From a virus, in IMG/VR virus record IMGVR_UViG_3300032326_000646, positions 1 to 57,781 of that record: a stretch of DNA of 57,781 nt. One strand, given 5' to 3'. The position numbers and the translations under genes are program-made. This document shows positions 1 to 57,781 of this stretch, in pieces. The notes beneath the pieces are model-generated. The model was not told the origin of the DNA. It searched no databases and saw nothing but the letters and a program-made list of their open reading frames with translations. The stretch's first letter is position 1, and each line of letters begins with the position of its first letter.

Positions 1-1
1 C

Positions 2-184
2 GATTTCGGATTAGAGGCAGGTGGCTATGCCCCTAGCCCTAAGATGATACCTATACGCATAGCACAGCGTATTGCTAACAAGTATCCTAGTGATTTTTCA
101 CAGGGTAGATTCAATTCAACACTAAACCCTAAAGCGGTTGAAATTGCTAAGCGATACATGTCGCTAGTTATGGGGGTTAAATAA
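2..184 (+). CDS. 3' end of an unrecognised gene, cut by the window edge
   Basis: An open frame enters from the left edge and runs 60 codons to a TAA. The visible part begins DFGLEAGGYAPSP, a Gly/Pro-rich stretch, and ends in a basic, helix-like tail (AVEIAKRYMSLVMGVK). I do not recognise the family from this fragment. The ATG of the next gene follows the TAA directly, so the two are probably one transcription unit, which ends at the hairpin at 392-424. Confidence 0.6.
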   Translation, partial: DFGLEAGGYAPSPKMIPIRIAQRIANKYPSDFSQGRFNSTLNPKAVEIAKRYMSLVMGVK

Positions 185-370
185 ATGAAAGTTACATTAA
201 CAAGCACATCAGGTGCTACTAAGCAAATGAGTTTCGATACTAAGGAACATGTTCTAGAGTTTATTGAATTGTATAAGGCCACACTACATGTAGGGCAGGC
301 AGTATGCATAGATGCCCCACTGATAGGCATACACAGTGGGTGGATACAGGGTAGCGCACCCAAAATGTAG
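185..370 (+). CDS. Small hypothetical protein, 61 aa
   Basis: The ATG abuts the TAA of the preceding gene, which suggests translational coupling; a G-run about ten bases upstream is only a weak ribosome binding site. The product has a Thr/Ser-rich N-terminus (MKVTLTSTSGATKQMSF), then an acidic helix (TKEHVLEFIELYKATL) and a short hydrophobic C-terminal part with one Cys. No transmembrane segment or known motif is visible, and I do not recognise it. It is the last gene before an intrinsic terminator. Confidence 0.55.
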   Translation: MKVTLTSTSGATKQMSFDTKEHVLEFIELYKATLHVGQAVCIDAPLIGIHSGWIQGSAPKM

Positions 371-391
371 CGCATAGTGTGTGCAAGATCG

Positions 392-424
392 ATAGTGTGT
401 CTATTATGGGCGCACTATTTTTTT
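392..424 (+). terminator. Intrinsic terminator upstream of the P450 gene
   Basis: A 9-bp stem ATAGTGTGT/GCGCACTAT (two G-T wobbles) encloses the loop CTATTATGG and is followed by seven T. It ends the transcript of the two preceding genes. A P450 start further upstream (GTG at 379) would place this hairpin inside the coding sequence, so it argues for the later start at 520. Confidence 0.75.
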
Positions 425-455
425 ATGTTTATTTTTTATATAGTATGTATCGTAC

Positions 456-481
456 ATCTGAACAAAATATTCAGATTTTAG
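456..481 (+). terminator. Second hairpin, possible terminator
   Basis: ATCTGAA (456-462) and TTCAGAT (470-476) form a perfect 7-bp stem with a 7-base A-rich loop, followed by a short T run. It lies between the first terminator and the P450 promoter, so the P450 gene is doubly insulated from upstream transcription. Confidence 0.5.
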
Positions 482-486
482 GCTAT

Positions 487-513
487 TTGGTTTTTATTCT
501 TGTGGTGTATACT
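487..513 (+). promoter_or_regulatory. Promoter of the P450 gene
   Basis: TATACT at 508-513 is a good -10 box, and TTGGTT at 487-492 is a possible -35 with a short 15-base spacer. Six bases separate the box from the ATG at 520, so the A of the ATG falls at the expected +1 and the message would be leaderless. Confidence 0.55.
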
Positions 514-519
514 AAGGAT

Positions 520-1680
520 ATGTCATCTGAAAATACTCCTTCTATATTTATGCTTTTAAAAAAAGCAACTCAGGGCAATCCATTTATTAATTTAGATTCA
601 AATAAAGTGTTTTTTGCATTTACGAGTAAAGCAGTAGAAGATGTTGTTTTAAACAAATATAAAAGTTTTAAAAAAGAGGGGGGATTTAAAAGATTAAAAT
701 ATGTACTAGGAGAAGGACTTATAACTAGCGAAGAGCCTATACATATGAACAATAAAAAAGAAATATCTCCCTTATTTAGTCATAACCATATTCAACATTA
801 CGAGACTAAGGTTTCTGAAATTTTAGACTCTATATTGTCTCGTTGGTCAGGAGAGGTCAATGTTAGAAAAGATATGGGGCTATTTGTTTTTAAAACCACT
901 ATGGAAATATTTTTTTCAGAAAACCTAGATAATGATTTTGAAGAAATACGAGATCACATATCTTTGGTATCAGACAAAGTAGCATTTGGGATATATGATG
1001 AAGAACTGGATAAGTCTACTAAATATCTAAAAGATTTAACTAAAAGAATAGTAGATAAAAGATTAGAATCTAACGAAGACAAACATGATTTTTTGAGCAC
1101 TCTTATTAACTCATATAAAAATAAAAAAATAGATAGAGATGGTTTATATGATGAAGCACTTACAATACTTTTGACTAGTTATGAAACAACTGCATATGTC
1201 TTAGAGTGGTCGGTGTATTATCTATCAATAAATAAAAATTGGCAAGAAAAAATATCCAGAGAAGAAGACGTAGATGCTTTTATTAGTGAAGTATTAAGAA
1301 TGTGTCCTGCTATTTGGAATGCAAAGAGAATAGCCGTAGAAGATGTAAATGTCGACGGGACAGATATAACTGCTGGAACAGAGGTAATGGTATGCTCCCT
1401 AGCATCACATAGAGACAAAAACATATTCGAAGATCCAGACACATTTAAACCAGAAAGATGGTTTGAAAATAGAGAACTTGCAAAAGGAGCATACTTTCCA
1501 TTCTTATTTGGCAAAAGGCAGTGTATAGGCAAAGACCTTGCTTGGATGGAAATAAGTCTAGTTTTGACTAAAATTGCTAAAAAATTTAATATAGAATTAG
1601 TAAATAAAGAGGTTTCACATTTTGGTGGTTTGTCATATAGGATCAAAGATCCAATAATCATAAATGTTAAAGAAAAATAA
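520..1680 (+). CDS. Cytochrome P450 monooxygenase, 386 aa
   Basis: All core P450 signatures are present in order: an I-helix SYETT (residues 220-224, the acid-Thr pair of oxygen activation), the K-helix ExxR (E257-R260), the PERW motif (P311-W314) and the haem loop FLFGKRQCIG with the Cys ligand at residue 335. The N-terminal part has GEGLITSE, typical of the BC-loop region, but the usual Trp/His-Arg haem-propionate contacts of helix C are not evident. I chose ATG 520 because an open GTG start at 379 would run through two hairpins, and because a -10 box sits six bases before 520; 386 aa is normal for a soluble bacterial P450. No ferredoxin or reductase is in the window, so electrons would have to come from the host. 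The substrate is unknown. P450 genes are rare in phages. Confidence 0.93.
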   Translation: MSSENTPSIFMLLKKATQGNPFINLDSNKVFFAFTSKAVEDVVLNKYKSFKKEGGFKRLKYVLGEGLITSEEPIHMNNKKEISPLFSHNHIQHYETKVSEILDSILSRWSGEVNVRKDMGLFVFKTTMEIFFSENLDNDFEEIRDHISLVSDKVAFGIYDEELDKSTKYLKDLTKRIVDKRLESNEDKHDFLSTLINSYKNKKIDRDGLYDEALTILLTSYETTAYVLEWSVYYLSINKNWQEKISREEDVDAFISEVLRMCPAIWNAKRIAVEDVNVDGTDITAGTEVMVCSLASHRDKNIFEDPDTFKPERWFENRELAKGAYFPFLFGKRQCIGKDLAWMEISLVLTKIAKKFNIELVNKEVSHFGGLSYRIKDPIIINVKEK

Positions 1681-1696
1681 TTTTTCAGATTTGGAG

Positions 1697-1702
1697 TATA
1701 AT
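1697..1702 (+). promoter_or_regulatory. -10 box of the Cys-rich peptide gene
   Basis: Perfect TATAAT, seven bases before the ATG at 1710; no Shine-Dalgarno sequence. Leaderless type. Confidence 0.6.
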
Positions 1703-1709
1703 AGATATT

Positions 1710-1898
1710 ATGGGAATATTAGATAACTTAGAAAATGCCTGGGACGAAGAATTTTCTTTTGAATCAAAACCTATCGTAGAAACCGACGCTATGGGTAGAG
1801 AGATCTTTTGGCAGGACATGGGCAGACCAGAAGAGCCTAACCTGGCTGTAAAATTATTTTCAGAAACCTGCTGTACTAACTGCAGTTGTGGAAATTAA
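1710..1898 (+). CDS. 62-aa peptide with an acidic N-terminal part and a C-terminal Cys cluster
   Basis: The product is acidic over residues 1-50 (LDNLENAWDEEF, then REIFWQDMGRPEEP) and ends SETCCTNCSCGN, with Cys at 54, 55, 58 and 60. The gene lies 29 bp after the P450 on the same strand with its own TATAAT box. The Cys spacing does not match a classical 2Fe-2S or 4Fe-4S ferredoxin, so it is not an obvious P450 redox partner. The leader-plus-Cys/Thr/Ser layout resembles precursors of ribosomally made peptides, and the tail resembles some thiopeptide cores, but no cyclodehydratase or dehydratase is nearby. Metal binding is an equally simple reading. Function unknown. Confidence 0.6.
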   Translation: MGILDNLENAWDEEFSFESKPIVETDAMGREIFWQDMGRPEEPNLAVKLFSETCCTNCSCGN

Positions 1899-1901
1899 CT
1901 T

Positions 1902-2087
1902 TTACTTAAAAGCGCCTTTAACTTCAAGATCATCATAGATCAAACCAAACATATGTAGCAATGCGGGATACTGCGAATCAACATTTTTTGTAATATCTTC
2001 TTCACTTAACTTGGCCTGCTTCATTAAATTAATATTATAAGTATTTACTGTTTCGATCATTGTTTCAATAACTTCTTCTCTTATCAT
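1902..2087 (-). CDS. Small helical hypothetical protein, 61 aa
   Basis: I chose the inner ATG at 2087 because AAAGGA lies about six bases before it, while the upstream ATG (2093) touches the ribosome binding site, and because it gives a 4-base ATGA overlap with the TGA of the upstream gene. The product is a short, mostly helical acidic protein (MIREEVIETMIETVNTYN, then LSEEDITK). It is co-transcribed with the DHH-like gene on the minus strand and ends three bases from the convergent peptide gene. Family not recognised. Confidence 0.6.
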   Translation of the reverse strand: MIREEVIETMIETVNTYNINLMKQAKLSEEDITKNVDSQYPALLHMFGLIYDDLEVKGAFK

Positions 2088-2854
2088 ACCCATTCCTTTT
2101 CTTGGTCATATGTAACAGAATATTCTCCAGTGAATATCTCTGCATATGAAATGATATCTCTATTATACCTTATAAGGGTCTCTATGCCTACTTTGTCACA
2201 TACATACTTCATACCCTGGACTAGTGGCTCAAAAGCCATCTCCTGCCCTTGTAAAGCGTTATTAAGGGTATCTATGTACCTTGTCTTACCATAACGTTTT
2301 GATGTAAAAGATTGATCAACATAATCAAACCTTGCTTGTGCATCATTTCTTTTTGCAATGTCCGAATTGTCTATTATGTACTTTGTTGCAGTATGTTCCA
2401 TCCGTGTTGACCAGTTTCGCATGTTGTCGCTGTATTTCTCCATGTTCTTTAGAGTTGAATCAGCGAAGGCCATGCGTATAAGGTCTTGATCGGAAAGATC
2501 AGCCTCTATTGCGAACGAAATCAAAAAAGCGGTTGCGAAAGGAAATTTGTCGCTATATGTCGTAACGCCGAAGTGCACATTCGGATTAAATGACTCAACT
2601 GACATATTGTCTTTTAATAGTCGCATATGATTTCCGAGAGATACATAATCTTGTCGATTCATATCGCAATCGACGAACAAGCATTCTTCTGGATTGATCC
2701 CGTCGGCGAGACACAAGATGTTCTTGTCATACGAACCCACTATTTTCGAACCGTTAAAACGCTCTAGTAATTTTGCGGACATAAAACCATCCATGTCAGG
2801 GGATATAATTAAATTTTTAGAATACTCTAATGTTTCAAGTATGGCTGTTTTCAT
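2084..2854 (-). CDS. DHH-like phosphoesterase domain protein, 256 aa (tentative)
   Basis: Residues 14-28 read NLIISPDMDGFMSAK, close to motif I of the DHH family (hxHxDxDGxxSA), with D20 and D22 as likely metal ligands. Residues 59-65 (LFVDCDM) match the second Asp motif, and N75-H76 or H94 could stand for the DHH motif itself. The C-terminal half has no pattern I recognise. DHH proteins include RecJ-type nucleases and small-nucleotide phosphodiesterases; the protein is short for RecJ. It is the first gene of a two-gene minus-strand unit, with starts diverging from the membrane protein gene at 2887. The assignment rests on short motifs only. Confidence 0.6.
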   Translation of the reverse strand: MKTAILETLEYSKNLIISPDMDGFMSAKLLERFNGSKIVGSYDKNILCLADGINPEECLFVDCDMNRQDYVSLGNHMRLLKDNMSVESFNPNVHFGVTTYSDKFPFATAFLISFAIEADLSDQDLIRMAFADSTLKNMEKYSDNMRNWSTRMEHTATKYIIDNSDIAKRNDAQARFDYVDQSFTSKRYGKTRYIDTLNNALQGQEMAFEPLVQGMKYVCDKVGIETLIRYNRDIISYAEIFTGEYSVTYDQEKEWV

Positions 2855-2871
2855 TTTTACAAAATACCCCT

Positions 2872-2877
2872 TATAAT
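2872..2877 (+). promoter_or_regulatory. -10 box of the small membrane protein gene
   Basis: Perfect TATAAT nine bases before the ATG at 2887; no ribosome binding site. It lies in the 32-bp gap between two divergent starts. Confidence 0.55.
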
Positions 2878-2886
2878 AATCTAGTT

Positions 2887-3138
2887 ATGACAATCCAAGA
2901 CTGGGCTTCACTAATAGTAGCCATACTCACAATTGTATCATCAATTGCTTTTTCTATCAAGTGGCTTGTAAAACATTATCTCAGCGAACTTAAGCCGAAT
3001 TCTGGATCAAGTTTAAAGGACCAGGTTTCAAGATTAGAAAATCGCATTAGCGAAGCAGAAGCAACAAGAAAAGATATGGATCGTAAATTAGATCATATGT
3101 ACGATATACTTATTGATTATATTTCTAAATCTAAGTAA
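2887..3138 (+). CDS. Small membrane protein with coiled-coil tail, 83 aa; possible holin
   Basis: One hydrophobic span (SLIVAILTIVSSIAFSIKWL, about residues 7-26) is followed by a basic turn and a charged heptad-like helix (LKDQVSRLENRISEAEATRK onward). The layout, short N-terminus plus one transmembrane helix plus coiled coil, is common in small phage holin-like proteins. The only lysis gene in view is 9 kb away, so that role is inference. I chose ATG 2887 rather than 2830 because a TATAAT box sits just upstream and because 2830 would overlap the divergent gene and add a non-conserved-looking extension. Confidence 0.7.
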   Translation: MTIQDWASLIVAILTIVSSIAFSIKWLVKHYLSELKPNSGSSLKDQVSRLENRISEAEATRKDMDRKLDHMYDILIDYISKSK

Positions 3139-3170
3139 CTATATATACTATATATAAAGATAGTTTTTAA

Positions 3171-3194
3171 AACTATAAAGATAGTTCTTTTTTC
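3171..3194 (+). terminator. Intrinsic terminator after the membrane protein gene
   Basis: AACTAT-AAAG-ATAGTT stem-loop followed by CTTTTTT. The arms also occur just upstream (AACTAT at 3137, ATAGTT at 3160), giving an alternative larger hairpin. Confidence 0.55.
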
Positions 3195-3253
3195 TTATAT
3201 ATTTAAAGTATACACCATCAAGATCTTGGCAAATACTTTTAAAAGTAACAATT

Positions 3254-3312
3254 CGGACATTGGCTATTATAACAATTGTATAACAATTATAAAACCTTTA
3301 CTTTAGTGTCCG
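3254..3312. repeat. Phased direct repeats inside an inverted repeat; operator-like
   Basis: TATAACAATT occurs at 3268-3277 and again at 3279-3288, an 11-base period (about one helical turn). The pair is flanked by CGGACA (3254-3259) and its reverse complement TGTCCG (3307-3312). The site lies just upstream of a promoter, which suits a regulator binding site. No binding protein can be assigned. Confidence 0.45.
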
Positions 3313-3324
3313 TTTTGTCTATTA

Positions 3325-3333
3325 TGGTATAAT
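3325..3333 (+). promoter_or_regulatory. Extended -10 promoter facing a short hairpin
   Basis: TGGTATAAT. Predicted transcription would start near 3340, a few bases before the hairpin at 3345, so the product would be a non-coding RNA of about 55 bases or an attenuated leader. Confidence 0.5.
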
Positions 3334-3339
3334 TTTATT

Positions 3340-3395
3340 ACTGGCTAATACCTTGGTTTGTCCTATACCCACCAATCAAGGTGTTAGTCTTTTTT
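3340..3395 (+). ncRNA. Possible small hairpin RNA / terminator
   Basis: CTAATACCTTG (3345-3355) pairs with CAAGGTGTTAG (3377-3387) over 11 bp with one wobble, extendable by three pairs, and is followed by TCTTTTTT. As a terminator it would block read-through into fibre module A. Together with the promoter at 3325-3333 it could also be a discrete small RNA. The hairpin is seen directly; the RNA is inferred. Confidence 0.5.
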
Positions 3396-3396
3396 A

Positions 3397-3405
3397 TGGT
3401 ATAAT
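3397..3405 (+). promoter_or_regulatory. Extended -10 box of fibre module A
   Basis: TGGTATAAT, eight bases before the ATG at 3414; no Shine-Dalgarno sequence. Confidence 0.65.
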
Positions 3406-3413
3406 CAATTATT

Positions 3414-3794
3414 ATGGCTACTCATGGACCTGAAGTATTTGGAGCAGACCCTGCTCGTATTAAATGGCAAATAGTTAGAGGAGATACCTCTCCACTTCGT
3501 GTAGAATTTTTGCAAGATGATGAAACAACATATTTTGATACATCCGACTGGACCTATGAGGCTACTACTTATGATCCTCAGTCAGACTTCCTTGATGCCC
3601 TGGAAGTTACAGCAGGAGAAGGATATGTAGACATTTTGGCTCCCGCATCTATTACTGAGTTCTGGGGTACTGGATACAAGTCTATTGTTACTGAACTAAC
3701 TTTTGACCTTCAAGTAATTATTGATGAAAACACTACTTGGACTCCTCTGATTGGAACCATCTCAGTAATTGGAGATGTAACAGGTAGTCTATAA
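3414..3794 (+). CDS. Probable virion beta-sandwich protein, 126 aa, RGDT family member
   Basis: First gene of fibre module A, read from a leaderless-type promoter. After a short N-terminus comes KWQIVRGDTSPLRVEF, which matches the N-terminal strand of the product at 12962 (VVRGDTSGFKVYV) and more loosely that at 6440 (YYKGDTFEFRIYP). The rest alternates short hydrophobic strands and acidic loops and ends in a Thr/Ile-rich strand. Its relatives stand near the front of fibre gene sets, so a connector or baseplate-wedge role for fibres is plausible. No enzyme motif is seen. Confidence 0.65.
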   Translation: MATHGPEVFGADPARIKWQIVRGDTSPLRVEFLQDDETTYFDTSDWTYEATTYDPQSDFLDALEVTAGEGYVDILAPASITEFWGTGYKSIVTELTFDLQVIIDENTTWTPLIGTISVIGDVTGSL

Positions 3795-3880
3795 TGGCAG
3801 TAGTTAAAATATCAACTCCAAGACCTGAGTTGCCCCCTCTGGTTAGAATTAAAGATAAAACTTTCAAAGTAAATAAGTGA
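3794..3880 (+). CDS. Tiny gene, 28 aa, translationally coupled
   Basis: ATG at 3794 overlaps the TAA of the previous gene (TAATG) and opens a 28-codon frame: MAVVKISTPRPELPPLV, then a basic tail RIKDKTFKVNK. It ends in TGA at 3878-3880, and that TGA supplies the TG of the next extended -10 box. The gap would otherwise be 98 bp in a densely packed region and the coupling is typical of this genome, but 28 codons can arise by chance. Function unknown. Confidence 0.4.
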   Translation: MAVVKISTPRPELPPLVRIKDKTFKVNK

Positions 3881-3886
3881 TATAAT
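3878..3886 (+). promoter_or_regulatory. Extended -10 box
   Basis: TGATATAAT, six bases before the ATG at 3893. Leaderless type. Confidence 0.6.
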
Positions 3887-3892
3887 CTAAGC

Positions 3893-4165
3893 ATGACAAC
3901 TCATGCCCTTACAACTCTTAGTAGCACTTCTGCTACCCGCCTAACTCCAAACGGAATGCATTCTGGAATGGATATCACAATTCAAAACGTAGATGCTTCT
4001 GCATATGTGTACCTTGGAGGAGAAGGAGTGACATCATCTGATTACGGATACCGTCTTGCTCCTGGCTCAGCATGGTCTGTAGAACTACCTGGACTAGATG
4101 CAATATATGCAATAACAGATACTAACAATTCTAAAGTTGCGCTAATTAAAATGGGACTTGAATAA
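3893..4165 (+). CDS. Small structural protein, 90 aa
   Basis: A Thr/Ser-rich beta protein without Cys (MTTHALTTLSSTSATRLTPN at the start) with SAYVYLGGEGVTSSDYGYRL and a C-terminal DAIYAITDTNNSKVALIKMG. This pattern resembles small head- or fibre-decorating jelly-roll proteins that precede fibre genes, but I recognise no exact family. Its stop is two bases before the next ATG, so the following fibre gene probably depends on the same message. Confidence 0.6.
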   Translation: MTTHALTTLSSTSATRLTPNGMHSGMDITIQNVDASAYVYLGGEGVTSSDYGYRLAPGSAWSVELPGLDAIYAITDTNNSKVALIKMGLE

Positions 4166-4167
4166 TC

Positions 4168-5679
4168 ATGGCACGTTTTACTACAGTAGGTAGTAGCGGA
4201 GACGGTACTCCAGGAGCACCAGGTCCAGCAGGATCTAATGGTGCAGATGCTATTTGGAACTACACTGGAGAATACAACGGTGGTGCATCATATGCAGTTG
4301 GAGATTTAGCAACTTACGATGGACAACTTTGGTACCGTGCTAATGCAAACGGTGGTAATGTTGGAGACACACCTTCAGAAGGATTTATTTGGCATCTACT
4401 TGCAGCAAAGGGTACAGATGGAACAAATGGTTCTAGCGGACTTGTATACTTAGGAAACTATATTTCAGGTAATGGATATGTTACAGACCTTGCAGTTGTA
4501 AGAGGAAGCGACAATAATCTATACATTGCAAAAGCAAATGGTGGTTTAGCAGATCCAGTTGGAAACTCTGCAGAGTGGGATATATTCTCTACTAACACTG
4601 GTGGAGGAACTGCAAACATTGCAGACTTTATTTTTACAAATGACTCAGAAGCAACTGGCGCAAGCATTATCAGTTTGCCTGGTGACAAAGAAATGAGAAT
4701 TCAGGCAGGAGCAGATAGTGATCTATACCTAACTGCTGGAGATGATCTTTATATTCAAACTCTTGGCACAGGAGATGATATTCATCTTAATGCAGCAGAC
4801 GACATTCGTTTTACAACAAATAATGAAGACTCTGAATTTGAAACAGTACATCAATGGACAATGGATTCTGAAGGAAGATTGCAACTTCCTGGTTCAGGAT
4901 ATATATCTAATCCAGTTGATTCTTCAGGTGATGGATATGGTAACGATACAATTGTCATTGTCCCAGATACTAACAACGGCTCTTCAGATCAGCAAATTAT
5001 AATTGATCCAACTGCACCAAACCACATACACATTCGTGCTGGCGGAGTGCAAGACTACTCAACTGCAGAACTTATTCTTGGTGGAGAAAGAGCAGGCGTA
5101 CATGTAAGTGATCCATCTGGTACTGTAGTCATTCAGTCAAAACAAGAAGATTATACTTGGTCATATACAAATATCAATGATGTTGAAAATACTACGTACC
5201 GTGTAGAAACATCAATGGCAGAACCAGACTATAATGATTTTACCATTCTCAATGGCGCTAAGTATGTTATTAATAATGTAGTACGAGATGAGCCACAGGG
5301 CATAACAGAGTACACTGCTATAGCAAGTAACGGCACACAACTTGTATTTTATCCTGGATGGAGTTATACTTTTACAAGAGACCGTGGAGAGCATCATTGG
5401 ATCTTTAATACAGCAGGCTACCTAAATGGACCTACAGAAACAGGTTATCTACGTGTAACAGGCATTGTAAATGATGACGGCAATTTAGAGGTTCAGGCAG
5501 ATCAAAATCTTATTCTTAGTGGTGGAGAAAGTAATGGAGAGTATTTACATGACTCATCTATTCCAGCAAACCAGATTGCAACTATTGGAGATTTACCAAT
5601 GGGAGCAACAGGAACATTTACTTCTCAAGATAACAAAACAGTAACAGTAACTAACGGAATAATTACAAGCATAGTTTAA
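4168..5679 (+). CDS. Tail fibre with short collagen-like stretch and carbohydrate-binding-like modules, 503 aa
   Basis: Residues about 10-27 are a short Gly-x-y stretch (GDGTPGAPGPAGSNGADA). Two related modules follow at about 29-75 (WNYTGEYNGGASYAVGDLAT, then YDGQLWYRA) and 90-140 (LVYLGNYISGN, then NNLYIAKAN); their spacing of Tyr, Gly-Asp and Trp resembles type-3 chitin-binding modules. The middle is a repetitive beta-strand region (DLYLTAGDDLYIQTLGTGDD) like fibre shafts, and the C-terminus ends in a short Thr/Val strand pair. The role is inferred as binding cell-surface or particle-attached polysaccharide. It is coupled to the gene before it. Confidence 0.75.
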   Translation: MARFTTVGSSGDGTPGAPGPAGSNGADAIWNYTGEYNGGASYAVGDLATYDGQLWYRANANGGNVGDTPSEGFIWHLLAAKGTDGTNGSSGLVYLGNYISGNGYVTDLAVVRGSDNNLYIAKANGGLADPVGNSAEWDIFSTNTGGGTANIADFIFTNDSEATGASIISLPGDKEMRIQAGADSDLYLTAGDDLYIQTLGTGDDIHLNAADDIRFTTNNEDSEFETVHQWTMDSEGRLQLPGSGYISNPVDSSGDGYGNDTIVIVPDTNNGSSDQQIIIDPTAPNHIHIRAGGVQDYSTAELILGGERAGVHVSDPSGTVVIQSKQEDYTWSYTNINDVENTTYRVETSMAEPDYNDFTILNGAKYVINNVVRDEPQGITEYTAIASNGTQLVFYPGWSYTFTRDRGEHHWIFNTAGYLNGPTETGYLRVTGIVNDDGNLEVQADQNLILSGGESNGEYLHDSSIPANQIATIGDLPMGATGTFTSQDNKTVTVTNGIITSIV

Positions 5680-5685
5680 AAGCCG

Positions 5686-5694
5686 TGAGATAAT
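5686..5694 (+). promoter_or_regulatory. Extended -10 box (variant)
   Basis: TGAGATAAT, six bases before the ATG at 5701. Leaderless type. Confidence 0.5.
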
Positions 5695-5700
5695 CTAAAT

Positions 5701-6432
5701 ATGGCAGTTTCTAAATCTATGGATTTCCCAGGTGCAAAAAAATCTTCATATGCTGCACAGGTAGAACAAAGTCAGGCATCTCCTTCTACAGATAATGCTC
5801 TTTCATTTCTTCCAGTCCCTGGTCCAGTAGGACCACAGGGACCTGCAGGCAGAGACGGGAAGGATGGAAAAGAAGGACCTGAAGGACCAGAAGGACAAAA
5901 AGGACCAAGAGGAGAAAAAGGACAACCTGGACAAAACGGACTAAGTTCTTTATCATCTTCAGGACAGCAAGCAGGTTGGGCTTCATATACAAATGCTATT
6001 GAAAAACCAACAAAACTTGGAATCTCTCAGGGAGATGATGGTTGGGTAACACTTTTATTGGACACAAAAGATAAAGTACAAAATGAAAAATATCTTCCTA
6101 AAGGATGTACCAGCCTTTGGAACAGCCATCAAAGAGCCTTAAACTTTCACGGAATAAAAGAAGGTTCTCAAATATTCGTAACATATAACTTTGAACTAAC
6201 TACTTATACAGCCAACACCGAGGTATGGCTAAGAACATATTTTGCAAGTAAAGATCAAGAGTTTGTCCAATTAGTAGGATCTTTAAAGTACCAAAATGTA
6301 TACAATCTTTCAGTAACTCAAAACATATTCATTGAGGATAAGATTATGTGGGGTACTGGAGCAGTTCCTCAAATTAGAACAGATTTTGATGCATCTGTAA
6401 TTCTTAATTCTGTCTACGTCAGCGTGGTATAA
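5701..6432 (+). CDS. Collagen-like tail fibre protein, 243 aa
   Basis: Residues about 40-80 form an uninterrupted Gly-x-y repeat (PVGPQGPAGRDGKDGKEG, then GPEGQKGPRGEKGQPGQNG), which can trimerise as a triple helix. The flanks are a Ser/Ala-rich N-terminus and a globular C-terminal domain with many Tyr, Trp and Asn residues that looks like a beta-sandwich head. Lys or Pro at the Y position is where eukaryotic collagens are hydroxylated, which matters because oxygenase-like genes follow downstream. Own leaderless promoter; TAA at 6430-6432 is part of the next -10 box. Confidence 0.8.
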   Translation: MAVSKSMDFPGAKKSSYAAQVEQSQASPSTDNALSFLPVPGPVGPQGPAGRDGKDGKEGPEGPEGQKGPRGEKGQPGQNGLSSLSSSGQQAGWASYTNAIEKPTKLGISQGDDGWVTLLLDTKDKVQNEKYLPKGCTSLWNSHQRALNFHGIKEGSQIFVTYNFELTTYTANTEVWLRTYFASKDQEFVQLVGSLKYQNVYNLSVTQNIFIEDKIMWGTGAVPQIRTDFDASVILNSVYVSVV

Positions 6433-6433
6433 T
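6425..6433 (+). promoter_or_regulatory. Extended -10 box containing a stop codon
   Basis: TGGTATAAT, six bases before the ATG at 6440. The TAA of the preceding gene lies inside the box. Confidence 0.6.
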
Positions 6434-6439
6434 AAAACC

Positions 6440-7213
6440 ATGGCATTTCCAGCGACCTATAATTTTAATTACTATAAGGGTGATACCTTTGAATTTCGTA
6501 TATATCCAAAAAAGAACGATGGAACAGCATACCTACTTGGAGACTTTACTGTTCCAACAAATTTTGCAAATAGCCCAGACTATGTTTTAGATACGTCTGC
6601 ACCTTACGATAGTGCTCAGTTTACTATTGCAAAGGCTAGAGGTCCAATAACTTCGTCTGCTCTGGTGGATCAGCCAATTAGATGTTTTGCTAGAATATCA
6701 GATGCTGGTACATTTGTACAGTGTGCAATTAGACCATCAGACTCTGCTACCCTGGTTCCTGGAACAGAATATGTGTATGATGTTGAAGTTAGATCTCCAG
6801 AAGGAACATATGATAATCCATTTTATGAAAAGGTTTATACCCTTATGACAGGAACTATAACAGTTACAGATCAGGTTACTGGAGCAAATGCAACTACTCG
6901 TGGAACGCTATCAAATTATAAGATATCTGGAGTAACTAAACCAGTTAAGGGGGGAACTCCAGTTACAGAAACTTTTACAACAGCAGAACATTCTGGAACT
7001 ATTTCTTGGTTTGAATCAAATGGGACTACACCTTTAGTTGGTAATTTTACTGCTTCTAAAGTTTATGTTGCAAAAATTACATTAACTATAAAGGATCCAT
7101 ATTCTATAAGTGGTACTCCAGCAAATAAATTTACAGTAGAACATGCAACACTTGTTACAAATGAAATAAATTCAGGAATAGTAACTGCAGTATTTCCTGC
7201 AACAGAGGCTTAG
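6440..7213 (+). CDS. Beta-rich fibre or baseplate-like protein, 257 aa
   Basis: The N-terminus NFNYYKGDTFEFRIYPKKND resembles the N-terminal domains of baseplate upper-type proteins and the RGDT members at 3414 and 12962. The middle contains long polar strands, and the last 90 residues contain Ig-like strands (TFTTAEHSGTISWFESNG, VYVAKITLTIKDPYSISG). No catalytic motif is seen. Probably a structural element linking fibres to the tail. Leaderless start; the stop is two bases before the next ATG. Confidence 0.6.
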   Translation: MAFPATYNFNYYKGDTFEFRIYPKKNDGTAYLLGDFTVPTNFANSPDYVLDTSAPYDSAQFTIAKARGPITSSALVDQPIRCFARISDAGTFVQCAIRPSDSATLVPGTEYVYDVEVRSPEGTYDNPFYEKVYTLMTGTITVTDQVTGANATTRGTLSNYKISGVTKPVKGGTPVTETFTTAEHSGTISWFESNGTTPLVGNFTASKVYVAKITLTIKDPYSISGTPANKFTVEHATLVTNEINSGIVTAVFPATEA

Positions 7214-7215
7214 CA

Positions 7216-7815
7216 ATGGCAGATATACTTTTGTCTAATGAAGACCTTACAGTTTTTGGTGGACCAGAAACAATCAGTCTTGATTTAGATTTTGGACCAA
7301 CTGGTGATCGTGGAAGTATTATTATTGGTGTGCAAGGAGACCCAAGACAGTCTTCTGTTAATAATTTAATTTCTCAGGACATACAGGCACTTGATCTTGC
7401 AATTGACTATAGTCCAAGTTCTGAAACATATAAAACAATTTTTCAAAATGTAAAAATGCCAAACAATCAACTACAGTGGACTCCTCTTATTAGCCTAAAA
7501 ACAAATTTTTATTCAGAAACTAAAGGTCCACTAACACCAGTAAACGGGAAAATAGCCATTGCTCCAATAAACCTTTCAAGCATTTATAATTTATCAGAAG
7601 GAACAGTTACATCTTCAAGATTTAGTGTACAGTACTCTATTTCTTCGTCAGATAGCGCTGGTCCTTTAGCAACAAATCTAATTATAAAAGATTTAAATAC
7701 TTCTCAAGGATTTGTTGCGCTACCGCTTGAAATAGAAGGAATAGAATATCTAGAAGGAGCATGGGTGCCTATGACTGGGCCAAAGTATGTTCATCTTTTT
7801 ATTACGGTGGTATAA
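7216..7815 (+). CDS. Structural protein of fibre module A, 199 aa
   Basis: Coupled to the preceding gene (TAG, CA, ATG). The product is acidic and Ser/Thr-rich, with alternating strands (ETISLDLDFGPTGDRGSII, then SRFSVQYSISSSDSAGP). A GPTGDRG stretch recalls a short collagen-like element. No known family recognised; the position between two fibre genes suggests a virion protein. Confidence 0.6.
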   Translation: MADILLSNEDLTVFGGPETISLDLDFGPTGDRGSIIIGVQGDPRQSSVNNLISQDIQALDLAIDYSPSSETYKTIFQNVKMPNNQLQWTPLISLKTNFYSETKGPLTPVNGKIAIAPINLSSIYNLSEGTVTSSRFSVQYSISSSDSAGPLATNLIIKDLNTSQGFVALPLEIEGIEYLEGAWVPMTGPKYVHLFITVV

Positions 7816-7816
7816 T
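7808..7816 (+). promoter_or_regulatory. Extended -10 box with short leader
   Basis: TGGTATAAT, overlapping the stop of the preceding gene. The GTG at 7835 is 18 bases downstream and is preceded by AAGGGTGA, so here a leader with a ribosome binding site is likely. Confidence 0.55.
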
Positions 7817-7834
7817 GAAAAAGGGTGATTTATA

Positions 7835-9298
7835 GTGGCAGCAGAAAATATTGATAATACCGTCAATGGTACTGGGCTATTCCCTACAAAAGTTCCTGGT
7901 CTTTCAGATGCAGCAGATATTCAGGCAGCACTAAGACTATATCATTATGGATCATACACCTATGATGGCTCCAACACCAACAAAGCAAATCTTGTAACAC
8001 CTTCTATTGCTAAACACCTGCAAAATCTTGCTGATGCAGATGCAGCAGAGATAGTAAATAGGAATACTGCTATTGCAAATGCAATTAGTACAGCAACAGG
8101 AGCATACTCAGACCTTGCTGGAAATGCTCTTGAATGGAATTCTGTTGATGAAAGATTTGATGTTGAGCCAAGAATTGCAAATACTGGAGTAGTTTTAACA
8201 AAAACAGCAAACTTTACTTTGTCTCCAAGCGATGTTGGTAAAACTATTCTTTTGTATTCTTCAGATCCTATGACTGTAACACTTCCAGCAAACAATTCAG
8301 TAGAAATTCCAGTAGGATACTCTGTTGATATAATTCAAACAGGTTCTGGATCAGTAACTGTTTCTGAAGGTAGTGTTGCTGTTTCAATTAATAGCAAATC
8401 TAACATAAAGTCTTTAGATGGTCAGTATTCAAAAGGAACTTTAGTCAAAATAGACACCAATACATGGTTTTTTTTTGGAAACTTACTTAACAGTGTAACA
8501 CCAACACCTACACCTGTAGCCCCTACACCAGTTGCACCTACCCCTGTAGCACCTACCCCTGTAGCACCTACCCCTGTAGCACCTACCCCTGTAGCACCTA
8601 CCCCTGTAGCACCTACTCCAGTTGCTCCAACACCTGTAGCACCTACACCAGTTTCTCCAACACCTACAGAAACAACAACATACTGGGCTACAGGTTGCTG
8701 TCTTGGAGCCACCACCAATCGTCAGGTAACTGGAACAAGTACTGAAAATGCTATTGCTGCTGGTGTCAATGTAATTAATGCTTGTAACGGTTCAGGAGAA
8801 AATCTTGGGACTGTTCAAGAAGGTTCGTATACAACAACTAACAACATACCTACTTTAACTTGTACAGCCCCTCCTACACCTGTAGGACCAACAGTTTATG
8901 ATATCTATACTTATTGTGATCCAATATTTCCTGCCATGAGAGGTGGAGCGTATGGAACCCAATCAGCAAGTTCAAGTGTTAATGTTGGAACAACAACTAA
9001 TGCATCCTTAACTAGTGAGCAGATAGTCGCTCTCCTTGGTTATGGATCTGGTTGTCCGACAGTTCCTACCCCTGTAGCACCTACCCCTGTAGCACCTACC
9101 CCTGTAGCACCTACCCCTGTAGCACCTACTCCAGTTGCTCCAACACCTGTAGCACCTACTCCAACTGCTCCTGTTCCAACTCCAGGCGGTGGATGTGTAC
9201 CAGGAGAACTTTGTTACTCTGAATTTGATGGAAGTTGTATTAGTATTTGGACATATAACTCATCTTGTGGATGTGTATTCTCTAGTAGAGTATGCTAA
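7835..9298 (+). CDS. Repeat-rich fibre with Ala-Pro-Thr-Pro-Val tracts, 487 aa
   Basis: GTG start with the ribosome binding site AAGGGTGA. Residues 1-225 form an N-terminal fibre domain (YDGSNTNKANLVTPSIAKHL, then a Thr/Val beta region). Next come a tract of about ten APTPV units, a Cys-containing domain (YWATGCCLGATTNRQVTG, then CNGSGENLG), a second Cys-containing domain (YDIYTYCDPIFPAMRGGAYG), a second APTPV tract, and a C-terminal Cys-rich knob (GGGCVPGELCYSEFDGSC). The Pro tracts should be extended stalks. AP/TP/VP repeats resemble substrates of prolyl hydroxylation and O-glycosylation in extracellular proteins, and oxygenase and glycosyltransferase genes follow directly. Confidence 0.8.
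   Translation: MAAENIDNTVNGTGLFPTKVPGLSDAADIQAALRLYHYGSYTYDGSNTNKANLVTPSIAKHLQNLADADAAEIVNRNTAIANAISTATGAYSDLAGNALEWNSVDERFDVEPRIANTGVVLTKTANFTLSPSDVGKTILLYSSDPMTVTLPANNSVEIPVGYSVDIIQTGSGSVTVSEGSVAVSINSKSNIKSLDGQYSKGTLVKIDTNTWFFFGNLLNSVTPTPTPVAPTPVAPTPVAPTPVAPTPVAPTPVAPTPVAPTPVAPTPVAPTPVSPTPTETTTYWATGCCLGATTNRQVTGTSTENAIAAGVNVINACNGSGENLGTVQEGSYTTTNNIPTLTCTAPPTPVGPTVYDIYTYCDPIFPAMRGGAYGTQSASSSVNVGTTTNASLTSEQIVALLGYGSGCPTVPTPVAPTPVAPTPVAPTPVAPTPVAPTPVAPTPTAPVPTPGGGCVPGELCYSEFDGSCISIWTYNSSCGCVFSSRVC
8516..8660 (+). repeat. 15-bp tandem repeat coding APTPV, tract 1
   Basis: The unit GCACCTACCCCTGTA is repeated without interruption in the middle of the tract, with synonymous variants (CCAACACCTGTA, CCAGTTGCT) at both ends. 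The identical central units suggest recent expansion by slippage or recombination. Confidence 0.8.
9060..9170 (+). repeat. 15-bp tandem repeat coding APTPV, tract 2
   Basis: The same unit as tract 1 and the same order of variant units at its 3' end, about 0.4 kb downstream. The two tracts are long direct repeats of each other, so recombination between them would delete the Cys-containing domains. Confidence 0.8.
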
Positions 9299-9301
9299 CT
9301 A

Positions 9302-9310
9302 TGGTATACT
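9302..9310 (+). promoter_or_regulatory. Extended -10 box before the tailoring cassette
   Basis: TGGTATACT, 22 bases before the ATG at 9333. The leader carries AAAGAAAGGA, a usable ribosome binding site. Confidence 0.55.
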
Positions 9311-9332
9311 AGTTTAAAAGAAAGGATTTATT

Positions 9333-9560
9333 ATGACAGAGTCAATCGGCGAACTTACAAACATGAAAACTTATGCCATTATTGTAGATGGAGAATTTGC
9401 TTGTGTTTTAAAAATGCCTTCATTGGGTCATCCAAAAGTAGAAATGATATCAGCGGCACTAAGTAGTAATCCAGTCGTTGTAGATATGACTGATGAAGAT
9501 TTTCCAGACGACGGTATTGGATGGGTTTGGAACGGTTATCAACTAGAAAAATCATTATAA
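9333..9560 (+). CDS. Small hypothetical protein, 75 aa, first gene of the tailoring cassette
   Basis: The ATG is six bases after AAAGGA. The product has a MKTYAIIVDGEFACVLKMP strand pair, then VEMISAALSSNPVVVDMTDE and an acidic WVWNGYQLEKSL end. The pattern resembles small phage accessory proteins that restate a sensor or chaperone fold, but I do not recognise a family. An internal Met (9363) is an alternative start. It ends three bases before the GTG of the zinc-ribbon gene and probably shares its message with the four genes that follow. Confidence 0.6.
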   Translation: MTESIGELTNMKTYAIIVDGEFACVLKMPSLGHPKVEMISAALSSNPVVVDMTDEDFPDDGIGWVWNGYQLEKSL

Positions 9561-9563
9561 CTC

Positions 9564-9803
9564 GTGGGTGAAAAATTAACTCCCTGGGAACAATATAAAA
9601 AAAATCTTGGAGAAACAAGGCCTTGGGATATAATAAATCCATCAGTTATAAAATCTTCTGAAGAAGAATCTTTAAAAAGATATGAGATATGTAAGTCTTG
9701 TCCAGAATTAATAAAACTTACGTCTCAATGTAAAAAATGTGGATGCTTTATGAAAATAAAAACAACATTGGCAGCAGCAGAATGCCCATTAGGAAAATGG
9801 TAA
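9564..9803 (+). CDS. Zinc-ribbon protein, 79 aa
   Basis: GTG start three bases after the preceding stop. The N-terminal part has PWEQYKKNLGETRPWDIIN. The C-terminal half holds six Cys (43, 46, 56, 59, 61, 74) in the order CxxC, CxxCGC and CP, ending CPLGKW. This arrangement is seen in small zinc-binding proteins next to fibre and oxygenase genes in aquatic phages, but their function is not known to me. The stop precedes the next ATG by one base. Confidence 0.7.
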   Translation: MGEKLTPWEQYKKNLGETRPWDIINPSVIKSSEEESLKRYEICKSCPELIKLTSQCKKCGCFMKIKTTLAAAECPLGKW

Positions 9804-9804
9804 A

Positions 9805-10404
9805 ATGATAAAAGAAGAAATTGCTCCAGGAATAGTTGTTTACAGCAATGTCATTCCTAATAGTGAAAATCTATATAAAGATATAGAAGAGGGTTTAGTT
9901 TCAGCAAACCTTGAATGGCAACAGGCATCAGTTAAAGAAATAGATACTCCAAAGGTAAATACAAACACAAGAGATACGCATACTTTTGGTGTTGACTATT
10001 TGGGTAAAGTTGATGATAGCACTCCATTAAGTCTATCTGAGTTTTTCTTGTTAAGTCTTAATAATATTTTTTTTAAAAGTTTTGATCCAGTAGAAAAAGA
10101 CTACATGGCATCATATGCAATGTTTGCTGACTCTCATGACTCATATGGAATTTTAAAATACGGCAAAGGTCAAAAATTTACAAATCATATAGATGATCAT
10201 AAAGACTACCATAGAAGAGTTTCTACAGTTTATTATTTAAATGATAATTATAAAGGTGGAGAAATAAATTTTCCAAGATTTAATATAAAATTTAAACCAA
10301 AAGCAAATCAAATGATCATATTTCCATCAACATATGTTTATAATCATTCTGTAAGTGAAGTTACCGAAGGATTTAGATATGCTGTAGTTAGTTGGATGAA
10401 ATAA
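9805..10404 (+). CDS. 2-oxoglutarate/Fe(II)-dependent oxygenase-like protein, 199 aa
   Basis: The double-stranded beta-helix signature is clear: H128-x-D130 in KFTNHIDDHKDYHRR, then VSTVYYLNDNYKGGEINFP, the distal H181 in YVYNHSVSEV, and R191 as the 2-oxoglutarate ligand in EGFRYAVVSW. The GGEINFP strand is typical of prolyl-4-hydroxylase-like members. Such enzymes hydroxylate protein or small-molecule substrates with oxygen and 2-oxoglutarate. The adjacent fibre with Pro-rich tracts and the collagen-like fibre are attractive substrates, but this is inferred from position. The stop overlaps the next start (TAATG). Confidence 0.85.
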   Translation: MIKEEIAPGIVVYSNVIPNSENLYKDIEEGLVSANLEWQQASVKEIDTPKVNTNTRDTHTFGVDYLGKVDDSTPLSLSEFFLLSLNNIFFKSFDPVEKDYMASYAMFADSHDSYGILKYGKGQKFTNHIDDHKDYHRRVSTVYYLNDNYKGGEINFPRFNIKFKPKANQMIIFPSTYVYNHSVSEVTEGFRYAVVSWMK

Positions 10405-11219
10405 TGAAAAATGCTATAGTCTATTCTATCAATGCAGTTGGAGAAAAATTTGAAAATTCTGTTAGATTTAGACAGTTGCTTTATTCTGTTTCAAGACTTA
10501 GGAGATTTAATAAAAATATAGATATCTATGCATATGTTTCAGATAAAGATTTTTTTTTGAATACAGAGAAATATAAAAATTTAAATATTATTTTTAAATA
10601 TTTTGAAATACCTATATATAATATATCAAATACTCATTACAGCAAATCAAACAATGCAGAAAAACTTTGGCATAGATGGTCAAACACTTTTGAAGTTTTA
10701 AAAAGTTCAGAATACGATAATGTTCTTTATATTGATACCGATACTGTTTTTTATAATGACCCAGAAATATTATTTTCAATTTACGGAAACACAAACTCTA
10801 TATACACTAAAGAAGACAATTGTTATGAGATTATGAACTCTTTGGGTGTAGATAAAAATGGGCTTAATGCTGGGCAGGTTTTGTTTAGTAAATCTTTGTT
10901 GTTTTCAGAATCTGGAATGTTTGAGTTTATGGATAACTATATAGACTTAAAATTAAAAGAAATAAGAACAACGATGCCAACAGAAATGTATCACCAGACC
11001 ATATGGGTTATTGATCAGTATGCTCTTTATGAATATTATAAATCTATAGATATTCCAGTTAAAATTTATGATAAAAAACATGTTATGTTGCACTTAGAGC
11101 CTTGGATAAATGAAACATCTGAATTAGTTTTACATCATTATTTAAATAGAAATTATAAGGTTGCAGTCCCAGCAGAGTTTGCTTATGATAATATCTTAGA
11201 AAGGATATTTCAAAAATGA
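10404..11219 (+). CDS. Glycosyltransferase-like protein with DxD motif, 271 aa
   Basis: The start at 10404 overlaps the preceding stop (TAATG); an in-frame ATG at 10392 lies inside the oxygenase gene. The N-terminal region MKNAIVYSINAVGEKFENSV and the motif NVLYIDTDTVFYNDPE (D111-x-D113) fit a GT-A fold nucleotide-sugar transferase, closest in look to family-8-type enzymes; LNAGQVLFSKSLL is a typical acceptor-side strand. It is flanked by two oxygenase-like genes, so a hydroxylate-then-glycosylate pathway on fibre protein is a reasonable hypothesis. The DNA is notably more AT-rich than the fibre genes. Donor and acceptor are unknown. Confidence 0.8.
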   Translation: MKNAIVYSINAVGEKFENSVRFRQLLYSVSRLRRFNKNIDIYAYVSDKDFFLNTEKYKNLNIIFKYFEIPIYNISNTHYSKSNNAEKLWHRWSNTFEVLKSSEYDNVLYIDTDTVFYNDPEILFSIYGNTNSIYTKEDNCYEIMNSLGVDKNGLNAGQVLFSKSLLFSESGMFEFMDNYIDLKLKEIRTTMPTEMYHQTIWVIDQYALYEYYKSIDIPVKIYDKKHVMLHLEPWINETSELVLHHYLNRNYKVAVPAEFAYDNILERIFQK

Positions 11220-11749
11220 AAGAATTTAAAGATTTTTTGCCAATTGATTTAGCAAAAAAATATTATAACTTTGGACTAGATGTTGTATCTGGTAGGTCTG
11301 GACTAAATTCTGTTTGGACAAACCAGGCTTGGGATAAAGGAATAGTAGAGGATAGTTCTGTAGTAGTGTGTATTAGACTTCCAGATGAGTTTTTACCTCA
11401 ACTACAATCAATTCTTGAGGATAAATTAATATTCGATAAAAATAGAGATATGCCATTAATCAGTTCAAGATCTGCAATGGTTTATGTTTGGTCAAAAGAC
11501 TCCTACATTCCAGTTCACTCAGACGGTGTATATAGTAGAGCCATTACTGTGTATTTAAATGAAACCTGGCAATATAATGATGGAGGAATGTTTAACTGGC
11601 TTGATCCAGAAAAGAATGAATGGAAAAACATTGAGCCAACATTTAATAAGGCCGTTATAAATGATTCAGGGTATTCCCATGGAATAACACCTGTAAAGTC
11701 ATCTAATAATAGAATAACCTTACAGGTGTTTTTAAGTCCGCTTACTTAG
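11216..11749 (+). CDS. Second 2-oxoglutarate/Fe(II)-dependent oxygenase-like protein, 177 aa
   Basis: ATGA overlap with the glycosyltransferase gene. H101-x-D103 in SYIPVHSDGVYSR, then AITVYLNETWQYNDGGMFNW, the distal H155 in SGYSHGITPV and R166 in NNRITLQVFL complete the metal and 2-oxoglutarate site. It is shorter than the first oxygenase and not closely similar to it outside the motifs, so it probably has a different substrate. The last 8 bp overlap the convergent lysozyme-like gene. Confidence 0.8.
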   Translation: MKEFKDFLPIDLAKKYYNFGLDVVSGRSGLNSVWTNQAWDKGIVEDSSVVVCIRLPDEFLPQLQSILEDKLIFDKNRDMPLISSRSAMVYVWSKDSYIPVHSDGVYSRAITVYLNETWQYNDGGMFNWLDPEKNEWKNIEPTFNKAVINDSGYSHGITPVKSSNNRITLQVFLSPLT

Positions 11750-12305
11750 GAAATTTAGCCATCCAAGATTTGGTTCTTGGAGTAATGCCTTTCCACGAAG
11801 ACCAGTCTTCCCCACCGTTTGTCATATAGTATGCAATCTCTGCATTCTTTACGGGATTAAATAACTCAGCATTTGACTCAAGATCAAACTTAGTTCTTCT
11901 GTCAGGACCAAGGTCGTCAATCATATTAATTTGAAACATGCCGTAAGACGAGTCACCAGTCTTATGGTTTCCGTTAAAAGCCAATGGTCTTCCATTAGAT
12001 TCTTTTTTGGCTACTGCCCAAGCAACAACAAGGTCTTTACCCTTGAAGCCCACTAGCGAAAGCAGTTCCTTTAGTTCTAAATCAGTCAGAGAAACCTTGT
12101 TCTCAAAACTCTCTAGTTTTTTTGTCTTAGAAACCAAAAAAACCTCTTTCGAGGCGGTTTCCGATGTCTGAGCCTGTTCAAGGCTAAGGTTATTTTTCGT
12201 ACTTAGTTCTGGGGTAGCATTAGCAGCATTAGAAGATATTGCTACTAATAATACAATACTGAGTGTGCTAATGATCTCTTTGTTTCTTTCGATAAATTTA
12301 ATCAT
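11742..12305 (-). CDS. Secreted lysozyme-like transglycosylase (endolysin), 187 aa
   Basis: The start at 12305 is set by AAGGAGG seven bases upstream. Residues 1-30 are a classical signal peptide (basic start, LSIVLLVAISSNAANA, likely cleavage after ANA). A linker of about 60 residues precedes a lysozyme-fold domain with AKKESNGRPLAF (catalytic Glu 102) and GDSSYGMFQINMID, typical of soluble lytic transglycosylase domains; NPVKNAEIAYYMTNGGEDWS follows. It cleaves peptidoglycan glycan strands outside the membrane. Export by the host Sec route would remove the need for a pore-forming holin. It stands alone on the minus strand between two plus-strand fibre modules and has its own strong promoter. 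Confidence 0.85.
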   Translation of the reverse strand: MIKFIERNKEIISTLSIVLLVAISSNAANATPELSTKNNLSLEQAQTSETASKEVFLVSKTKKLESFENKVSLTDLELKELLSLVGFKGKDLVVAWAVAKKESNGRPLAFNGNHKTGDSSYGMFQINMIDDLGPDRRTKFDLESNAELFNPVKNAEIAYYMTNGGEDWSSWKGITPRTKSWMAKFPK

Positions 12306-12330
12306 AGTTTCCTCCTTAGAAAACAATAAC

Positions 12331-12345
12331 ACCCTGGTAGGTGTC
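12331..12345 (-). promoter_or_regulatory. Short hairpin in the lysozyme leader
   Basis: On the minus strand ACACC and GGTGT pair around a small loop, 20 or more bases upstream of the AAGGAGG site. It may stabilise or regulate the message; the stem is short. Confidence 0.35.
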
Positions 12346-12353
12346 TAATACCA

Positions 12354-12383
12354 AGTATAACATAAAATTTTATCAAAAGTCAA
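12354..12383 (-). promoter_or_regulatory. Sigma70-type promoter of the lysozyme-like gene
   Basis: On the minus strand TTGACT (12383-12378), an 18-base spacer, then TATACT (12359-12354) preceded by TGT: both a -35 and an extended -10. It is the most complete promoter in the window. It overlaps the region just upstream of the divergent promoter for 12410, so the two may compete. Confidence 0.75.
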
Positions 12384-12393
12384 CTTTAGATGG

Positions 12394-12402
12394 TGGTATA
12401 AT
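12394..12402 (+). promoter_or_regulatory. Extended -10 box of fibre module B
   Basis: TGGTATAAT, seven bases before the ATG at 12410. Leaderless type, divergent from the lysozyme promoter. Confidence 0.6.
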
Positions 12403-12409
12403 AAATTCT

Positions 12410-12949
12410 ATGCCTAACTCACCACTTAATTATCCTACTATGCAATATCCTCTTGCCTCAGACCCAGTTAATGTCCATGGAGATTTTAAGGTTTTAGTTG
12501 ACGCATTAACTAATATTTTACCACCACTAGGAATGACAAATTTTTCTTCAAAAGTTAAAAATAACTCTGGGGTTTCTTTAATTCCAGGAACTCCAGTATT
12601 TATTTCTGGAAGTTTATCTGGTTTACCAACGGTAGCAAAGTATAATCCATCAAGCCCTACACATAACCCAGATGTACCAATTCTTGGAGTTGTTCAAAGT
12701 ACCATAGAAAATAATGCAGAGGGCGTTGTTATCGTGTCTGGTGTTTTACAAATGAATTTAACAGGAATTGCTTCTACAGTAGGTGCAAAAATTTATGTTA
12801 ATGATAGTGGAAATCTTGTAGAAGGTCGCCCATTGACTGGTCCAGCAAGATATATTGCAGTAGTTGCAAACTTAGGCCAACAGGGTTTGCTGATTGTTCA
12901 AGCAAAAGGAAACGGTACTTGGGGTGCACTCAAAGACGGTTTATCGTGA
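12410..12949 (+). CDS. Structural protein at the head of fibre module B, 179 aa
   Basis: I chose ATG 12410 over the upstream GTG 12341 because the -10 box is at 12397 and because the longer form would run through the divergent promoter. Residues 30-60 are FKVLVDALTNILPPLGMTNF. The rest is a beta-rich domain (NNSGVSLIPGTPVFISGSLS, ILGVVQSTIENNAEGVVIVS, AKIYVNDSGNLV), a layout common in small capsid- or fibre-associated barrel domains. It ends in TGA, which supplies the TG of the next extended -10 box. Confidence 0.65.
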   Translation: MPNSPLNYPTMQYPLASDPVNVHGDFKVLVDALTNILPPLGMTNFSSKVKNNSGVSLIPGTPVFISGSLSGLPTVAKYNPSSPTHNPDVPILGVVQSTIENNAEGVVIVSGVLQMNLTGIASTVGAKIYVNDSGNLVEGRPLTGPARYIAVVANLGQQGLLIVQAKGNGTWGALKDGLS

Positions 12950-12955
12950 TATAAT
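12947..12955 (+). promoter_or_regulatory. Extended -10 box sharing a stop codon
   Basis: TGATATAAT, six bases before the ATG at 12962; its TGA is the stop of the previous gene. Confidence 0.6.
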
Positions 12956-12961
12956 AACATT

Positions 12962-13378
12962 ATGGCAACTTTAAGAGGATCTCAAACATTATACGACATA
13001 GGAAATAAACCACCTACAGTTATTTGGACTGTTGTTCGTGGAGATACTTCTGGTTTTAAGGTTTATGTAACTGATGATGCTAAAGAGCCACTAATTCTAA
13101 AAGGTGAAGGATCTGAGTGGGATATTTCAATGAAGATCAAAAGACCAACACTTGAAAAAGACAAAGGAATTATTACTGATAACGCAACAACAATAATGGC
13201 ATTACATCCAGTTGCAGACGAAGATGATCTGGTCGGAGAATTTACAGTTTGGCTTACAGCAGAAGAATCTAATGTCTTGCAGACAGGAGACATCTTTGAT
13301 ATTCAGGTTAGCGACCCAACAAGAGTCTGGACAGTTTGCCAGGGTAGCATGAAGATTCTTGAAGATGTAACAGATTAA
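12962..13378 (+). CDS. RGDT-family beta-sandwich virion protein, 138 aa
   Basis: TVIWTVVRGDTSGFKVYVTD is a clear counterpart of the strand in the product at 3414. It is followed by an acidic domain with WDISMKIKRPTLEKDKGII and a C-terminal TGDIFDIQVSDPTRVWTVCQ. It occupies an early position in fibre module B, as its relative does in module A, which supports a conserved structural role such as a fibre base or wedge. Leaderless start; the TAA overlaps the next ATG (TAATG). Confidence 0.65.
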   Translation: MATLRGSQTLYDIGNKPPTVIWTVVRGDTSGFKVYVTDDAKEPLILKGEGSEWDISMKIKRPTLEKDKGIITDNATTIMALHPVADEDDLVGEFTVWLTAEESNVLQTGDIFDIQVSDPTRVWTVCQGSMKILEDVTD

Positions 13379-13602
13379 TGGCAACAGCAACACTACTAGA
13401 TAACTTAAAAGGTAAAACAGAAAAGATATTTCCAATAGACTACCCACTAGTTCAGGTAGAAGACTTTACAAGAAATACAGTAATTAGTGAGATACTTCCA
13501 TTTAGGGTTAAGTTTACAGCCATTCAGATTCAGGCTATTGGTTTGGGAAATACCCCAGCAATTCCTCTCCAAGTTATTGGCTACAGTAACTATATTCTTT
13601 AA
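13378..13602 (+). CDS. Small structural protein, 74 aa
   Basis: Translationally coupled to the previous gene by TAATG. The sequence contains FPIDYPLVQVEDFTRNTVIS and ends in hydrophobic strands (AIPLQVIGYSNYIL). No domain is recognised. It belongs to the fibre module B run of virion genes. Confidence 0.55.
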   Translation: MATATLLDNLKGKTEKIFPIDYPLVQVEDFTRNTVISEILPFRVKFTAIQIQAIGLGNTPAIPLQVIGYSNYIL

Positions 13603-13619
13603 TTATCTAATTAAAAGGG

Positions 13620-13628
13620 TGATATAAT
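13620..13628 (+). promoter_or_regulatory. Extended -10 box
   Basis: TGATATAAT, six bases before the ATG at 13635. Leaderless type. Confidence 0.6.
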
Positions 13629-13634
13629 TACGGC

Positions 13635-14081
13635 ATGGCTAAAATATCAATTCCATCAGTTAAGAGTCTATTTCAAACTGGAGATAGGCCTACTCAAGAA
13701 AACTATGAAGATTTAATCGATACCGCTTCAGCCCAGGCAACAGACTTGGGTTCAGCAGGTAACAATGAAAACACAATCACTGGTATTGAGAACGTAACTG
13801 TTATTGATAACTTTGACGCTACAGTTTGGCGTATGGTCAAGTATATTGTTTCAATATCAAAGACCTCTGCAGGGGACAACAAGTTCTATGCAACCGAACT
13901 AACAATTCTCGTTGACGGTACAAATGTAAATGTCAGCGAATACGGAACAATCGACAATGATGGGAATATTGGCACCATTAATGTCTCTCGCACTGGAAAT
14001 ACCGTGGCCTTAACCGTCACTCCAGAACCTGCGATCAAGCCAGTCACAGTTCGTTTCGCACGAATTGGACTTAAGGCATAA
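13635..14081 (+). CDS. Fibre-associated protein, 148 aa
   Basis: The N-terminus is SIPSVKSLFQTGDRPTQENY, a motif often at the start of small fibre proteins. The C-terminal half (YIVSISKTSAGDNKFYATEL, then TILVDGTNVNVSEYGTIDND) matches in order and spacing the C-terminal domain of the 548-aa fibre that follows (YLVKVAYGTHTEISKVLLTL, then ITEYGIVGTNGS). The two proteins therefore share a C-terminal beta-domain, perhaps used for trimer capping or mutual contact. Confidence 0.7.
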   Translation: MAKISIPSVKSLFQTGDRPTQENYEDLIDTASAQATDLGSAGNNENTITGIENVTVIDNFDATVWRMVKYIVSISKTSAGDNKFYATELTILVDGTNVNVSEYGTIDNDGNIGTINVSRTGNTVALTVTPEPAIKPVTVRFARIGLKA

Positions 14082-14097
14082 CTAAGGAGATATAAAA

Positions 14098-15744
14098 ATG
14101 GCAACAGTAAATAAAGATTTTAAGATTAAGAGTGGACTTATCGTTGAAGGCCTACAAGGTACAATCAACGGTGAGACAATTCTTACAGAAGTAGCAGGAG
14201 ATCAATACATCCTTGACCTCATTAGCGGAGAAACACTTATCAAGTCTGTTGATACTGATGATTTTACAGTAACCGCTGGACTACTTACAGTAGCAGCAGG
14301 TTCAGACATTGCAAGAAGTGGTGACATCACCAATGCAATTGATGCACTTACAACAGACGTAATTGAAGAAGGTATTAATAACCAGTACTTTACAACAGCA
14401 AGAGTTGACTCACACCTTTCAGGTGGAGCAGGAATTGACTACCAAGCAGGAACAATCTCTGTTGCTACTGGAACTGGTATCACTTTAGAACAAAATGATT
14501 TTATTGCAATTGACCGTAATACAGTAGACAACTGGTACGATGCAAACGGTGCAGCATCAGCAGCACAGGCTGCAGCAGAACTAACTGCTTCAGGAGATGC
14601 AACAACTAAGGCTAACGCAGCAGAGCAGAATGCTAAGGACTATGCAGACGACTTGATCAATGATGCATCAAACCTTTCAACAGAGGTTTGGTCAGCATAC
14701 AAGACAAACACAGAAATTGGTTTGGCTCAAGCAGCAGCAGAACTACATGCAGACAATGCAATTGCTGCACTCGTAGATTCAGCACCAGCAACCCTTGACA
14801 CTCTTAACGAGTTGGCTCAGGCACTTCAGGATAATCCAGATATTATCTCTGACCTTCAAGATATTGCAGCAGGCAAGCAAGATACGCTAACAGCAGGATC
14901 AAACATTGAAATTACTGGACTAAACGTAATCAATGTAACTGGTCTAGATGCAGCAGATATTTCAGACTTTAACACTGCAGCACTTTCAGCAACAGCAGCA
15001 GCATACGATGTTGCAGGAGCAGCAGCCACAGCACAAGGCAACGCCGAAGACTACGCTGATGGACTTGCAGTTAACTACGATGCAGCAGGTTCTGCTTCAA
15101 CAGCACAGACTAATGCTGAATCTTTTGCTACAAATGCAATTAATGCACTTGACACAGACGATATTGAAGAGGGTTCAACTAATCTTTACTTCACAGAGCA
15201 ACGTGCAAAAGATGTAGCACAAGGTCTTCTTGTTCAAGCAACAAAGACTAATATCTCTATTACATCAGATCCAATGGGTGGAATAATTATCACTGCAGAA
15301 AACGGTGTAGCAGATTCTGATACTGATGACCTTGATGAAGGTACAACAAACAAGTACTTTACAGATGTTCGTGCAGTAGACGCTCTTGAAGCAGTTGTTC
15401 CAAACTTTACAGCAGTTGAGTTAAACTCAGTTGCTAAGCAGGTCGCAGCAACACTTTCAGCACCAACAGCAGGAATTCAAGTAGCACACGCCTTCGCAAA
15501 GGCTGACTACCGTTCAGCAGAATACCTTGTAAAGGTTGCCTACGGAACACATACTGAAATCTCAAAGGTCCTTTTGACACTTGATTCTTCAGATAACATT
15601 GCAATTACTGAATACGGAATTGTTGGAACAAATGGCTCAGCGTCATCAATTTCAGCAGGCGTTTCAGGAGCAAATGTACAACTTCAAGTAACAACTGCCA
15701 ACGTTAACTCAACAGTTACTGTTGTCGGAACATTGCTTGCGTAA
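14098..15744 (+). CDS. Long tail fibre, 548 aa
   Basis: AAGGAG seven bases before the ATG. N-terminal anchor MATVNKDFKIKSGLIVEG (shared with the gene at 15780), then repeats of the type DVIEEGINNQYFTTARV and DIEEGSTNLYFTEQRAKDV, Ala-rich coiled-coil stretches (AAELTASGDATTKANAAEQN) and APATLDTLNELAQALQDNPD, a motif common in T4-like and cyanophage fibres. The C-terminal domain is the same as in the preceding protein. A trimeric receptor-binding fibre is the likely role. Its codons are less AT-rich than those of the neighbouring enzyme genes. Confidence 0.85.
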   Translation: MATVNKDFKIKSGLIVEGLQGTINGETILTEVAGDQYILDLISGETLIKSVDTDDFTVTAGLLTVAAGSDIARSGDITNAIDALTTDVIEEGINNQYFTTARVDSHLSGGAGIDYQAGTISVATGTGITLEQNDFIAIDRNTVDNWYDANGAASAAQAAAELTASGDATTKANAAEQNAKDYADDLINDASNLSTEVWSAYKTNTEIGLAQAAAELHADNAIAALVDSAPATLDTLNELAQALQDNPDIISDLQDIAAGKQDTLTAGSNIEITGLNVINVTGLDAADISDFNTAALSATAAAYDVAGAAATAQGNAEDYADGLAVNYDAAGSASTAQTNAESFATNAINALDTDDIEEGSTNLYFTEQRAKDVAQGLLVQATKTNISITSDPMGGIIITAENGVADSDTDDLDEGTTNKYFTDVRAVDALEAVVPNFTAVELNSVAKQVAATLSAPTAGIQVAHAFAKADYRSAEYLVKVAYGTHTEISKVLLTLDSSDNIAITEYGIVGTNGSASSISAGVSGANVQLQVTTANVNSTVTVVGTLLA

Positions 15745-15779
15745 TAAAAAATAAAAATAGTTGGAAGAGGGAGTAGTAA

Positions 15780-16229
15780 ATGGCAACAGTCGATAAAGAC
15801 TTCAAGGTCAAGAATGGGTTAGTCGTTGCAAACGGCGGTACATTCGGAGATGCAGTAACAGTAGGAGCCCCAACTCTTGCTGATCATGCAACAACCAAGG
15901 AGTATGTAGATTCAAAATCTATGGCAGTTGGACCTACTCCTCCTTCTTCACCAACTAATGGTACCCAGTGGTTAGACACTGGAACAAACAGAGTTAATTT
16001 TTATTACAATGGTTCTTGGTACACCCAAGCAACTATTGATGATACAAATAACTTACCACAACACATTCACGATACCGCAATTGATGGAACTGGTTTCATA
16101 GTATCTCAGTTCTATGAAGGCGGATCATTTAACAGCCCATTGGGTGTAGGTTTGGATGCAGGTGGACCCTCCACAACAGAGTGGACAGTTGTATTTGATG
16201 GCGGTAGTGTAGTAGATAACTTCAATTAA
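15780..16229 (+). CDS. Short tail fibre-like protein, 149 aa
   Basis: MATVDKDFKVKNGLVVANGG duplicates the anchor of the 548-aa fibre; then comes ATTKEYVDSKSMAVGPTPPS and a tip region with NRVNFYYNGSWYTQATIDD. The short length suggests an alternative or accessory fibre attached by the same anchor. A purine-rich GGAAGAGGGAG lies seven or more bases before the ATG. Confidence 0.7.
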   Translation: MATVDKDFKVKNGLVVANGGTFGDAVTVGAPTLADHATTKEYVDSKSMAVGPTPPSSPTNGTQWLDTGTNRVNFYYNGSWYTQATIDDTNNLPQHIHDTAIDGTGFIVSQFYEGGSFNSPLGVGLDAGGPSTTEWTVVFDGGSVVDNFN

Positions 16230-16235
16230 AATTGA

Positions 16236-16244
16236 TGTTATAAT
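16236..16244 (+). promoter_or_regulatory. Extended -10 promoter with structured leader
   Basis: TGTTATAAT, followed by a leader with the ATGGG/CCCAT hairpin (16256-16270) and AAGGAG at 16271-16276 before the ATG at 16286. A leadered, Shine-Dalgarno-type start. The hairpin abuts the ribosome binding site and could protect the 5' end. Confidence 0.6.
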
Positions 16245-16285
16245 AATATAAGAAAATGGGCAGCCCCCATAAGGAGAAATAAAAT

Positions 16286-17863
16286 ATGGCAACAAGAATG
16301 CAACAGCGCAGAGGAACTGCAGCACAATGGACGGCTGCAAACCCAGTATTGGCAGCAGGTGAAATTGGTTTTGAAACAGATACAAATAAGTTTAAGATGG
16401 GTAATGGTTCCTCAGCATGGTCTGCATTGACATACTTTGCTAACGCAGCAGAACTAGCAGCCATTATTGATGGCGCACCATTAGCGCTTGATACTCTTAA
16501 TGAGTTAGCAGCAGCACTTGGTGACGACCCAAACTTCCTAACATCATTAGCAACAAATGCAAGAGTTGATCAAATAGTCCTTAATGGGCAATCAGTAACT
16601 ACTCAAGCAATTACTAAGGCAGAGTCAGAACTTTTAAGCCATGCACAAGACGAAACAAATATTCATGGAATTGCAAACACAGCAGATCTTGCAACAAAGA
16701 CATATGCAGAAGGCGCTGCAGATGCTGCAGTAGATGCTGCAATAGCAGCACTAACAAAGTCTTCAGTAGGTCTATCAAACGTAGACGATACACAAGATGC
16801 TTTTAAGCCAGTTTCAGCAGCACAGGCTTCCGCAATTGCTACAGCAAAAACTGAGGCTATTACAGCAGCAGGCCAAGCAGCAGATACTAAGATTTCAGAT
16901 CATAATACTGATGAAACAAATGTACATGGTATTCCAGATACATCTGTTCTCGTAACACAAACAGAACTTACAAATGCTATTGCAGGTGTAACAGTGGATC
17001 AGTCAGAACTTGCTGGAACAGGTCTTCTATGGGATGGTGTTAATGAGCAATTTACTATTGACACAACAGTTGCAACTAAGACATATGCAGATAGCGCTGT
17101 TTCAACTCACAATGATGAAACCACATCTGTTCACGGTATTTCAGATACAGCACAACTAGCATATAAGAATGCAGCAAATCAAACATTTACAGGAAATCTA
17201 GAAGTTGACGGAAACCTTGTTGTTGATGGAGACATCACAGTTAATGGTGGAAGTTTTAACGCATCAGCAACATCTATCACAATCGAAGATAATATGGTTC
17301 AACTTGCTCACCAGAATGCAGCAAACACTGTAGACCTTGGTCTTGTGGTTGCATATACAGAAGGCGTAGTTGGAAAGCATTCGGGTATCGTAAGAGACGT
17401 ATCTGATGATAAGTGGAAGTTGTTTAAGGGTGTAACAACAGAACCTTCAACAACTGTAGACTTTACTCAGGGATCATTTGATGATCTTAAGGTTGCAGCA
17501 CTTGAGGCAACAACAGTAACCCCATCTTCTGGTATCGTATTCTCAGACGGTACACAGACAAAGTTGGGAGTTCCATCTGTAACAACATTTGCAACAGCAA
17601 TCTCATCATCTGCAACATTAGCAGCAGGAGAAGCAGACAAGTTTGTTCCACTAACTGGAGCAGTTACAATCACACTTCCTGCAACAGGATACTCAACTGG
17701 ACAGTCAATTGACTTCTATCAGGAATCAGGCACAGGAGCACAATTTGCCTCAACAAATAGCGTTGTCGGTACACCAGGTTTGAAGTTTAGAACTACAAAC
17801 TCAGTAGTAACAGCAATGAAGACTTCAAGTGGATGGTTGGTCTTCGGAGACCTATCAGCATAA
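16286..17863 (+). CDS. Tail fibre with Mtd-like N-terminal domain, 525 aa
   Basis: RMQQRRGTAAQWTAANPVLA followed by AGEIGFETDTNKFKMGNGSS is the N-terminal signature of major-tropism-determinant-type and many aquatic phage fibres. Then APLALDTLNELAAALGDDPN, repeats of DETNIHGI, DETNVHGI and ETTSVHGI (three related units), LEVDGNLVVDGDITVNGG shaft strands and a C-terminal Ser/Thr-rich head (GAVTITLPATGYSTGQSIDF) complete the fibre. Receptor recognition is expected. No reverse transcriptase or variable repeat is visible in the window. Confidence 0.85.
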   Translation: MATRMQQRRGTAAQWTAANPVLAAGEIGFETDTNKFKMGNGSSAWSALTYFANAAELAAIIDGAPLALDTLNELAAALGDDPNFLTSLATNARVDQIVLNGQSVTTQAITKAESELLSHAQDETNIHGIANTADLATKTYAEGAADAAVDAAIAALTKSSVGLSNVDDTQDAFKPVSAAQASAIATAKTEAITAAGQAADTKISDHNTDETNVHGIPDTSVLVTQTELTNAIAGVTVDQSELAGTGLLWDGVNEQFTIDTTVATKTYADSAVSTHNDETTSVHGISDTAQLAYKNAANQTFTGNLEVDGNLVVDGDITVNGGSFNASATSITIEDNMVQLAHQNAANTVDLGLVVAYTEGVVGKHSGIVRDVSDDKWKLFKGVTTEPSTTVDFTQGSFDDLKVAALEATTVTPSSGIVFSDGTQTKLGVPSVTTFATAISSSATLAAGEADKFVPLTGAVTITLPATGYSTGQSIDFYQESGTGAQFASTNSVVGTPGLKFRTTNSVVTAMKTSSGWLVFGDLSA

Positions 17864-17887
17864 TTTAGAAAAACAAAGGGGAACAAT

Positions 17888-19096
17888 ATGTCAAAGCAAG
17901 CAGGTAGAATGAGTCAAGGAGCAAACGACTTTTTGGCTCCAGGAACACCAACAATAACATCAGTAACAGATGTTGGAACAAACAGAGCATACAATAATGG
18001 TGCAGTAGATGTAGCATTCAATCCAACAGGCGTATATTCAGCATCATCTTATACGGTTCTATCTAGTAGCGGACAAACTGTTACTGGATCTTCTTCCCCT
18101 ATTCGTGTAGAAAATCTTTTGTCTGCAACAGCCTATACATTTACAGTTAAGGCTGCAAATGATGGCGGTGAGTCTGCATATTCTTCAGCCTCATCCCCAG
18201 TTACTGTAACAACTGTTCCAGCAACACCTTCAGCACCATCAGCATCTTCTCCATCAGCAGGAACAGACAGCGTTTCTTGGAGCGCACCAGCAAATGGTGG
18301 AAAAGCAATTACTAATTATCGTTGGTCATCATCAGATGGAAAGGCTGGGGACACCTCTGGTCTCTCAGCAAGTGTTGGCCAAGAGCAGGGAACTGCACAA
18401 ACATACAACGTATATGCTACAAATGCTAACGGAAACTCAGCCACATCTCCTGCATCAGGATCTGTCACTACGGTATTCTCTGCATTCGGTGCCTTCGGTG
18501 CTTTTGGAGCCTTTAGTGCATTCGGTGCCTTCGGTGCTTTTGGAGCCTTTAGTGCATTCGGTGCTTTTGGAGCCTTTAGTGCCTTCGGTGCTTTTGGAGC
18601 CTTCGGTGCTTATAACAAGTCTATAAGCATGCACACATTAGTTCTAACTACACAAGGATTTACACAAGCCTCAAATCTTCAGGTAGGAGATCAACTTGTT
18701 TCTACAGAAGTTCCTGGATTGGGAATTGATTTTACAATGCAAGATATTCAAAACTGGACAGGAAATCCATCAGAACTTCAAATGGTTCCTGATAAAGTTA
18801 CAACAATTAGACACATCGGGTCTTCACAAGCAGAACAGGCTGTTTCTATTAACGGAGAATTCTATTCAGGATCTCACTATATGCTAGTAAAGAGAGATGG
18901 CATTTCTAGAATGATTGCAAGTAGAGACCTTTTGACTACAGACGAATTATGGTCTTCAGACATAAATACTTGGACTCCTATAGTTGAGTTAACAATTTCA
19001 GATATTCCTCATGAGGTTATATCTATCAACTGTGAACCTTATGACATGTTCTATACAGATCATTTCTTGGTTTACGACGGTTATCAAACAGAATAG
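17888..19096 (+). CDS. Fibronectin-III / FGA-repeat / Hint-like fibre, 402 aa
   Basis: AAGGGG lies about six bases before the ATG. Residues 15-195 hold two fibronectin type III-like domains (SSYTVLSSSGQTVTGSSSPI, then SVSWSAPANGGKAITNYRW). Residues about 198-240 are (F-G/S-A) tripeptides. Residues 240-402 look like a Hint (hedgehog/intein) domain: KSISMHTLVLTTQGF (N-terminal block, Ser in place of Cys), LQVGDQLVS, SGSHYMLVKRDG (His of block B), and EVISINCEPYDMFYTDHFLV (C-terminal block). The usual C-terminal His-Asn is replaced by Tyr-Asp, so full splicing is unlikely; N-terminal cleavage or a purely structural role is possible. Confidence 0.75.
   Translation: MSKQAGRMSQGANDFLAPGTPTITSVTDVGTNRAYNNGAVDVAFNPTGVYSASSYTVLSSSGQTVTGSSSPIRVENLLSATAYTFTVKAANDGGESAYSSASSPVTVTTVPATPSAPSASSPSAGTDSVSWSAPANGGKAITNYRWSSSDGKAGDTSGLSASVGQEQGTAQTYNVYATNANGNSATSPASGSVTTVFSAFGAFGAFGAFSAFGAFGAFGAFSAFGAFGAFSAFGAFGAFGAYNKSISMHTLVLTTQGFTQASNLQVGDQLVSTEVPGLGIDFTMQDIQNWTGNPSELQMVPDKVTTIRHIGSSQAEQAVSINGEFYSGSHYMLVKRDGISRMIASRDLLTTDELWSSDINTWTPIVELTISDIPHEVISINCEPYDMFYTDHFLVYDGYQTE
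18478..18612 (+). repeat. 9-bp-period repeat coding (FGA/FSA)n
   Basis: Units such as TTCGGTGCC, TTTGGAGCC and TTTAGTGCA alternate. A 36-bp block occurs twice, followed by a shortened 27-bp version, so copy number is probably variable. Confidence 0.8.
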
Positions 19097-19104
19097 AAAT
19101 ATCT

Positions 19105-19611
19105 GTGCTTGAACTTGTAGACACTTCGGGTATTAAAAACCTTGAATATCCAAAAGAACTTTCTGGAGCCTGGGTTTACTATGTTTTTTTTAAAAATCAT
19201 AAAAATTTAGGTGGAATAGTTTGTGCTTATTTTAATGATAAGTATCCAAGCGGGTCTGTTTATGTAGGAGATCAAATACTAAATGATTATCCCGATGTTT
19301 ACGGTACATGGAAAAAAGATGATGAGTTTAACAAAGTTGTTATGGATAGGGTTGCGGTTTCCCCAATTCTTAGGAATAAAGGTATTGGAAGAGCGGCAGT
19401 ATTTTATGGAGCAAAAGTTCTAGAGTCTTGTTTTAATAAAAAAGTTTCTCACGAGTATGGTTCTGAAATTGGAAATAGGCTTTATACATCTGCTTTTAGT
19501 GTTGATATTGTTGAAGATACATCTGTAGAAAATTCAATAGACTTAAAAGAAGATCTTTTTTATCAGCCTATATACCCGTATATATTTTTTGGCAGAAGGG
19601 TTTCAAAATGA
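19105..19611 (+). CDS. GNAT-type acetyltransferase-like protein, 168 aa
   Basis: GTG start eight bases after the fibre stop; no strong ribosome binding site, so re-initiation is likely. VMDRVAVSPILRNKGIGRAA contains the V-x-P-x-x-R-x-K-G-I-G acetyl-CoA loop (motif A) of GNAT enzymes, followed by helix VFYGAKVLESCF. The N-terminal half and the C-terminal 50 residues are not typical. It could acetylate a sugar or an amine on the fibre or in the host. AT-rich, and located just after a repeat-type fibre, as in the cassette after module A. Confidence 0.7.
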   Translation: MLELVDTSGIKNLEYPKELSGAWVYYVFFKNHKNLGGIVCAYFNDKYPSGSVYVGDQILNDYPDVYGTWKKDDEFNKVVMDRVAVSPILRNKGIGRAAVFYGAKVLESCFNKKVSHEYGSEIGNRLYTSAFSVDIVEDTSVENSIDLKEDLFYQPIYPYIFFGRRVSK

Positions 19612-20024
19612 TTAGTTATAACGTTAGTAATATAAATGAAAACATTTTAAATTCAATAATTCATCAAGTAAAGTTTATGTGCAAAGAAAATAATATAAAT
19701 TATGAAAAACAAAAGTATAACCTTTTATTTTCTAATGAAAAAGTATTTTATAAAAACAATGATGTAAAATTTACTTCTGGAATGAAAAAATACTTATGTT
19801 TTTATGGAAAAATATATTTAAATAAAAAAGAAATAATTGTTGAAAAAATACATTCAGAAAATGACTTATTTGTTTTTACTCCAGAAAGTAATGATATTCT
19901 AATAATCTCTGGAGGCATAGATAATTCAACAATAGTAAAAGATGATGAAGAGTTGTTGCATTTTTATGTTGCCCCAAGCCATTTACTTGAGTTACAAGAT
20001 CCAAAATTGTGGCAAAGACTTTAA
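19608..20024 (+). CDS. Unrecognised protein, 138 aa
   Basis: ATGA overlap with the GNAT-like gene. Strongly AT-rich DNA; the protein is rich in Asn, Lys and Ile. The C-terminal part, DILIISGGIDNSTIVKDDEE followed by LLHFYVAPSHLLELQDP, looks like the last strands of a small beta-barrel, perhaps a degenerate cupin or oxygenase fold, but no metal triad can be assigned. Its role is unknown; context suggests a partner of the GNAT-like enzyme. Confidence 0.55.
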   Translation: MISYNVSNINENILNSIIHQVKFMCKENNINYEKQKYNLLFSNEKVFYKNNDVKFTSGMKKYLCFYGKIYLNKKEIIVEKIHSENDLFVFTPESNDILIISGGIDNSTIVKDDEELLHFYVAPSHLLELQDPKLWQRL

Positions 20025-20026
20025 TA

Positions 20027-20035
20027 TGATATAAT
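20027..20035 (+). promoter_or_regulatory. Extended -10 box with short leader
   Basis: TGATATAAT 20 bases before the ATG at 20056; GAAAGG in the leader is the ribosome binding site. Confidence 0.55.
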
Positions 20036-20055
20036 TAAAATAACGAAAGGCTTAT

Positions 20056-20769
20056 ATGAATACTCTAAGATTCTTACAAATGTATCCACAATTGCTAAAT
20101 ATTGTTCCAGAGCCAGAACCAGGAACAAAAAATATTCCTTCTTGGTATAAAGAGCAGCCAGCCATTGCAGGAAGTGATATTCCTGATAGAGGAGTCATGA
20201 GGCTTACTGTAAAGAAGTGTCAGGCATTTTTTGATGCAATGGCAATGGGATATATATTAAAAGTTCCATGCGATATATATATAGACACTACTGATGGCAA
20301 TATCAATATTCAACTTCCTGCCAGTATGAACAAATTCTATTCTTTATTAATCAGCGAGCATTTAGAAGAGCAGGTATCTCATTTGCCCATAGACAAAGAC
20401 ATTTATTGTAACAAAATATTAAGAATTCATCCCACATGGATGGTTCAAACTGATAAAGGCTATAGCACATTCTTCACAAACCCAATACATCAAAGCCCGT
20501 CGCCACTAAAGGCTATTGACGCTGTAGTTGACACTGATAACTACTTTACTGATGGGCATCTTTCATTTTTAGTTAAAAAGAATTTTAAAGGAACTATAAA
20601 GCAAGGAACTCCCATGTTTCAGGTTTTTCCATTTAAAAGAGAAGATTGGACAATGGAAATAGATAAAAACTTTTCAGCAAAAAAAGTAGAAGAGCAAAGA
20701 AATAAGGTTAGATCTACTTTTCAAAATGGATATAGGCTTAAGTTTTGGCAAAAGAAAATCTTTAAGTAA
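20056..20769 (+). CDS. Conserved-looking phage protein of unknown function, 237 aa
   Basis: Contains PEPGTKNIPSWYKEQPAIAG, then CQAFFDAMAMGYILKVPCDI with YIDTTDGNINIQLP, and KFYSLLISEHLEEQVSHLP. In aquatic phages proteins with an 'IP-W-Y' start and a 'GY-I--P-DI' core occur near fibre and tailoring genes; I cannot name an activity. HxS and H pairs (HPTWMVQT, HQSPSPLKAI) are present but do not form a clear metal site. It closes the second accessory cassette and is followed by a terminator. Confidence 0.6.
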   Translation: MNTLRFLQMYPQLLNIVPEPEPGTKNIPSWYKEQPAIAGSDIPDRGVMRLTVKKCQAFFDAMAMGYILKVPCDIYIDTTDGNINIQLPASMNKFYSLLISEHLEEQVSHLPIDKDIYCNKILRIHPTWMVQTDKGYSTFFTNPIHQSPSPLKAIDAVVDTDNYFTDGHLSFLVKKNFKGTIKQGTPMFQVFPFKREDWTMEIDKNFSAKKVEEQRNKVRSTFQNGYRLKFWQKKIFK

Positions 20770-20808
20770 AACTCTAAACAATACATTTAGGGAGAGTTTT
20801 GCTTTTTT
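20768..20808 (+). terminator. Intrinsic terminator
   Basis: AAAACTCT (overlapping the stop codon) and AGAGTTTT form the outer stem; CTAAA/TTTAG can extend it inside. A GCTTTTTT tract follows. Confidence 0.65.
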
Positions 20809-20816
20809 AAAAACTC

Positions 20817-20825
20817 TGCTATAAT
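20817..20825 (+). promoter_or_regulatory. Promoter of the ribonucleotide reductase gene
   Basis: TGCTATAAT, 34 bases before the ATG at 20860. The leader has GAAAGGA as ribosome binding site. Confidence 0.6.
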
Positions 20826-20859
20826 TAAGACTTATTCCGTTTTTGAAAGGACGATACAC

Positions 20860-22893
20860 ATGTCAGATTTTTTTAGTTTTAAACTTCCAGAGGATTTTGT
20901 AGAAAAGTATAAAAACCAAGAAAGCCCATTTGGGTTTAAGGATGCAGCAGAAAATTCACTTGGAGAAATTACTTTTATACGTACTTATTCTCGAATGAAG
21001 GAAGATGGGACTAAAGAAAGATGGCATGAGGTTTGTCGTCGTGTAATCGAGGGTATGTATTCAGTACAAAAGAATCATGCTAAAGAAAACCGTTTGCCAT
21101 GGAATGACTACAAGGCTCAGAAGTCAGCACAAGAAGCATTCCAGAGAATGTTTGAATTAAAGTGGACACCACCAGGTCGAGGTATGTGGGCATTTGGAAC
21201 TCCTATGACTATGGAAAAAAAGAACTCAGCAGCACTACAAAACTGTGCAATGGTATCTACAAAAGATCTTGACAAGAATGATCCAGGAGCCTTGTTTGCT
21301 TGGGTTATGGATGCATTAATGCTTGGCATTGGTGTAGGGTTTGATACAGTGGGACAGGATAAGAATTTCTCAATCTATACCCCAACAGAACCAGAACAGG
21401 TATTTGAAATCCCAGACACTCGTGAAGGATGGGTAGAGTCAGTACGATTACTTATTAACTCCTACCTAAGACCAAACCAAAGTATTCAGAAGTTTAACTA
21501 TGATTTGATTAGACCTCTTGGAGCACCCATTAAGGGCTTTGGAGGGGTTGCATCAGGACCTGCACCTCTTATCAAGTTGCATGATCAGATAGACCGTGTA
21601 ATTGGCTCTAGAGGGGGTGAAACACTAGATTCTCGTGCTATCGTAGACCTAGTAAACCTTATTGGAACCTGTGTGGTATCAGGCAATGTTCGCAGATCGG
21701 CAACGCTTGCTTTGGGCACTGCAGGAGATGACACATTCATGAATCTAAAGAATTCAGAAATGTTTCCAGAACGCAATTCATTTGATCCAGAAAACCCAGG
21801 CTGGGCTTGGATGTCTAATAATTCTATTTCAGCAGAAGTAGGAACAAAGTACGAAGACTATGTGGATTTAATTACAGAAAATGGAGAGCCAGGTTTTATT
21901 TGGCTTGATGTTGCTCGTAATTATGGAAGACTAAAAGATGCGCCAGACGGTAAGGATTATCGTGTGATGGGATTTAACCCATGTGCGGAGCAGCCATTGG
22001 AATCATATGAACTATGTACACTTGTAGAAGTGCACTTGAATCGTCATGAGTCTAAGGAAGACTTCCTGCGTACCTTGAAGTTTGCATACCTTTATGGAAA
22101 GACTGTAACACTTGTTCCAACTCACTGGCCACAAACAAACGGTATCATGCAGCGCAACCGTCGTATTGGTACATCTCTTACTGGTATTGCGTCATTTGCA
22201 GATCAAAAGGGTTTGCCTATTGTTCGTGAGTGGATGGATGAAGGATACAATAAAATTCGTCACTATGACCACCAGTATTCAGAATGGCTTTGTGTTCGTG
22301 AATCAATTCGTGTAACAACAGTTAAGCCATCAGGATCAGTTTCAATACTTTCTGGTGCAACTCCTGGAGTTCACTGGGGTCCTGGAGGAAACTTCTTCCT
22401 TCGTGCAGTTAGATTTGGAAATACAGATCCAATGATGCACTTATTTAAAGCAGCAGGGTATACAATTGAAGATGACGTAGTATCAGCAAATACATCAGTA
22501 GTTTACTTCCCAATCAAGTCAGGCCATCCAAGATCTGAAAAAGATGTAACACTATTTGAAAAGATTGCACTTGCTGCAACTGCTCAAAAGTATTGGTCTG
22601 ATAATGGTGTTTCTGTAACACTTTCATTTGATAAGGAAACTGAGTCAAAGCATGTTGTTCCAGCACTACACATGTACGAAGGACAACTAAAGGCAGTATC
22701 ATTCCTACCAATGGGAAACACTGTTTACCCACAACAGCCATACACTCAGATTACTGAAGAAGAATATGAGTCGTATGTTGGTAAATTGAAGCACATTGAT
22801 TTTGCTGCTATTTATGATGGAGCAGAAAATCTTGAGGCTCAAGGAGAGATGTACTGCACTACAGACTACTGCGAAATTAAAGTAAACAAGTAG
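20860..22893 (+). CDS. nrdJ: Class II (B12-dependent) ribonucleoside-triphosphate reductase, 677 aa
   Basis: Reduces ribonucleotides to deoxyribonucleotides using adenosylcobalamin. The expected residues can be placed: C129 (ALQNCAMVS) and C386 as the redox pair, C375 as the thiyl-radical Cys and E377 within FNPCAEQPLESYELCTL, and the C-terminal shuttle pair C666/C671 (MYCTTDYCEI). The 11-residue spacing of the active-site cysteines and the 5-residue spacing of the C-terminal pair match the monomeric Lactobacillus-type enzyme (about 739 aa). The gene is a monocistronic unit with its own terminator-promoter boundary. It supplies dNTPs independently of oxygen, provided the host makes or imports cobalamin. 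No thioredoxin or glutaredoxin gene is nearby. Confidence 0.93.
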   Translation: MSDFFSFKLPEDFVEKYKNQESPFGFKDAAENSLGEITFIRTYSRMKEDGTKERWHEVCRRVIEGMYSVQKNHAKENRLPWNDYKAQKSAQEAFQRMFELKWTPPGRGMWAFGTPMTMEKKNSAALQNCAMVSTKDLDKNDPGALFAWVMDALMLGIGVGFDTVGQDKNFSIYTPTEPEQVFEIPDTREGWVESVRLLINSYLRPNQSIQKFNYDLIRPLGAPIKGFGGVASGPAPLIKLHDQIDRVIGSRGGETLDSRAIVDLVNLIGTCVVSGNVRRSATLALGTAGDDTFMNLKNSEMFPERNSFDPENPGWAWMSNNSISAEVGTKYEDYVDLITENGEPGFIWLDVARNYGRLKDAPDGKDYRVMGFNPCAEQPLESYELCTLVEVHLNRHESKEDFLRTLKFAYLYGKTVTLVPTHWPQTNGIMQRNRRIGTSLTGIASFADQKGLPIVREWMDEGYNKIRHYDHQYSEWLCVRESIRVTTVKPSGSVSILSGATPGVHWGPGGNFFLRAVRFGNTDPMMHLFKAAGYTIEDDVVSANTSVVYFPIKSGHPRSEKDVTLFEKIALAATAQKYWSDNGVSVTLSFDKETESKHVVPALHMYEGQLKAVSFLPMGNTVYPQQPYTQITEEEYESYVGKLKHIDFAAIYDGAENLEAQGEMYCTTDYCEIKVNK

Positions 22894-22900
22894 TCTTCTG

Positions 22901-22909
22901 TGGTAAAAT
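22901..22909 (+). promoter_or_regulatory. Extended -10 box
   Basis: TGGTAAAAT, nine bases before the ATG at 22919. Leaderless type. Confidence 0.5.
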
Positions 22910-22918
22910 AGACTTATA

Positions 22919-25900
22919 ATGTCTACTCCATCAAACCTGTATGCAGAAAAAGTCTTCGCCGAGCATCCAACTGGCCTCTGGGCTTTAGATGATAATGCTG
23001 ACTACATTTCTTTAATTTCAGAACAACAGAGAGTTCTTTCTGATTCTACAAAATGGGACATCATTGGTGGGGTTGCCAACAACTTTAGCCAATCATTGGG
23101 AGAGCCATTTCCAGGTAGTTATGTTGGAAGAGTTATAGCAAATACAACACCTAATCAAAATTCATCAGTAATTCTAAGAAGCAAAGAAATAATAGACTCA
23201 TCTGATTTAAATACATATCTCAGAACATTTTCTGTAGGTGCTTATCTATACTCAGAAAGTCCTTATATATCTGGTTTTGAAATAGGATACCAGCAAAAAG
23301 ATACTACAAGTGGTCAAGATGTACTTTATTTAAAAAGTTTTGATACAGTAATAAATAATAGTTGGATCTTTATATCAGAAACATTTGATGCTCCTAAAAA
23401 TAAATCAGGAATTAAACTTGTTATTAAAATTAATTTTGTTGGAAGTTCAGAAACAGAAAATTCCTTTAGAGTTAACGGAATAACTTTTGGACAATGGTCA
23501 GAAGAATTTTCTTCAACATCTTTAGGAACTAACTTGATAGACATTCCATCAAACATATCTATAGCACCACAAAAGGGTGTTGTTGCACGATGCTACGGTC
23601 TTCAAGAGTTGAATGGTTATTATCTTGCTGCAAACAATATGCTAAAAGCAAAAAATTCTGGCATACCTTTAGTATATGGAACACCTGGACATACAACTCT
23701 TTATAGCAATTCTAATCTACCATCTTTAATTATTCCTGGTGTTGGAATGCTAAATAAGTCTGGACAATATAGAGAGTATACATTAGAAACCTGGTTAAGA
23801 GTAAATTCTTACACAAATGAAACTAAAAAAATTATTGGGCCAATAGGATCTTCTGACGGAGTATATGTAGATGGTCCATCAATAGGATTAAAAATTGGAA
23901 CAGAATACAAAACAAATTATATAGGCGAGTGGACAAGACCTATGCTCGTTCATTTAAAAATTGGAAAAGATAGCGCATCTCTTTTAATTAATGGCGATGA
24001 AGTAGTTTCTGTTCCGTATTCACAAGAGTTGGCAAACCTACCTTCAAAATTAAATAATGGCAAAGATCAAGACTGGATAGGGTTTTATGCCTATGATGAT
24101 GTTTCTCCCATAGATATAGATTGTGTTGGAATTTACCCATATTTAGTTGCTACTCAGGTTGCAAAAAGAAGATATGTTTTTGGTCAAGGAGTTGAAATTC
24201 CAGAAAATATTAATACATCTTATAGCGGAACATCTGTTGCAATTGATTATTCATTTGCAGACTATACAGCAAACTACTCTTATCCAAAAACTGGTTCTTG
24301 GGGTCAAGGGTTTGGCGATAATATATCAACACTTAATAAGTCTATTTCTGTAATATCTCATCCACTTCCAGAACTTGTTCTTTCGTCTAAAACAAAGTCA
24401 GAGTTATTTCAAGACAATAAAGTTTCTAATCAAGTAGAAGATAGTTCTAGTTTTTTCTATGACACTAAAGAATATTTTTCATTTAGACCAAACTCTTCTT
24501 GGAGTTCTGTTTTTGGATACTTATTCTTTGAAAATTTTGATTTCTTAAAAACACCAGTTTCAGCATTTTATGGATGCTTTCAATTAAAAAATAATGCAAC
24601 AACACCACAAATACTTTTTAAAATTGAAAAAGAAAACACTTCCAATTATTTTAAAATACAAGTAGAAAATAATATTTTAAAATATATTATAAATATAAAC
24701 GGACAATCTAAAATTCTTTGTTCTTCTGAGGTGTTAAGTCCAAATGAATTTTTTGAAGCAGGAGTTAATATTCCTAAGTTTGTAGAAATTTTTGGTAATC
24801 CTGCATCTGACTTTTTTGGATCTCTAGGAGATCTAAGATTGTATGTTGGTGGTGATAAAACTAACACACAACAATTCACTGGAAAAATTTATAATGTTGG
24901 ATTTTCAACAAATCATAATTTTCAAAAAATTAAAAATTTATTTAATGAAATTGGCATACCAAAACTAAATGAAGATTTATTTTTTGCCTATCTGAATGAT
25001 CAATCTATAGATATTGATGGAGGAATTGACACTACATCTTTGCCACCATATGGAGGAACAACTGACACTGTTTTAGGAGCCGTTTCTGGTGGAGGGGTAG
25101 TTCTTTTAGAAGAAGACTTTTTGATTGAGCATACTGCAAGTTATACTTTAGTTCCTGATATTTTGTTTGATAAGTATACTCTCTCTGTTGCATCAAATGC
25201 TTACTGGGAAGATAATATTCCTTTGACATACTTTGCAGAATCTGTTTTTGATAAAAGAGGAGATCAATACTTTGATCTTGACTTTATCCAGTTTAATATT
25301 AATTATCCAATACCAACAAAAACAATTGCAATAGAAACAGATGCAATTTCTTGGACTTATGCAGATCTTGCTAACGAGTATGGTGTTCCAGTGCAAAGAA
25401 CCTATGCGTCATTAGATAATTACTTATTTACTGGATACAATGATTACGAAGATTTAAAAAATAAAATTGCAAAAGATTACAAATATGATACAGATGGTGC
25501 ACTTGTAAAAACTTATGTAACATTTCAATATACCGAACTTGGTGCAAATGCAACTGCTCAATATTTTATTAAAACAGAAAGACCTTCAAGAGATGGTGTG
25601 CTTATACCAGGATCAGACTGGATGACAACAAAGTATGAGGTTGTAGACAATATGATTATTTATCCTCCATCTGGAGTTGATTTTAATGACTTATCAATAG
25701 TAACACATATAGATATTAATATAAAAAATTCTGAAACAAATAACGTAAGTATTAAAAACATGTCGTATTCTTCACAATCTTTTAATGATTCAGATGCAAG
25801 CCCTATTGGAACTAGATTTGGAACTCCCCTATATCCATATACAAAAACTGGAATTTATTATAATTTTAAAAATAACAATCCTTTTTCAATTTATAATGCA

Positions 25901-26665
25901 TCTTCTCCATATTTATATTTAACAAAAACTAGCGGTATCCAGTTAAAAGGAACTTATGACCCTCTAGTAAACAGAGGGCTTGCTATACCAGTTAATTCAA
26001 GTAGGGCTGATGGGTTTAAGGTTATTGCTATGCAACTTGCTATTAGATTTGATGGAGACTATTTCCCATACGCACCAACAGAAATTTTTGAAATAGAAAG
26101 TAAAGGCTCTTATATTAAATTCTATCTTGTAGCATGTGATCCAAGCGGAAGACGAGCAAAAATTTATGCTATTGATACAAAGACTGGTTTAATTCAAAAT
26201 GGAATAGGATTTTATTGGAATGGAAGAATTGTAAAAGAGCCAGTTGTAAGTCTTCAGGATTGGGGATTTTTGGGTATTAGTTTTGCAGATAGTTTAGACT
26301 TTTCGTATTTTGAGGGGGCGATCAGACTTACTGGTCCACTATTGTTCAATAATATATCTTTTTATCAATCAACAAATCTACAAGAGGTTCAGAATGTTTC
26401 TGAAAGACCTTGGTTTAGGGTTAAAGTTCTTAAATCATCCCAATTAGACTGGAAATTTTGGAATACAGGCTCTTTTAATTGGAACAAGGTGCTTGTTTTG
26501 TCAGAAACAAGTTATTATGGGGTAAGCCCATCCGAAGTTTATAAGAGTTATACAGGAACTAATAAGATTATTATAGACGATGAAAAGGTTTTGAGGTTTG
26601 GAAATTATAAGTACACTGGATACTCGGATGTAGGTTGGAACCAAATAGTAGTTGATCCAGTTTAA
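22919..26665 (+). CDS. Large lectin-like structural protein, 1248 aa
   Basis: Starts MSTPSNLYAEKVFAEHPTGL, a form often seen at the N-terminus of large minor virion proteins. Residues about 285-410 are a LamG/concanavalin-like domain (REYTLETWLRVNSYTN, IGLKIGTEY, PMLVHLKIGKDSASLLING). A similar but weaker pattern occurs at about 520-700 (SAFYGCFQLKNNATT, then NYFKIQVENNILKYIINING) and a third near 1000-1180. The N-terminal 200 residues look like a carbohydrate-binding jelly roll. It lies between RNR and the portal block, so it may be a capsid or tail-surface adhesin. No enzymatic motif is seen. Confidence 0.7.
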   Translation: MSTPSNLYAEKVFAEHPTGLWALDDNADYISLISEQQRVLSDSTKWDIIGGVANNFSQSLGEPFPGSYVGRVIANTTPNQNSSVILRSKEIIDSSDLNTYLRTFSVGAYLYSESPYISGFEIGYQQKDTTSGQDVLYLKSFDTVINNSWIFISETFDAPKNKSGIKLVIKINFVGSSETENSFRVNGITFGQWSEEFSSTSLGTNLIDIPSNISIAPQKGVVARCYGLQELNGYYLAANNMLKAKNSGIPLVYGTPGHTTLYSNSNLPSLIIPGVGMLNKSGQYREYTLETWLRVNSYTNETKKIIGPIGSSDGVYVDGPSIGLKIGTEYKTNYIGEWTRPMLVHLKIGKDSASLLINGDEVVSVPYSQELANLPSKLNNGKDQDWIGFYAYDDVSPIDIDCVGIYPYLVATQVAKRRYVFGQGVEIPENINTSYSGTSVAIDYSFADYTANYSYPKTGSWGQGFGDNISTLNKSISVISHPLPELVLSSKTKSELFQDNKVSNQVEDSSSFFYDTKEYFSFRPNSSWSSVFGYLFFENFDFLKTPVSAFYGCFQLKNNATTPQILFKIEKENTSNYFKIQVENNILKYIININGQSKILCSSEVLSPNEFFEAGVNIPKFVEIFGNPASDFFGSLGDLRLYVGGDKTNTQQFTGKIYNVGFSTNHNFQKIKNLFNEIGIPKLNEDLFFAYLNDQSIDIDGGIDTTSLPPYGGTTDTVLGAVSGGGVVLLEEDFLIEHTASYTLVPDILFDKYTLSVASNAYWEDNIPLTYFAESVFDKRGDQYFDLDFIQFNINYPIPTKTIAIETDAISWTYADLANEYGVPVQRTYASLDNYLFTGYNDYEDLKNKIAKDYKYDTDGALVKTYVTFQYTELGANATAQYFIKTERPSRDGVLIPGSDWMTTKYEVVDNMIIYPPSGVDFNDLSIVTHIDINIKNSETNNVSIKNMSYSSQSFNDSDASPIGTRFGTPLYPYTKTGIYYNFKNNNPFSIYNASSPYLYLTKTSGIQLKGTYDPLVNRGLAIPVNSSRADGFKVIAMQLAIRFDGDYFPYAPTEIFEIESKGSYIKFYLVACDPSGRRAKIYAIDTKTGLIQNGIGFYWNGRIVKEPVVSLQDWGFLGISFADSLDFSYFEGAIRLTGPLLFNNISFYQSTNLQEVQNVSERPWFRVKVLKSSQLDWKFWNTGSFNWNKVLVLSETSYYGVSPSEVYKSYTGTNKIIIDDEKVLRFGNYKYTGYSDVGWNQIVVDPV

Positions 26666-26667
26666 TA

Positions 26668-26676
26668 TGGTATACT
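26668..26676 (+). promoter_or_regulatory. Extended -10 box of the head operon
   Basis: TGGTATACT, seven bases before the ATG at 26684. Leaderless type. Confidence 0.6.
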
Positions 26677-26683
26677 TATAGTT

Positions 26684-27070
26684 ATGGATTCACTAATAGA
26701 CCCAAAAACTGGTCAACCAATTGTAAAAAATGTTAGACGACAGGTAATTGAAAAGAATTACGACTGGGGTCTTTATGTATACAAGAAGGCTAATGGTAAG
26801 TGGTTTACAGACGGAAATGGTTCTGTACTCAACATTCCCTCAGACAAGAATGACATTTCCAGAATGGCAGAATTAAAAAAGACTGCAATGCATTACGGTG
26901 ATCCAGGAGATGGAACATGTGTATTTGTTCCAGGACTAACAAGAGTTTCTGAAGAAGAATATTCGGAACAAGTTGATCGCCTAAAGGCTGGACTTATTCC
27001 TTCACTAAATGATCTAGGAGCCGTTCAAGCAGCAAAAGATACAATTGCTAAGTATGGGGATGAGGAGTAG
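26684..27070 (+). CDS. Unrecognised small protein preceding the portal, 128 aa
   Basis: First gene of the head block. The sequence has QVIEKNYDWGLYVYKKANGK, WFTDGNGSVLNIPSDKNDIS and a helical C-terminus (VSEEEYSEQVDRLKAGLIPS). Phages of this type often place a small conserved protein directly before the portal; terminase is not adjacent here. The stop is two bases before the portal ATG, so they are coupled. Function unknown. Confidence 0.6.
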   Translation: MDSLIDPKTGQPIVKNVRRQVIEKNYDWGLYVYKKANGKWFTDGNGSVLNIPSDKNDISRMAELKKTAMHYGDPGDGTCVFVPGLTRVSEEEYSEQVDRLKAGLIPSLNDLGAVQAAKDTIAKYGDEE

Positions 27071-27072
27071 TC

Positions 27073-28665
27073 ATGCAAGAAAATGAGTACGAAATCGGTG
27101 CAAGAATTGACGAAGCAGCAAAGAAAGACGATACATTTGCAAAGTCAGATCCATTTAATGGCAACTGGGAAACACTAAAAACTTTAGATGGTTTAGATTC
27201 AAACTTTAAAAGAAGAACAAACAGACTTTCAACCAAGATGGTTGAGCCAACTACACAATACACAACTGCAGCACTTGCTGGAAAAAGCGGTATTGATGGA
27301 GCACAGTCAAAAGAGATAAACCCAGGATTAGTCTACGTAAACGGCTATGGAATGTTCGATGTAATAACACCACCATGGAATCTTTATGAATTAGCAAACT
27401 ACTACGATACATCATTTGCAAACCACGCAGCAATTGATGCAAAGGTAGAAAACATTGTTGGCCTGGGATATGAGTTTAAGGTTTCTCCAAGAACAATGAT
27501 GAGACTAGAAGCGTCAGAAGATAACAGCGCAACACAAAAAGCAAGAAAGAGAATTGAAAGAGCAAAGATTGAAATGCGTGATTGGCTGGAGTCTCTAAAT
27601 GATGACGACTCTTTTACAGCCACAATGGAAAAAGTTTATACAGATCTTCAGTCAACAGGTAATGGTTACTTAGAAATTGGTAGAACAACTCGTGGAGAAA
27701 TTGGATACGTTGGACATATACCAGCAACAACAATGAGAGTTAGAAGACTAAAAGACGGATACGTTCAGATCATTGGAAACAAAATTGTTTACTTCCGCAA
27801 CTTTGGGGCAAAGAATCAAAACCCACTAACCACAGATGCTAGACCAAATGAAATTATTCACTTTAAGCAGTACTCACCTCTAAATACATTCTACGGAGTG
27901 CCAGACATAATGTCGGCCATAAACTCACTACATGGAGATTCTCTTGCTTCACAATACAATATTGATTATTTTGCAAACAAGGCAGTCCCAAGATATGTTG
28001 TAACATTAAAGGGTGCCAAACTTTCTGGAGATGCAGAAGACAAGATGTTTAGATTCTTACAGACAAGTCTCAGGGGGCAGTCTCACAGAACGCTATATAT
28101 TCCACTTCCAGGTGATAGCGAAAACAATAAAGTTGAATTTAAGATGGAGCCCATCGAAGACGGTATACAGGACGGCTCATTTAAAGAGTATCGTAAACAA
28201 AACCGTGATGATATCCTAGTAGCACATCAAGTGCCATTATCTAAACTTGGAGGTGGCGATTCTGGTTCTATTGCAGCAGCACTTGCACAGGATCGCACCT
28301 TTAAGGAACAAGTTGCAAGACCAGCACAAAGACAATTAGAAAAAATGATTAATAAAATCATTCGTGAAAAGACAGATATTATTGAGTTTGTGTTTAATGA
28401 ATTAACACTAACTGATGAAATAGCACAGTCTCAAATTCTTGAAAGATATGTTAAGAATCAAATAATGACTCCCAATGAAGCACGAGTTGTTTTAGATATG
28501 CCACAAAGAGATGGTGGGGATGATGTCTTAGATCTAAGTCCAGCAGCATCATCAGAAGCAAGGACAACAAGATCAAGAGACACAGAAAGAACAAATAATA
28601 ATTCAGATAGCACTTCTACAGTTGCTGGACGAAACCCAAAAGGTGAAGGGCGATCTTCCCAATAA
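27073..28665 (+). CDS. Portal protein, 530 aa
   Basis: Contains the portal core in order: NPGLVYVNGYGMFDVITPPW, LYELANYYDTSFANHAAIDA with VENIVGLGYEF (wing start), TGNGYLEIGRTTRGEIGYVG, EIIHFKQYSPLNTFYGVPDI (the conserved Y-G-x-P before the crown/tunnel helix), QVPLSKLGGGDSGSIAAALA and ERYVKNQIMTPNEARVVLDM. This matches PBSX/HK97-type portals. The dodecameric ring forms the DNA channel and binds terminase. The C-terminal 45 residues are Ser/Arg/Asn-rich and probably disordered. The stop overlaps the next start. Confidence 0.9.
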   Translation: MQENEYEIGARIDEAAKKDDTFAKSDPFNGNWETLKTLDGLDSNFKRRTNRLSTKMVEPTTQYTTAALAGKSGIDGAQSKEINPGLVYVNGYGMFDVITPPWNLYELANYYDTSFANHAAIDAKVENIVGLGYEFKVSPRTMMRLEASEDNSATQKARKRIERAKIEMRDWLESLNDDDSFTATMEKVYTDLQSTGNGYLEIGRTTRGEIGYVGHIPATTMRVRRLKDGYVQIIGNKIVYFRNFGAKNQNPLTTDARPNEIIHFKQYSPLNTFYGVPDIMSAINSLHGDSLASQYNIDYFANKAVPRYVVTLKGAKLSGDAEDKMFRFLQTSLRGQSHRTLYIPLPGDSENNKVEFKMEPIEDGIQDGSFKEYRKQNRDDILVAHQVPLSKLGGGDSGSIAAALAQDRTFKEQVARPAQRQLEKMINKIIREKTDIIEFVFNELTLTDEIAQSQILERYVKNQIMTPNEARVVLDMPQRDGGDDVLDLSPAASSEARTTRSRDTERTNNNSDSTSTVAGRNPKGEGRSSQ

Positions 28666-29258
28666 TGAAGTCTATATGCAAGTCTAATTTTTTTGATGAC
28701 GAAACTTTTAATAAAATAAAAAAAAATGTTTTAGAAAAAATAAATGATAAAAATGAGATTCGTTATAGCAAAGAGTTTAGAAGATACTTCAGAATCGTTT
28801 CTTTACCAGATGACATTAAAGATGTGCTGCTAGATATAGCGAAACAAGAAGTCCAGGATCAAGACCTGGAAATTATTTACAGCCAAGTTGTTAGATATCA
28901 GATTAAAGATGGTGCTATTCCAGAATTAAGAGAGCATAAAGATTCAGCAAATGGTGAGTGGGTTATGGATATAGTTATTGATGCCACCGTTGATTGGCCT
29001 CTAGTAATTGACGGCCAAAGTTTTTCAAATATCGAAAACTCTGTTTTTTTTATAAAGGGAGAAGAGGACCTACACTCTAGACCAGATTTCCCTTCTCAAA
29101 GCGAAGACGACTATGTTCTTCTTCTTTTTGTTCATTTAGCCAATAAGCATACCCACTATGCAAGGATATCCAGAGAGATCTTTAGTATGGATGAAAAAAA
29201 CCTTAATACCTTCTTGAGAGTCATCAAGCCTGCCTGGGGAGAGTATGAAGATTCTTAG
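28665..29258 (+). CDS. 2-oxoglutarate oxygenase-like protein within the head operon, 197 aa
   Basis: TAATG overlap with portal. ELREHKDSANGEW gives H91-x-D93, and EDLHSRPDFP holds a candidate distal His (137) with R139 nearby, in the strand order MDIVIDATVDWPLVIDGQSF, NSVFFIKGEED, YVLLLFVHLA expected of a double-stranded beta-helix hydroxylase. The metal triad is therefore plausible, but the 2-oxoglutarate Arg is less certain than in the genes at 9805 and 11216. The position between portal and protease is unusual. It could modify head proteins or simply be a mobile accessory gene; AT-richer than the portal gene. Confidence 0.65.
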   Translation: MKSICKSNFFDDETFNKIKKNVLEKINDKNEIRYSKEFRRYFRIVSLPDDIKDVLLDIAKQEVQDQDLEIIYSQVVRYQIKDGAIPELREHKDSANGEWVMDIVIDATVDWPLVIDGQSFSNIENSVFFIKGEEDLHSRPDFPSQSEDDYVLLLFVHLANKHTHYARISREIFSMDEKNLNTFLRVIKPAWGEYEDS

Positions 29259-29299
29259 AATTCAGTATCTCAGTATTCAAGATATGAAAAAAAGGGGTA

Positions 29300-29305
29300 T
29301 ATAAT
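29300..29305 (+). promoter_or_regulatory. -10 box before the protease gene
   Basis: TATAAT three bases before ATG 29309 and six bases before the in-frame GTG 29312. If transcription starts at the usual distance, GTG 29312 would be the leaderless start. Confidence 0.5.
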
Positions 29306-29308
29306 ATA

Positions 29309-30646
29309 ATGGTGAGCAATATATCTAAAGCCCATTGGAATTCAGATGGGGAAAATCTTCGTCTTTCGATGCCTTTTAGCAAGGTAGACAAAGAACGACG
29401 CATCGTTTCAGGTTTTGCATCTCTAGACAATTTAGATAAGCAAAACGATATTGTTACATCTGAAGCATCAATGAATGCATTTGCAAAGTTTCGTGGAAAC
29501 ATTAGAGAAATGCACCAGCCACTTGCAGTTGGCAAAATGATTAACTTCAAAGAAGACAAGTACTTTGATCCAGAATCAAAGAAGTTTTATAAAGGTGTTT
29601 TTGTTTCTGCATATGTTTCAAAAGGCGCACAAGATACTTGGGAAAAAGTTCTTGATGGAACACTAACAGGTTTTTCCATTGGCGGAAGAATGAATAAGTG
29701 GGATGACGGGTATGACGAAAAGTCAGACTCACAAATTAGAATTATTAAGGATTATGATCTTGTTGAGTTGAGTCTTGTAGATTCCCCAGCAAATCAGTTT
29801 GCAAACATTATGTCAGTTGAAAAAGTTGATGGTGTAGATATTATCAAAGCAGACGACACAGTATTAGAAAATGTTTTTTATGATAAAGAAAATGGAATTG
29901 TTATTTCATCTGAAAATGAGTCAGAACTTAGCCCAGTTACTGGAGAACAGATGGAAAATATAGGGTTCGTTGAAAAAACGGATGATGAAAAAACAACAAT
30001 GATAAAATTCTTAGTTGATAGTGCTAAAGGCATTAATACTTCTAAGATTAACAAGGAGGTACAACCTATGACAAAATCAAAAACACAAGTTGAAAAGACA
30101 GACGTAATTGAAGATGTTGTGGTCGCTCCAGAGGCAGATGCATCAGTTGCAGAAGTTACTGAAGAAGTTGCTAAGGCAGAAGAGGTTGAAGCAACAGAAG
30201 TTGCTAAGACTGATGAAGTTGTAGCAGAAGAAATTGCTAAAGCAGAAGATGCTGAAGCAGTTGAAGAAGTAACAGAAGCAGTTGTAGAAGTATCTAAGTC
30301 AGAAGAGGTAATTGCAGAGGCAGTTACCGAAATGAAAAATACTCTAGAATCAGCCTTTAGCGATCTAGTGTCAACAGTAAAGTCTTTGCAAGCAGAAGTA
30401 GAACTTCTTAAGTCTTCAAAGGTAGATGTTGATACAGTAAAGGATTCATTTGCAGCAGTTGCAAAAGATATTGCAGCAGTATCAAATGAGTTTAACGAAT
30501 TTGGAAAACGAGTAGACGCTGTGGAAGCAGACACCGCATTCCGAAAGTCTGGAGATATCGGCGATATCTTCCAGTCTCAGCCTGAAATGGTTGAAAAATC
30601 CCTATGGGGCGGTAGTTTCCTCAAAACAGCCGATCTATTCAAATGA
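29309..30646 (+). CDS. Prohead protease fused to a scaffold-like C-terminus, 445 aa
   Basis: Residues 15-175 are an HK97-type prohead protease: RLSMPFSKVDKERRIVSGFA, H69 in IREMHQPLAVG, S123 in GTLTGFSIGGRMN, and VELSLVDSPANQFANIM. The 54-residue His-Ser spacing fits the family. From about residue 250 the protein is a long acidic coiled coil (EVTEEVAKAEEVEATEVAKT) ending in a short basic tail, as in scaffolding delta domains. The fusion would deliver protease and scaffold together into the prohead. The start is uncertain (ATG 29309 or GTG 29312). Confidence 0.85.
   Translation: MVSNISKAHWNSDGENLRLSMPFSKVDKERRIVSGFASLDNLDKQNDIVTSEASMNAFAKFRGNIREMHQPLAVGKMINFKEDKYFDPESKKFYKGVFVSAYVSKGAQDTWEKVLDGTLTGFSIGGRMNKWDDGYDEKSDSQIRIIKDYDLVELSLVDSPANQFANIMSVEKVDGVDIIKADDTVLENVFYDKENGIVISSENESELSPVTGEQMENIGFVEKTDDEKTTMIKFLVDSAKGINTSKINKEVQPMTKSKTQVEKTDVIEDVVVAPEADASVAEVTEEVAKAEEVEATEVAKTDEVVAEEIAKAEDAEAVEEVTEAVVEVSKSEEVIAEAVTEMKNTLESAFSDLVSTVKSLQAEVELLKSSKVDVDTVKDSFAAVAKDIAAVSNEFNEFGKRVDAVEADTAFRKSGDIGDIFQSQPEMVEKSLWGGSFLKTADLFK
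30068..30646 (+). CDS. Nested, in-frame scaffold-only start, 192 aa
   Basis: Inside the protease-scaffold gene a perfect AAGGAGG (30053-30059) lies eight bases before an in-frame ATG at 30068 (MTKSKTQVEKTDVIEDVVV). Translation from here would give just the acidic coiled-coil scaffold. The same solution, a free scaffold nested in the protease gene, is known from lambda C/Nu3. The ribosome binding site is seen; its use is inferred. Confidence 0.65.
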   Translation: MTKSKTQVEKTDVIEDVVVAPEADASVAEVTEEVAKAEEVEATEVAKTDEVVAEEIAKAEDAEAVEEVTEAVVEVSKSEEVIAEAVTEMKNTLESAFSDLVSTVKSLQAEVELLKSSKVDVDTVKDSFAAVAKDIAAVSNEFNEFGKRVDAVEADTAFRKSGDIGDIFQSQPEMVEKSLWGGSFLKTADLFK

Positions 30647-30669
30647 ACAAATCACTAGGAGGTGACAAT

Positions 30670-31800
30670 ATGTCAGAAGAAATAATCAAAAACCAGCCAG
30701 GCGCTGCGGGAGATCTAGGTGGAACTGCACCAGGACTTTACCAGGGTCAAGGTGCTTTCGCATCAGGTGGAATTGGTGGAGTATCAGATCCAGGTGCAAA
30801 TACACTTGGAAACATTCCAACAGCAACTCTTGGATCTACAAGCGGAGCAAACGCTGTTAACCCTAGTGGTTCAGCGGCTTCTGGAATTTTGCGCCCTGAG
30901 CAGGCACGTCGTTTTATCGACTATGTTTGGGACGCTACAGTATTAGCAAAGGATGGCCGTCGTGTAACAATGAAGGCTAATTCAATGGAACTTGAGAAGG
31001 TAAACGTCGGTGAGCGTGTAATTCGTGCAGCAGCGCAAGCAGTTGGTACATACACAAACACAGGTGCAACATTCTCTAAGGTCGAACTTACTACCAAGAA
31101 GATTCGTCTTGATTGGGAAGTAACAGCAGAATCATTGGAAGATGGTGTAGAAGGTGACGCTCTAGAAGATCACTTGGTACGCTTGATGACCAACGCATTT
31201 GCAAATGATATCGAAGATCTCGCTATCAATGGTGATGGATCAACAGGAGCATTCTTGTCAATCATGCCAGGCTTCGTTAAGAAGGCAAAAGATGGAGACG
31301 CTCATGAGTCAGTTGTAACCGTAGCAGATAATGCTTGGACACCTGATGTAATGCAGGGTATCATCAACGCAATGCCACGCAAGTACCGTGCACTTAAGAA
31401 CAATCTTAAGTTCTACGCAGGTACAGATGCATTCGGTGGAATCGTTAAGAATAACGGTACACTTGCTGATGCAGTAGCAGAAGCATTCGCAGGCCAGATG
31501 CCAGGATCAACCCAGGCAAACCGCCAGTCATATCTTGACGGCATTGGACAGACATTCGGTGGAGCACGTACAACTCGTGTTCTCGGAATTGAAGTTCAGG
31601 AAGTTCCTTACTACCCAGCAGGCTATATCGACTTGACATTCCCTGCAAACCGTGTATGGGGATTCCAGCGTGACATCACTGTAAACCGTGAATACGTAGC
31701 AAAGAAGGACACAATTGAATACACAGTATTCGTCCGCTTTGGTATTCAGTGGGAAGAAGAGGATGCAATCGCATTCGCTGACGCTGCTTCAGATGCATAA
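30670..31800 (+). CDS. Major capsid protein, HK97 fold, 376 aa
   Basis: The start at 30670 is fixed by TAGGAGGTGA, the strongest Shine-Dalgarno site in the window, seven bases upstream; an in-frame ATG at 30643 lies inside the protease gene. A Gly/Ala/Ser-rich N-terminus of about 70 residues is probably removed by the protease. Then come LRPEQARRFIDYVWDATVLA, KVELTTKKIRLDWEVTAESL, the E-loop and spine-helix region DHLVRLMTNAFANDIEDLAI, and the P-domain and A-domain strands with LKFYAGTDAFGGIVKN and VEYT-like end IEYTVFVRFGIQWEEEDAIA. Codon use is richer in G and C than neighbouring accessory genes, as expected for an abundant protein. Confidence 0.9.
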   Translation: MSEEIIKNQPGAAGDLGGTAPGLYQGQGAFASGGIGGVSDPGANTLGNIPTATLGSTSGANAVNPSGSAASGILRPEQARRFIDYVWDATVLAKDGRRVTMKANSMELEKVNVGERVIRAAAQAVGTYTNTGATFSKVELTTKKIRLDWEVTAESLEDGVEGDALEDHLVRLMTNAFANDIEDLAINGDGSTGAFLSIMPGFVKKAKDGDAHESVVTVADNAWTPDVMQGIINAMPRKYRALKNNLKFYAGTDAFGGIVKNNGTLADAVAEAFAGQMPGSTQANRQSYLDGIGQTFGGARTTRVLGIEVQEVPYYPAGYIDLTFPANRVWGFQRDITVNREYVAKKDTIEYTVFVRFGIQWEEEDAIAFADAASDA

Positions 31801-31821
31801 TCTGTAAACAGTACCTTTAAT

Positions 31822-31854
31822 GGGGGGCGGGAGTTCACTCTCCTGTCCCCCTTA
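31822..31854 (+). terminator. Strong GC hairpin after the capsid gene
   Basis: A 12-bp stem (GGGGGGCGGGAG pairing with CTCCTGTCCCCC, two wobbles) with the loop TTCACT. Only a weak T run follows, so it may act partly as an mRNA-stabilising end rather than a complete terminator. Confidence 0.65.
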
Positions 31855-31863
31855 ATACTTTAA

Positions 31864-31872
31864 TGATATAAT
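31864..31872 (+). promoter_or_regulatory. Extended -10 box with leader
   Basis: TGATATAAT 18 bases before the ATG at 31891; AAGGAGGA is the ribosome binding site. Confidence 0.55.
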
Positions 31873-31890
31873 ACAAACAAGGAGGATACA

Positions 31891-32334
31891 ATGGAAAATA
31901 ATAATGTTTCAGAAAACAAAGAGCAAAAAAACTCTACAGGATACTGGTCAACTCCAGAGCAAGTTGCTGATGCAGCAGCCAAAGTTGAAACAGTTGAAGA
32001 AGCACCAGTTGTCGAAGCACCAGTAGAGGACAAAGAAGCCCCTGCTGCAGTTGTAGAGGCACCAGCAGCAGAAGAGCCAGTTCAGTCCCTAGGATTTACA
32101 AAGACAGGTGCTATTGGATCAATGGCTGCAGATGGACCAAAGAAAACAATTAAGCCAGAAATAGAACTTTCAGATAAGGTAGCAATACACTCAACAAAGA
32201 GTGTTCGCTGGGAATCAGTGGGTTCAATTTCTAAGGGCTACAATATTGTAACAAAGGCACAAGCAGACAAGTGGCTTACACGCTCACATGTTCGTACCGC
32301 CACACCAGAAGAAGTCCAGAAGGCTTTTGGATAA
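31891..32334 (+). CDS. Acidic head-associated protein, 147 aa
   Basis: The N-terminal 85 residues are a low-complexity Glu/Pro/Ala/Val tract (EEAPVVEAPVEDKEAPAAVV), probably extended. The C-terminal domain contains SDKVAIHSTKSVRWESVGSI and SKGYNIVTKAQADKWLTRSH with a terminal helix TPEEVQKAFG. The position directly after the capsid gene fits a decoration or head-completion protein; no exact family is recognised. Confidence 0.6.
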   Translation: MENNNVSENKEQKNSTGYWSTPEQVADAAAKVETVEEAPVVEAPVEDKEAPAAVVEAPAAEEPVQSLGFTKTGAIGSMAADGPKKTIKPEIELSDKVAIHSTKSVRWESVGSISKGYNIVTKAQADKWLTRSHVRTATPEEVQKAFG

Positions 32335-32336
32335 TT

Positions 32337-33233
32337 ATGGAAATATTGAGAGTTTCGCCATATGCAGATATATCTATTGATTTTGTAGTTCCTGCGGGAA
32401 TAACATCATCAACTATAACTGTCACCATAACGGATATGGCGGACCTCTCAGTTTCAACATTAACATTTTTAAATAAAGTAGCAGGCAACACTTTAGACAT
32501 ATCTTTGTCAGGAAAGTACGACTCATCATATAGGGTGGAAATTGTTAAAAATCCTGGAACAGAAAGCGAACAGTTTTTACAAGATGAGACATATGAGATA
32601 GTTAGACCATATGTTGATCCATCAACAAAAGCAACTACAGCATCTGACATAGCGACATACGGTTTAAATGAAGAAATTGCAAGAGCGGTTATTGACTCAA
32701 TAATCCCAGAAGGATTTTATTACAAGAAAAAGGTTTTAAATTTTACAGGAACTGGATCAGATTATTTGCCTATCTGGGATGATGTAAAAAAGGTTTTAGA
32801 GGTATACGAAAACAATAAGTTGGTTGAAGATAGACAGTATGAAGTAACATCAGATAAAACAGCAATTGTTGAAAAATCTACAGACAATATTAATCGTGCA
32901 GAATCTTCTCCATTAGTTTTGCCAGCAGCGTCTTCAGACTCTCTTGATCCTCAGTTCGTATACAGAGGTTTTGGAAAAACTTGGGATTATAGAATTACCG
33001 TTGAGCATGGATACACAGCAGTTCCATCTGACATTATTAGAGCAACAGAAATGCTTGTTCATGACATAGAGTGCGGAAAGTTAGATTATTACAAGAGATT
33101 TATTTCTTCTTATAACACAGATCAGTTTAGAATTCAGTTTGATAAGGGTCTTTTCGAAGGAACAGGAAATATAATCGTAGACAAGATACTTTCCAAGTAT
33201 GCTAAGTCTATTACAAAAATTGGGGTGTTGTAA
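32337..33233 (+). CDS. Head-tail connector (adaptor) protein, 298 aa (by position)
   Basis: ATG 32337 is two bases after the stop of the previous gene; an upstream in-frame ATG (32271) lies within that gene. The N-terminal 90 residues are an Ig-like beta domain (ISIDFVVPAGITSSTITVTI). The C-terminal part has EEIARAVIDSIIPEGFYYKK and RATEMLVHDIECGKLDYYKR, helices typical of head-tail adaptor proteins. The beta-domain fusion is not usual for short adaptors (about 100-150 aa). The gene is first in a run of four overlapping neck genes. Confidence 0.6.
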   Translation: MEILRVSPYADISIDFVVPAGITSSTITVTITDMADLSVSTLTFLNKVAGNTLDISLSGKYDSSYRVEIVKNPGTESEQFLQDETYEIVRPYVDPSTKATTASDIATYGLNEEIARAVIDSIIPEGFYYKKKVLNFTGTGSDYLPIWDDVKKVLEVYENNKLVEDRQYEVTSDKTAIVEKSTDNINRAESSPLVLPAASSDSLDPQFVYRGFGKTWDYRITVEHGYTAVPSDIIRATEMLVHDIECGKLDYYKRFISSYNTDQFRIQFDKGLFEGTGNIIVDKILSKYAKSITKIGVL

Positions 33234-33682
33234 TGACAGTTTGTGAGACACCAGACTTTATGTTTCCAATGCAGGCATCTGTGTATCATCCAATAGTTGA
33301 GCAAGGCGACTTTGGCTCAATCAAAAAGCACTGGGTTTTAGATAGAGTTTTTGCGTGTAGTTTTAGTTCTGGCGGTTCTGCATTTAAAGAAGAAGTAAAG
33401 CCAAACGTAAATATTACACAAAACTCGATCCTTGTTGGAAGAGCAAAGTCAGACATTAGAATTTCTTCTCTTGATAGTAAGAATGCTTTAACAAATATCT
33501 TGATATCTGACATTAAGGATCAAGAAGGAAATTTAATATATATGGAAACATCTGGTCCTAGATCTGGAAAAGGAACCTTATTTGAGATAGCAACCTTTGA
33601 GCCTTTTACTGGACCGTTTGGAACTGTAGAGTCTTATAAGTTAGTAATAAGAAGATCAGAAAATCAGTCAGGTGACGTATGA
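33233..33682 (+). CDS. Head closure/stopper-like protein, 149 aa (by position)
   Basis: TAATG overlap. Beta-rich protein with FPMQASVYHPIVEQGDFGSI and KSDIRISSLDSKNALTNILI and a C-terminal strand YKLVIRRSENQ. Length and position after the adaptor fit a stopper protein that plugs the connector. The sequence itself gives no diagnostic motif. Confidence 0.55.
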   Translation: MTVCETPDFMFPMQASVYHPIVEQGDFGSIKKHWVLDRVFACSFSSGGSAFKEEVKPNVNITQNSILVGRAKSDIRISSLDSKNALTNILISDIKDQEGNLIYMETSGPRSGKGTLFEIATFEPFTGPFGTVESYKLVIRRSENQSGDV

Positions 33683-34353
33683 GAGCCGTATTTGCTTCTA
33701 GCCAATTTAAAAAAGAAATGAACAATATAGTAGATTACTCTATAGGATTTTTAGAGGGCATACAAAGAGGTAAGACAGTATTCCTAAAAACAGTAGGACT
33801 AGAAACAGTAGAATTGATGAAAGAGTTTATAGATTCAAATGCAAGAGTTAATCCAGAAATGCTTCACCATATATATGAATGGAATCAGACTGGTAGCCCA
33901 AGTGCAAGGCTTTACGATATTTCTTATACAACTAGTAATCTAGGTCTTTCTTTTAGATCATCTTTTAGTCAGTCAACATCTATTAAGAACGGATCAAGAA
34001 CTCCTTTTTATGATAAGGCAAGAATTATGGAAGAAGGAATCCCAGTTACTATTAGGCCACGGATTGCACAAACTTTGGCTTTTGAAGATAACGGAGAAAC
34101 TGTGTTTACAAAAGGACCAGTAAGGGTAGACAACCCTGGAGGAGCAGAAGTGGAAGGCGGGTTTGAAAGAGTCTTTGATATGTTCTTTAATAGATATTTT
34201 TCACAAGCATTTTTACGAGTAAGCGGTATAGCAAAATATTTAGAAAATCCTTATGTATATAAAAAGAATATGTTAGCAGGAAAGAATATGGGAAGATCTA
34301 AAGGCTTGTCTACAGGTTATCGATGGATTGCTAACGCAGGGGTAGGTGCATAA
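33679..34353 (+). CDS. Neck/tail completion protein, HK97 gp10-like, 224 aa (by position)
   Basis: ATGA overlap. A helical N-terminus (IVDYSIGFLEGIQRGKTVFL, then VGLETVELMKEFIDSNARVN) precedes the beta region (YDISYTTSNLGLSFRSSFS) and a C-terminal helix plus basic tail (YVYKKNMLAGKNMGRSKG). This layout is compatible with gp10-type proteins between stopper and tail terminator. Confidence rests mainly on gene order. Confidence 0.55.
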   Translation: MRAVFASSQFKKEMNNIVDYSIGFLEGIQRGKTVFLKTVGLETVELMKEFIDSNARVNPEMLHHIYEWNQTGSPSARLYDISYTTSNLGLSFRSSFSQSTSIKNGSRTPFYDKARIMEEGIPVTIRPRIAQTLAFEDNGETVFTKGPVRVDNPGGAEVEGGFERVFDMFFNRYFSQAFLRVSGIAKYLENPYVYKKNMLAGKNMGRSKGLSTGYRWIANAGVGA

Positions 34354-34916
34354 TGTCTGCAATAATTCACCATCCACCTACAATCATCAATGCATATCTT
34401 GCTTCAAATATTGACCCAAACTTTGATTTAGATGACCAGTCTGTTTCAGTTATGGGAGTGCCAGGAAACAGGTCAACAGGAATAACATACTTCTTCCCAA
34501 CACTTCCAACAGACATTGAAAATCTAACGACAATGTTTCCACAAAGCAATGAGGTTTTTGGAGTATACGACAGAATGTTTAAAATGAGAAGAACTCCATT
34601 TCCATACATCAAGTGTGAACAACTGTTATATTATTTCTACGCAGTTGGACCAGAGGCAAGTTCTAAGATGGTTGTTACTCAGCAGCAAATAAGTGATCTT
34701 CTGGACAATGGTGATGACTCAGCAAAAGATATTAATGATTGGGCAGCAGCAAATACAGGTAAATGGGATACAGAGTCTAAGCCCATTTTCTTCCATAACT
34801 TTAAGATATACCAACTAGAAGAAACTAGAGACATTATTGACTTTGGAACAGCCCGTACCTATGCGGGTAATAAGATAATTATTGATTACGACTGGCACCC
34901 CGTAAACCCTCAATAA
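34353..34916 (+). CDS. Tail terminator-like protein, 187 aa (by position)
   Basis: TAATG overlap; last of four coupled neck genes and immediately upstream of the major tail protein. Contains HHPPTIINAYLASNIDPNFD, RMFKMRRTPFPYIKCEQLLY and FHNFKIYQLEETRDIIDFGT. Terminator proteins cap the tail tube, usually lie here, and are about this size. Confidence 0.55.
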   Translation: MSAIIHHPPTIINAYLASNIDPNFDLDDQSVSVMGVPGNRSTGITYFFPTLPTDIENLTTMFPQSNEVFGVYDRMFKMRRTPFPYIKCEQLLYYFYAVGPEASSKMVVTQQQISDLLDNGDDSAKDINDWAAANTGKWDTESKPIFFHNFKIYQLEETRDIIDFGTARTYAGNKIIIDYDWHPVNPQ

Positions 34917-34920
34917 ACGG

Positions 34921-34929
34921 TGTTATAAT
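34921..34929 (+). promoter_or_regulatory. Extended -10 promoter of the major tail protein
   Basis: TGTTATAAT, followed by a 48-base leader with AAAGAGGTGA before the ATG at 34978. A leadered start suited to high expression. Confidence 0.6.
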
Positions 34930-34977
34930 TAAGATGAGGAAACAACCCCCTTTTAATAAAATGAAAGAGGTGAAAAT

Positions 34978-35628
34978 ATGGCATACAGCCGTGGTTCAAG
35001 TAGCAATATCATCGTAGGTGCAGCAGCACTATTTACGCATGACGCAGGTCCAATCGGATACCTAAATGGAGCAATCACTGATACTCAAGCAGCATCAGAT
35101 CTTCCAGTATTTACAGCATCCGCAACTTCCTATAAGGATACATTGTCTTCAGACGATGCATTCACAAACGTAGGATACACATCAAATGGTTTGGAACTCG
35201 CATTCCAGCCAGATTTTGGTGATGTAGCAGTAGATCAACTTCTCGACGTTGCTCGTCTTTTCAAGCAAGGTATGACAGTTAATCTAAATACATCTTTTGC
35301 AGAATCAACACTAGAAAATCTTCTAGTAGCGATTGCAGGAAATGACACAGATTTAACATCAGCATCAGGAGTTTCACAACTTCGTATGTCTGCTGGTGAC
35401 ATTGGCGACGTTCCACTAGAACGTGGTCTAGTAGCAGTAGGACCAGGATCTGGTTCTTCTCTAGAGCCAAAGGAAAGAATCTATGTTGCATACCGTGCAC
35501 TCTCAATCGAGAATGTTACAGTATCAGCAAAGCGTGATGAAGCAACAATGTTTGAAGTTTCATTCCGTCTTCTTCCAAATGACAACGCATCATACGGTAA
35601 GATCGTAGATCGTTCACTAGAAGCATAA
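34978..35628 (+). CDS. Major tail (tube) protein, 216 aa
   Basis: Strong ribosome binding site. The sequence GSSSNIIVGAAALFTHDAGP, FTASATSYKDTLSSDDAFTN with VGYTSNGLELAFQPDFGDVA, and the end ALSIENVTVSAKRDEATMFE fits a tube protein with a central beta-sandwich; it is followed by a terminator and then by chaperones and tape measure, the standard order. Codon use resembles the capsid gene. Subunits stack as hexameric rings around the tape measure. Confidence 0.8.
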   Translation: MAYSRGSSSNIIVGAAALFTHDAGPIGYLNGAITDTQAASDLPVFTASATSYKDTLSSDDAFTNVGYTSNGLELAFQPDFGDVAVDQLLDVARLFKQGMTVNLNTSFAESTLENLLVAIAGNDTDLTSASGVSQLRMSAGDIGDVPLERGLVAVGPGSGSSLEPKERIYVAYRALSIENVTVSAKRDEATMFEVSFRLLPNDNASYGKIVDRSLEA

Positions 35629-35644
35629 TACAACTTAATATATG

Positions 35645-35680
35645 AGAGGCTCAATCCTTCGGGGTTGGGCCTTTCTGTTT
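35645..35680 (+). terminator. Intrinsic terminator with UUCG tetraloop
   Basis: AGGCTCAATCC-TTCG-GGGTTGGGCCT, an 11-bp stem (two wobbles) with the stable C(UUCG)G loop, followed by TTCTGTTT. It limits transcription from the tail protein gene. Confidence 0.8.
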
Positions 35681-35688
35681 GGTATACT
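35680..35688 (+). promoter_or_regulatory. Extended -10 box
   Basis: TGGTATACT, six bases before the ATG at 35695. Leaderless type. Confidence 0.6.
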
Positions 35689-35694
35689 TATATA

Positions 35695-36372
35695 ATGGCA
35701 ACAAAAATATATCATACTAAAAAAATATCATTAATAGATGAAAGCACTATTACTGCTGCCCCCTTAAAAATTAAATATCTTAGAGAGTTTCTAGAAACTT
35801 TTGAAGAAATTAAAGATGCAAAGACAGATGATGAGTCAGTTGCTGTTTTGGCAAAATGTGCTCTTATTGCTATGCAGCAGTATTGTCCATCGATAACAAC
35901 GATAGAAGAGTTAGAGGATAGTTTAGATTTACCCACAGTATACGAAATAATAGATGTAGCAGCGGGAATTAAAATTAATGAAAAGTCAGAAGATACGGTA
36001 AAAGCCCAAGCAGTAGAAAGTGGATCAACATGGGAAACCCTAGATTTGGCAAAGTTGGAGTCTGAGGTTTTCCTTCTTGGTATTTGGAAAGACTATGAAG
36101 AGTTAGAGTCTTCTTTATCTATGCAAGAATTAACAGCAACCCTACAAATAAAAAGAGAACTAGATTATTCAGACAAGAAATTTTCTGCTGCAATGCAAGG
36201 TGTAGATTTAGATAAAAATTCTGGTAGTGGAAACGAATGGGAAGACATGAAGGCTAGAGTGTTTAGCAAGGGTGCAACCACTAATGGAAATGATATTCTG
36301 GCTTTGCAAGGCATGAATGCTGAGAAGGCTGGTTTCGGCATAGGCATGGGACTTGATTATGAAACTTATTAA
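35695..36372 (+). CDS. Tail assembly chaperone, long form, 225 aa
   Basis: I chose ATG 35695 on the basis of the -10 box; the upstream ATG 35665 lies in the terminator. Residues 1-100 (ISLIDESTITAAPLKIKYLR, CALIAMQQY, DSLDLPTVYEIIDVAAGIKI) are clearly paralogous to the 108-aa protein that follows. The extension of about 120 residues includes DYEELESSLSMQELTATLQI and a Gly-rich end, the expected layout of a T-like domain that contacts the tape measure. In many siphophages the long form arises by programmed frameshift; here it is one continuous gene. Confidence 0.75.
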   Translation: MATKIYHTKKISLIDESTITAAPLKIKYLREFLETFEEIKDAKTDDESVAVLAKCALIAMQQYCPSITTIEELEDSLDLPTVYEIIDVAAGIKINEKSEDTVKAQAVESGSTWETLDLAKLESEVFLLGIWKDYEELESSLSMQELTATLQIKRELDYSDKKFSAAMQGVDLDKNSGSGNEWEDMKARVFSKGATTNGNDILALQGMNAEKAGFGIGMGLDYETY

Positions 36373-36395
36373 TAATAAAAAATAAGCCTGCGCTA

Positions 36396-36404
36396 TGGTA
36401 TAAT
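36396..36404 (+). promoter_or_regulatory. Extended -10 promoter
   Basis: TGGTATAAT, 26 bases before the ATG at 36431; AAGGAGGA is the ribosome binding site. Confidence 0.6.
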
Positions 36405-36430
36405 TGACTAAACCTTATAAGGAGGAATAA

Positions 36431-36757
36431 ATGGCAACTGCCACAACAGAAGAAAAGACCGTAACACTGATCGATGGAACAAAGATCAAGGTCAGACCAC
36501 TTAAAATCTCGCTACTTCGTCCATTTATGAAGAAGTTTGAAGATATCGCAAAGGTCGCAGAAGATAACGAAAAGTCTATGGATTTGCTTATGGACTGTGT
36601 ACAAATTGCAATGCAACAATACAAGCCAGAGTTGGCAGAAGACAAGGAAGCCCTAGAAGAAAACCTAGACCTTCCAACAGTATACAAGATTGTCGAAGAG
36701 GCATCAGGGATTAAACTTTCTGACGCATCACTACTTGGCAACCTTGCAAATAACTAA
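36431..36757 (+). CDS. Tail assembly chaperone, short form, 108 aa
   Basis: Parallels the N-terminal half of the preceding protein: VTLIDGTKIKVRPLKISLLR, VQIAMQQYKPELAEDKEALE and ENLDLPTVYKIVEEASGIKL. It has a strong ribosome binding site and probably higher expression than the leaderless long form, as needed for a G:GT excess. No slippery heptamer is evident near its end, and the tape measure starts 19 bases later. It coats the tape measure during tail assembly. Confidence 0.8.
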   Translation: MATATTEEKTVTLIDGTKIKVRPLKISLLRPFMKKFEDIAKVAEDNEKSMDLLMDCVQIAMQQYKPELAEDKEALEENLDLPTVYKIVEEASGIKLSDASLLGNLANN

Positions 36758-36775
36758 ATAAAGAGGTGTTAATGG

Positions 36776-39700
36776 ATGGCTGATGTTCAATCCAATATTC
36801 ATGTAAATATTGATACGTCTGATGCTTTAGCAAGTCTAAAACTTCTGCAACGTCAAATATCAGCCTTCCATACACAAATGGCAAAGTCTGGTACCGCAGC
36901 AGCAGCGGTATCTGCAAATCAAGCACAAAACTTGATGAACGCAATAAATGCTACTGGACAATTCCAAGCATCTATGCAAAAGGTAACAACAAGCACAGAG
37001 CATTTTACTGATGCGTTAGAACGTAACAAATTAACATCCAGAGAATATTTTAGATATACTGGAGCAGCCACAAAGACCTTCGGAAGACTATTTAAGTCTG
37101 AGTTCGAGACAATCAACAAGGTTGCACGAGAGCGTGTAAAAGATATTCAGACACAGTATATCAAACTGGGTCGTGGTGCTAATGGTGCACTAGAAGCAAT
37201 TGCTGTAAGACCTCTTACCCTTGACATGAAAAATTTGGGTACTCAAACAGCCATCGCAGCACAAAGACAACAACTATTAAATCAACTATTAAAGCAAGGA
37301 TCAACAAACCTTCTAAACTTTGGTAAGAATACTCAGTGGGCTGGTCGTCAGTTGATGGTTGGTTTTACAATTCCATTGGCAATGCTTGGAGCCCAGGCTT
37401 CAAAAACATTTATGCAGATGGAAGAGCAAGCAATTAGATTTAAGCGTGTGTATGGAGAACTCTTTACCACTCAAGAAGAAACAGACGCAATGGTCAAGCA
37501 GATTCAGACTCTTGCAAAAGAATACACTAAGTACGGTGTAGCGGTAGAAGAAACAATGAAAATGGCTGCAGATGCAGCAGCAATGGGTAAGATGGGTGCA
37601 GAATTAACTGCACAAGTTGCACAGGCTACTAGACTTGCAGTTCTTGGTGGTGTTGAACAAGCCCAGGCCTTAGAAACAACCATATCAGTAACAAATGCAT
37701 TTGGTGTTGCAACAGAAGATTTAGCAAAAAAGATTGACTTCCTCAACGCAGTTGAAAACCAGACAGTTGTATCTATTGAAGATTTAACAGTTGCAATTCC
37801 AAAGGCTGGCCCAGTTGTGCAACAACTTGGTGGAGATGTAGAAGATTTAGCATTCTTCCTTACAGCAATGAAAGAAGGTGGAATCAATGCATCAGAAGGT
37901 GCTAACGCACTCAAGTCTGGTCTTGCATCTTTAATTAACCCATCTGAAAAAGCATCAAAATTCTTAGGAAATCTTGGAGTTAATATCCGTGGAATTGTTG
38001 AAGCAAACAAGGGAGATATTAAAGCAACAGTTGTTGGATTTTCAAAGGCATTAGACACACTAGATCCACTTAACCGTGCTCGTGCTATTGAGCAGTTATT
38101 TGGAAAGTTCCAGTTCTCAAGATTATCTACACTATTTCAAAACGTAGCAGCAGAAGGCACACAAGCACAAAGAGTTTTAGGACTAACAAAAGCAACTACA
38201 GAAGAACTTGCAATTTTGTCACAACGAGAATTAGACAAGATAGAAAACACCACTACCTATAAGTTTAAAAAGTCAATGGAAAATCTTAAGGTTGCTCTTG
38301 CCCCAGTTGGAGAGCAGTTCTTAAAGGCTCTTACTCCTATTGTTGAATTTGTTGGAAAGATACTTGATAAGTTTAATAATCTTGGCGATGGAACTAAAAA
38401 GTTTATAACTATATTTACTGTTGCAGTTGCAGGTATTGGTCCAGTTCTTTTGATGACATTTGGTTTGATAGCAAATGCTGCTGCTAATATAATTAAACTA
38501 TTTGCAAGTATGAAGTCTATGTACAATAGAACTGGAAATGCAAGTACAGTTTTAGGAGAACAAACAAATTATTTAACTAAGGAGCAGATAGAAGCATCAG
38601 CCGTTGCAGCATCACTTGATCAAGTTCATCAAAAACTTAGACAAACATTTACATCTGAAACAACTGCAGTCAACTCTCTTGCAGCAGCATACAGAAGAGC
38701 AATCGCAGCCCAAGCAGGATTTACTGGTCCAGTTAGGGGCGCTGGAAAAGCCCCTGGTTTAAAGAAGTATTCAACAGGAACTACAGAAGTTCCAGGAAGT
38801 GGAAGCAGAGATACAGTACCAACAATGCTAACTCCTGGAGAAGCCGTTATCCCAGCACGGGCAGCACAAGATCCAGCAAATAGGCCAATGATTGCACAGT
38901 TAGTCGCAGGGAAAAAGGTTCAAGGATTTAACACAGGAACAACTGGAGTAACACAAAGTGGAGAAACACAAAAAACACACGTAGGTGGAAAGAGTGAGCA
39001 AAAACTAATTTCCGACATCCTCAAGAATAATCCTTTTATGGGAGATGATCAAAAAGCCAAATTAAGAGCGCTTGAGGCAATTTTAAAATCACAAGGCCTT
39101 CCACCAACAACTGCAACACTACATAAGTTAATGTTTACATTCCCAGCATCAATGAACATGTCAATGAGTGCTGGTGTTGGAATTCCTGCTCAAAACTTTA
39201 TAGATGCTTGGGATAAGTTAGGACCAAATAAGTGGGAAGCATCTAAGATCGCTGGCCCAGTTGCGGATCCTTTTGATAGAGCAATGATAGATATGATCAA
39301 AAAAGATTTGGCAGATAAAAAAATAACACATGTCAATGATGATTATGTTAAAGATATATTTACAAAAAGAATCCCAGCAGAACGACCAGATATTGCAAAA
39401 ACTGCTGGGTATAGTCAAGCAGAAAAACTATACAACACCTCTACACAATTTTTGCTTGGAAAGGGACTAGGAAATACTCCAGAAGAAAGCACAAGAATTT
39501 TACAAGATGCAGTAAAGAAAGGCGCTATAAAAAGTTTTACTCTTGAGTCAAGAGAAGGAACTGGAAAAACAAACAAGGGTAAAATTGTAACTGGATCAGC
39601 CACAGTAACCTTAAATGATGGAACAGTTGTAAATATGAATCGTCTCGGTTCTGGTCATAGAGTAAACATCAGCCAAGACGAAAAAAGCCAAGAAAGAAGT

Positions 39701-42700
39701 AATGCAGCAGCAGCAAGAGCAAGAGCAAAAGCAATAGCAAAAAGAGCAGCAGATGTACCAAGTCAATCAAAAATGACAGTTCTAGAACGTGTTGCTGCAG
39801 CAGCAGAAAAAACAGTATCTGGAAAACTTCCTGCCACCGACTTTGGAAAACAACTTGCCTCTTCATCTGGTTATAGTTTTAAAGAAGCCTCTTTCATGGG
39901 CGGTCTTTATGAAAAGTCTAATGGCAAAAAAGTATTTGTAAAGCCAATGATGAGTGAACTAGACGCTATAGCAGAAAAAAGAGCAACAGACTTTGCTAGA
40001 AAAGTTCAAGGACTTGATACGCCAGAGCAAAACATTAAAACAATGATTGATCCTTCAGATCCAGAAGGTAAAAGAAAGATAATTGTTTTGGAATCTCCCT
40101 TTAATGAAAGGTTTAGTACAAAAAATATTCCAAAGACATTTACTCAGGCAGAATATTTTACACAGTTAGTCGCAGCAAATCTTCGTGGAGATAAAGATCT
40201 TAAGGCAGGAAATCTCGGTGGAAATGTCATGACAGACGGAGGCACCATGGGTGTCTTTGATAAAGCCTCTGGAGATAGAAGCCTTTCAAAAAAGATGCCA
40301 TCGCTAGAGCAAATGGCAGAAGAAAACCTAAAGGGGCTTCCAGAAAAAAGCAAAGGAAACCCACAAAATTCCCCTAACTGGTTTGCAAATGCAACTAAAG
40401 ATATTGCTTTAAATTTAAAACCAGATCAATACGATAAGGCTATGAAAGATGAAATCAAAAGACAGATTGAACTTATGGTTCCTTATGTAAAAGGCATGCC
40501 TAACAATGATCCGCTAAAACCTTACTACACCAAGATGTTAGCAAGACTTAGAGCAGGACTAAAGGTTGACTGGAAGAGACTACATCAAAAGCATAGTAGT
40601 ATTCTGGTAAAACCTGATGAAGTTCTTGAAGATAAAGATGGTAACATCAAGAAAATACCTACAGAGCCAAATAACGGCAAATTTAAATCTGACTCAGGCA
40701 TAAAAGATACAAGAATTGCTTCAAAGGAAGTTGAGTCATCAGTCCGTCAAAGACCTAGACTGCGTGGAAAATCAGATGCTCCAAAAGCAAGTATTGATAT
40801 TTCAGAACAAGAACTTGCTCGCACAGCACCAAGGGGTATAAAAAGAATAGTAGATCCAGTAGGAGCAGTAGTTGCTGGAGCAAAGACTTCTATAGCAGAA
40901 GCAAAGTCAGTTGGAAGTACAATTGGAACAACATTGTCTCAATCTGCAGCAGCAGCCTCAAGAACAATGCTGTACGGTACTGGACCAGTAGATGCTGATG
41001 CAAAGTCTGTACGTAGACAACTAGAAAAGCGACAAAGAGCGCAAGCAAAAACACAAGCAAAGGCAGCAGCATCAAGAACTGCTCTTTATGGCACGGGGCC
41101 TGTAGATGCAGATGCAAAGTCTATGAGACGTAATGCAGAAAAAGAAATGAAGAGAAGTAAGTTAGCAGAAAAGGTAGCCTACCAACAATCAATTATTGAT
41201 CAAAGAGCAGCAGAAGAAGCAAAGAAAAGAACTCCTACAGGGAGAATCAAAACATTTGTAGAAAATAGACAAGCAAAAAGACAAGCAAGAATAGATGCAG
41301 GCAAGCGCCCAGGAATGGGAATGACTGGAGCAGCAGGTGTTGCAGCAGGTGCAGCAATGCTTGGCTCAATGGCACCAGGAAAAGTTGGAGAGATTTCACA
41401 AAAAGTAATGATGCCACTTATGGGTCTTTCCATGGTGCTTCCAATGCTAAAGAGCCCTATGGGGGCTGTTGCAGTTGGCCTTGCAGCAACCGTTGGAGCA
41501 TTTGTTGCTTTAAGAATGGCTTTTGATAAAGCAGCAAATAAGGTTCTAGAGGAAAATGAAAAGTTTAGAGGATCCACTTCTGCAATAAATTCAATTGCAA
41601 AGTTTAGTGGCAAAGTAACAGCATCAGAGCAGATGGACTTAAGAAGAAAAAATTCCTTTTCAATGCTTGGGCCAGCAAGAGGTAAAACAACTTATGGAGA
41701 AGCATTTATTCAGACAGCAGAAGGAAAAGATTTAACAAAGCGAATTTCAGAACAAAATGCTGCAGGTAAGGGTGGAGAGGCAGCAAAAGATTTAAGTGGA
41801 CAGTTAACTGCATCAATAATGTCTGGTGCAATTGATATGAGTCAAGCAAAAAGTTTAGCCATGAATGCTGCTAGACAGGCTGGAGATATGTCAATAGGTA
41901 TTAGAGTAATTGCTCAAATGGAATCACTCCTTGGTCCAAATGGAGAAAAACTTGATCAAGAACCATTAAAGGTTAGAATGAATATGATTTCTGAAAATTC
42001 TAAGAATATGCAAGGCAGTCTTAAAAATATTCAAAATGCTAATCCAATAACAAAACTTGCTGGACAAAAGACAATGCAAAAAGTTGGCATTGGTGCCACT
42101 GCAGCAGCAGGAGCAACTGTCGGCGCAGTCCTTGGTTCAATTGTTCCTGGGGTTGGAAATGTTGTTGGAGCAATTATTGGTGGTGGCATCGGCGCAGCAG
42201 CGGGAGCAATTGGTGGATACTTTGCATCGCAAAAGTTTGTAAAGCAAGCAGGAGCACTTGGAGCAGCCTATGCAGTAGATGCTAAGATTGCAATGGAACA
42301 AAACAAGCAAATGCTAGACTCATTTGATATGTACTATCAAAAGAAAATTGAAGAATTAAGGCTACAAGGAAAAATAAATGAAGCCAATGAAATGCAAACA
42401 AAATATATTAAAGAGAGAGATGAGTTAACCGCTGCTCAAGGTCAATTGCAAGGCAATATTGTTTCACAATACAATTCTGCTGGAGGTCTTCAAGAATCAA
42501 TGATGAGCGGTATGAAGAAGGCCGCAACCGCAAGATACAAGAATGATCCAAATCAATTAGCATATCTTGATGTTGTTAATCAACAAGCAGGGGATCTTAG
42601 AAAAGATGGACTTATTAGTAGTGGTCAAGAATTTTTAATTCAGGCAAAGATGGCAAGTGGAGATATTCCTCCAGCAGTGTTTAGATCACTTCTAGGTTTG

Positions 42701-45568
42701 GCAGCAGACAACAAAGATATTGCTCCAAAGATGATGGAAATTATCACAAAGTTTAGTGGGGCGACTTCTGAATCTATTGGAGTTGCAGCACAGAATATTC
42801 TTGGATCAGATGGAGTTATTAACAAAACAGTTCAGACTGAATTTATTACAAAAGTTGAAGCATTTGAAAAAGACTCAGATGCACTTGATTTTACAAAGAA
42901 TATGATTAAACTAAATAATTCTAATTCAGTAATTCCGTCAGATGTTCTAGTTAGTTATTATACAAAGAATAGCGAAGCATACGAAAGTCTAAATAAAGCA
43001 TTGGATGCAATTGAAAGCAAAAAAGATTTAACTATTCCTTTTATATATGAAATATTACCAGAGTTAAAAGAGTCTGAAGCATTTGATGAAGAATACTTTA
43101 AGACATTAACCGAAGACCAGCAAAAAGTATACACCGAAACAATTACAAAATTGATAAAAATGACTACGCCAGAAATTCTTGAAACTGAAGATTTTAAGGC
43201 TTGGCGTAAAGAAAATCCTGATGTCAAGGGAAGCAAATCTTTTATAGTTCAAAAGTATATTGAGGCTCAAGGAAATAAGGCCGTAACCGATGGCGTTGCT
43301 GTAGGCACAAATGCTCCAACAGGAACAACTTCAACTGGTGGTGGAAGTAAGGTGCAGTCTTCGCCTCTGGATGATTTAGTTAAAAAACTTAGGGATGTAA
43401 GAATGAACCAGATTAAGGTCACGGAGGGCTGGAGTGCCTCACGGAAGGCTTTAGATGGGCTGTTTGGTGGCAAGAAGACGATAGATGTATTTAGTGGTAT
43501 AGAGAACGATATAAGAAAACTTGGCGGTAGCCAAGACTTTATTGAACTCATAGTAGGCATGGATCCAAAAGAATACGAGAAGCAAAAGAACTCCCTGTTC
43601 TTATTTGACAATAAGAAAAATATTATTGGTCTTAAGAAAGATGCAAAGAATATCCAGGAAGCAATGAACTCTATTGCCATGGGTGATTGGAACTCTAGTA
43701 TGGAAGAAGAATCTAAGGCTCTTGATAACCAAGCAAAAGCATTTTCTAGAGTATCAGGTCTTGGAGTTCCAGTAGCAAATGCCTATGAACTTATAACAGA
43801 TAAAACAATTGCTTCAGCAATTGCCAATGGGGTAAATGACAAAACTCTAAAAACATTAATTGATAGATATAAGGGTTTGACAGCAGCACAAGAAAAGTCC
43901 GCAGCAATTCAAGCAACAAAAACAGATATTGCCCAATTTAAAAAAGACAGAGTTCAAGAAGATAGAATTAGAAGTAAGTATAGTTCAGAAAATGCTTTTG
44001 TAATTGGTTCTGATGAAAACCTTAAAACAATGGAAGGTGCTATCGCTACTCAGCAATCAAAGGTAAATCGTTTAATTGCTAAGGGTGCAGATAGTGGACA
44101 AATTAAGGCTGCACAAAAAGAACTAAATAGTATGATAACTGATTTTGATGAAAGATTAAATCAACTAAAAAGCACTATTGGATCAATGCAGGATATGTTT
44201 CATGAAGGTTTTGGAAATGCAATGGAGTCATTTGATGTTCAAGAGACTGCTCTTCAAATAAAGTTTAATTTAGATACTAAAGAAAGCACTAAGATAATTG
44301 AAGAAGCACAAAACACCATTGCTGGAATTCAGTATAAGATTGATGACAAAGAAGCATCTCTTAGGGCTATTGAAGATCAAGAGCAGAAGATTAATGAAAA
44401 GTATGATGAAAGAATCAAAGCCTTAGATGAAGTAGAAAAGGCTAATGCTTCTATTGCTAACCAGCAACGAGGCCAACTCACACTAGCGGAAGCCTTAACA
44501 TCTGGAGACATCGCAGCAGCAGCCAGAGCAGCACAAGATATGAGAGCACAACAGGCTGCAGATGCTGTAACAAGACAAAAGGATGCGGTAGAACAGTCTA
44601 GACAGTACGAACTTAACTCAGTAAAAGCATATGATCCTGTTACAAAATCTTATAGAACTAGAAAAGAAATTGAAACAGATATTAAAAATCTTCAAAATGA
44701 AATTTTTGATCTAGAAGAAAAGAAAATAGAGCCAGCACAAGAGTTTGTTCGATTAAGACAAATACAACTAGATAAAGATATCGAAGGAATTACTGTTCTT
44801 GGAAAAACAAGAGATGCCTGGGAAGCAATTAAAAATCAAGTAGATCTTGCTATGACAAATAGCGCAAAGTTTATAGAGTCAATGAAACTTGCATTAGGTA
44901 TTCAGGCAAACTTGACTCAGGGATATAAGAATGAAAAAACAAGTGGCAACAATCCAATAGTAGGAGCAACATCAGGTTCCACAACAACTGCAGAAGCAGA
45001 TGCAGCAGCAGCCAAGGCCAATGCGATGGCTGATTTTGCTTTAGCAAATACAGGAGCGCAAGTAAACACAGCAGTTGCTAATGCAGTTAAAGCAGGACTA
45101 ACTCCAACAGTGATTGCAAATGCAATGGTACCAGCCTTAATTAATTCTGGAATGGATGCAGCAGCAGCAGCATCATCTGCTAGATATACTGGTCAAGGAT
45201 TGCAGTGGCAAGCACAGCAAAAGGCAGCAGCAGCAAAGTGGAGACCAGGTGGGCTATCTATGGGTGGCATTGTTCCTAAACACTTTGCAGCAGGTGGTTT
45301 TGCAAAGGGCACTGATACAGTTCCAGCAATGCTAACTCCAGGAGAGTTTGTTATGAGCAAGTACGCAGTAGACTCATACGGAGTAGAAAATCTTAAGAAG
45401 ATTAATAATGGCGATACACCTAGCGGAGCAGTGTATAATAATACATATACATTAACTGTTAATGCAAAAACAGATGCTAATCCAAATGAAATTGCACAAG
45501 CAGTAATGTCAACAATTAAGCAAGTAGACGACAGAAGAATTAGGGGGATTGGAATAAATGGTAGATAA
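36776..45568 (+). CDS. Tape measure protein with an embedded kinase-like domain, 2930 aa
   Basis: Residues 1-560 are the conserved tape-measure region (QLLNQLLKQGSTNLLNFGKN, then AVENQTVVSIEDLTVAIPKA and MKEGGINASEGANALKSGLA). Hydrophobic spans lie at about 538-578, 1517-1583 and 1772-1820. A motif DTVPTMLTPGEAVIPARAAQ at about 680-700 resembles the C-terminal DTVPAMLTPGEFVMS at about 2847-2861. Residues about 1020-1290 look kinase-like: VFVKP (K1056), a helix with acidic residues, VLESPF hinge, GDKDLKAGN (D1141 and N1146, compare DLKxxN) and VFDKAS (D1162). A duplicated motif SRTxLYGTGPVDADAKS occurs near 1396 and 1432. AAGAGGTG precedes the ATG. By the usual 1.5 Å per residue the tail would be about 440 nm. 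Confidence 0.9.
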   Translation: MADVQSNIHVNIDTSDALASLKLLQRQISAFHTQMAKSGTAAAAVSANQAQNLMNAINATGQFQASMQKVTTSTEHFTDALERNKLTSREYFRYTGAATKTFGRLFKSEFETINKVARERVKDIQTQYIKLGRGANGALEAIAVRPLTLDMKNLGTQTAIAAQRQQLLNQLLKQGSTNLLNFGKNTQWAGRQLMVGFTIPLAMLGAQASKTFMQMEEQAIRFKRVYGELFTTQEETDAMVKQIQTLAKEYTKYGVAVEETMKMAADAAAMGKMGAELTAQVAQATRLAVLGGVEQAQALETTISVTNAFGVATEDLAKKIDFLNAVENQTVVSIEDLTVAIPKAGPVVQQLGGDVEDLAFFLTAMKEGGINASEGANALKSGLASLINPSEKASKFLGNLGVNIRGIVEANKGDIKATVVGFSKALDTLDPLNRARAIEQLFGKFQFSRLSTLFQNVAAEGTQAQRVLGLTKATTEELAILSQRELDKIENTTTYKFKKSMENLKVALAPVGEQFLKALTPIVEFVGKILDKFNNLGDGTKKFITIFTVAVAGIGPVLLMTFGLIANAAANIIKLFASMKSMYNRTGNASTVLGEQTNYLTKEQIEASAVAASLDQVHQKLRQTFTSETTAVNSLAAAYRRAIAAQAGFTGPVRGAGKAPGLKKYSTGTTEVPGSGSRDTVPTMLTPGEAVIPARAAQDPANRPMIAQLVAGKKVQGFNTGTTGVTQSGETQKTHVGGKSEQKLISDILKNNPFMGDDQKAKLRALEAILKSQGLPPTTATLHKLMFTFPASMNMSMSAGVGIPAQNFIDAWDKLGPNKWEASKIAGPVADPFDRAMIDMIKKDLADKKITHVNDDYVKDIFTKRIPAERPDIAKTAGYSQAEKLYNTSTQFLLGKGLGNTPEESTRILQDAVKKGAIKSFTLESREGTGKTNKGKIVTGSATVTLNDGTVVNMNRLGSGHRVNISQDEKSQERSNAAAARARAKAIAKRAADVPSQSKMTVLERVAAAAEKTVSGKLPATDFGKQLASSSGYSFKEASFMGGLYEKSNGKKVFVKPMMSELDAIAEKRATDFARKVQGLDTPEQNIKTMIDPSDPEGKRKIIVLESPFNERFSTKNIPKTFTQAEYFTQLVAANLRGDKDLKAGNLGGNVMTDGGTMGVFDKASGDRSLSKKMPSLEQMAEENLKGLPEKSKGNPQNSPNWFANATKDIALNLKPDQYDKAMKDEIKRQIELMVPYVKGMPNNDPLKPYYTKMLARLRAGLKVDWKRLHQKHSSILVKPDEVLEDKDGNIKKIPTEPNNGKFKSDSGIKDTRIASKEVESSVRQRPRLRGKSDAPKASIDISEQELARTAPRGIKRIVDPVGAVVAGAKTSIAEAKSVGSTIGTTLSQSAAAASRTMLYGTGPVDADAKSVRRQLEKRQRAQAKTQAKAAASRTALYGTGPVDADAKSMRRNAEKEMKRSKLAEKVAYQQSIIDQRAAEEAKKRTPTGRIKTFVENRQAKRQARIDAGKRPGMGMTGAAGVAAGAAMLGSMAPGKVGEISQKVMMPLMGLSMVLPMLKSPMGAVAVGLAATVGAFVALRMAFDKAANKVLEENEKFRGSTSAINSIAKFSGKVTASEQMDLRRKNSFSMLGPARGKTTYGEAFIQTAEGKDLTKRISEQNAAGKGGEAAKDLSGQLTASIMSGAIDMSQAKSLAMNAARQAGDMSIGIRVIAQMESLLGPNGEKLDQEPLKVRMNMISENSKNMQGSLKNIQNANPITKLAGQKTMQKVGIGATAAAGATVGAVLGSIVPGVGNVVGAIIGGGIGAAAGAIGGYFASQKFVKQAGALGAAYAVDAKIAMEQNKQMLDSFDMYYQKKIEELRLQGKINEANEMQTKYIKERDELTAAQGQLQGNIVSQYNSAGGLQESMMSGMKKAATARYKNDPNQLAYLDVVNQQAGDLRKDGLISSGQEFLIQAKMASGDIPPAVFRSLLGLAADNKDIAPKMMEIITKFSGATSESIGVAAQNILGSDGVINKTVQTEFITKVEAFEKDSDALDFTKNMIKLNNSNSVIPSDVLVSYYTKNSEAYESLNKALDAIESKKDLTIPFIYEILPELKESEAFDEEYFKTLTEDQQKVYTETITKLIKMTTPEILETEDFKAWRKENPDVKGSKSFIVQKYIEAQGNKAVTDGVAVGTNAPTGTTSTGGGSKVQSSPLDDLVKKLRDVRMNQIKVTEGWSASRKALDGLFGGKKTIDVFSGIENDIRKLGGSQDFIELIVGMDPKEYEKQKNSLFLFDNKKNIIGLKKDAKNIQEAMNSIAMGDWNSSMEEESKALDNQAKAFSRVSGLGVPVANAYELITDKTIASAIANGVNDKTLKTLIDRYKGLTAAQEKSAAIQATKTDIAQFKKDRVQEDRIRSKYSSENAFVIGSDENLKTMEGAIATQQSKVNRLIAKGADSGQIKAAQKELNSMITDFDERLNQLKSTIGSMQDMFHEGFGNAMESFDVQETALQIKFNLDTKESTKIIEEAQNTIAGIQYKIDDKEASLRAIEDQEQKINEKYDERIKALDEVEKANASIANQQRGQLTLAEALTSGDIAAAARAAQDMRAQQAADAVTRQKDAVEQSRQYELNSVKAYDPVTKSYRTRKEIETDIKNLQNEIFDLEEKKIEPAQEFVRLRQIQLDKDIEGITVLGKTRDAWEAIKNQVDLAMTNSAKFIESMKLALGIQANLTQGYKNEKTSGNNPIVGATSGSTTTAEADAAAAKANAMADFALANTGAQVNTAVANAVKAGLTPTVIANAMVPALINSGMDAAAAASSARYTGQGLQWQAQQKAAAAKWRPGGLSMGGIVPKHFAAGGFAKGTDTVPAMLTPGEFVMSKYAVDSYGVENLKKINNGDTPSGAVYNNTYTLTVNAKTDANPNEIAQAVMSTIKQVDDRRIRGIGINGR

Positions 45569-46196
45569 TGTTGATCCAAGATACACCTATATGCAGAGTC
45601 GTAAAAAGTATAATAGGCCTAGCGGAATGCTTTGGTCTGAAAATTCTGGAACCCTGATCAATGGTTTGTACATACCTTACGGTCTGGAGGTGGGTGCGGA
45701 TGCAACAGCAGAGTCAGACCCAAATCTTGTAGATCAGTTTTTAATGCTTACAGACGATAATAGAGGTCCATTAGATTTTTCAGATGAGCGCATTGAAAAA
45801 CGGGAAAGAATGATTAATGGCCGAATGAGATCATACCATATTGCAGATAAAATGAGGCTTAGTACAAACTGGAGCATGATTCCATCAAGGTCTCATCCTG
45901 ATATTCCAGATTTTAATCCAGCAACTGGTCTATCACCACACAAATCATATACAACAGACGGAGGTGCAGGAGGAGCAGATATGCTTGAGTGGTACGATGA
46001 CCACAAGGGATCTTTCTGGGTATTTCTTGCTTATGATAAAAAGGGCATATTTAAAGGAACAGATGTTCCGTATGGTCATCTTTCTCAATACAATCAAATT
46101 GTAGAAATGTTTATTTCTAGTTTTACATACTCTGTAGAAAAAAGAGGAGCCAATTTTGATTATTGGAATGTCTCAGTTACTTTGGAAGAAGTATAA
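45558..46196 (+). CDS. Distal tail-like protein, 212 aa (by position)
   Basis: Overlaps the tape-measure stop by 11 bp. The protein starts MVDNVDPRYTYMQSRKKYNR and contains LINGLYIPYGLEVGADATAE, MINGRMRSYHIADKMRLSTN (a strand pair common in distal tail proteins) and IVEMFISSFTYSVEKRGANF, with the end WNVSVTLEEV. The position between tape measure and hub matches Dit or its actinophage counterpart. Confidence 0.6.
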   Translation: MVDNVDPRYTYMQSRKKYNRPSGMLWSENSGTLINGLYIPYGLEVGADATAESDPNLVDQFLMLTDDNRGPLDFSDERIEKRERMINGRMRSYHIADKMRLSTNWSMIPSRSHPDIPDFNPATGLSPHKSYTTDGGAGGADMLEWYDDHKGSFWVFLAYDKKGIFKGTDVPYGHLSQYNQIVEMFISSFTYSVEKRGANFDYWNVSVTLEEV

Positions 46197-49100
46197 TGTT
46201 TGAAGATAAAGATTTACAAAATTTCTTAGAAACAGCACCTACGATAAAAAATAGGTCTATTATAACTGCTGAATGGAACATGAACATTCCTACAAATATT
46301 AAGCATATAGGAAACTATAGATATAGGCCAACACAAACAGGATCAGTTTACTCTTCTCTGCCCACAAGTTTTGATATCAATGACTCTGGTAATTTTTATA
46401 CTGATGCAACAGACGCAGATATTGTTGTAGATGGTCTATTTGATAATGATGATATTCCAACAACCCTTTTAAGCAAAAAAGAAAAAAATAAAATACTATA
46501 TTCTTTAGAAGATTGTTTTAGTCAGTTTAGGCCTAGATCTGGAATCAACAAGGCTGCATTTTTTGAAAATAGAAAACTCCACCATCCAAACTTATTTATG
46601 GCAGATAGACCTAGATACTATATGCCAGATAAAAATGATAAATTTAAATACTGGACATCATATAGAACTGAGTCTGGAAAAGAGTATGGAATTGCCTCGA
46701 TTGTAAGCGAGTCTCAGTACTCGATAGAAGATGCTGCCCCATTTGTTGTTTATAAAGAAAAAATTCCAACTAATAGAGTTGTAGTTAAAATGCAAACTCA
46801 TACAGGAACAGAAAATTTAGGTCCATTTTCATCTTCAACTGGCTCGTACTCTGATCCATTTTATGGAGAACTAAATCAAAGAACTCCTAATAAATGGAAG
46901 ATACAGTTTCTTAAAGATGGAAATTGGGAAAATGTTATATCTTTTAATTCAGCGTCAAGAAGGAAAGATGGCTCTTTAATAATTAAAAGTGATGGATATG
47001 TAGAAATTGCTTACGGTCTAATCATTCCAGACGAATGGCAAAGAAATTTTATATTTAAAGATACCTACACAAGCACAGCACTGCTTCCTGAGCAATCTAT
47101 TGTTGGGCATGCCTATTTAATTAAAATAAATAGCGATGATATAGGAATTTTTTACATTTGGAATGGAGAATCCTATACTGAGTTGACACCAAAATATGGC
47201 TGGTATGTACAAGATGAAACAGTAGATAGGCTAACAAACTTTGTTACAGATGCAACATCCCCAGATATTTTTCTAAAAAACATAGATAAAAAAATACAAT
47301 TTAGAGAATTTGAATATATTAGTGGAATTAGAATTGTTGTTGATACAATGAATACAAAAGATTCTACGTTTGATCTTATTGAGATTTCACCAAGACTGGT
47401 TCTTGATATTTCTGATAAAACTCTAGATTACTCTATAAATAAAAGCGCCTCAGATTTAGGAATTTCTGGTTTGCCAGTCGGACAACTTATAGCCTCTAAT
47501 GGAAATATAAATATTTTTGATCATGATCAAGCGTTTAATCCTAATAATAAAAATAGTATTGTTTCTAAATATATTTCAAGACATATACAATTTAAGTTTT
47601 ACGAAGTAATTGTCGATGTAAATGGATGGGATTACTATGTTCCAATAAAGACACTTTACTCTGACTCATTTCCAAAACAAGATTTAATGACAAAGCGTGT
47701 TTCTATAAACCTAAGAGATCTCTACTGGTACCTTGAATCAATTACTGCACCAGAAATTTTAATGACTGAAGTATCTGTTAGTTCAGCAGTTTCACTACTT
47801 CTAGACTATATTGGATTTTCAAACTATACATTTAAAAGAGTTCCAAATGAAAAAGAGATAGTTGTTCCTTATTTTTTTGTTGCACCAGAGAGCAGTGTGG
47901 CGCAGGTACTTCAAGATCTAGCAATATCAACACAGACTGCAATGTTCTTTGATGAATACAATAACTTTGTAATGATGAGTAAAAATTATATAATGCCAAC
48001 CATATCAGAAAGACCAACTACTTTTGCTTTAAAAGGAACTAAAGATTTTGTGCAGGATTTAGAGGTAAAAAATAAAACAAGTAATACAAAATTAGCAAAT
48101 ATTATTTCTGTTTCAACTCAAGAAAATTCGGTATATAATGATGGATCAATTAACTATAGTACAAGGTATATACAAAGGTCTATTGGCTCGCTCAGACAGG
48201 CAAGCCTTGTTGATGACGAAAGATATTATACATATAAGCCAGCACTTCTCTGGGAAGTATCTGGTACTCAAAATACAAAATCTATTAATAATGAGGTTGC
48301 AAATCAGTCAGCATATGTGCTAAGCGCAATACCGCTTAACTCAGATTTAACAGCAGATGTTCCAATGGTTAAAAATAATATTCTGATTAATAACACTTTT
48401 AGTTTAGGAGAAGCAGCGTACTGGATTACTAGATATAACGGATACTTTTATTCACAAGGAGAGATCATAAAGTATGATGCCGTTCAATATAATGTGTCTG
48501 GTTTTGGAAATGTTTGGATAACCTCTACAGAAGATTATCAAAACTATTTTTCAAAACTTCCATTTAATGGAAAAATATATCCAACTGGTCTTGTTAGGAT
48601 TTACTCTGAGCCAAAGTATTTTGAAAAAGATGGTGTAGTAAAGTTGCAAAATGGAAATGTGCAAAAGCATGGTCGTGGTCAGTTTGGAACAAGTATTGTT
48701 GCACATAGTGCTGGAATATCAAACTATTGGAAATCAGATGAAAATATAAAAGGCTGCTATATGTCATCAGAGTATTTGTTCCAAAAAGATCTACCCATAC
48801 CCGCAACAACTGTTGGTTCATCTGGAAAATTAACTGACTCTGGAATGTCTTCTGATGCTATTTCAAAAACATCTTCTAGAAGCGGAATCATTAAAAACTT
48901 TATGTCAACATCTTTCTTGGGAGAGGTCAGTACGGCAACAATTAATCAAAAGGGAACTATACAGTCTTCTGCGCTTTCTCTTACTGGTCCAAACTTTACT
49001 GCAAAAGAAAAGCCAAGAAATTTTATCTCGTATGTTCATAAATCTTTAGAAGATAATAAATATAAGCACTTTGGAACAAGAATGAGAATTGTCGGAAAAA

Positions 49101-50485
49101 TAGAAAATAGTTCTGACAGAGGGCAGACATCTAATGGATCTTCAACATACTATGTTGTTAATGGAAGCACACCAGATAAAAATATTAATATCTCTGGAGG
49201 TTCTGGCGGACTTGCCTTTATGATAAACTCATCAACAAATGTTGGATATTATTTTGAGATTGCAGCACTTGGTATAGGAAATCTTTCCAAAGAAGAAAGA
49301 GAAAGCGTAAGCAATGTTTTCTTTTATAAGATAAGGTCTGATAATGGAAAGGCAATACCAGTTAAGTTGTGGGAAGGCCTTGGAGAGATAACTGTAGATG
49401 ATGGTAAATTTACTGGTCAGGCAAGAATCGTGGCTGAAGAAAACCCTACGGTTTACGATCTTGCAGTTGAATACCAAGACATAGGAAAAATAAGAAGATT
49501 CTATTTATACCTAAATGGTAAAATAATTAAGACAGTTGATGATACAGATCCTCTACCAGTTTACTCTGGAATTGCACTATTCTCAAGAGGATCTTCAAGA
49601 ATAATGTTTGAGAATGTCTATGCTCTTTGCAATAACTATTCCCAAAATACAACATTTTCTCTAGGTGCTCCAGTTAACTCAGCATTTGGAGATTCAGATG
49701 TTGATGCAAATGAATCTTTTAGAAAGTATGCCCTAAGTGGTCTAATCCAAAACACATACTTGTCTGGAATTGGAACATCAGAAGCACCTAAGTATAATAT
49801 ATTCTTTGAAGAGTTTGGGTCAATAATGAGAGAAGCAGCGACATTTAATTTTAAGTATGATAAGGCGTTTCCAGCATTGACTGCAAAAATATCACCAACA
49901 TTTAATAAGATTAAGGGATATGTTGTTTCAGGTTTTAGGGCTGGATCTTACGGGGCAGAGTTTATTATCTTTAACGCAACTGATACAGCAATTAGTTTAG
50001 ATGAAACAACAGGAAACTATTTAAGAGTTCAGGGAGTAACTTTTACTCAGCAATCAGATAATAGATTGACAGTCGATGATTATTTTAGCAAAAATAGTTT
50101 AACATCAAATCCAGAATTTGTTGCAGAAAAATTAATTTCAAACCCCTACAAATTTAAACAAGACTATCAAGATATAAAATTAAGTAGGATGACTTATGGG
50201 AAAAAAGATTTTTCTTTAAATGCTCCATATATCCAATCTTATGATGAAGCAAATAGTTTAATGAAATGGCTTGTTGAAAAAATAACAAAACCAAGAAAGT
50301 CTGTTGGCGTACAGATATTTGCAATTCCAACATTGCAGTTAGGGGATATTGTTACTTTAGACTACGAGGAAAATGGAATAAATCTGGCCTCATCTCCATC
50401 AAGCAGATTCGTTGTGTATAATATAGACTATTCAAAGAGTTCAGATGGTCCAACAATGACGGTATTTTTAAGTGAGGTAGTTTAA
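46196..50485 (+). CDS. Tail hub / tip protein with lectin-like insertion, 1429 aa
   Basis: The start at 46196 overlaps the previous stop (TAATG); the ATG at 46163 is internal to that gene. Residues about 420-600 resemble a gp27-type hub: MTKRVSINLRDLYWYLESI, SSAVSLLLDYIGFSNYTFK, SVAQVLQDLAISTQTAMFFD. Residues about 930-1180 form a LamG-like sandwich (NKYKHFGTRMRIVGKIENSS, GGLAFMINSSTNVGYYFEIA, FYLYLNGKIIKTVDDTD). The last 60 residues (LQLGDIVTLDYEENG, TMTVFLSEVV) return to the hub fold. It would form the tail tip and carry a glycan-binding domain. Confidence 0.7.
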   Translation: MFEDKDLQNFLETAPTIKNRSIITAEWNMNIPTNIKHIGNYRYRPTQTGSVYSSLPTSFDINDSGNFYTDATDADIVVDGLFDNDDIPTTLLSKKEKNKILYSLEDCFSQFRPRSGINKAAFFENRKLHHPNLFMADRPRYYMPDKNDKFKYWTSYRTESGKEYGIASIVSESQYSIEDAAPFVVYKEKIPTNRVVVKMQTHTGTENLGPFSSSTGSYSDPFYGELNQRTPNKWKIQFLKDGNWENVISFNSASRRKDGSLIIKSDGYVEIAYGLIIPDEWQRNFIFKDTYTSTALLPEQSIVGHAYLIKINSDDIGIFYIWNGESYTELTPKYGWYVQDETVDRLTNFVTDATSPDIFLKNIDKKIQFREFEYISGIRIVVDTMNTKDSTFDLIEISPRLVLDISDKTLDYSINKSASDLGISGLPVGQLIASNGNINIFDHDQAFNPNNKNSIVSKYISRHIQFKFYEVIVDVNGWDYYVPIKTLYSDSFPKQDLMTKRVSINLRDLYWYLESITAPEILMTEVSVSSAVSLLLDYIGFSNYTFKRVPNEKEIVVPYFFVAPESSVAQVLQDLAISTQTAMFFDEYNNFVMMSKNYIMPTISERPTTFALKGTKDFVQDLEVKNKTSNTKLANIISVSTQENSVYNDGSINYSTRYIQRSIGSLRQASLVDDERYYTYKPALLWEVSGTQNTKSINNEVANQSAYVLSAIPLNSDLTADVPMVKNNILINNTFSLGEAAYWITRYNGYFYSQGEIIKYDAVQYNVSGFGNVWITSTEDYQNYFSKLPFNGKIYPTGLVRIYSEPKYFEKDGVVKLQNGNVQKHGRGQFGTSIVAHSAGISNYWKSDENIKGCYMSSEYLFQKDLPIPATTVGSSGKLTDSGMSSDAISKTSSRSGIIKNFMSTSFLGEVSTATINQKGTIQSSALSLTGPNFTAKEKPRNFISYVHKSLEDNKYKHFGTRMRIVGKIENSSDRGQTSNGSSTYYVVNGSTPDKNINISGGSGGLAFMINSSTNVGYYFEIAALGIGNLSKEERESVSNVFFYKIRSDNGKAIPVKLWEGLGEITVDDGKFTGQARIVAEENPTVYDLAVEYQDIGKIRRFYLYLNGKIIKTVDDTDPLPVYSGIALFSRGSSRIMFENVYALCNNYSQNTTFSLGAPVNSAFGDSDVDANESFRKYALSGLIQNTYLSGIGTSEAPKYNIFFEEFGSIMREAATFNFKYDKAFPALTAKISPTFNKIKGYVVSGFRAGSYGAEFIIFNATDTAISLDETTGNYLRVQGVTFTQQSDNRLTVDDYFSKNSLTSNPEFVAEKLISNPYKFKQDYQDIKLSRMTYGKKDFSLNAPYIQSYDEANSLMKWLVEKITKPRKSVGVQIFAIPTLQLGDIVTLDYEENGINLASSPSSRFVVYNIDYSKSSDGPTMTVFLSEVV

Positions 50486-51030
50486 TGACAACAGGGGCAA
50501 CTCCAAATCTTCCAGATCCACAAATAATAATTGATAATCGGTCAGTAAAAATTGCTACTCCTGATTTAATTATAAGAGATGAAGAAGAAATGTCTATTGA
50601 TATAATGACAGATCTAATATTTGAAGACATTGGTGGGCAAGAACTTGCAACAATTTCTAGACATGATCTAGTCAACGGTCAAAAAATATTGTATAGTCCA
50701 ATAAAAAACTTAACTGATCTTTACTTACAATATAATCCTAATAATATTTTAAGACTTTATTCATCAGATTCATACTTTAAATCTCTTTCTCTTTCTATTC
50801 TCGATCATTTGCCCGAATGCGGTAATGGATACGATCTGATTGAAAAAGAAGGGGAACCAGACAAAACTAAATGGACTAAGGTTCCAAACTGTAAGTCAGT
50901 ATACATAGACCCAATAACAGGAGACTTAGTGATTAATTTAATTAATGTAAAAGATGGCGAGCAAGCAGAAGTTCAAATATTGACCAGTGGTAAAACGTTT
51001 AATGATACAATATATAGTGGAGGAAACTAA
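50485..51030 (+). CDS. Tail tip-associated protein, 181 aa, unrecognised
   Basis: TAATG overlap on both sides. Acidic, beta-rich N-terminus (IIIDNRSVKIATPDLIIRDE) and a C-terminal strand region (SVYIDPITGDLVINLINVKD). Co-translated with the hub and the fibre base, so probably a baseplate component. Confidence 0.55.
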   Translation: MTTGATPNLPDPQIIIDNRSVKIATPDLIIRDEEEMSIDIMTDLIFEDIGGQELATISRHDLVNGQKILYSPIKNLTDLYLQYNPNNILRLYSSDSYFKSLSLSILDHLPECGNGYDLIEKEGEPDKTKWTKVPNCKSVYIDPITGDLVINLINVKDGEQAEVQILTSGKTFNDTIYSGGN

Positions 51031-52397
51031 TGATAACTAATACAGGCAAAAACATCTTAGCCAAATATCTTGTTGGACAAACGCCGTCGTATGCATCTCA
51101 CATAGCCGTTGGATGTGGTCCAAAGCCAATTATTTCAGATGGGGTACTTGGGGACTACTCAAACAAAACTTCTCTTGATTTTGAAATGTTTCGTGTTCCC
51201 ATAATTTCTCGTGGATTTGTAGATGAAGGCGGAGTATCCAAGGTTGTATTAACAGCAGAACTTCCAACAGAAGAAAGGTATGAGATTACAGAAGTTGGTA
51301 TATTTTCTGCAGCATCTAACCCTGCTGCTGGATCATTTGATAGCAAAAATATTTATTCTTTTTCTGAGTTAGAATCTTGGAAATATTCTTCCCAAGGAAC
51401 ACAAATACCTTCAATCTATGAGCCACTAGATGATCGTGTTGTTAAAATAGTTAATGCAACAATTTCTTCTCGAACCCCTTCAGGATCTACTTTAACATAT
51501 ACTACCGATGCAGAGCATGGACTAACGATGGGAACAAGAATATCCATATCTGGAATTAGTCCAACAGTATTTAATTTATCAGATGTGACTATTGAGACTG
51601 TGCCAACAGCAACTTCTTTCACAGTTGTTTCTTCTACTAGTTTAACAGGAACATTTGTTTCTTCTGGTTATTTAATTAATGATGTTGATACAAATATAAT
51701 TAATCAGGTTTATCCAGTATTTCAAACAAATGCAGATAATAAAATATTTACAAACTCAAATAGAGTTAACAGATATGAAAGATGCAGATTCTTAAATAAT
51801 ATTTTTGCAATATCTGGAAACAATGCAAACATATCAATAAACCAAAATGGAAATTTAACAGCCGAATCAGGATCCAACTTTATACAATTAACAAATACCT
51901 CTGTTGACTTTAGCAAAAACTCTCCAACAGATGAATTAAGACTTGCATTTTCTGTTGTTAACAAAGTTGGATCAGCAGTTACACTTCCAAAGTCAGTAAG
52001 AATCATAGTTGAATTTTCATCTACGGGTAGTTTTAAAACTGGCAAATGGGCAATCTTTGAAGCAGTTGTTGATGACACCAATAATAATTTTGCAACTAAT
52101 AGATATTTTGTTGTTTCAAAACAACTTCAGCAACTACAAAAAAGTGCTGAATTTTCTTGGGCAGAAGTAAACAGTGCAAGAATTTATGTTTCTGTCATAA
52201 AGGATGGTAGCACAACTCCAACTTCAGATTTTTATGTTTGCCTAGATGGACTTAGACTTGAAAATGTTACATCTAATAATTCTTTGTATGGACTAACAGG
52301 ATATTCAGTTGTAAAAACTTTAGAAGCAAAAACAATCATTAAATCAGCAAACACAACAAACTATATTGAGTTTAGATTTGGCTTGGATGTGGTATAG
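51030..52397 (+). CDS. Distal tail fibre / fibre-base protein, 455 aa
   Basis: MITNTGKNILAKYLVGQTPS with YASHIAVGCGPKP is the start typical of tail-collar or fibre-base proteins whose first strand-helix inserts in the baseplate. ELPTEERYEITEVGIFSAAS continues that domain. The middle has TTDAEHGLTMGTRISISGIS and a C-terminal jelly roll (RLAFSVVNKVGSAVTLPKSV, FYVCLDGLRLENV). Overlaps the next GTG by TAGTG. Confidence 0.7.
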   Translation: MITNTGKNILAKYLVGQTPSYASHIAVGCGPKPIISDGVLGDYSNKTSLDFEMFRVPIISRGFVDEGGVSKVVLTAELPTEERYEITEVGIFSAASNPAAGSFDSKNIYSFSELESWKYSSQGTQIPSIYEPLDDRVVKIVNATISSRTPSGSTLTYTTDAEHGLTMGTRISISGISPTVFNLSDVTIETVPTATSFTVVSSTSLTGTFVSSGYLINDVDTNIINQVYPVFQTNADNKIFTNSNRVNRYERCRFLNNIFAISGNNANISINQNGNLTAESGSNFIQLTNTSVDFSKNSPTDELRLAFSVVNKVGSAVTLPKSVRIIVEFSSTGSFKTGKWAIFEAVVDDTNNNFATNRYFVVSKQLQQLQKSAEFSWAEVNSARIYVSVIKDGSTTPTSDFYVCLDGLRLENVTSNNSLYGLTGYSVVKTLEAKTIIKSANTTNYIEFRFGLDVV

Positions 52398-52828
52398 TGG
52401 CAGATCCAGGAATAAAAAACATTATTATAAAAAAAGAATTTTTAGGAAAGGTTACATCAGAAAACAATAGAGCAGTAAGATTTAGACTTGTTTCTGAGGA
52501 TAAAAATAGAAAATCTGCTTGGTCTCAAATATTCTTAGTTAATTCTGAAGCAGTTAAAGTACTATCAGGTGATTTAAATATTGTTGGAAATACAATAATC
52601 GTTAATTGGTCTAAAGGATCAACCACCTCTACCCAAGAGATGTATGATATTTTTGTTTCGTTTGATGGCGGAGAATACTCAAATGTTGGTGTTTCTATTG
52701 GAACAAGTTATTCATTTTTAAAAACTGGCACTTCATCAGTTAGAGTCTTGGTGCAGGTAGCATCCATCAATCCATCAATAAAGCCTGCTCTTAAGGTTTA
52801 TGATTCTGGAGTTAGGTCTCTGGTATAA
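52397..52828 (+). CDS. Small tail-associated protein with Fn3-like fold, 143 aa
   Basis: GTG start in the TAGTG overlap. NRAVRFRLVSEDKNRKSAWS, IVNWSKGSTTSTQEMYDIFV and VGVSIGTSYSFLKTGTSSVR look like strands of a single fibronectin type III-like domain. The TAA is within the next -10 box. Confidence 0.55.
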   Translation: MADPGIKNIIIKKEFLGKVTSENNRAVRFRLVSEDKNRKSAWSQIFLVNSEAVKVLSGDLNIVGNTIIVNWSKGSTTSTQEMYDIFVSFDGGEYSNVGVSIGTSYSFLKTGTSSVRVLVQVASINPSIKPALKVYDSGVRSLV

Positions 52829-52829
52829 T
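52821..52829 (+). promoter_or_regulatory. Extended -10 box containing a stop codon
   Basis: TGGTATAAT, six bases before the ATG at 52836. Leaderless type. Confidence 0.6.
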
Positions 52830-52835
52830 TATAGT

Positions 52836-53279
52836 ATGGCTATTTTACCTGTACCAGAAAGAGGACAACCTTTAGATGTAACATACATTTATCAGATTGT
52901 TAAGGCTGTTAATGATTTATCTACCCAGATATCTCCATCAAACTATAAGTATGTCACTGTAGACACACCAACATCGGGAAAGCAAAGTGTAAAGGCCTCA
53001 GAAGCCCGTATAATCGGTGGATATGTTCAGGTTACAACAAGTACAACACAAACAGCAGGATCATCTAAGCCATTCTCTTATGCTTTTGGAACAGACTTTA
53101 AGTTTGCACCAGTAGTTACGGCAACCCCTATAAATATTGGAAGTACAGACGCTGGAAAAGATGTCACAGTAACAATTAATAGCATATCAACTTCAAGAAT
53201 AGAAGGAACAGTTAAATTTAATACTGGTGGAGACACAAGTATTGGCATTAACCTTATTATAGTTGGAATACCTAACTAA
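52836..53279 (+). CDS. Small tail or fibre-tip protein, 147 aa
   Basis: Start set by the -10 box; an ATG at 52800 lies in the previous gene. PERGQPLDVTYIYQIVKAVN is followed by a helix-turn, then a C-terminal beta domain (YAFGTDFKFAPVVTATPINI, VTVTINSISTSRIEGTVKF) of the type seen at the ends of fibres. The TAA overlaps the next ATG. Confidence 0.6.
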   Translation: MAILPVPERGQPLDVTYIYQIVKAVNDLSTQISPSNYKYVTVDTPTSGKQSVKASEARIIGGYVQVTTSTTQTAGSSKPFSYAFGTDFKFAPVVTATPINIGSTDAGKDVTVTINSISTSRIEGTVKFNTGGDTSIGINLIIVGIPN

Positions 53280-53470
53280 TGTTATCATGCAAAAAATGCA
53301 AAGGTAGAATGTTTATAGATAGACAATATACTGAGATTAACCACTTAGAAGTATATTGCATGAGTTGTGGAATTAGAGTATTTTTTCATCCACCTAGTCA
53401 CACTTTGGAGGGACAATGGTTACTAAAAAGGGAACTATTGAGAGCGAAAAATACAATGAGTCACCTGTAA
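53279..53470 (+). CDS. Zinc-ribbon protein, 63 aa
   Basis: TAATG overlap. Two CxxC pairs (C4-C7 and C27-C30: SCKKCKG and YCMSCGIR) 19 residues apart form a zinc ribbon. A helix with basic residues follows. The C-terminal 18 codons overlap the next gene in another frame. Probably a nucleic-acid or protein-binding regulator at the boundary of structural and replication genes. Confidence 0.65.
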   Translation: MLSCKKCKGRMFIDRQYTEINHLEVYCMSCGIRVFFHPPSHTLEGQWLLKRELLRAKNTMSHL

Positions 53471-53958
53471 TACCAGGAAATAAAAAAGTTTGGTTTCTTA
53501 ACGGAGACCTTGTTAGGATACATCATTATAATCATTCTAACGGAATAATGTCTGTTTATAATATTACAAAAGATCAAATTGAAAGTTGTTTTATTAGTGA
53601 TTTTAAAAGTAAAAGAGAAAGAGCATACACAGTTGGTCAGACTGCTGATCTAGTTAATCGTCATAAAAAATACATGCCATCATTAATGAAACGAGGAGTC
53701 ATTCCATTTCCAACAGGATCTCAAAAAGGTGGTGCTAGAGGATTTCAAGTTAGATCTTATTACTCTGAATCGCAGGTAAAGGAGATTCGTGATATACTTG
53801 CTTCATACCATATTGGTAGACCAAGAAAAGACAAGTTAATAACAAATGATATTACGCCCAGCAAACAAGAGTTGACACGTAGAATGGGCGATGGTATACT
53901 TACTTATAGGAAAACAGAAGATGGTCGGTTTGTTCCAATCTGGAATGAATCTATTTAG
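53416..53958 (+). CDS. DNA-binding protein with MerR-like helix-turn-helix, 180 aa
   Basis: GGAGGG about three bases before the ATG. A domain of about 60 residues (AYTVGQTADLVNRHKKYMPS, MKRGVIPFPTGSQKGGARGF, YYSESQVKEIRDILASYHIG) matches the recognition helix, wing and linker helix of MerR-type winged helices. The N-terminal 60 residues may be a separate beta domain. A regulator of early replication genes or of the late switch is plausible. The start lies inside the zinc-ribbon gene. Confidence 0.65.
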   Translation: MVTKKGTIESEKYNESPVIPGNKKVWFLNGDLVRIHHYNHSNGIMSVYNITKDQIESCFISDFKSKRERAYTVGQTADLVNRHKKYMPSLMKRGVIPFPTGSQKGGARGFQVRSYYSESQVKEIRDILASYHIGRPRKDKLITNDITPSKQELTRRMGDGILTYRKTEDGRFVPIWNESI

Positions 53959-53971
53959 CGAAGGGTATAAA

Positions 53972-54181
53972 ATGGAAAACGAACCAACAAAGGTATCTGT
54001 AACACTTGGATACACACTTAACCTAGGAAATTTTCAATCACTAAGGCTTGATCTTGGGGTTGTTGACAGTTCACGCAATGGAGAGACAGTAGATCAGTCT
54101 TTTGAGCGTGTGTATAAATTTGTTGAAGATAAACTTACGGCAAAGATTCTTGAAGCCCAAAACGAGGCTGAAGAGAAGTAA
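53972..54181 (+). CDS. Small hypothetical protein, 69 aa
   Basis: ATG 53972 follows GAAGGG; longer in-frame starts lie inside the preceding gene. VSVTLGYTLNLGNFQSLRLD and SFERVYKFVEDKLTAKILEA suggest a strand pair and a helix. The layout, one sheet edge plus a helix, is common in small phage replication accessory proteins. TAATG overlap with the next gene. Confidence 0.6.
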   Translation: MENEPTKVSVTLGYTLNLGNFQSLRLDLGVVDSSRNGETVDQSFERVYKFVEDKLTAKILEAQNEAEEK

Positions 54182-54489
54182 TGGCTGAACGCAAAGACCG
54201 CATGGCTTTGCTTTCAAGATACAGCAAGTATCATACCGAAAGGTACGAATCAAAGCCATCCCTAAACCTTAATGTAGAGCAATGGGCTTCAGATGCTCTT
54301 GTTGAATCATATACGTTACCAGGATGCTACGATATACTTGAATATTACTTTTTAGTTGCAGAGAATCCGTCTTGGAACTATTTTGCATACAACGCAGAAA
54401 AAATATTGCAGGCACAAAAAGATAAAATTAAAGATACAGAAGAGAGAGCAGAGCGTAGACGAATGGCAAAGGAGTGGCTAAGTGAATAA
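54181..54489 (+). CDS. Small helical protein upstream of the helicase, 102 aa
   Basis: TAATG overlap with the preceding gene and an 8-bp overlap with the helicase gene. Helical, with NVEQWASDALVESYTLPGCY and a charged C-terminal helix (QAQKDKIKDTEERAERRRMA). Its place before a DnaB-type gene suits a helicase loader or adaptor, but no motif confirms that. Confidence 0.55.
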   Translation: MAERKDRMALLSRYSKYHTERYESKPSLNLNVEQWASDALVESYTLPGCYDILEYYFLVAENPSWNYFAYNAEKILQAQKDKIKDTEERAERRRMAKEWLSE

Positions 54490-55702
54490 TACAGAGGCAA
54501 AACTACTTACGGCTGTTTTAAAAGATAAGCAAATTCATGTTCTTCTTCAGGCTAATGTTGATAATCTTTTAAGAACTCATGGAGACATCTGGAACTTTGT
54601 TCGACTATACTTTGAAAATAACTCAGTTCTTCCACCAGCAGAATTGGTTACCGAAAAGTTTAGAGACTTTGAACCAGTTAATGGTGTGGGTGCAACAAAA
54701 CACCACCTTGAAGAACTTCAGGGTGAATATTTAACGGATAGTCTAAAAGATATAATTAGATCTGCAGCATCTGAGATTCAAAATAATAATGGAACTGTTG
54801 CACTTAATGAACTAATCACAAAAACTTCAGAACTGAAAAAGAATACTGCTGCAATTCGTGATATTGATGTTACAGACCTTGAGTCTGCTATCGCCTATTT
54901 TGAGAATGTTAAAAAGCAGCAAGCACTTGGCCTATCTGGGATTAAGACAGGTCTTCCAGGATTTGATAACTATCTACCTTCTGGAATTATGCCAGGACAA
55001 CTTGGGGTGTTTCTTGCTTATCCAGGTATTGGAAAGTCTTGGCTTGCACTTTACTTTGCTGTTCAAGCATGGAAGCAGGGAAAGTCTCCTATGATTATCT
55101 CACTTGAAATGTCTGAGACAGAAGTTCGCAACCGTGTATTTACAATTATGGGTGAGGGTCGTTGGTCACACAGAAAAATTAGCAATGGAGAGATTGAGAT
55201 TGACATGCTAAAGGATTGGCATGCAAAAAATCTTGCAGGCAAGCCAGAATTTCACATCATTTCAAATGATAGCGGTGGAGAAATTAATCCATCAGTACTT
55301 CGTGGAAAGATCGATCAGTATAAGCCAGACTTTGTAATCGTTGACTACCTTCAGTTAATGGCTCCTAATCAGAAGTCAGATAACGAAACGGTACGAATGA
55401 AGAACCTTTCACGAGAACTTAAACTAATGGCTATTGGCGAAGAGGTTCCAATTATTGCTATCTCATCTGCTACACCAGATGATGTTAATGACCTCTCTAC
55501 AGTCCCTACACTGGGTCAAACAGCGTGGTCTAGACAGATTGCTTACGATGCTGACTGGGTGCTTGCATTAGGCCGTGGTACAAATAGTGACATTATTGAG
55601 TGTGCATTTAGAAAAAACCGTAATGGGTTTATGGGAGATTTCTTGGTTCAGTGTGACTTTGACAAGGGATATTACAGATATAAAGACTTTGAAGATAAGT
55701 AG
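54482..55702 (+). CDS. Replicative DNA helicase, DnaB family, 406 aa
   Basis: GTG start overlapping the preceding gene. The C-terminal RecA-like domain has Walker A AYPGIGKSW (K185, S186), IISLEMSETEVRNRV (motif H1a), Walker B FVIVDYLQLM (D288), and SRELKLMAIGEEVPIIAISS. The N-terminal 150 residues are shorter than in cellular DnaB. It unwinds DNA ahead of the polymerase as a hexamer, working with the primase and polymerase encoded just downstream. Confidence 0.9.
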   Translation: MNNTEAKLLTAVLKDKQIHVLLQANVDNLLRTHGDIWNFVRLYFENNSVLPPAELVTEKFRDFEPVNGVGATKHHLEELQGEYLTDSLKDIIRSAASEIQNNNGTVALNELITKTSELKKNTAAIRDIDVTDLESAIAYFENVKKQQALGLSGIKTGLPGFDNYLPSGIMPGQLGVFLAYPGIGKSWLALYFAVQAWKQGKSPMIISLEMSETEVRNRVFTIMGEGRWSHRKISNGEIEIDMLKDWHAKNLAGKPEFHIISNDSGGEINPSVLRGKIDQYKPDFVIVDYLQLMAPNQKSDNETVRMKNLSRELKLMAIGEEVPIIAISSATPDDVNDLSTVPTLGQTAWSRQIAYDADWVLALGRGTNSDIIECAFRKNRNGFMGDFLVQCDFDKGYYRYKDFEDK

Positions 55703-55703
55703 T

Positions 55704-55709
55704 TATAAT
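55704..55709 (+). promoter_or_regulatory. -10 box
   Basis: TATAAT, five bases before the ATG at 55715. Leaderless type. Confidence 0.5.
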
Positions 55710-55714
55710 ATGGT

Positions 55715-56071
55715 ATGTCAAAAAGTAGTGCTACCACTTATAATTCTTATCACCATAAGTCTATTAAGCGCTTCTGCCTTGACGGAGTAATATACGATGA
55801 TTCGATGATCGGAAGGCTCAAAGAAGAGTATATAAGATTATTAATATCAGAAATGAAATTAAGTGGATATGTGCCAAGAATTGATCTTGACCCAGACTTC
55901 ACAATACGGTATAATGATATAAAGAACTATTTTGAATTTGAATTATCAATACACGCAGTATACACAGGGAAAAGGAAGAGCGAATGGATAGCAGGAATAG
56001 ACGGAGCCAAACCCATCTTTATTCCGCAGAGCAAGTCAAGCGAGTCCTTACAGGATCGGGTGTTACCGTAG
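55715..56071 (+). CDS. Small hypothetical protein, 118 aa
   Basis: Contains FCLDGVIYDDSMIGRLKEEY, YVPRIDLDPDFTIRYNDIKN and FEFELSIHAVYTGKRKSEWI. The alternating pattern suggests a small alpha/beta protein; no family is recognised. Its last 88 bp overlap the primase gene in another frame, an unusually long overlap for this genome. Confidence 0.6.
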   Translation: MSKSSATTYNSYHHKSIKRFCLDGVIYDDSMIGRLKEEYIRLLISEMKLSGYVPRIDLDPDFTIRYNDIKNYFEFELSIHAVYTGKRKSEWIAGIDGAKPIFIPQSKSSESLQDRVLP

Positions 56072-56928
56072 AGTCTGAACTTGATGCAGACTTTATGATA
56101 TTTTGCCCATTTCACAATAACCACAGAACACCAGCAGGAGAGGTACAAAAAGATAGCGGAATGTTCTTTTGTTTTTCTTGTCAAAAATCTGCAGACCTTA
56201 TAGAGTTAGTTATGCACACTTCTGGTAGAACATATTTTGAATCTGCAAGATTTATAAAGAGTAAGGAAAAGTTAACTAATCTTACTACAGAAATTGACAA
56301 GGTTCTTATAAAAGAAGAAACCTATAAAACTTTTGACGAACTTATTATTAAAAGATTACATAATAATTTGGTTGCTTCAGAAAGAGCAAAAAATTATTTT
56401 ACATATAGAAAAATTGAAAAGCCGTCTTGCCTGAAGTTCTCATTGGGCTACTCAGAAAAGCAAGACATGGTAACTGTTCCAGTACATAGTCCAGACGGAA
56501 TTCCTCTAGGCTTTGTTGGCAGATCTATTGAAGGAAAAGATTTTAAGAATACACCAGGACTCCCAAAGAGCAAGACATTGTTTAACCTGCACAGAGTTAA
56601 GAAATCTGATAGAGTATATGTGGTGGAATCATCGTTTGATGCAATCAGGCTTGACCAGGTTGGACTCCCAGCAGTAGCAACACTTGGTGCAAATGTATCA
56701 AGCACACAAATAGAATTGCTTCAGAAGTATTTCAATAACATTATTGTTGTTGCTGATAATGATGAGGCAGGAGGAAACATGAAAGATAGAATAGTTGAAA
56801 AACTTTCTAGCCGTGTTTCTGTTATTAAACTAAATAATCAGTATAAGGATATTGGAGATATGCCAGACGAAGAACTTAGAAACTTAGAGTTTCAGTTTGA
56901 CAAATCCATATCGCTTATGCTAAACTAA
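55984..56928 (+). CDS. DNA primase, DnaG type, 314 aa
   Basis: CHC2-type zinc finger C41-x2-H44 and C63-x2-C66 (CPFHNNHRTPAG, MFFCFSCQKSADL), then an RNA-polymerase domain and TOPRIM motif: E215 in VYVVESSFDAIRL and D258-x-D260 in VVADNDEAGG. It lacks a C-terminal helicase-binding domain, so at 314 aa it is a minimal primase. It makes RNA primers for the DnaE-type polymerase downstream. Its N-terminus is encoded within the previous gene's end. Confidence 0.9.
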   Translation: MDSRNRRSQTHLYSAEQVKRVLTGSGVTVESELDADFMIFCPFHNNHRTPAGEVQKDSGMFFCFSCQKSADLIELVMHTSGRTYFESARFIKSKEKLTNLTTEIDKVLIKEETYKTFDELIIKRLHNNLVASERAKNYFTYRKIEKPSCLKFSLGYSEKQDMVTVPVHSPDGIPLGFVGRSIEGKDFKNTPGLPKSKTLFNLHRVKKSDRVYVVESSFDAIRLDQVGLPAVATLGANVSSTQIELLQKYFNNIIVVADNDEAGGNMKDRIVEKLSSRVSVIKLNNQYKDIGDMPDEELRNLEFQFDKSISLMLN

Positions 56929-56953
56929 TACAAACACACAAAGGAGAAAAAAT

Positions 56954-57610
56954 ATGAGCATTGTAAAGGGAATCAAGAACATCAACGCCCTGCTCGATAG
57001 ACCAAAATACGAAAACGACGGGCCAAAAGTAAAGTGGCTTAAACTTGCAGATGGTCAGTCTGTAAAGATTCGATTCATTGAAGAACTTGATGAAGATTCT
57101 GCAAACTATAACGAACAGCGTGGCTTAGCACTTGTTGTTAAGGAGCACGTAAATCCAAAGGACTACAAGCGTAAGGCTGTAGACACTATGGAATCAGAAG
57201 GCCGTGACTGGGCAGAAGAAATGCACCGCAAGGATCCAAAGGCAGGATGGCGAGGCCGTCTTCGCTTCTATTGCAACGTACTAGTTGACGATGGAATTGA
57301 AGCACCATATGTTGCTATCTGGTCAATGGGCATCAGTAAGCAATCATCATTCAACACAATTCGTGAGTATGCACTTGAAACAGGGAGCATCTCAAATGTA
57401 CTGTGGAAGTTAAAGCGTAATGGTCAGGGAACTGAAACTAATTACACACTTATTCCATCAGCACCAGATAAGGAACCATTTGATTGGGGAACAATCGAAC
57501 CTTATCCATTGGAGTCAGCACTAAAGAAGATTCCATACGCAGAACAAGAAGCGTTCTATTTGGGCTTTGATGGCCCATCTACCACTTCAGCAACTAACGC
57601 TGATTGGTAA
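56954..57610 (+). CDS. Probable single-stranded DNA-binding protein, 218 aa
   Basis: AAAGGAG eight bases before the ATG. KWLKLADGQSVKIRFIEELD and RLRFYCNVLVDDGIEAPYVA form the core strands of an OB-like fold seen in gp32-type and actinophage SSB-like proteins; YVAIWSMGISKQSSFNTIRE and an acidic Ser/Thr C-terminal tail follow. Placed between primase and polymerase. The family assignment is by pattern and context. Confidence 0.7.
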   Translation: MSIVKGIKNINALLDRPKYENDGPKVKWLKLADGQSVKIRFIEELDEDSANYNEQRGLALVVKEHVNPKDYKRKAVDTMESEGRDWAEEMHRKDPKAGWRGRLRFYCNVLVDDGIEAPYVAIWSMGISKQSSFNTIREYALETGSISNVLWKLKRNGQGTETNYTLIPSAPDKEPFDWGTIEPYPLESALKKIPYAEQEAFYLGFDGPSTTSATNADW

Positions 57611-57611
57611 T

Positions 57612-57781
57612 ATGAACTACGTCGGCTTACATGTCCATACCCATTTTAGTTTATTTGATGGGATTGCTACTCCAGAAGAATATGTTGACCGTGCAGTTGA
57701 GTTAGGGATGCCAGCAATTGCCATCACTGACCACGGTACTTTATCTGGGCATAGGGAACTGCACCGTATTGCAAAAGCAAA
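57612..57781 (+). CDS. DNA polymerase III alpha (DnaE-type), N-terminal PHP domain, cut by the window edge
   Basis: The first 56 codons begin MNYVGLHVHTHFSLFDGIAT and include LGMPAIAITDHGTLSGHREL, the PHP metal-site motifs HVHTHFS and TDHG at the start of C-family polymerases. Only 170 bases are visible, so a free PHP phosphoesterase cannot be excluded, but the neighbouring helicase, primase and SSB-like genes support a replicative polymerase. Confidence 0.8.
   Translation, partial: MNYVGLHVHTHFSLFDGIATPEEYVDRAVELGMPAIAITDHGTLSGHRELHRIAKA

Follow-up and report, generated by a model that had tools for sequence, protein, structure and literature searches.

A phage fibre capped by a Hint domain with an invariant N-terminal serine that may release its stalk

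A viral DNA of 57,781 nucleotides (IMG/VR record IMGVR_UViG_3300032326_000646; the whole stretch is called the window here) encodes a repeat-stalked fibre protein whose C-terminal domain, judged by its predicted structure, we consider settled as a true Hint fold. Comparison with relatives indicates that this domain is a catalytic variant in which the residues of the N-terminal reaction have been held and those of the C-terminal reaction relaxed. The reading that we favour, to which we give slightly less than even chances on these alignments and models, is that the first Hint residue (Ser1) undergoes an N-O acyl shift followed by hydrolysis, which would release the fibronectin III (FN3)-stalk part of the fibre from a C-terminal Hint cap.

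Architecture of the fibre and its gene neighbourhood

The fibre gene is free of internal stops and its frame is intact. Its features and its neighbours are as follows.

16286..17863, + strand: upstream tail fibre with an Mtd_N domain, a conserved neighbour (Pfam Mtd_N 4.7e-15; synteny)
17888..19096, + strand: coding sequence of the FN3-FN3-stalk-Hint fibre protein (402 aa, ATG start)
17951..18211, + strand: FN3-like domain 1, residues 22-108 (Pfam fn3; AlphaFold2 strands and pLDDT)
18239..18472, + strand: FN3-like domain 2, residues 118-195 (AlphaFold2 beta-sandwich; BFVD matches)
18479..18613, + strand: F-[G/S]-A tandem-repeat stalk, residues 198-242 (TRF; low pLDDT)
18620..19078, + strand: Hint domain, S245-D397, followed by a 5-residue tail (AlphaFold2, Foldseek, profile and profile-profile matches)
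18620..18622, + strand: Ser245, Hint residue 1 and candidate nucleophile (invariant in relatives)
18866..18877, + strand: block B SGSH, with S327 (B:7) and H330 (B:10), counterpart of TxxH (conservation)
19022..19033, + strand: block F SINC, with S379 at F:4 and C382 at F:7 (HMMER against gp41-1; conservation)
19073..19078, + strand: Y396-D397 in place of the C-terminal His-Asn (alignment; conservation)
19105..19611, + strand: downstream GNAT-like acetyltransferase, a frequent neighbour (weak Pfam match, 0.0037; synteny)

The first-pass annotation had described two FN3-like domains, an FGA repeat stalk and a Hint-like C-terminus, and each of these parts was recovered. Pfam fn3 matches residues 53-103 above its curated cut-off (E 2.5e-6). 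The second FN3-like domain is without a Pfam match and is assigned from BFVD phage proteins that match at full length and are named 'Fibronectin type III', and from the full-length AlphaFold2 model, which contains two beta-sandwiches (22-108 and 118-195, pLDDT mostly about 85-95) and a C-terminal domain spanning 245-400. Between them and the Hint domain, TRF reports a tandem repeat at 18481-18611 (score 185) that corresponds to 15 low-complexity F-[G/S]-A triplets, and the model gives residues 199-243 no confident structure (pLDDT <50). A Pfam scan of the 402-residue fibre found no Peptidase_S74 intramolecular chaperone (Ser-Lys dyad).

The contig also carries portal, protease, tape measure and minor tail genes, with the Hint fibre lying in the tail-fibre block. 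Since the portal shares 49% identity with its counterpart in large Streptomyces phages, the host is likely actinobacterial. Downstream, the stretch 19105-20769 (+) holds the GNAT-like gene, a gene for a 138-residue protein and one for a phrog_7084 protein, and many relatives have these behind their Hint fibre. We did not accept the GNAT-like gene as an essential partner of the fibre; it is a frequent neighbour but is absent in several lineages. Elsewhere in the window there are a cytochrome P450 gene (379-1680, +; Pfam p450 E 3.9e-48, no PHROG match) and an adenosylcobalamin-dependent ribonucleotide reductase gene just below the NCBIfam RTPR cut-off (20860-22893, +). A 2OG-Fe(II) oxygenase, a GT8-like glycosyltransferase (weak match) and a second 2OG-Fe(II) oxygenase stand in a row at 9805-11749 (+), near a collagen-like fibre (5701-6432) and a PTPVA-repeat fibre (7835-9298), and are possibly a set for fibre hydroxylation and glycosylation. 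In relatives, similar oxygenases adjoin the Hint fibre.

The Hint fold, its relatives and its conserved residues

A Pfam scan with the single fibre sequence left the C-terminal domain unmatched, so the Hint domain is easily overlooked. The top match of a profile of 31 relatives was the bacterial intein-like domain 2lwy (2.1e-6), and a more diverse family profile matched 2lwy (4.4e-6) and the gp41-1 intein (1e-3). Structure prediction, suggested at first pass as a check, agrees: an AlphaFold2 model of the domain built from the 31-sequence alignment (pLDDT 90.1, pTM 0.83) matched in Foldseek the BIL2 domain (1.0e-6), the Ser1 cysteine-less intein 9hth (1.5e-6), the gp41-1 intein (9e-6, target TM 0.83), 2lwy and many inteins (1e-6 to 1e-4) and hedgehog (7e-4). 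Besides the fold, the domain has a residue accepted at Hint position 1 (Cys, Ser or Thr; here Ser) and a block B motif of the TxxH type (SGSH). PDB matches to Kelch proteins and an NS1A-binding protein were weak, covered a local W-motif only and were discarded.

Each family scan of IMG/VR contigs returned about 175-190 relatives, and more were reached via a distant member. Direct tblastn against annotated phage genomes gave no relatives with either the window protein or relative L026, none was confirmed in cellular genomes, and the present record contains neither a second Hint gene nor a Pfam intein family match. All members have the Hint domain at their end, with a tail of 2-16 residues (42 in one case), whereas the preceding stalk may be of FGA, FFPP, PFSPF, GHYGGF, NPGF, PPIIAS, PVIIAE or poly-Pro type and the N-terminus before it alternates between FN3 and PASTA. 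Because the stalk changes freely and the Hint domain always comes last, the constant element is the cap and not the stalk. Among relatives L002-L259, the stalks consist of unrelated short repeats, as if exchanged while the cap stays. Some phage contigs hold a pair of Hint fibres separated by about 12 kb (contigs of L237/L245 and of L242/L253).

HMMER aligns S-I-S-M-H-T (from S245) without gaps with C-L-D-L-K-T of gp41-1, the first two residues being placed by gap-free extension of the alignment, and pairs the family Asp, D397 in the window protein, with the Asn that ends gp41-1. The earlier observations that the Hint block opens with Ser and lacks the final His-Asn are confirmed by this mapping: S245 occupies the position of Cys1, and the terminal pair reads Tyr-Asp. 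Conservation was assessed over 95 distinct ORFs, from which 66 representatives below 90% identity were drawn (64 family members and two Cys1 cousins; mean pairwise identity 40%, minimum 17%). Ser occupies Hint residue 1 in 90/90 covering sequences, while the residues flanking it vary, and this invariance is not a selection artefact because no search seed contained Ser1. Of 64 Ser1 codons, 59 are TCN and five AGY; as no single base change leads from one codon family to the other and the way between them runs via another residue, Ser itself is under selection. The block-B His (B:10) is present in 94/94 sequences and Ser or Thr at B:7 in 91/94.

The C-terminal positions behave differently. The terminal residue (G:7) is Asp in 89 and Asn in six of the 95 ORFs, the penultimate one (G:6) varies among Tyr, Phe and His, and the +1 residue, which is Gly after D397, varies from relative to relative. 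The retention of Asp or Asn at G:7, together with the finding that Asp can stand in for Asn in some inteins (PMC4031507), would suit C-terminal clipping by Asp397 or an intein-like splicing reaction. We nonetheless think either very unlikely, given that five residues follow, that the penultimate His and the +1 residue are not kept, and that there is no C-extein worth joining.

In block F, nearly all relatives have Ser or Thr at F:4. Cys at F:7 (C382 here) is found in 94/95 sequences, a count to be discounted because the motif INCEPYD served as a search seed and its invariance is thereby inflated; for the same reason we dropped the motif as a sign of catalysis. Taken at face value, this conservation would favour class 3-type chemistry with Cys382 as nucleophile, which we regard as extremely unlikely and rejected on register. 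Class 3 inteins have Trp at B:12, Cys at F:4 and Thr at G:5, whereas the window domain has Met at B:12 and its Cys three residues after F:4, on the opposite strand face.

Possible chemistry of the cap

In the favoured reading, the fibre would be made with the Hint domain as its C-terminal cap. S245, aided by H330 and S327, would attack the K244-S245 peptide bond to give an ester (the N-O acyl shift), and hydrolysis of this ester during or after assembly would free the FN3-stalk part from the cap. The purpose that we infer, as we infer the acyl shift and the hydrolysis themselves, is stalk maturation. Because the C-terminal half of the reaction is relaxed and there is no C-extein, hydrolysis and loss of the cap would be the natural outcome, and both the variable penultimate position and the short tail fit loss of the C-terminal reaction. 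Other phage fibres shed C-terminal chaperone domains or caps, and the collagen C-propeptide offers a further analogy. The invariant Ser1 and block-B His support the view that the function conserved here is an N-O acyl shift at the N-terminus, and homologous Hints with the full Cys1, TxxH and His-Asn set, carried by collagen-stalk tail proteins of jumbo phages, also speak for cap release. As trypsin cuts after K244, tryptic peptides are blind to self-cleavage of this fibre.

The main doubt about activity lies in the loss of the F:4 Asp, present in most inteins and replaced here by Ser or Thr, and in the absence of the NX-motif His of working Ser1 inteins. The window has an Arg-His (TTIRHIG), but this His is not conserved in the alignment of relatives. 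The N-terminal ester shift put forward at first pass is partly supported: its nucleophile and block-B His are in place, and these two further residues are missing. Conservation of Ser1 and His could instead be structural, and it is a serious alternative, though a less likely one than cap release, that the domain is an inert Hint fold that has lost catalysis and acts as a folding, trimer-register or receptor-binding tip on an exchangeable stalk. Loss of the G:6 His in addition to the F:4 Asp and NX His, the swapping of stalks, the variation of surface positions and the usual role of a C-terminal fibre tip as the place of receptor binding would all suit an inert tip. Against it, exactly the residues of the N-terminal reaction (S1 and His B:10) are strictly invariant, with Ser retained across two codon families.

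The first-pass annotation had also likened the domain to hedgehog and suggested that the stalk might become attached to a nucleophile. The likeness holds for the layout, a C-terminal Hint domain with N-terminal chemistry only, and fails for family membership. A hedgehog-like transfer, in which an external nucleophile attacks the Ser1 ester and the stalk becomes covalently attached to a cell-wall or membrane group or to a neighbouring virion protein, would draw on this position and residue set; we consider it improbable, since the protein ends five residues after the Hint domain and has no sterol-recognition or acceptor-binding part, and transfer would have to precede hydrolysis. It seems to us a shade less probable again that these Ser/Asp Hints form a class specific to phages, in which the Ser1 ester moves the stalk to an outside nucleophile on the host surface or on another virion protein and so makes a covalently anchoring tip. 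With nothing pointing to a sterol-like acceptor or to attachment, self-anchoring is possible but unsupported, and it is simpler to suppose that the C-terminal domain is released.

If the domain does react, intein-type chemistry takes place at the fibre ends of a common phage group, with Ser standing for Cys and without the C-terminal half-reaction. In that case nature would offer a Hint family dedicated to oxyester chemistry at the N-terminus, which could serve the engineering of proteins where conditions are oxidising, and it would be clear why the same end domain sits on unrelated repeat stalks. Should the domain be inert, it would also be of interest as a Hint fold that is retained for its structure and whose reaction residues have stayed frozen. 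In the open-access literature searched, we found no description of phage fibres tipped by a Ser-type Hint domain.

Relation to known Hint systems

The best fold and profile matches are BIL domains (2lwy and Tetrahymena BIL2, 6y75), which likewise occur on surface-type proteins. BIL domains are defined by Cys1 and a His-Asn end without a +1 nucleophile; the window Hint has neither Cys1 nor His-Asn and sits at the C-terminus. Inteins are inserted between two exteins and end in His-Asn followed by Ser, Thr or Cys, whereas the window Hint ends in Tyr-Asp followed by Gly, with only five residues after it. With Ser1 cysteine-less inteins (Aes123 PolB1, 9hth, and PolB16) it has Ser1 and the block-B His in common, as well as the fold match noted above. 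Oxyester chemistry has precedent among Ser1 Hints, although Cys1-to-Ser changes usually kill inteins (PMC10189870), and working Ser1 inteins have an additional NX His and usually Asp at F:4 (PMC10189870, PMC4031507). The window Hint differs from them in lacking the F:4 Asp, a Ser/Thr+1 and insertion in a host protein; of the NX-motif His preceded by Arg or Lys that marks this group, it has only the unconserved Arg-His. The Hedgehog C-terminal autoprocessing domain is also a C-terminal Hint for which an N-terminal-only reaction is a plausible parallel, but it has Cys1 and a sterol-recognition region, neither of which is found here.

The same architecture as in the window protein is seen in three proteins of uncultured Caudovirales, A0A6J5NYB8 (Fibronectin type III; 42% identity over the whole length), A0A6J5MFV5 (Fibronectin type III) and A0A6J5NY54 (PASTA), whose names cite FN3 or PASTA only and not the Hint tip.

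C-terminal Hint domains with Cys1 occur on virion or tail proteins, most of them bearing collagen repeats, of cultured jumbo phages of Erwinia (Y3 gp110, annotated 'putative phage tail protein, contains intein domain'), Dickeya (AD1) and Yersinia (fHe-Yen9-02) and of phage NCTB, these proteins being phrog_38766-like, and also in a marine-type contig (L259). In phage NCTB, a free-standing Hint-like protein of 153 residues with a His-Asn end (L260:8420-8881) adjoins the Hint-tipped tail protein. Profile-profile comparison (hhalign) of the Ser1 family with these Cys1 phage Hints aligned 154 columns with E 6.7e-25, relative L131 linked to a jumbo-phage Hint by tblastn (5e-6), and in an unrooted tree the Ser type parted cleanly from the Cys type (support 1.0). 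In both groups a repeat-stalked virion or tail protein has its Hint domain at the very C-terminal end, with an EPYD-type block F and a short tail. In ten Cys1-type Hints the never-varying residues are C1, T at B:7, H at B:10, H at G:6 and N at G:7, so that Cys1, TxxH and His-Asn stand in 10/10, on collagen stalks; the window family has instead Ser1, [ST]xxH and [YFH]-D, with FN3 or PASTA domains and aromatic repeats. On these alignments, the window family is a variant of the C-terminal phage Hint in which Cys has become Ser, Asn has become Asp and the penultimate His has been let go.
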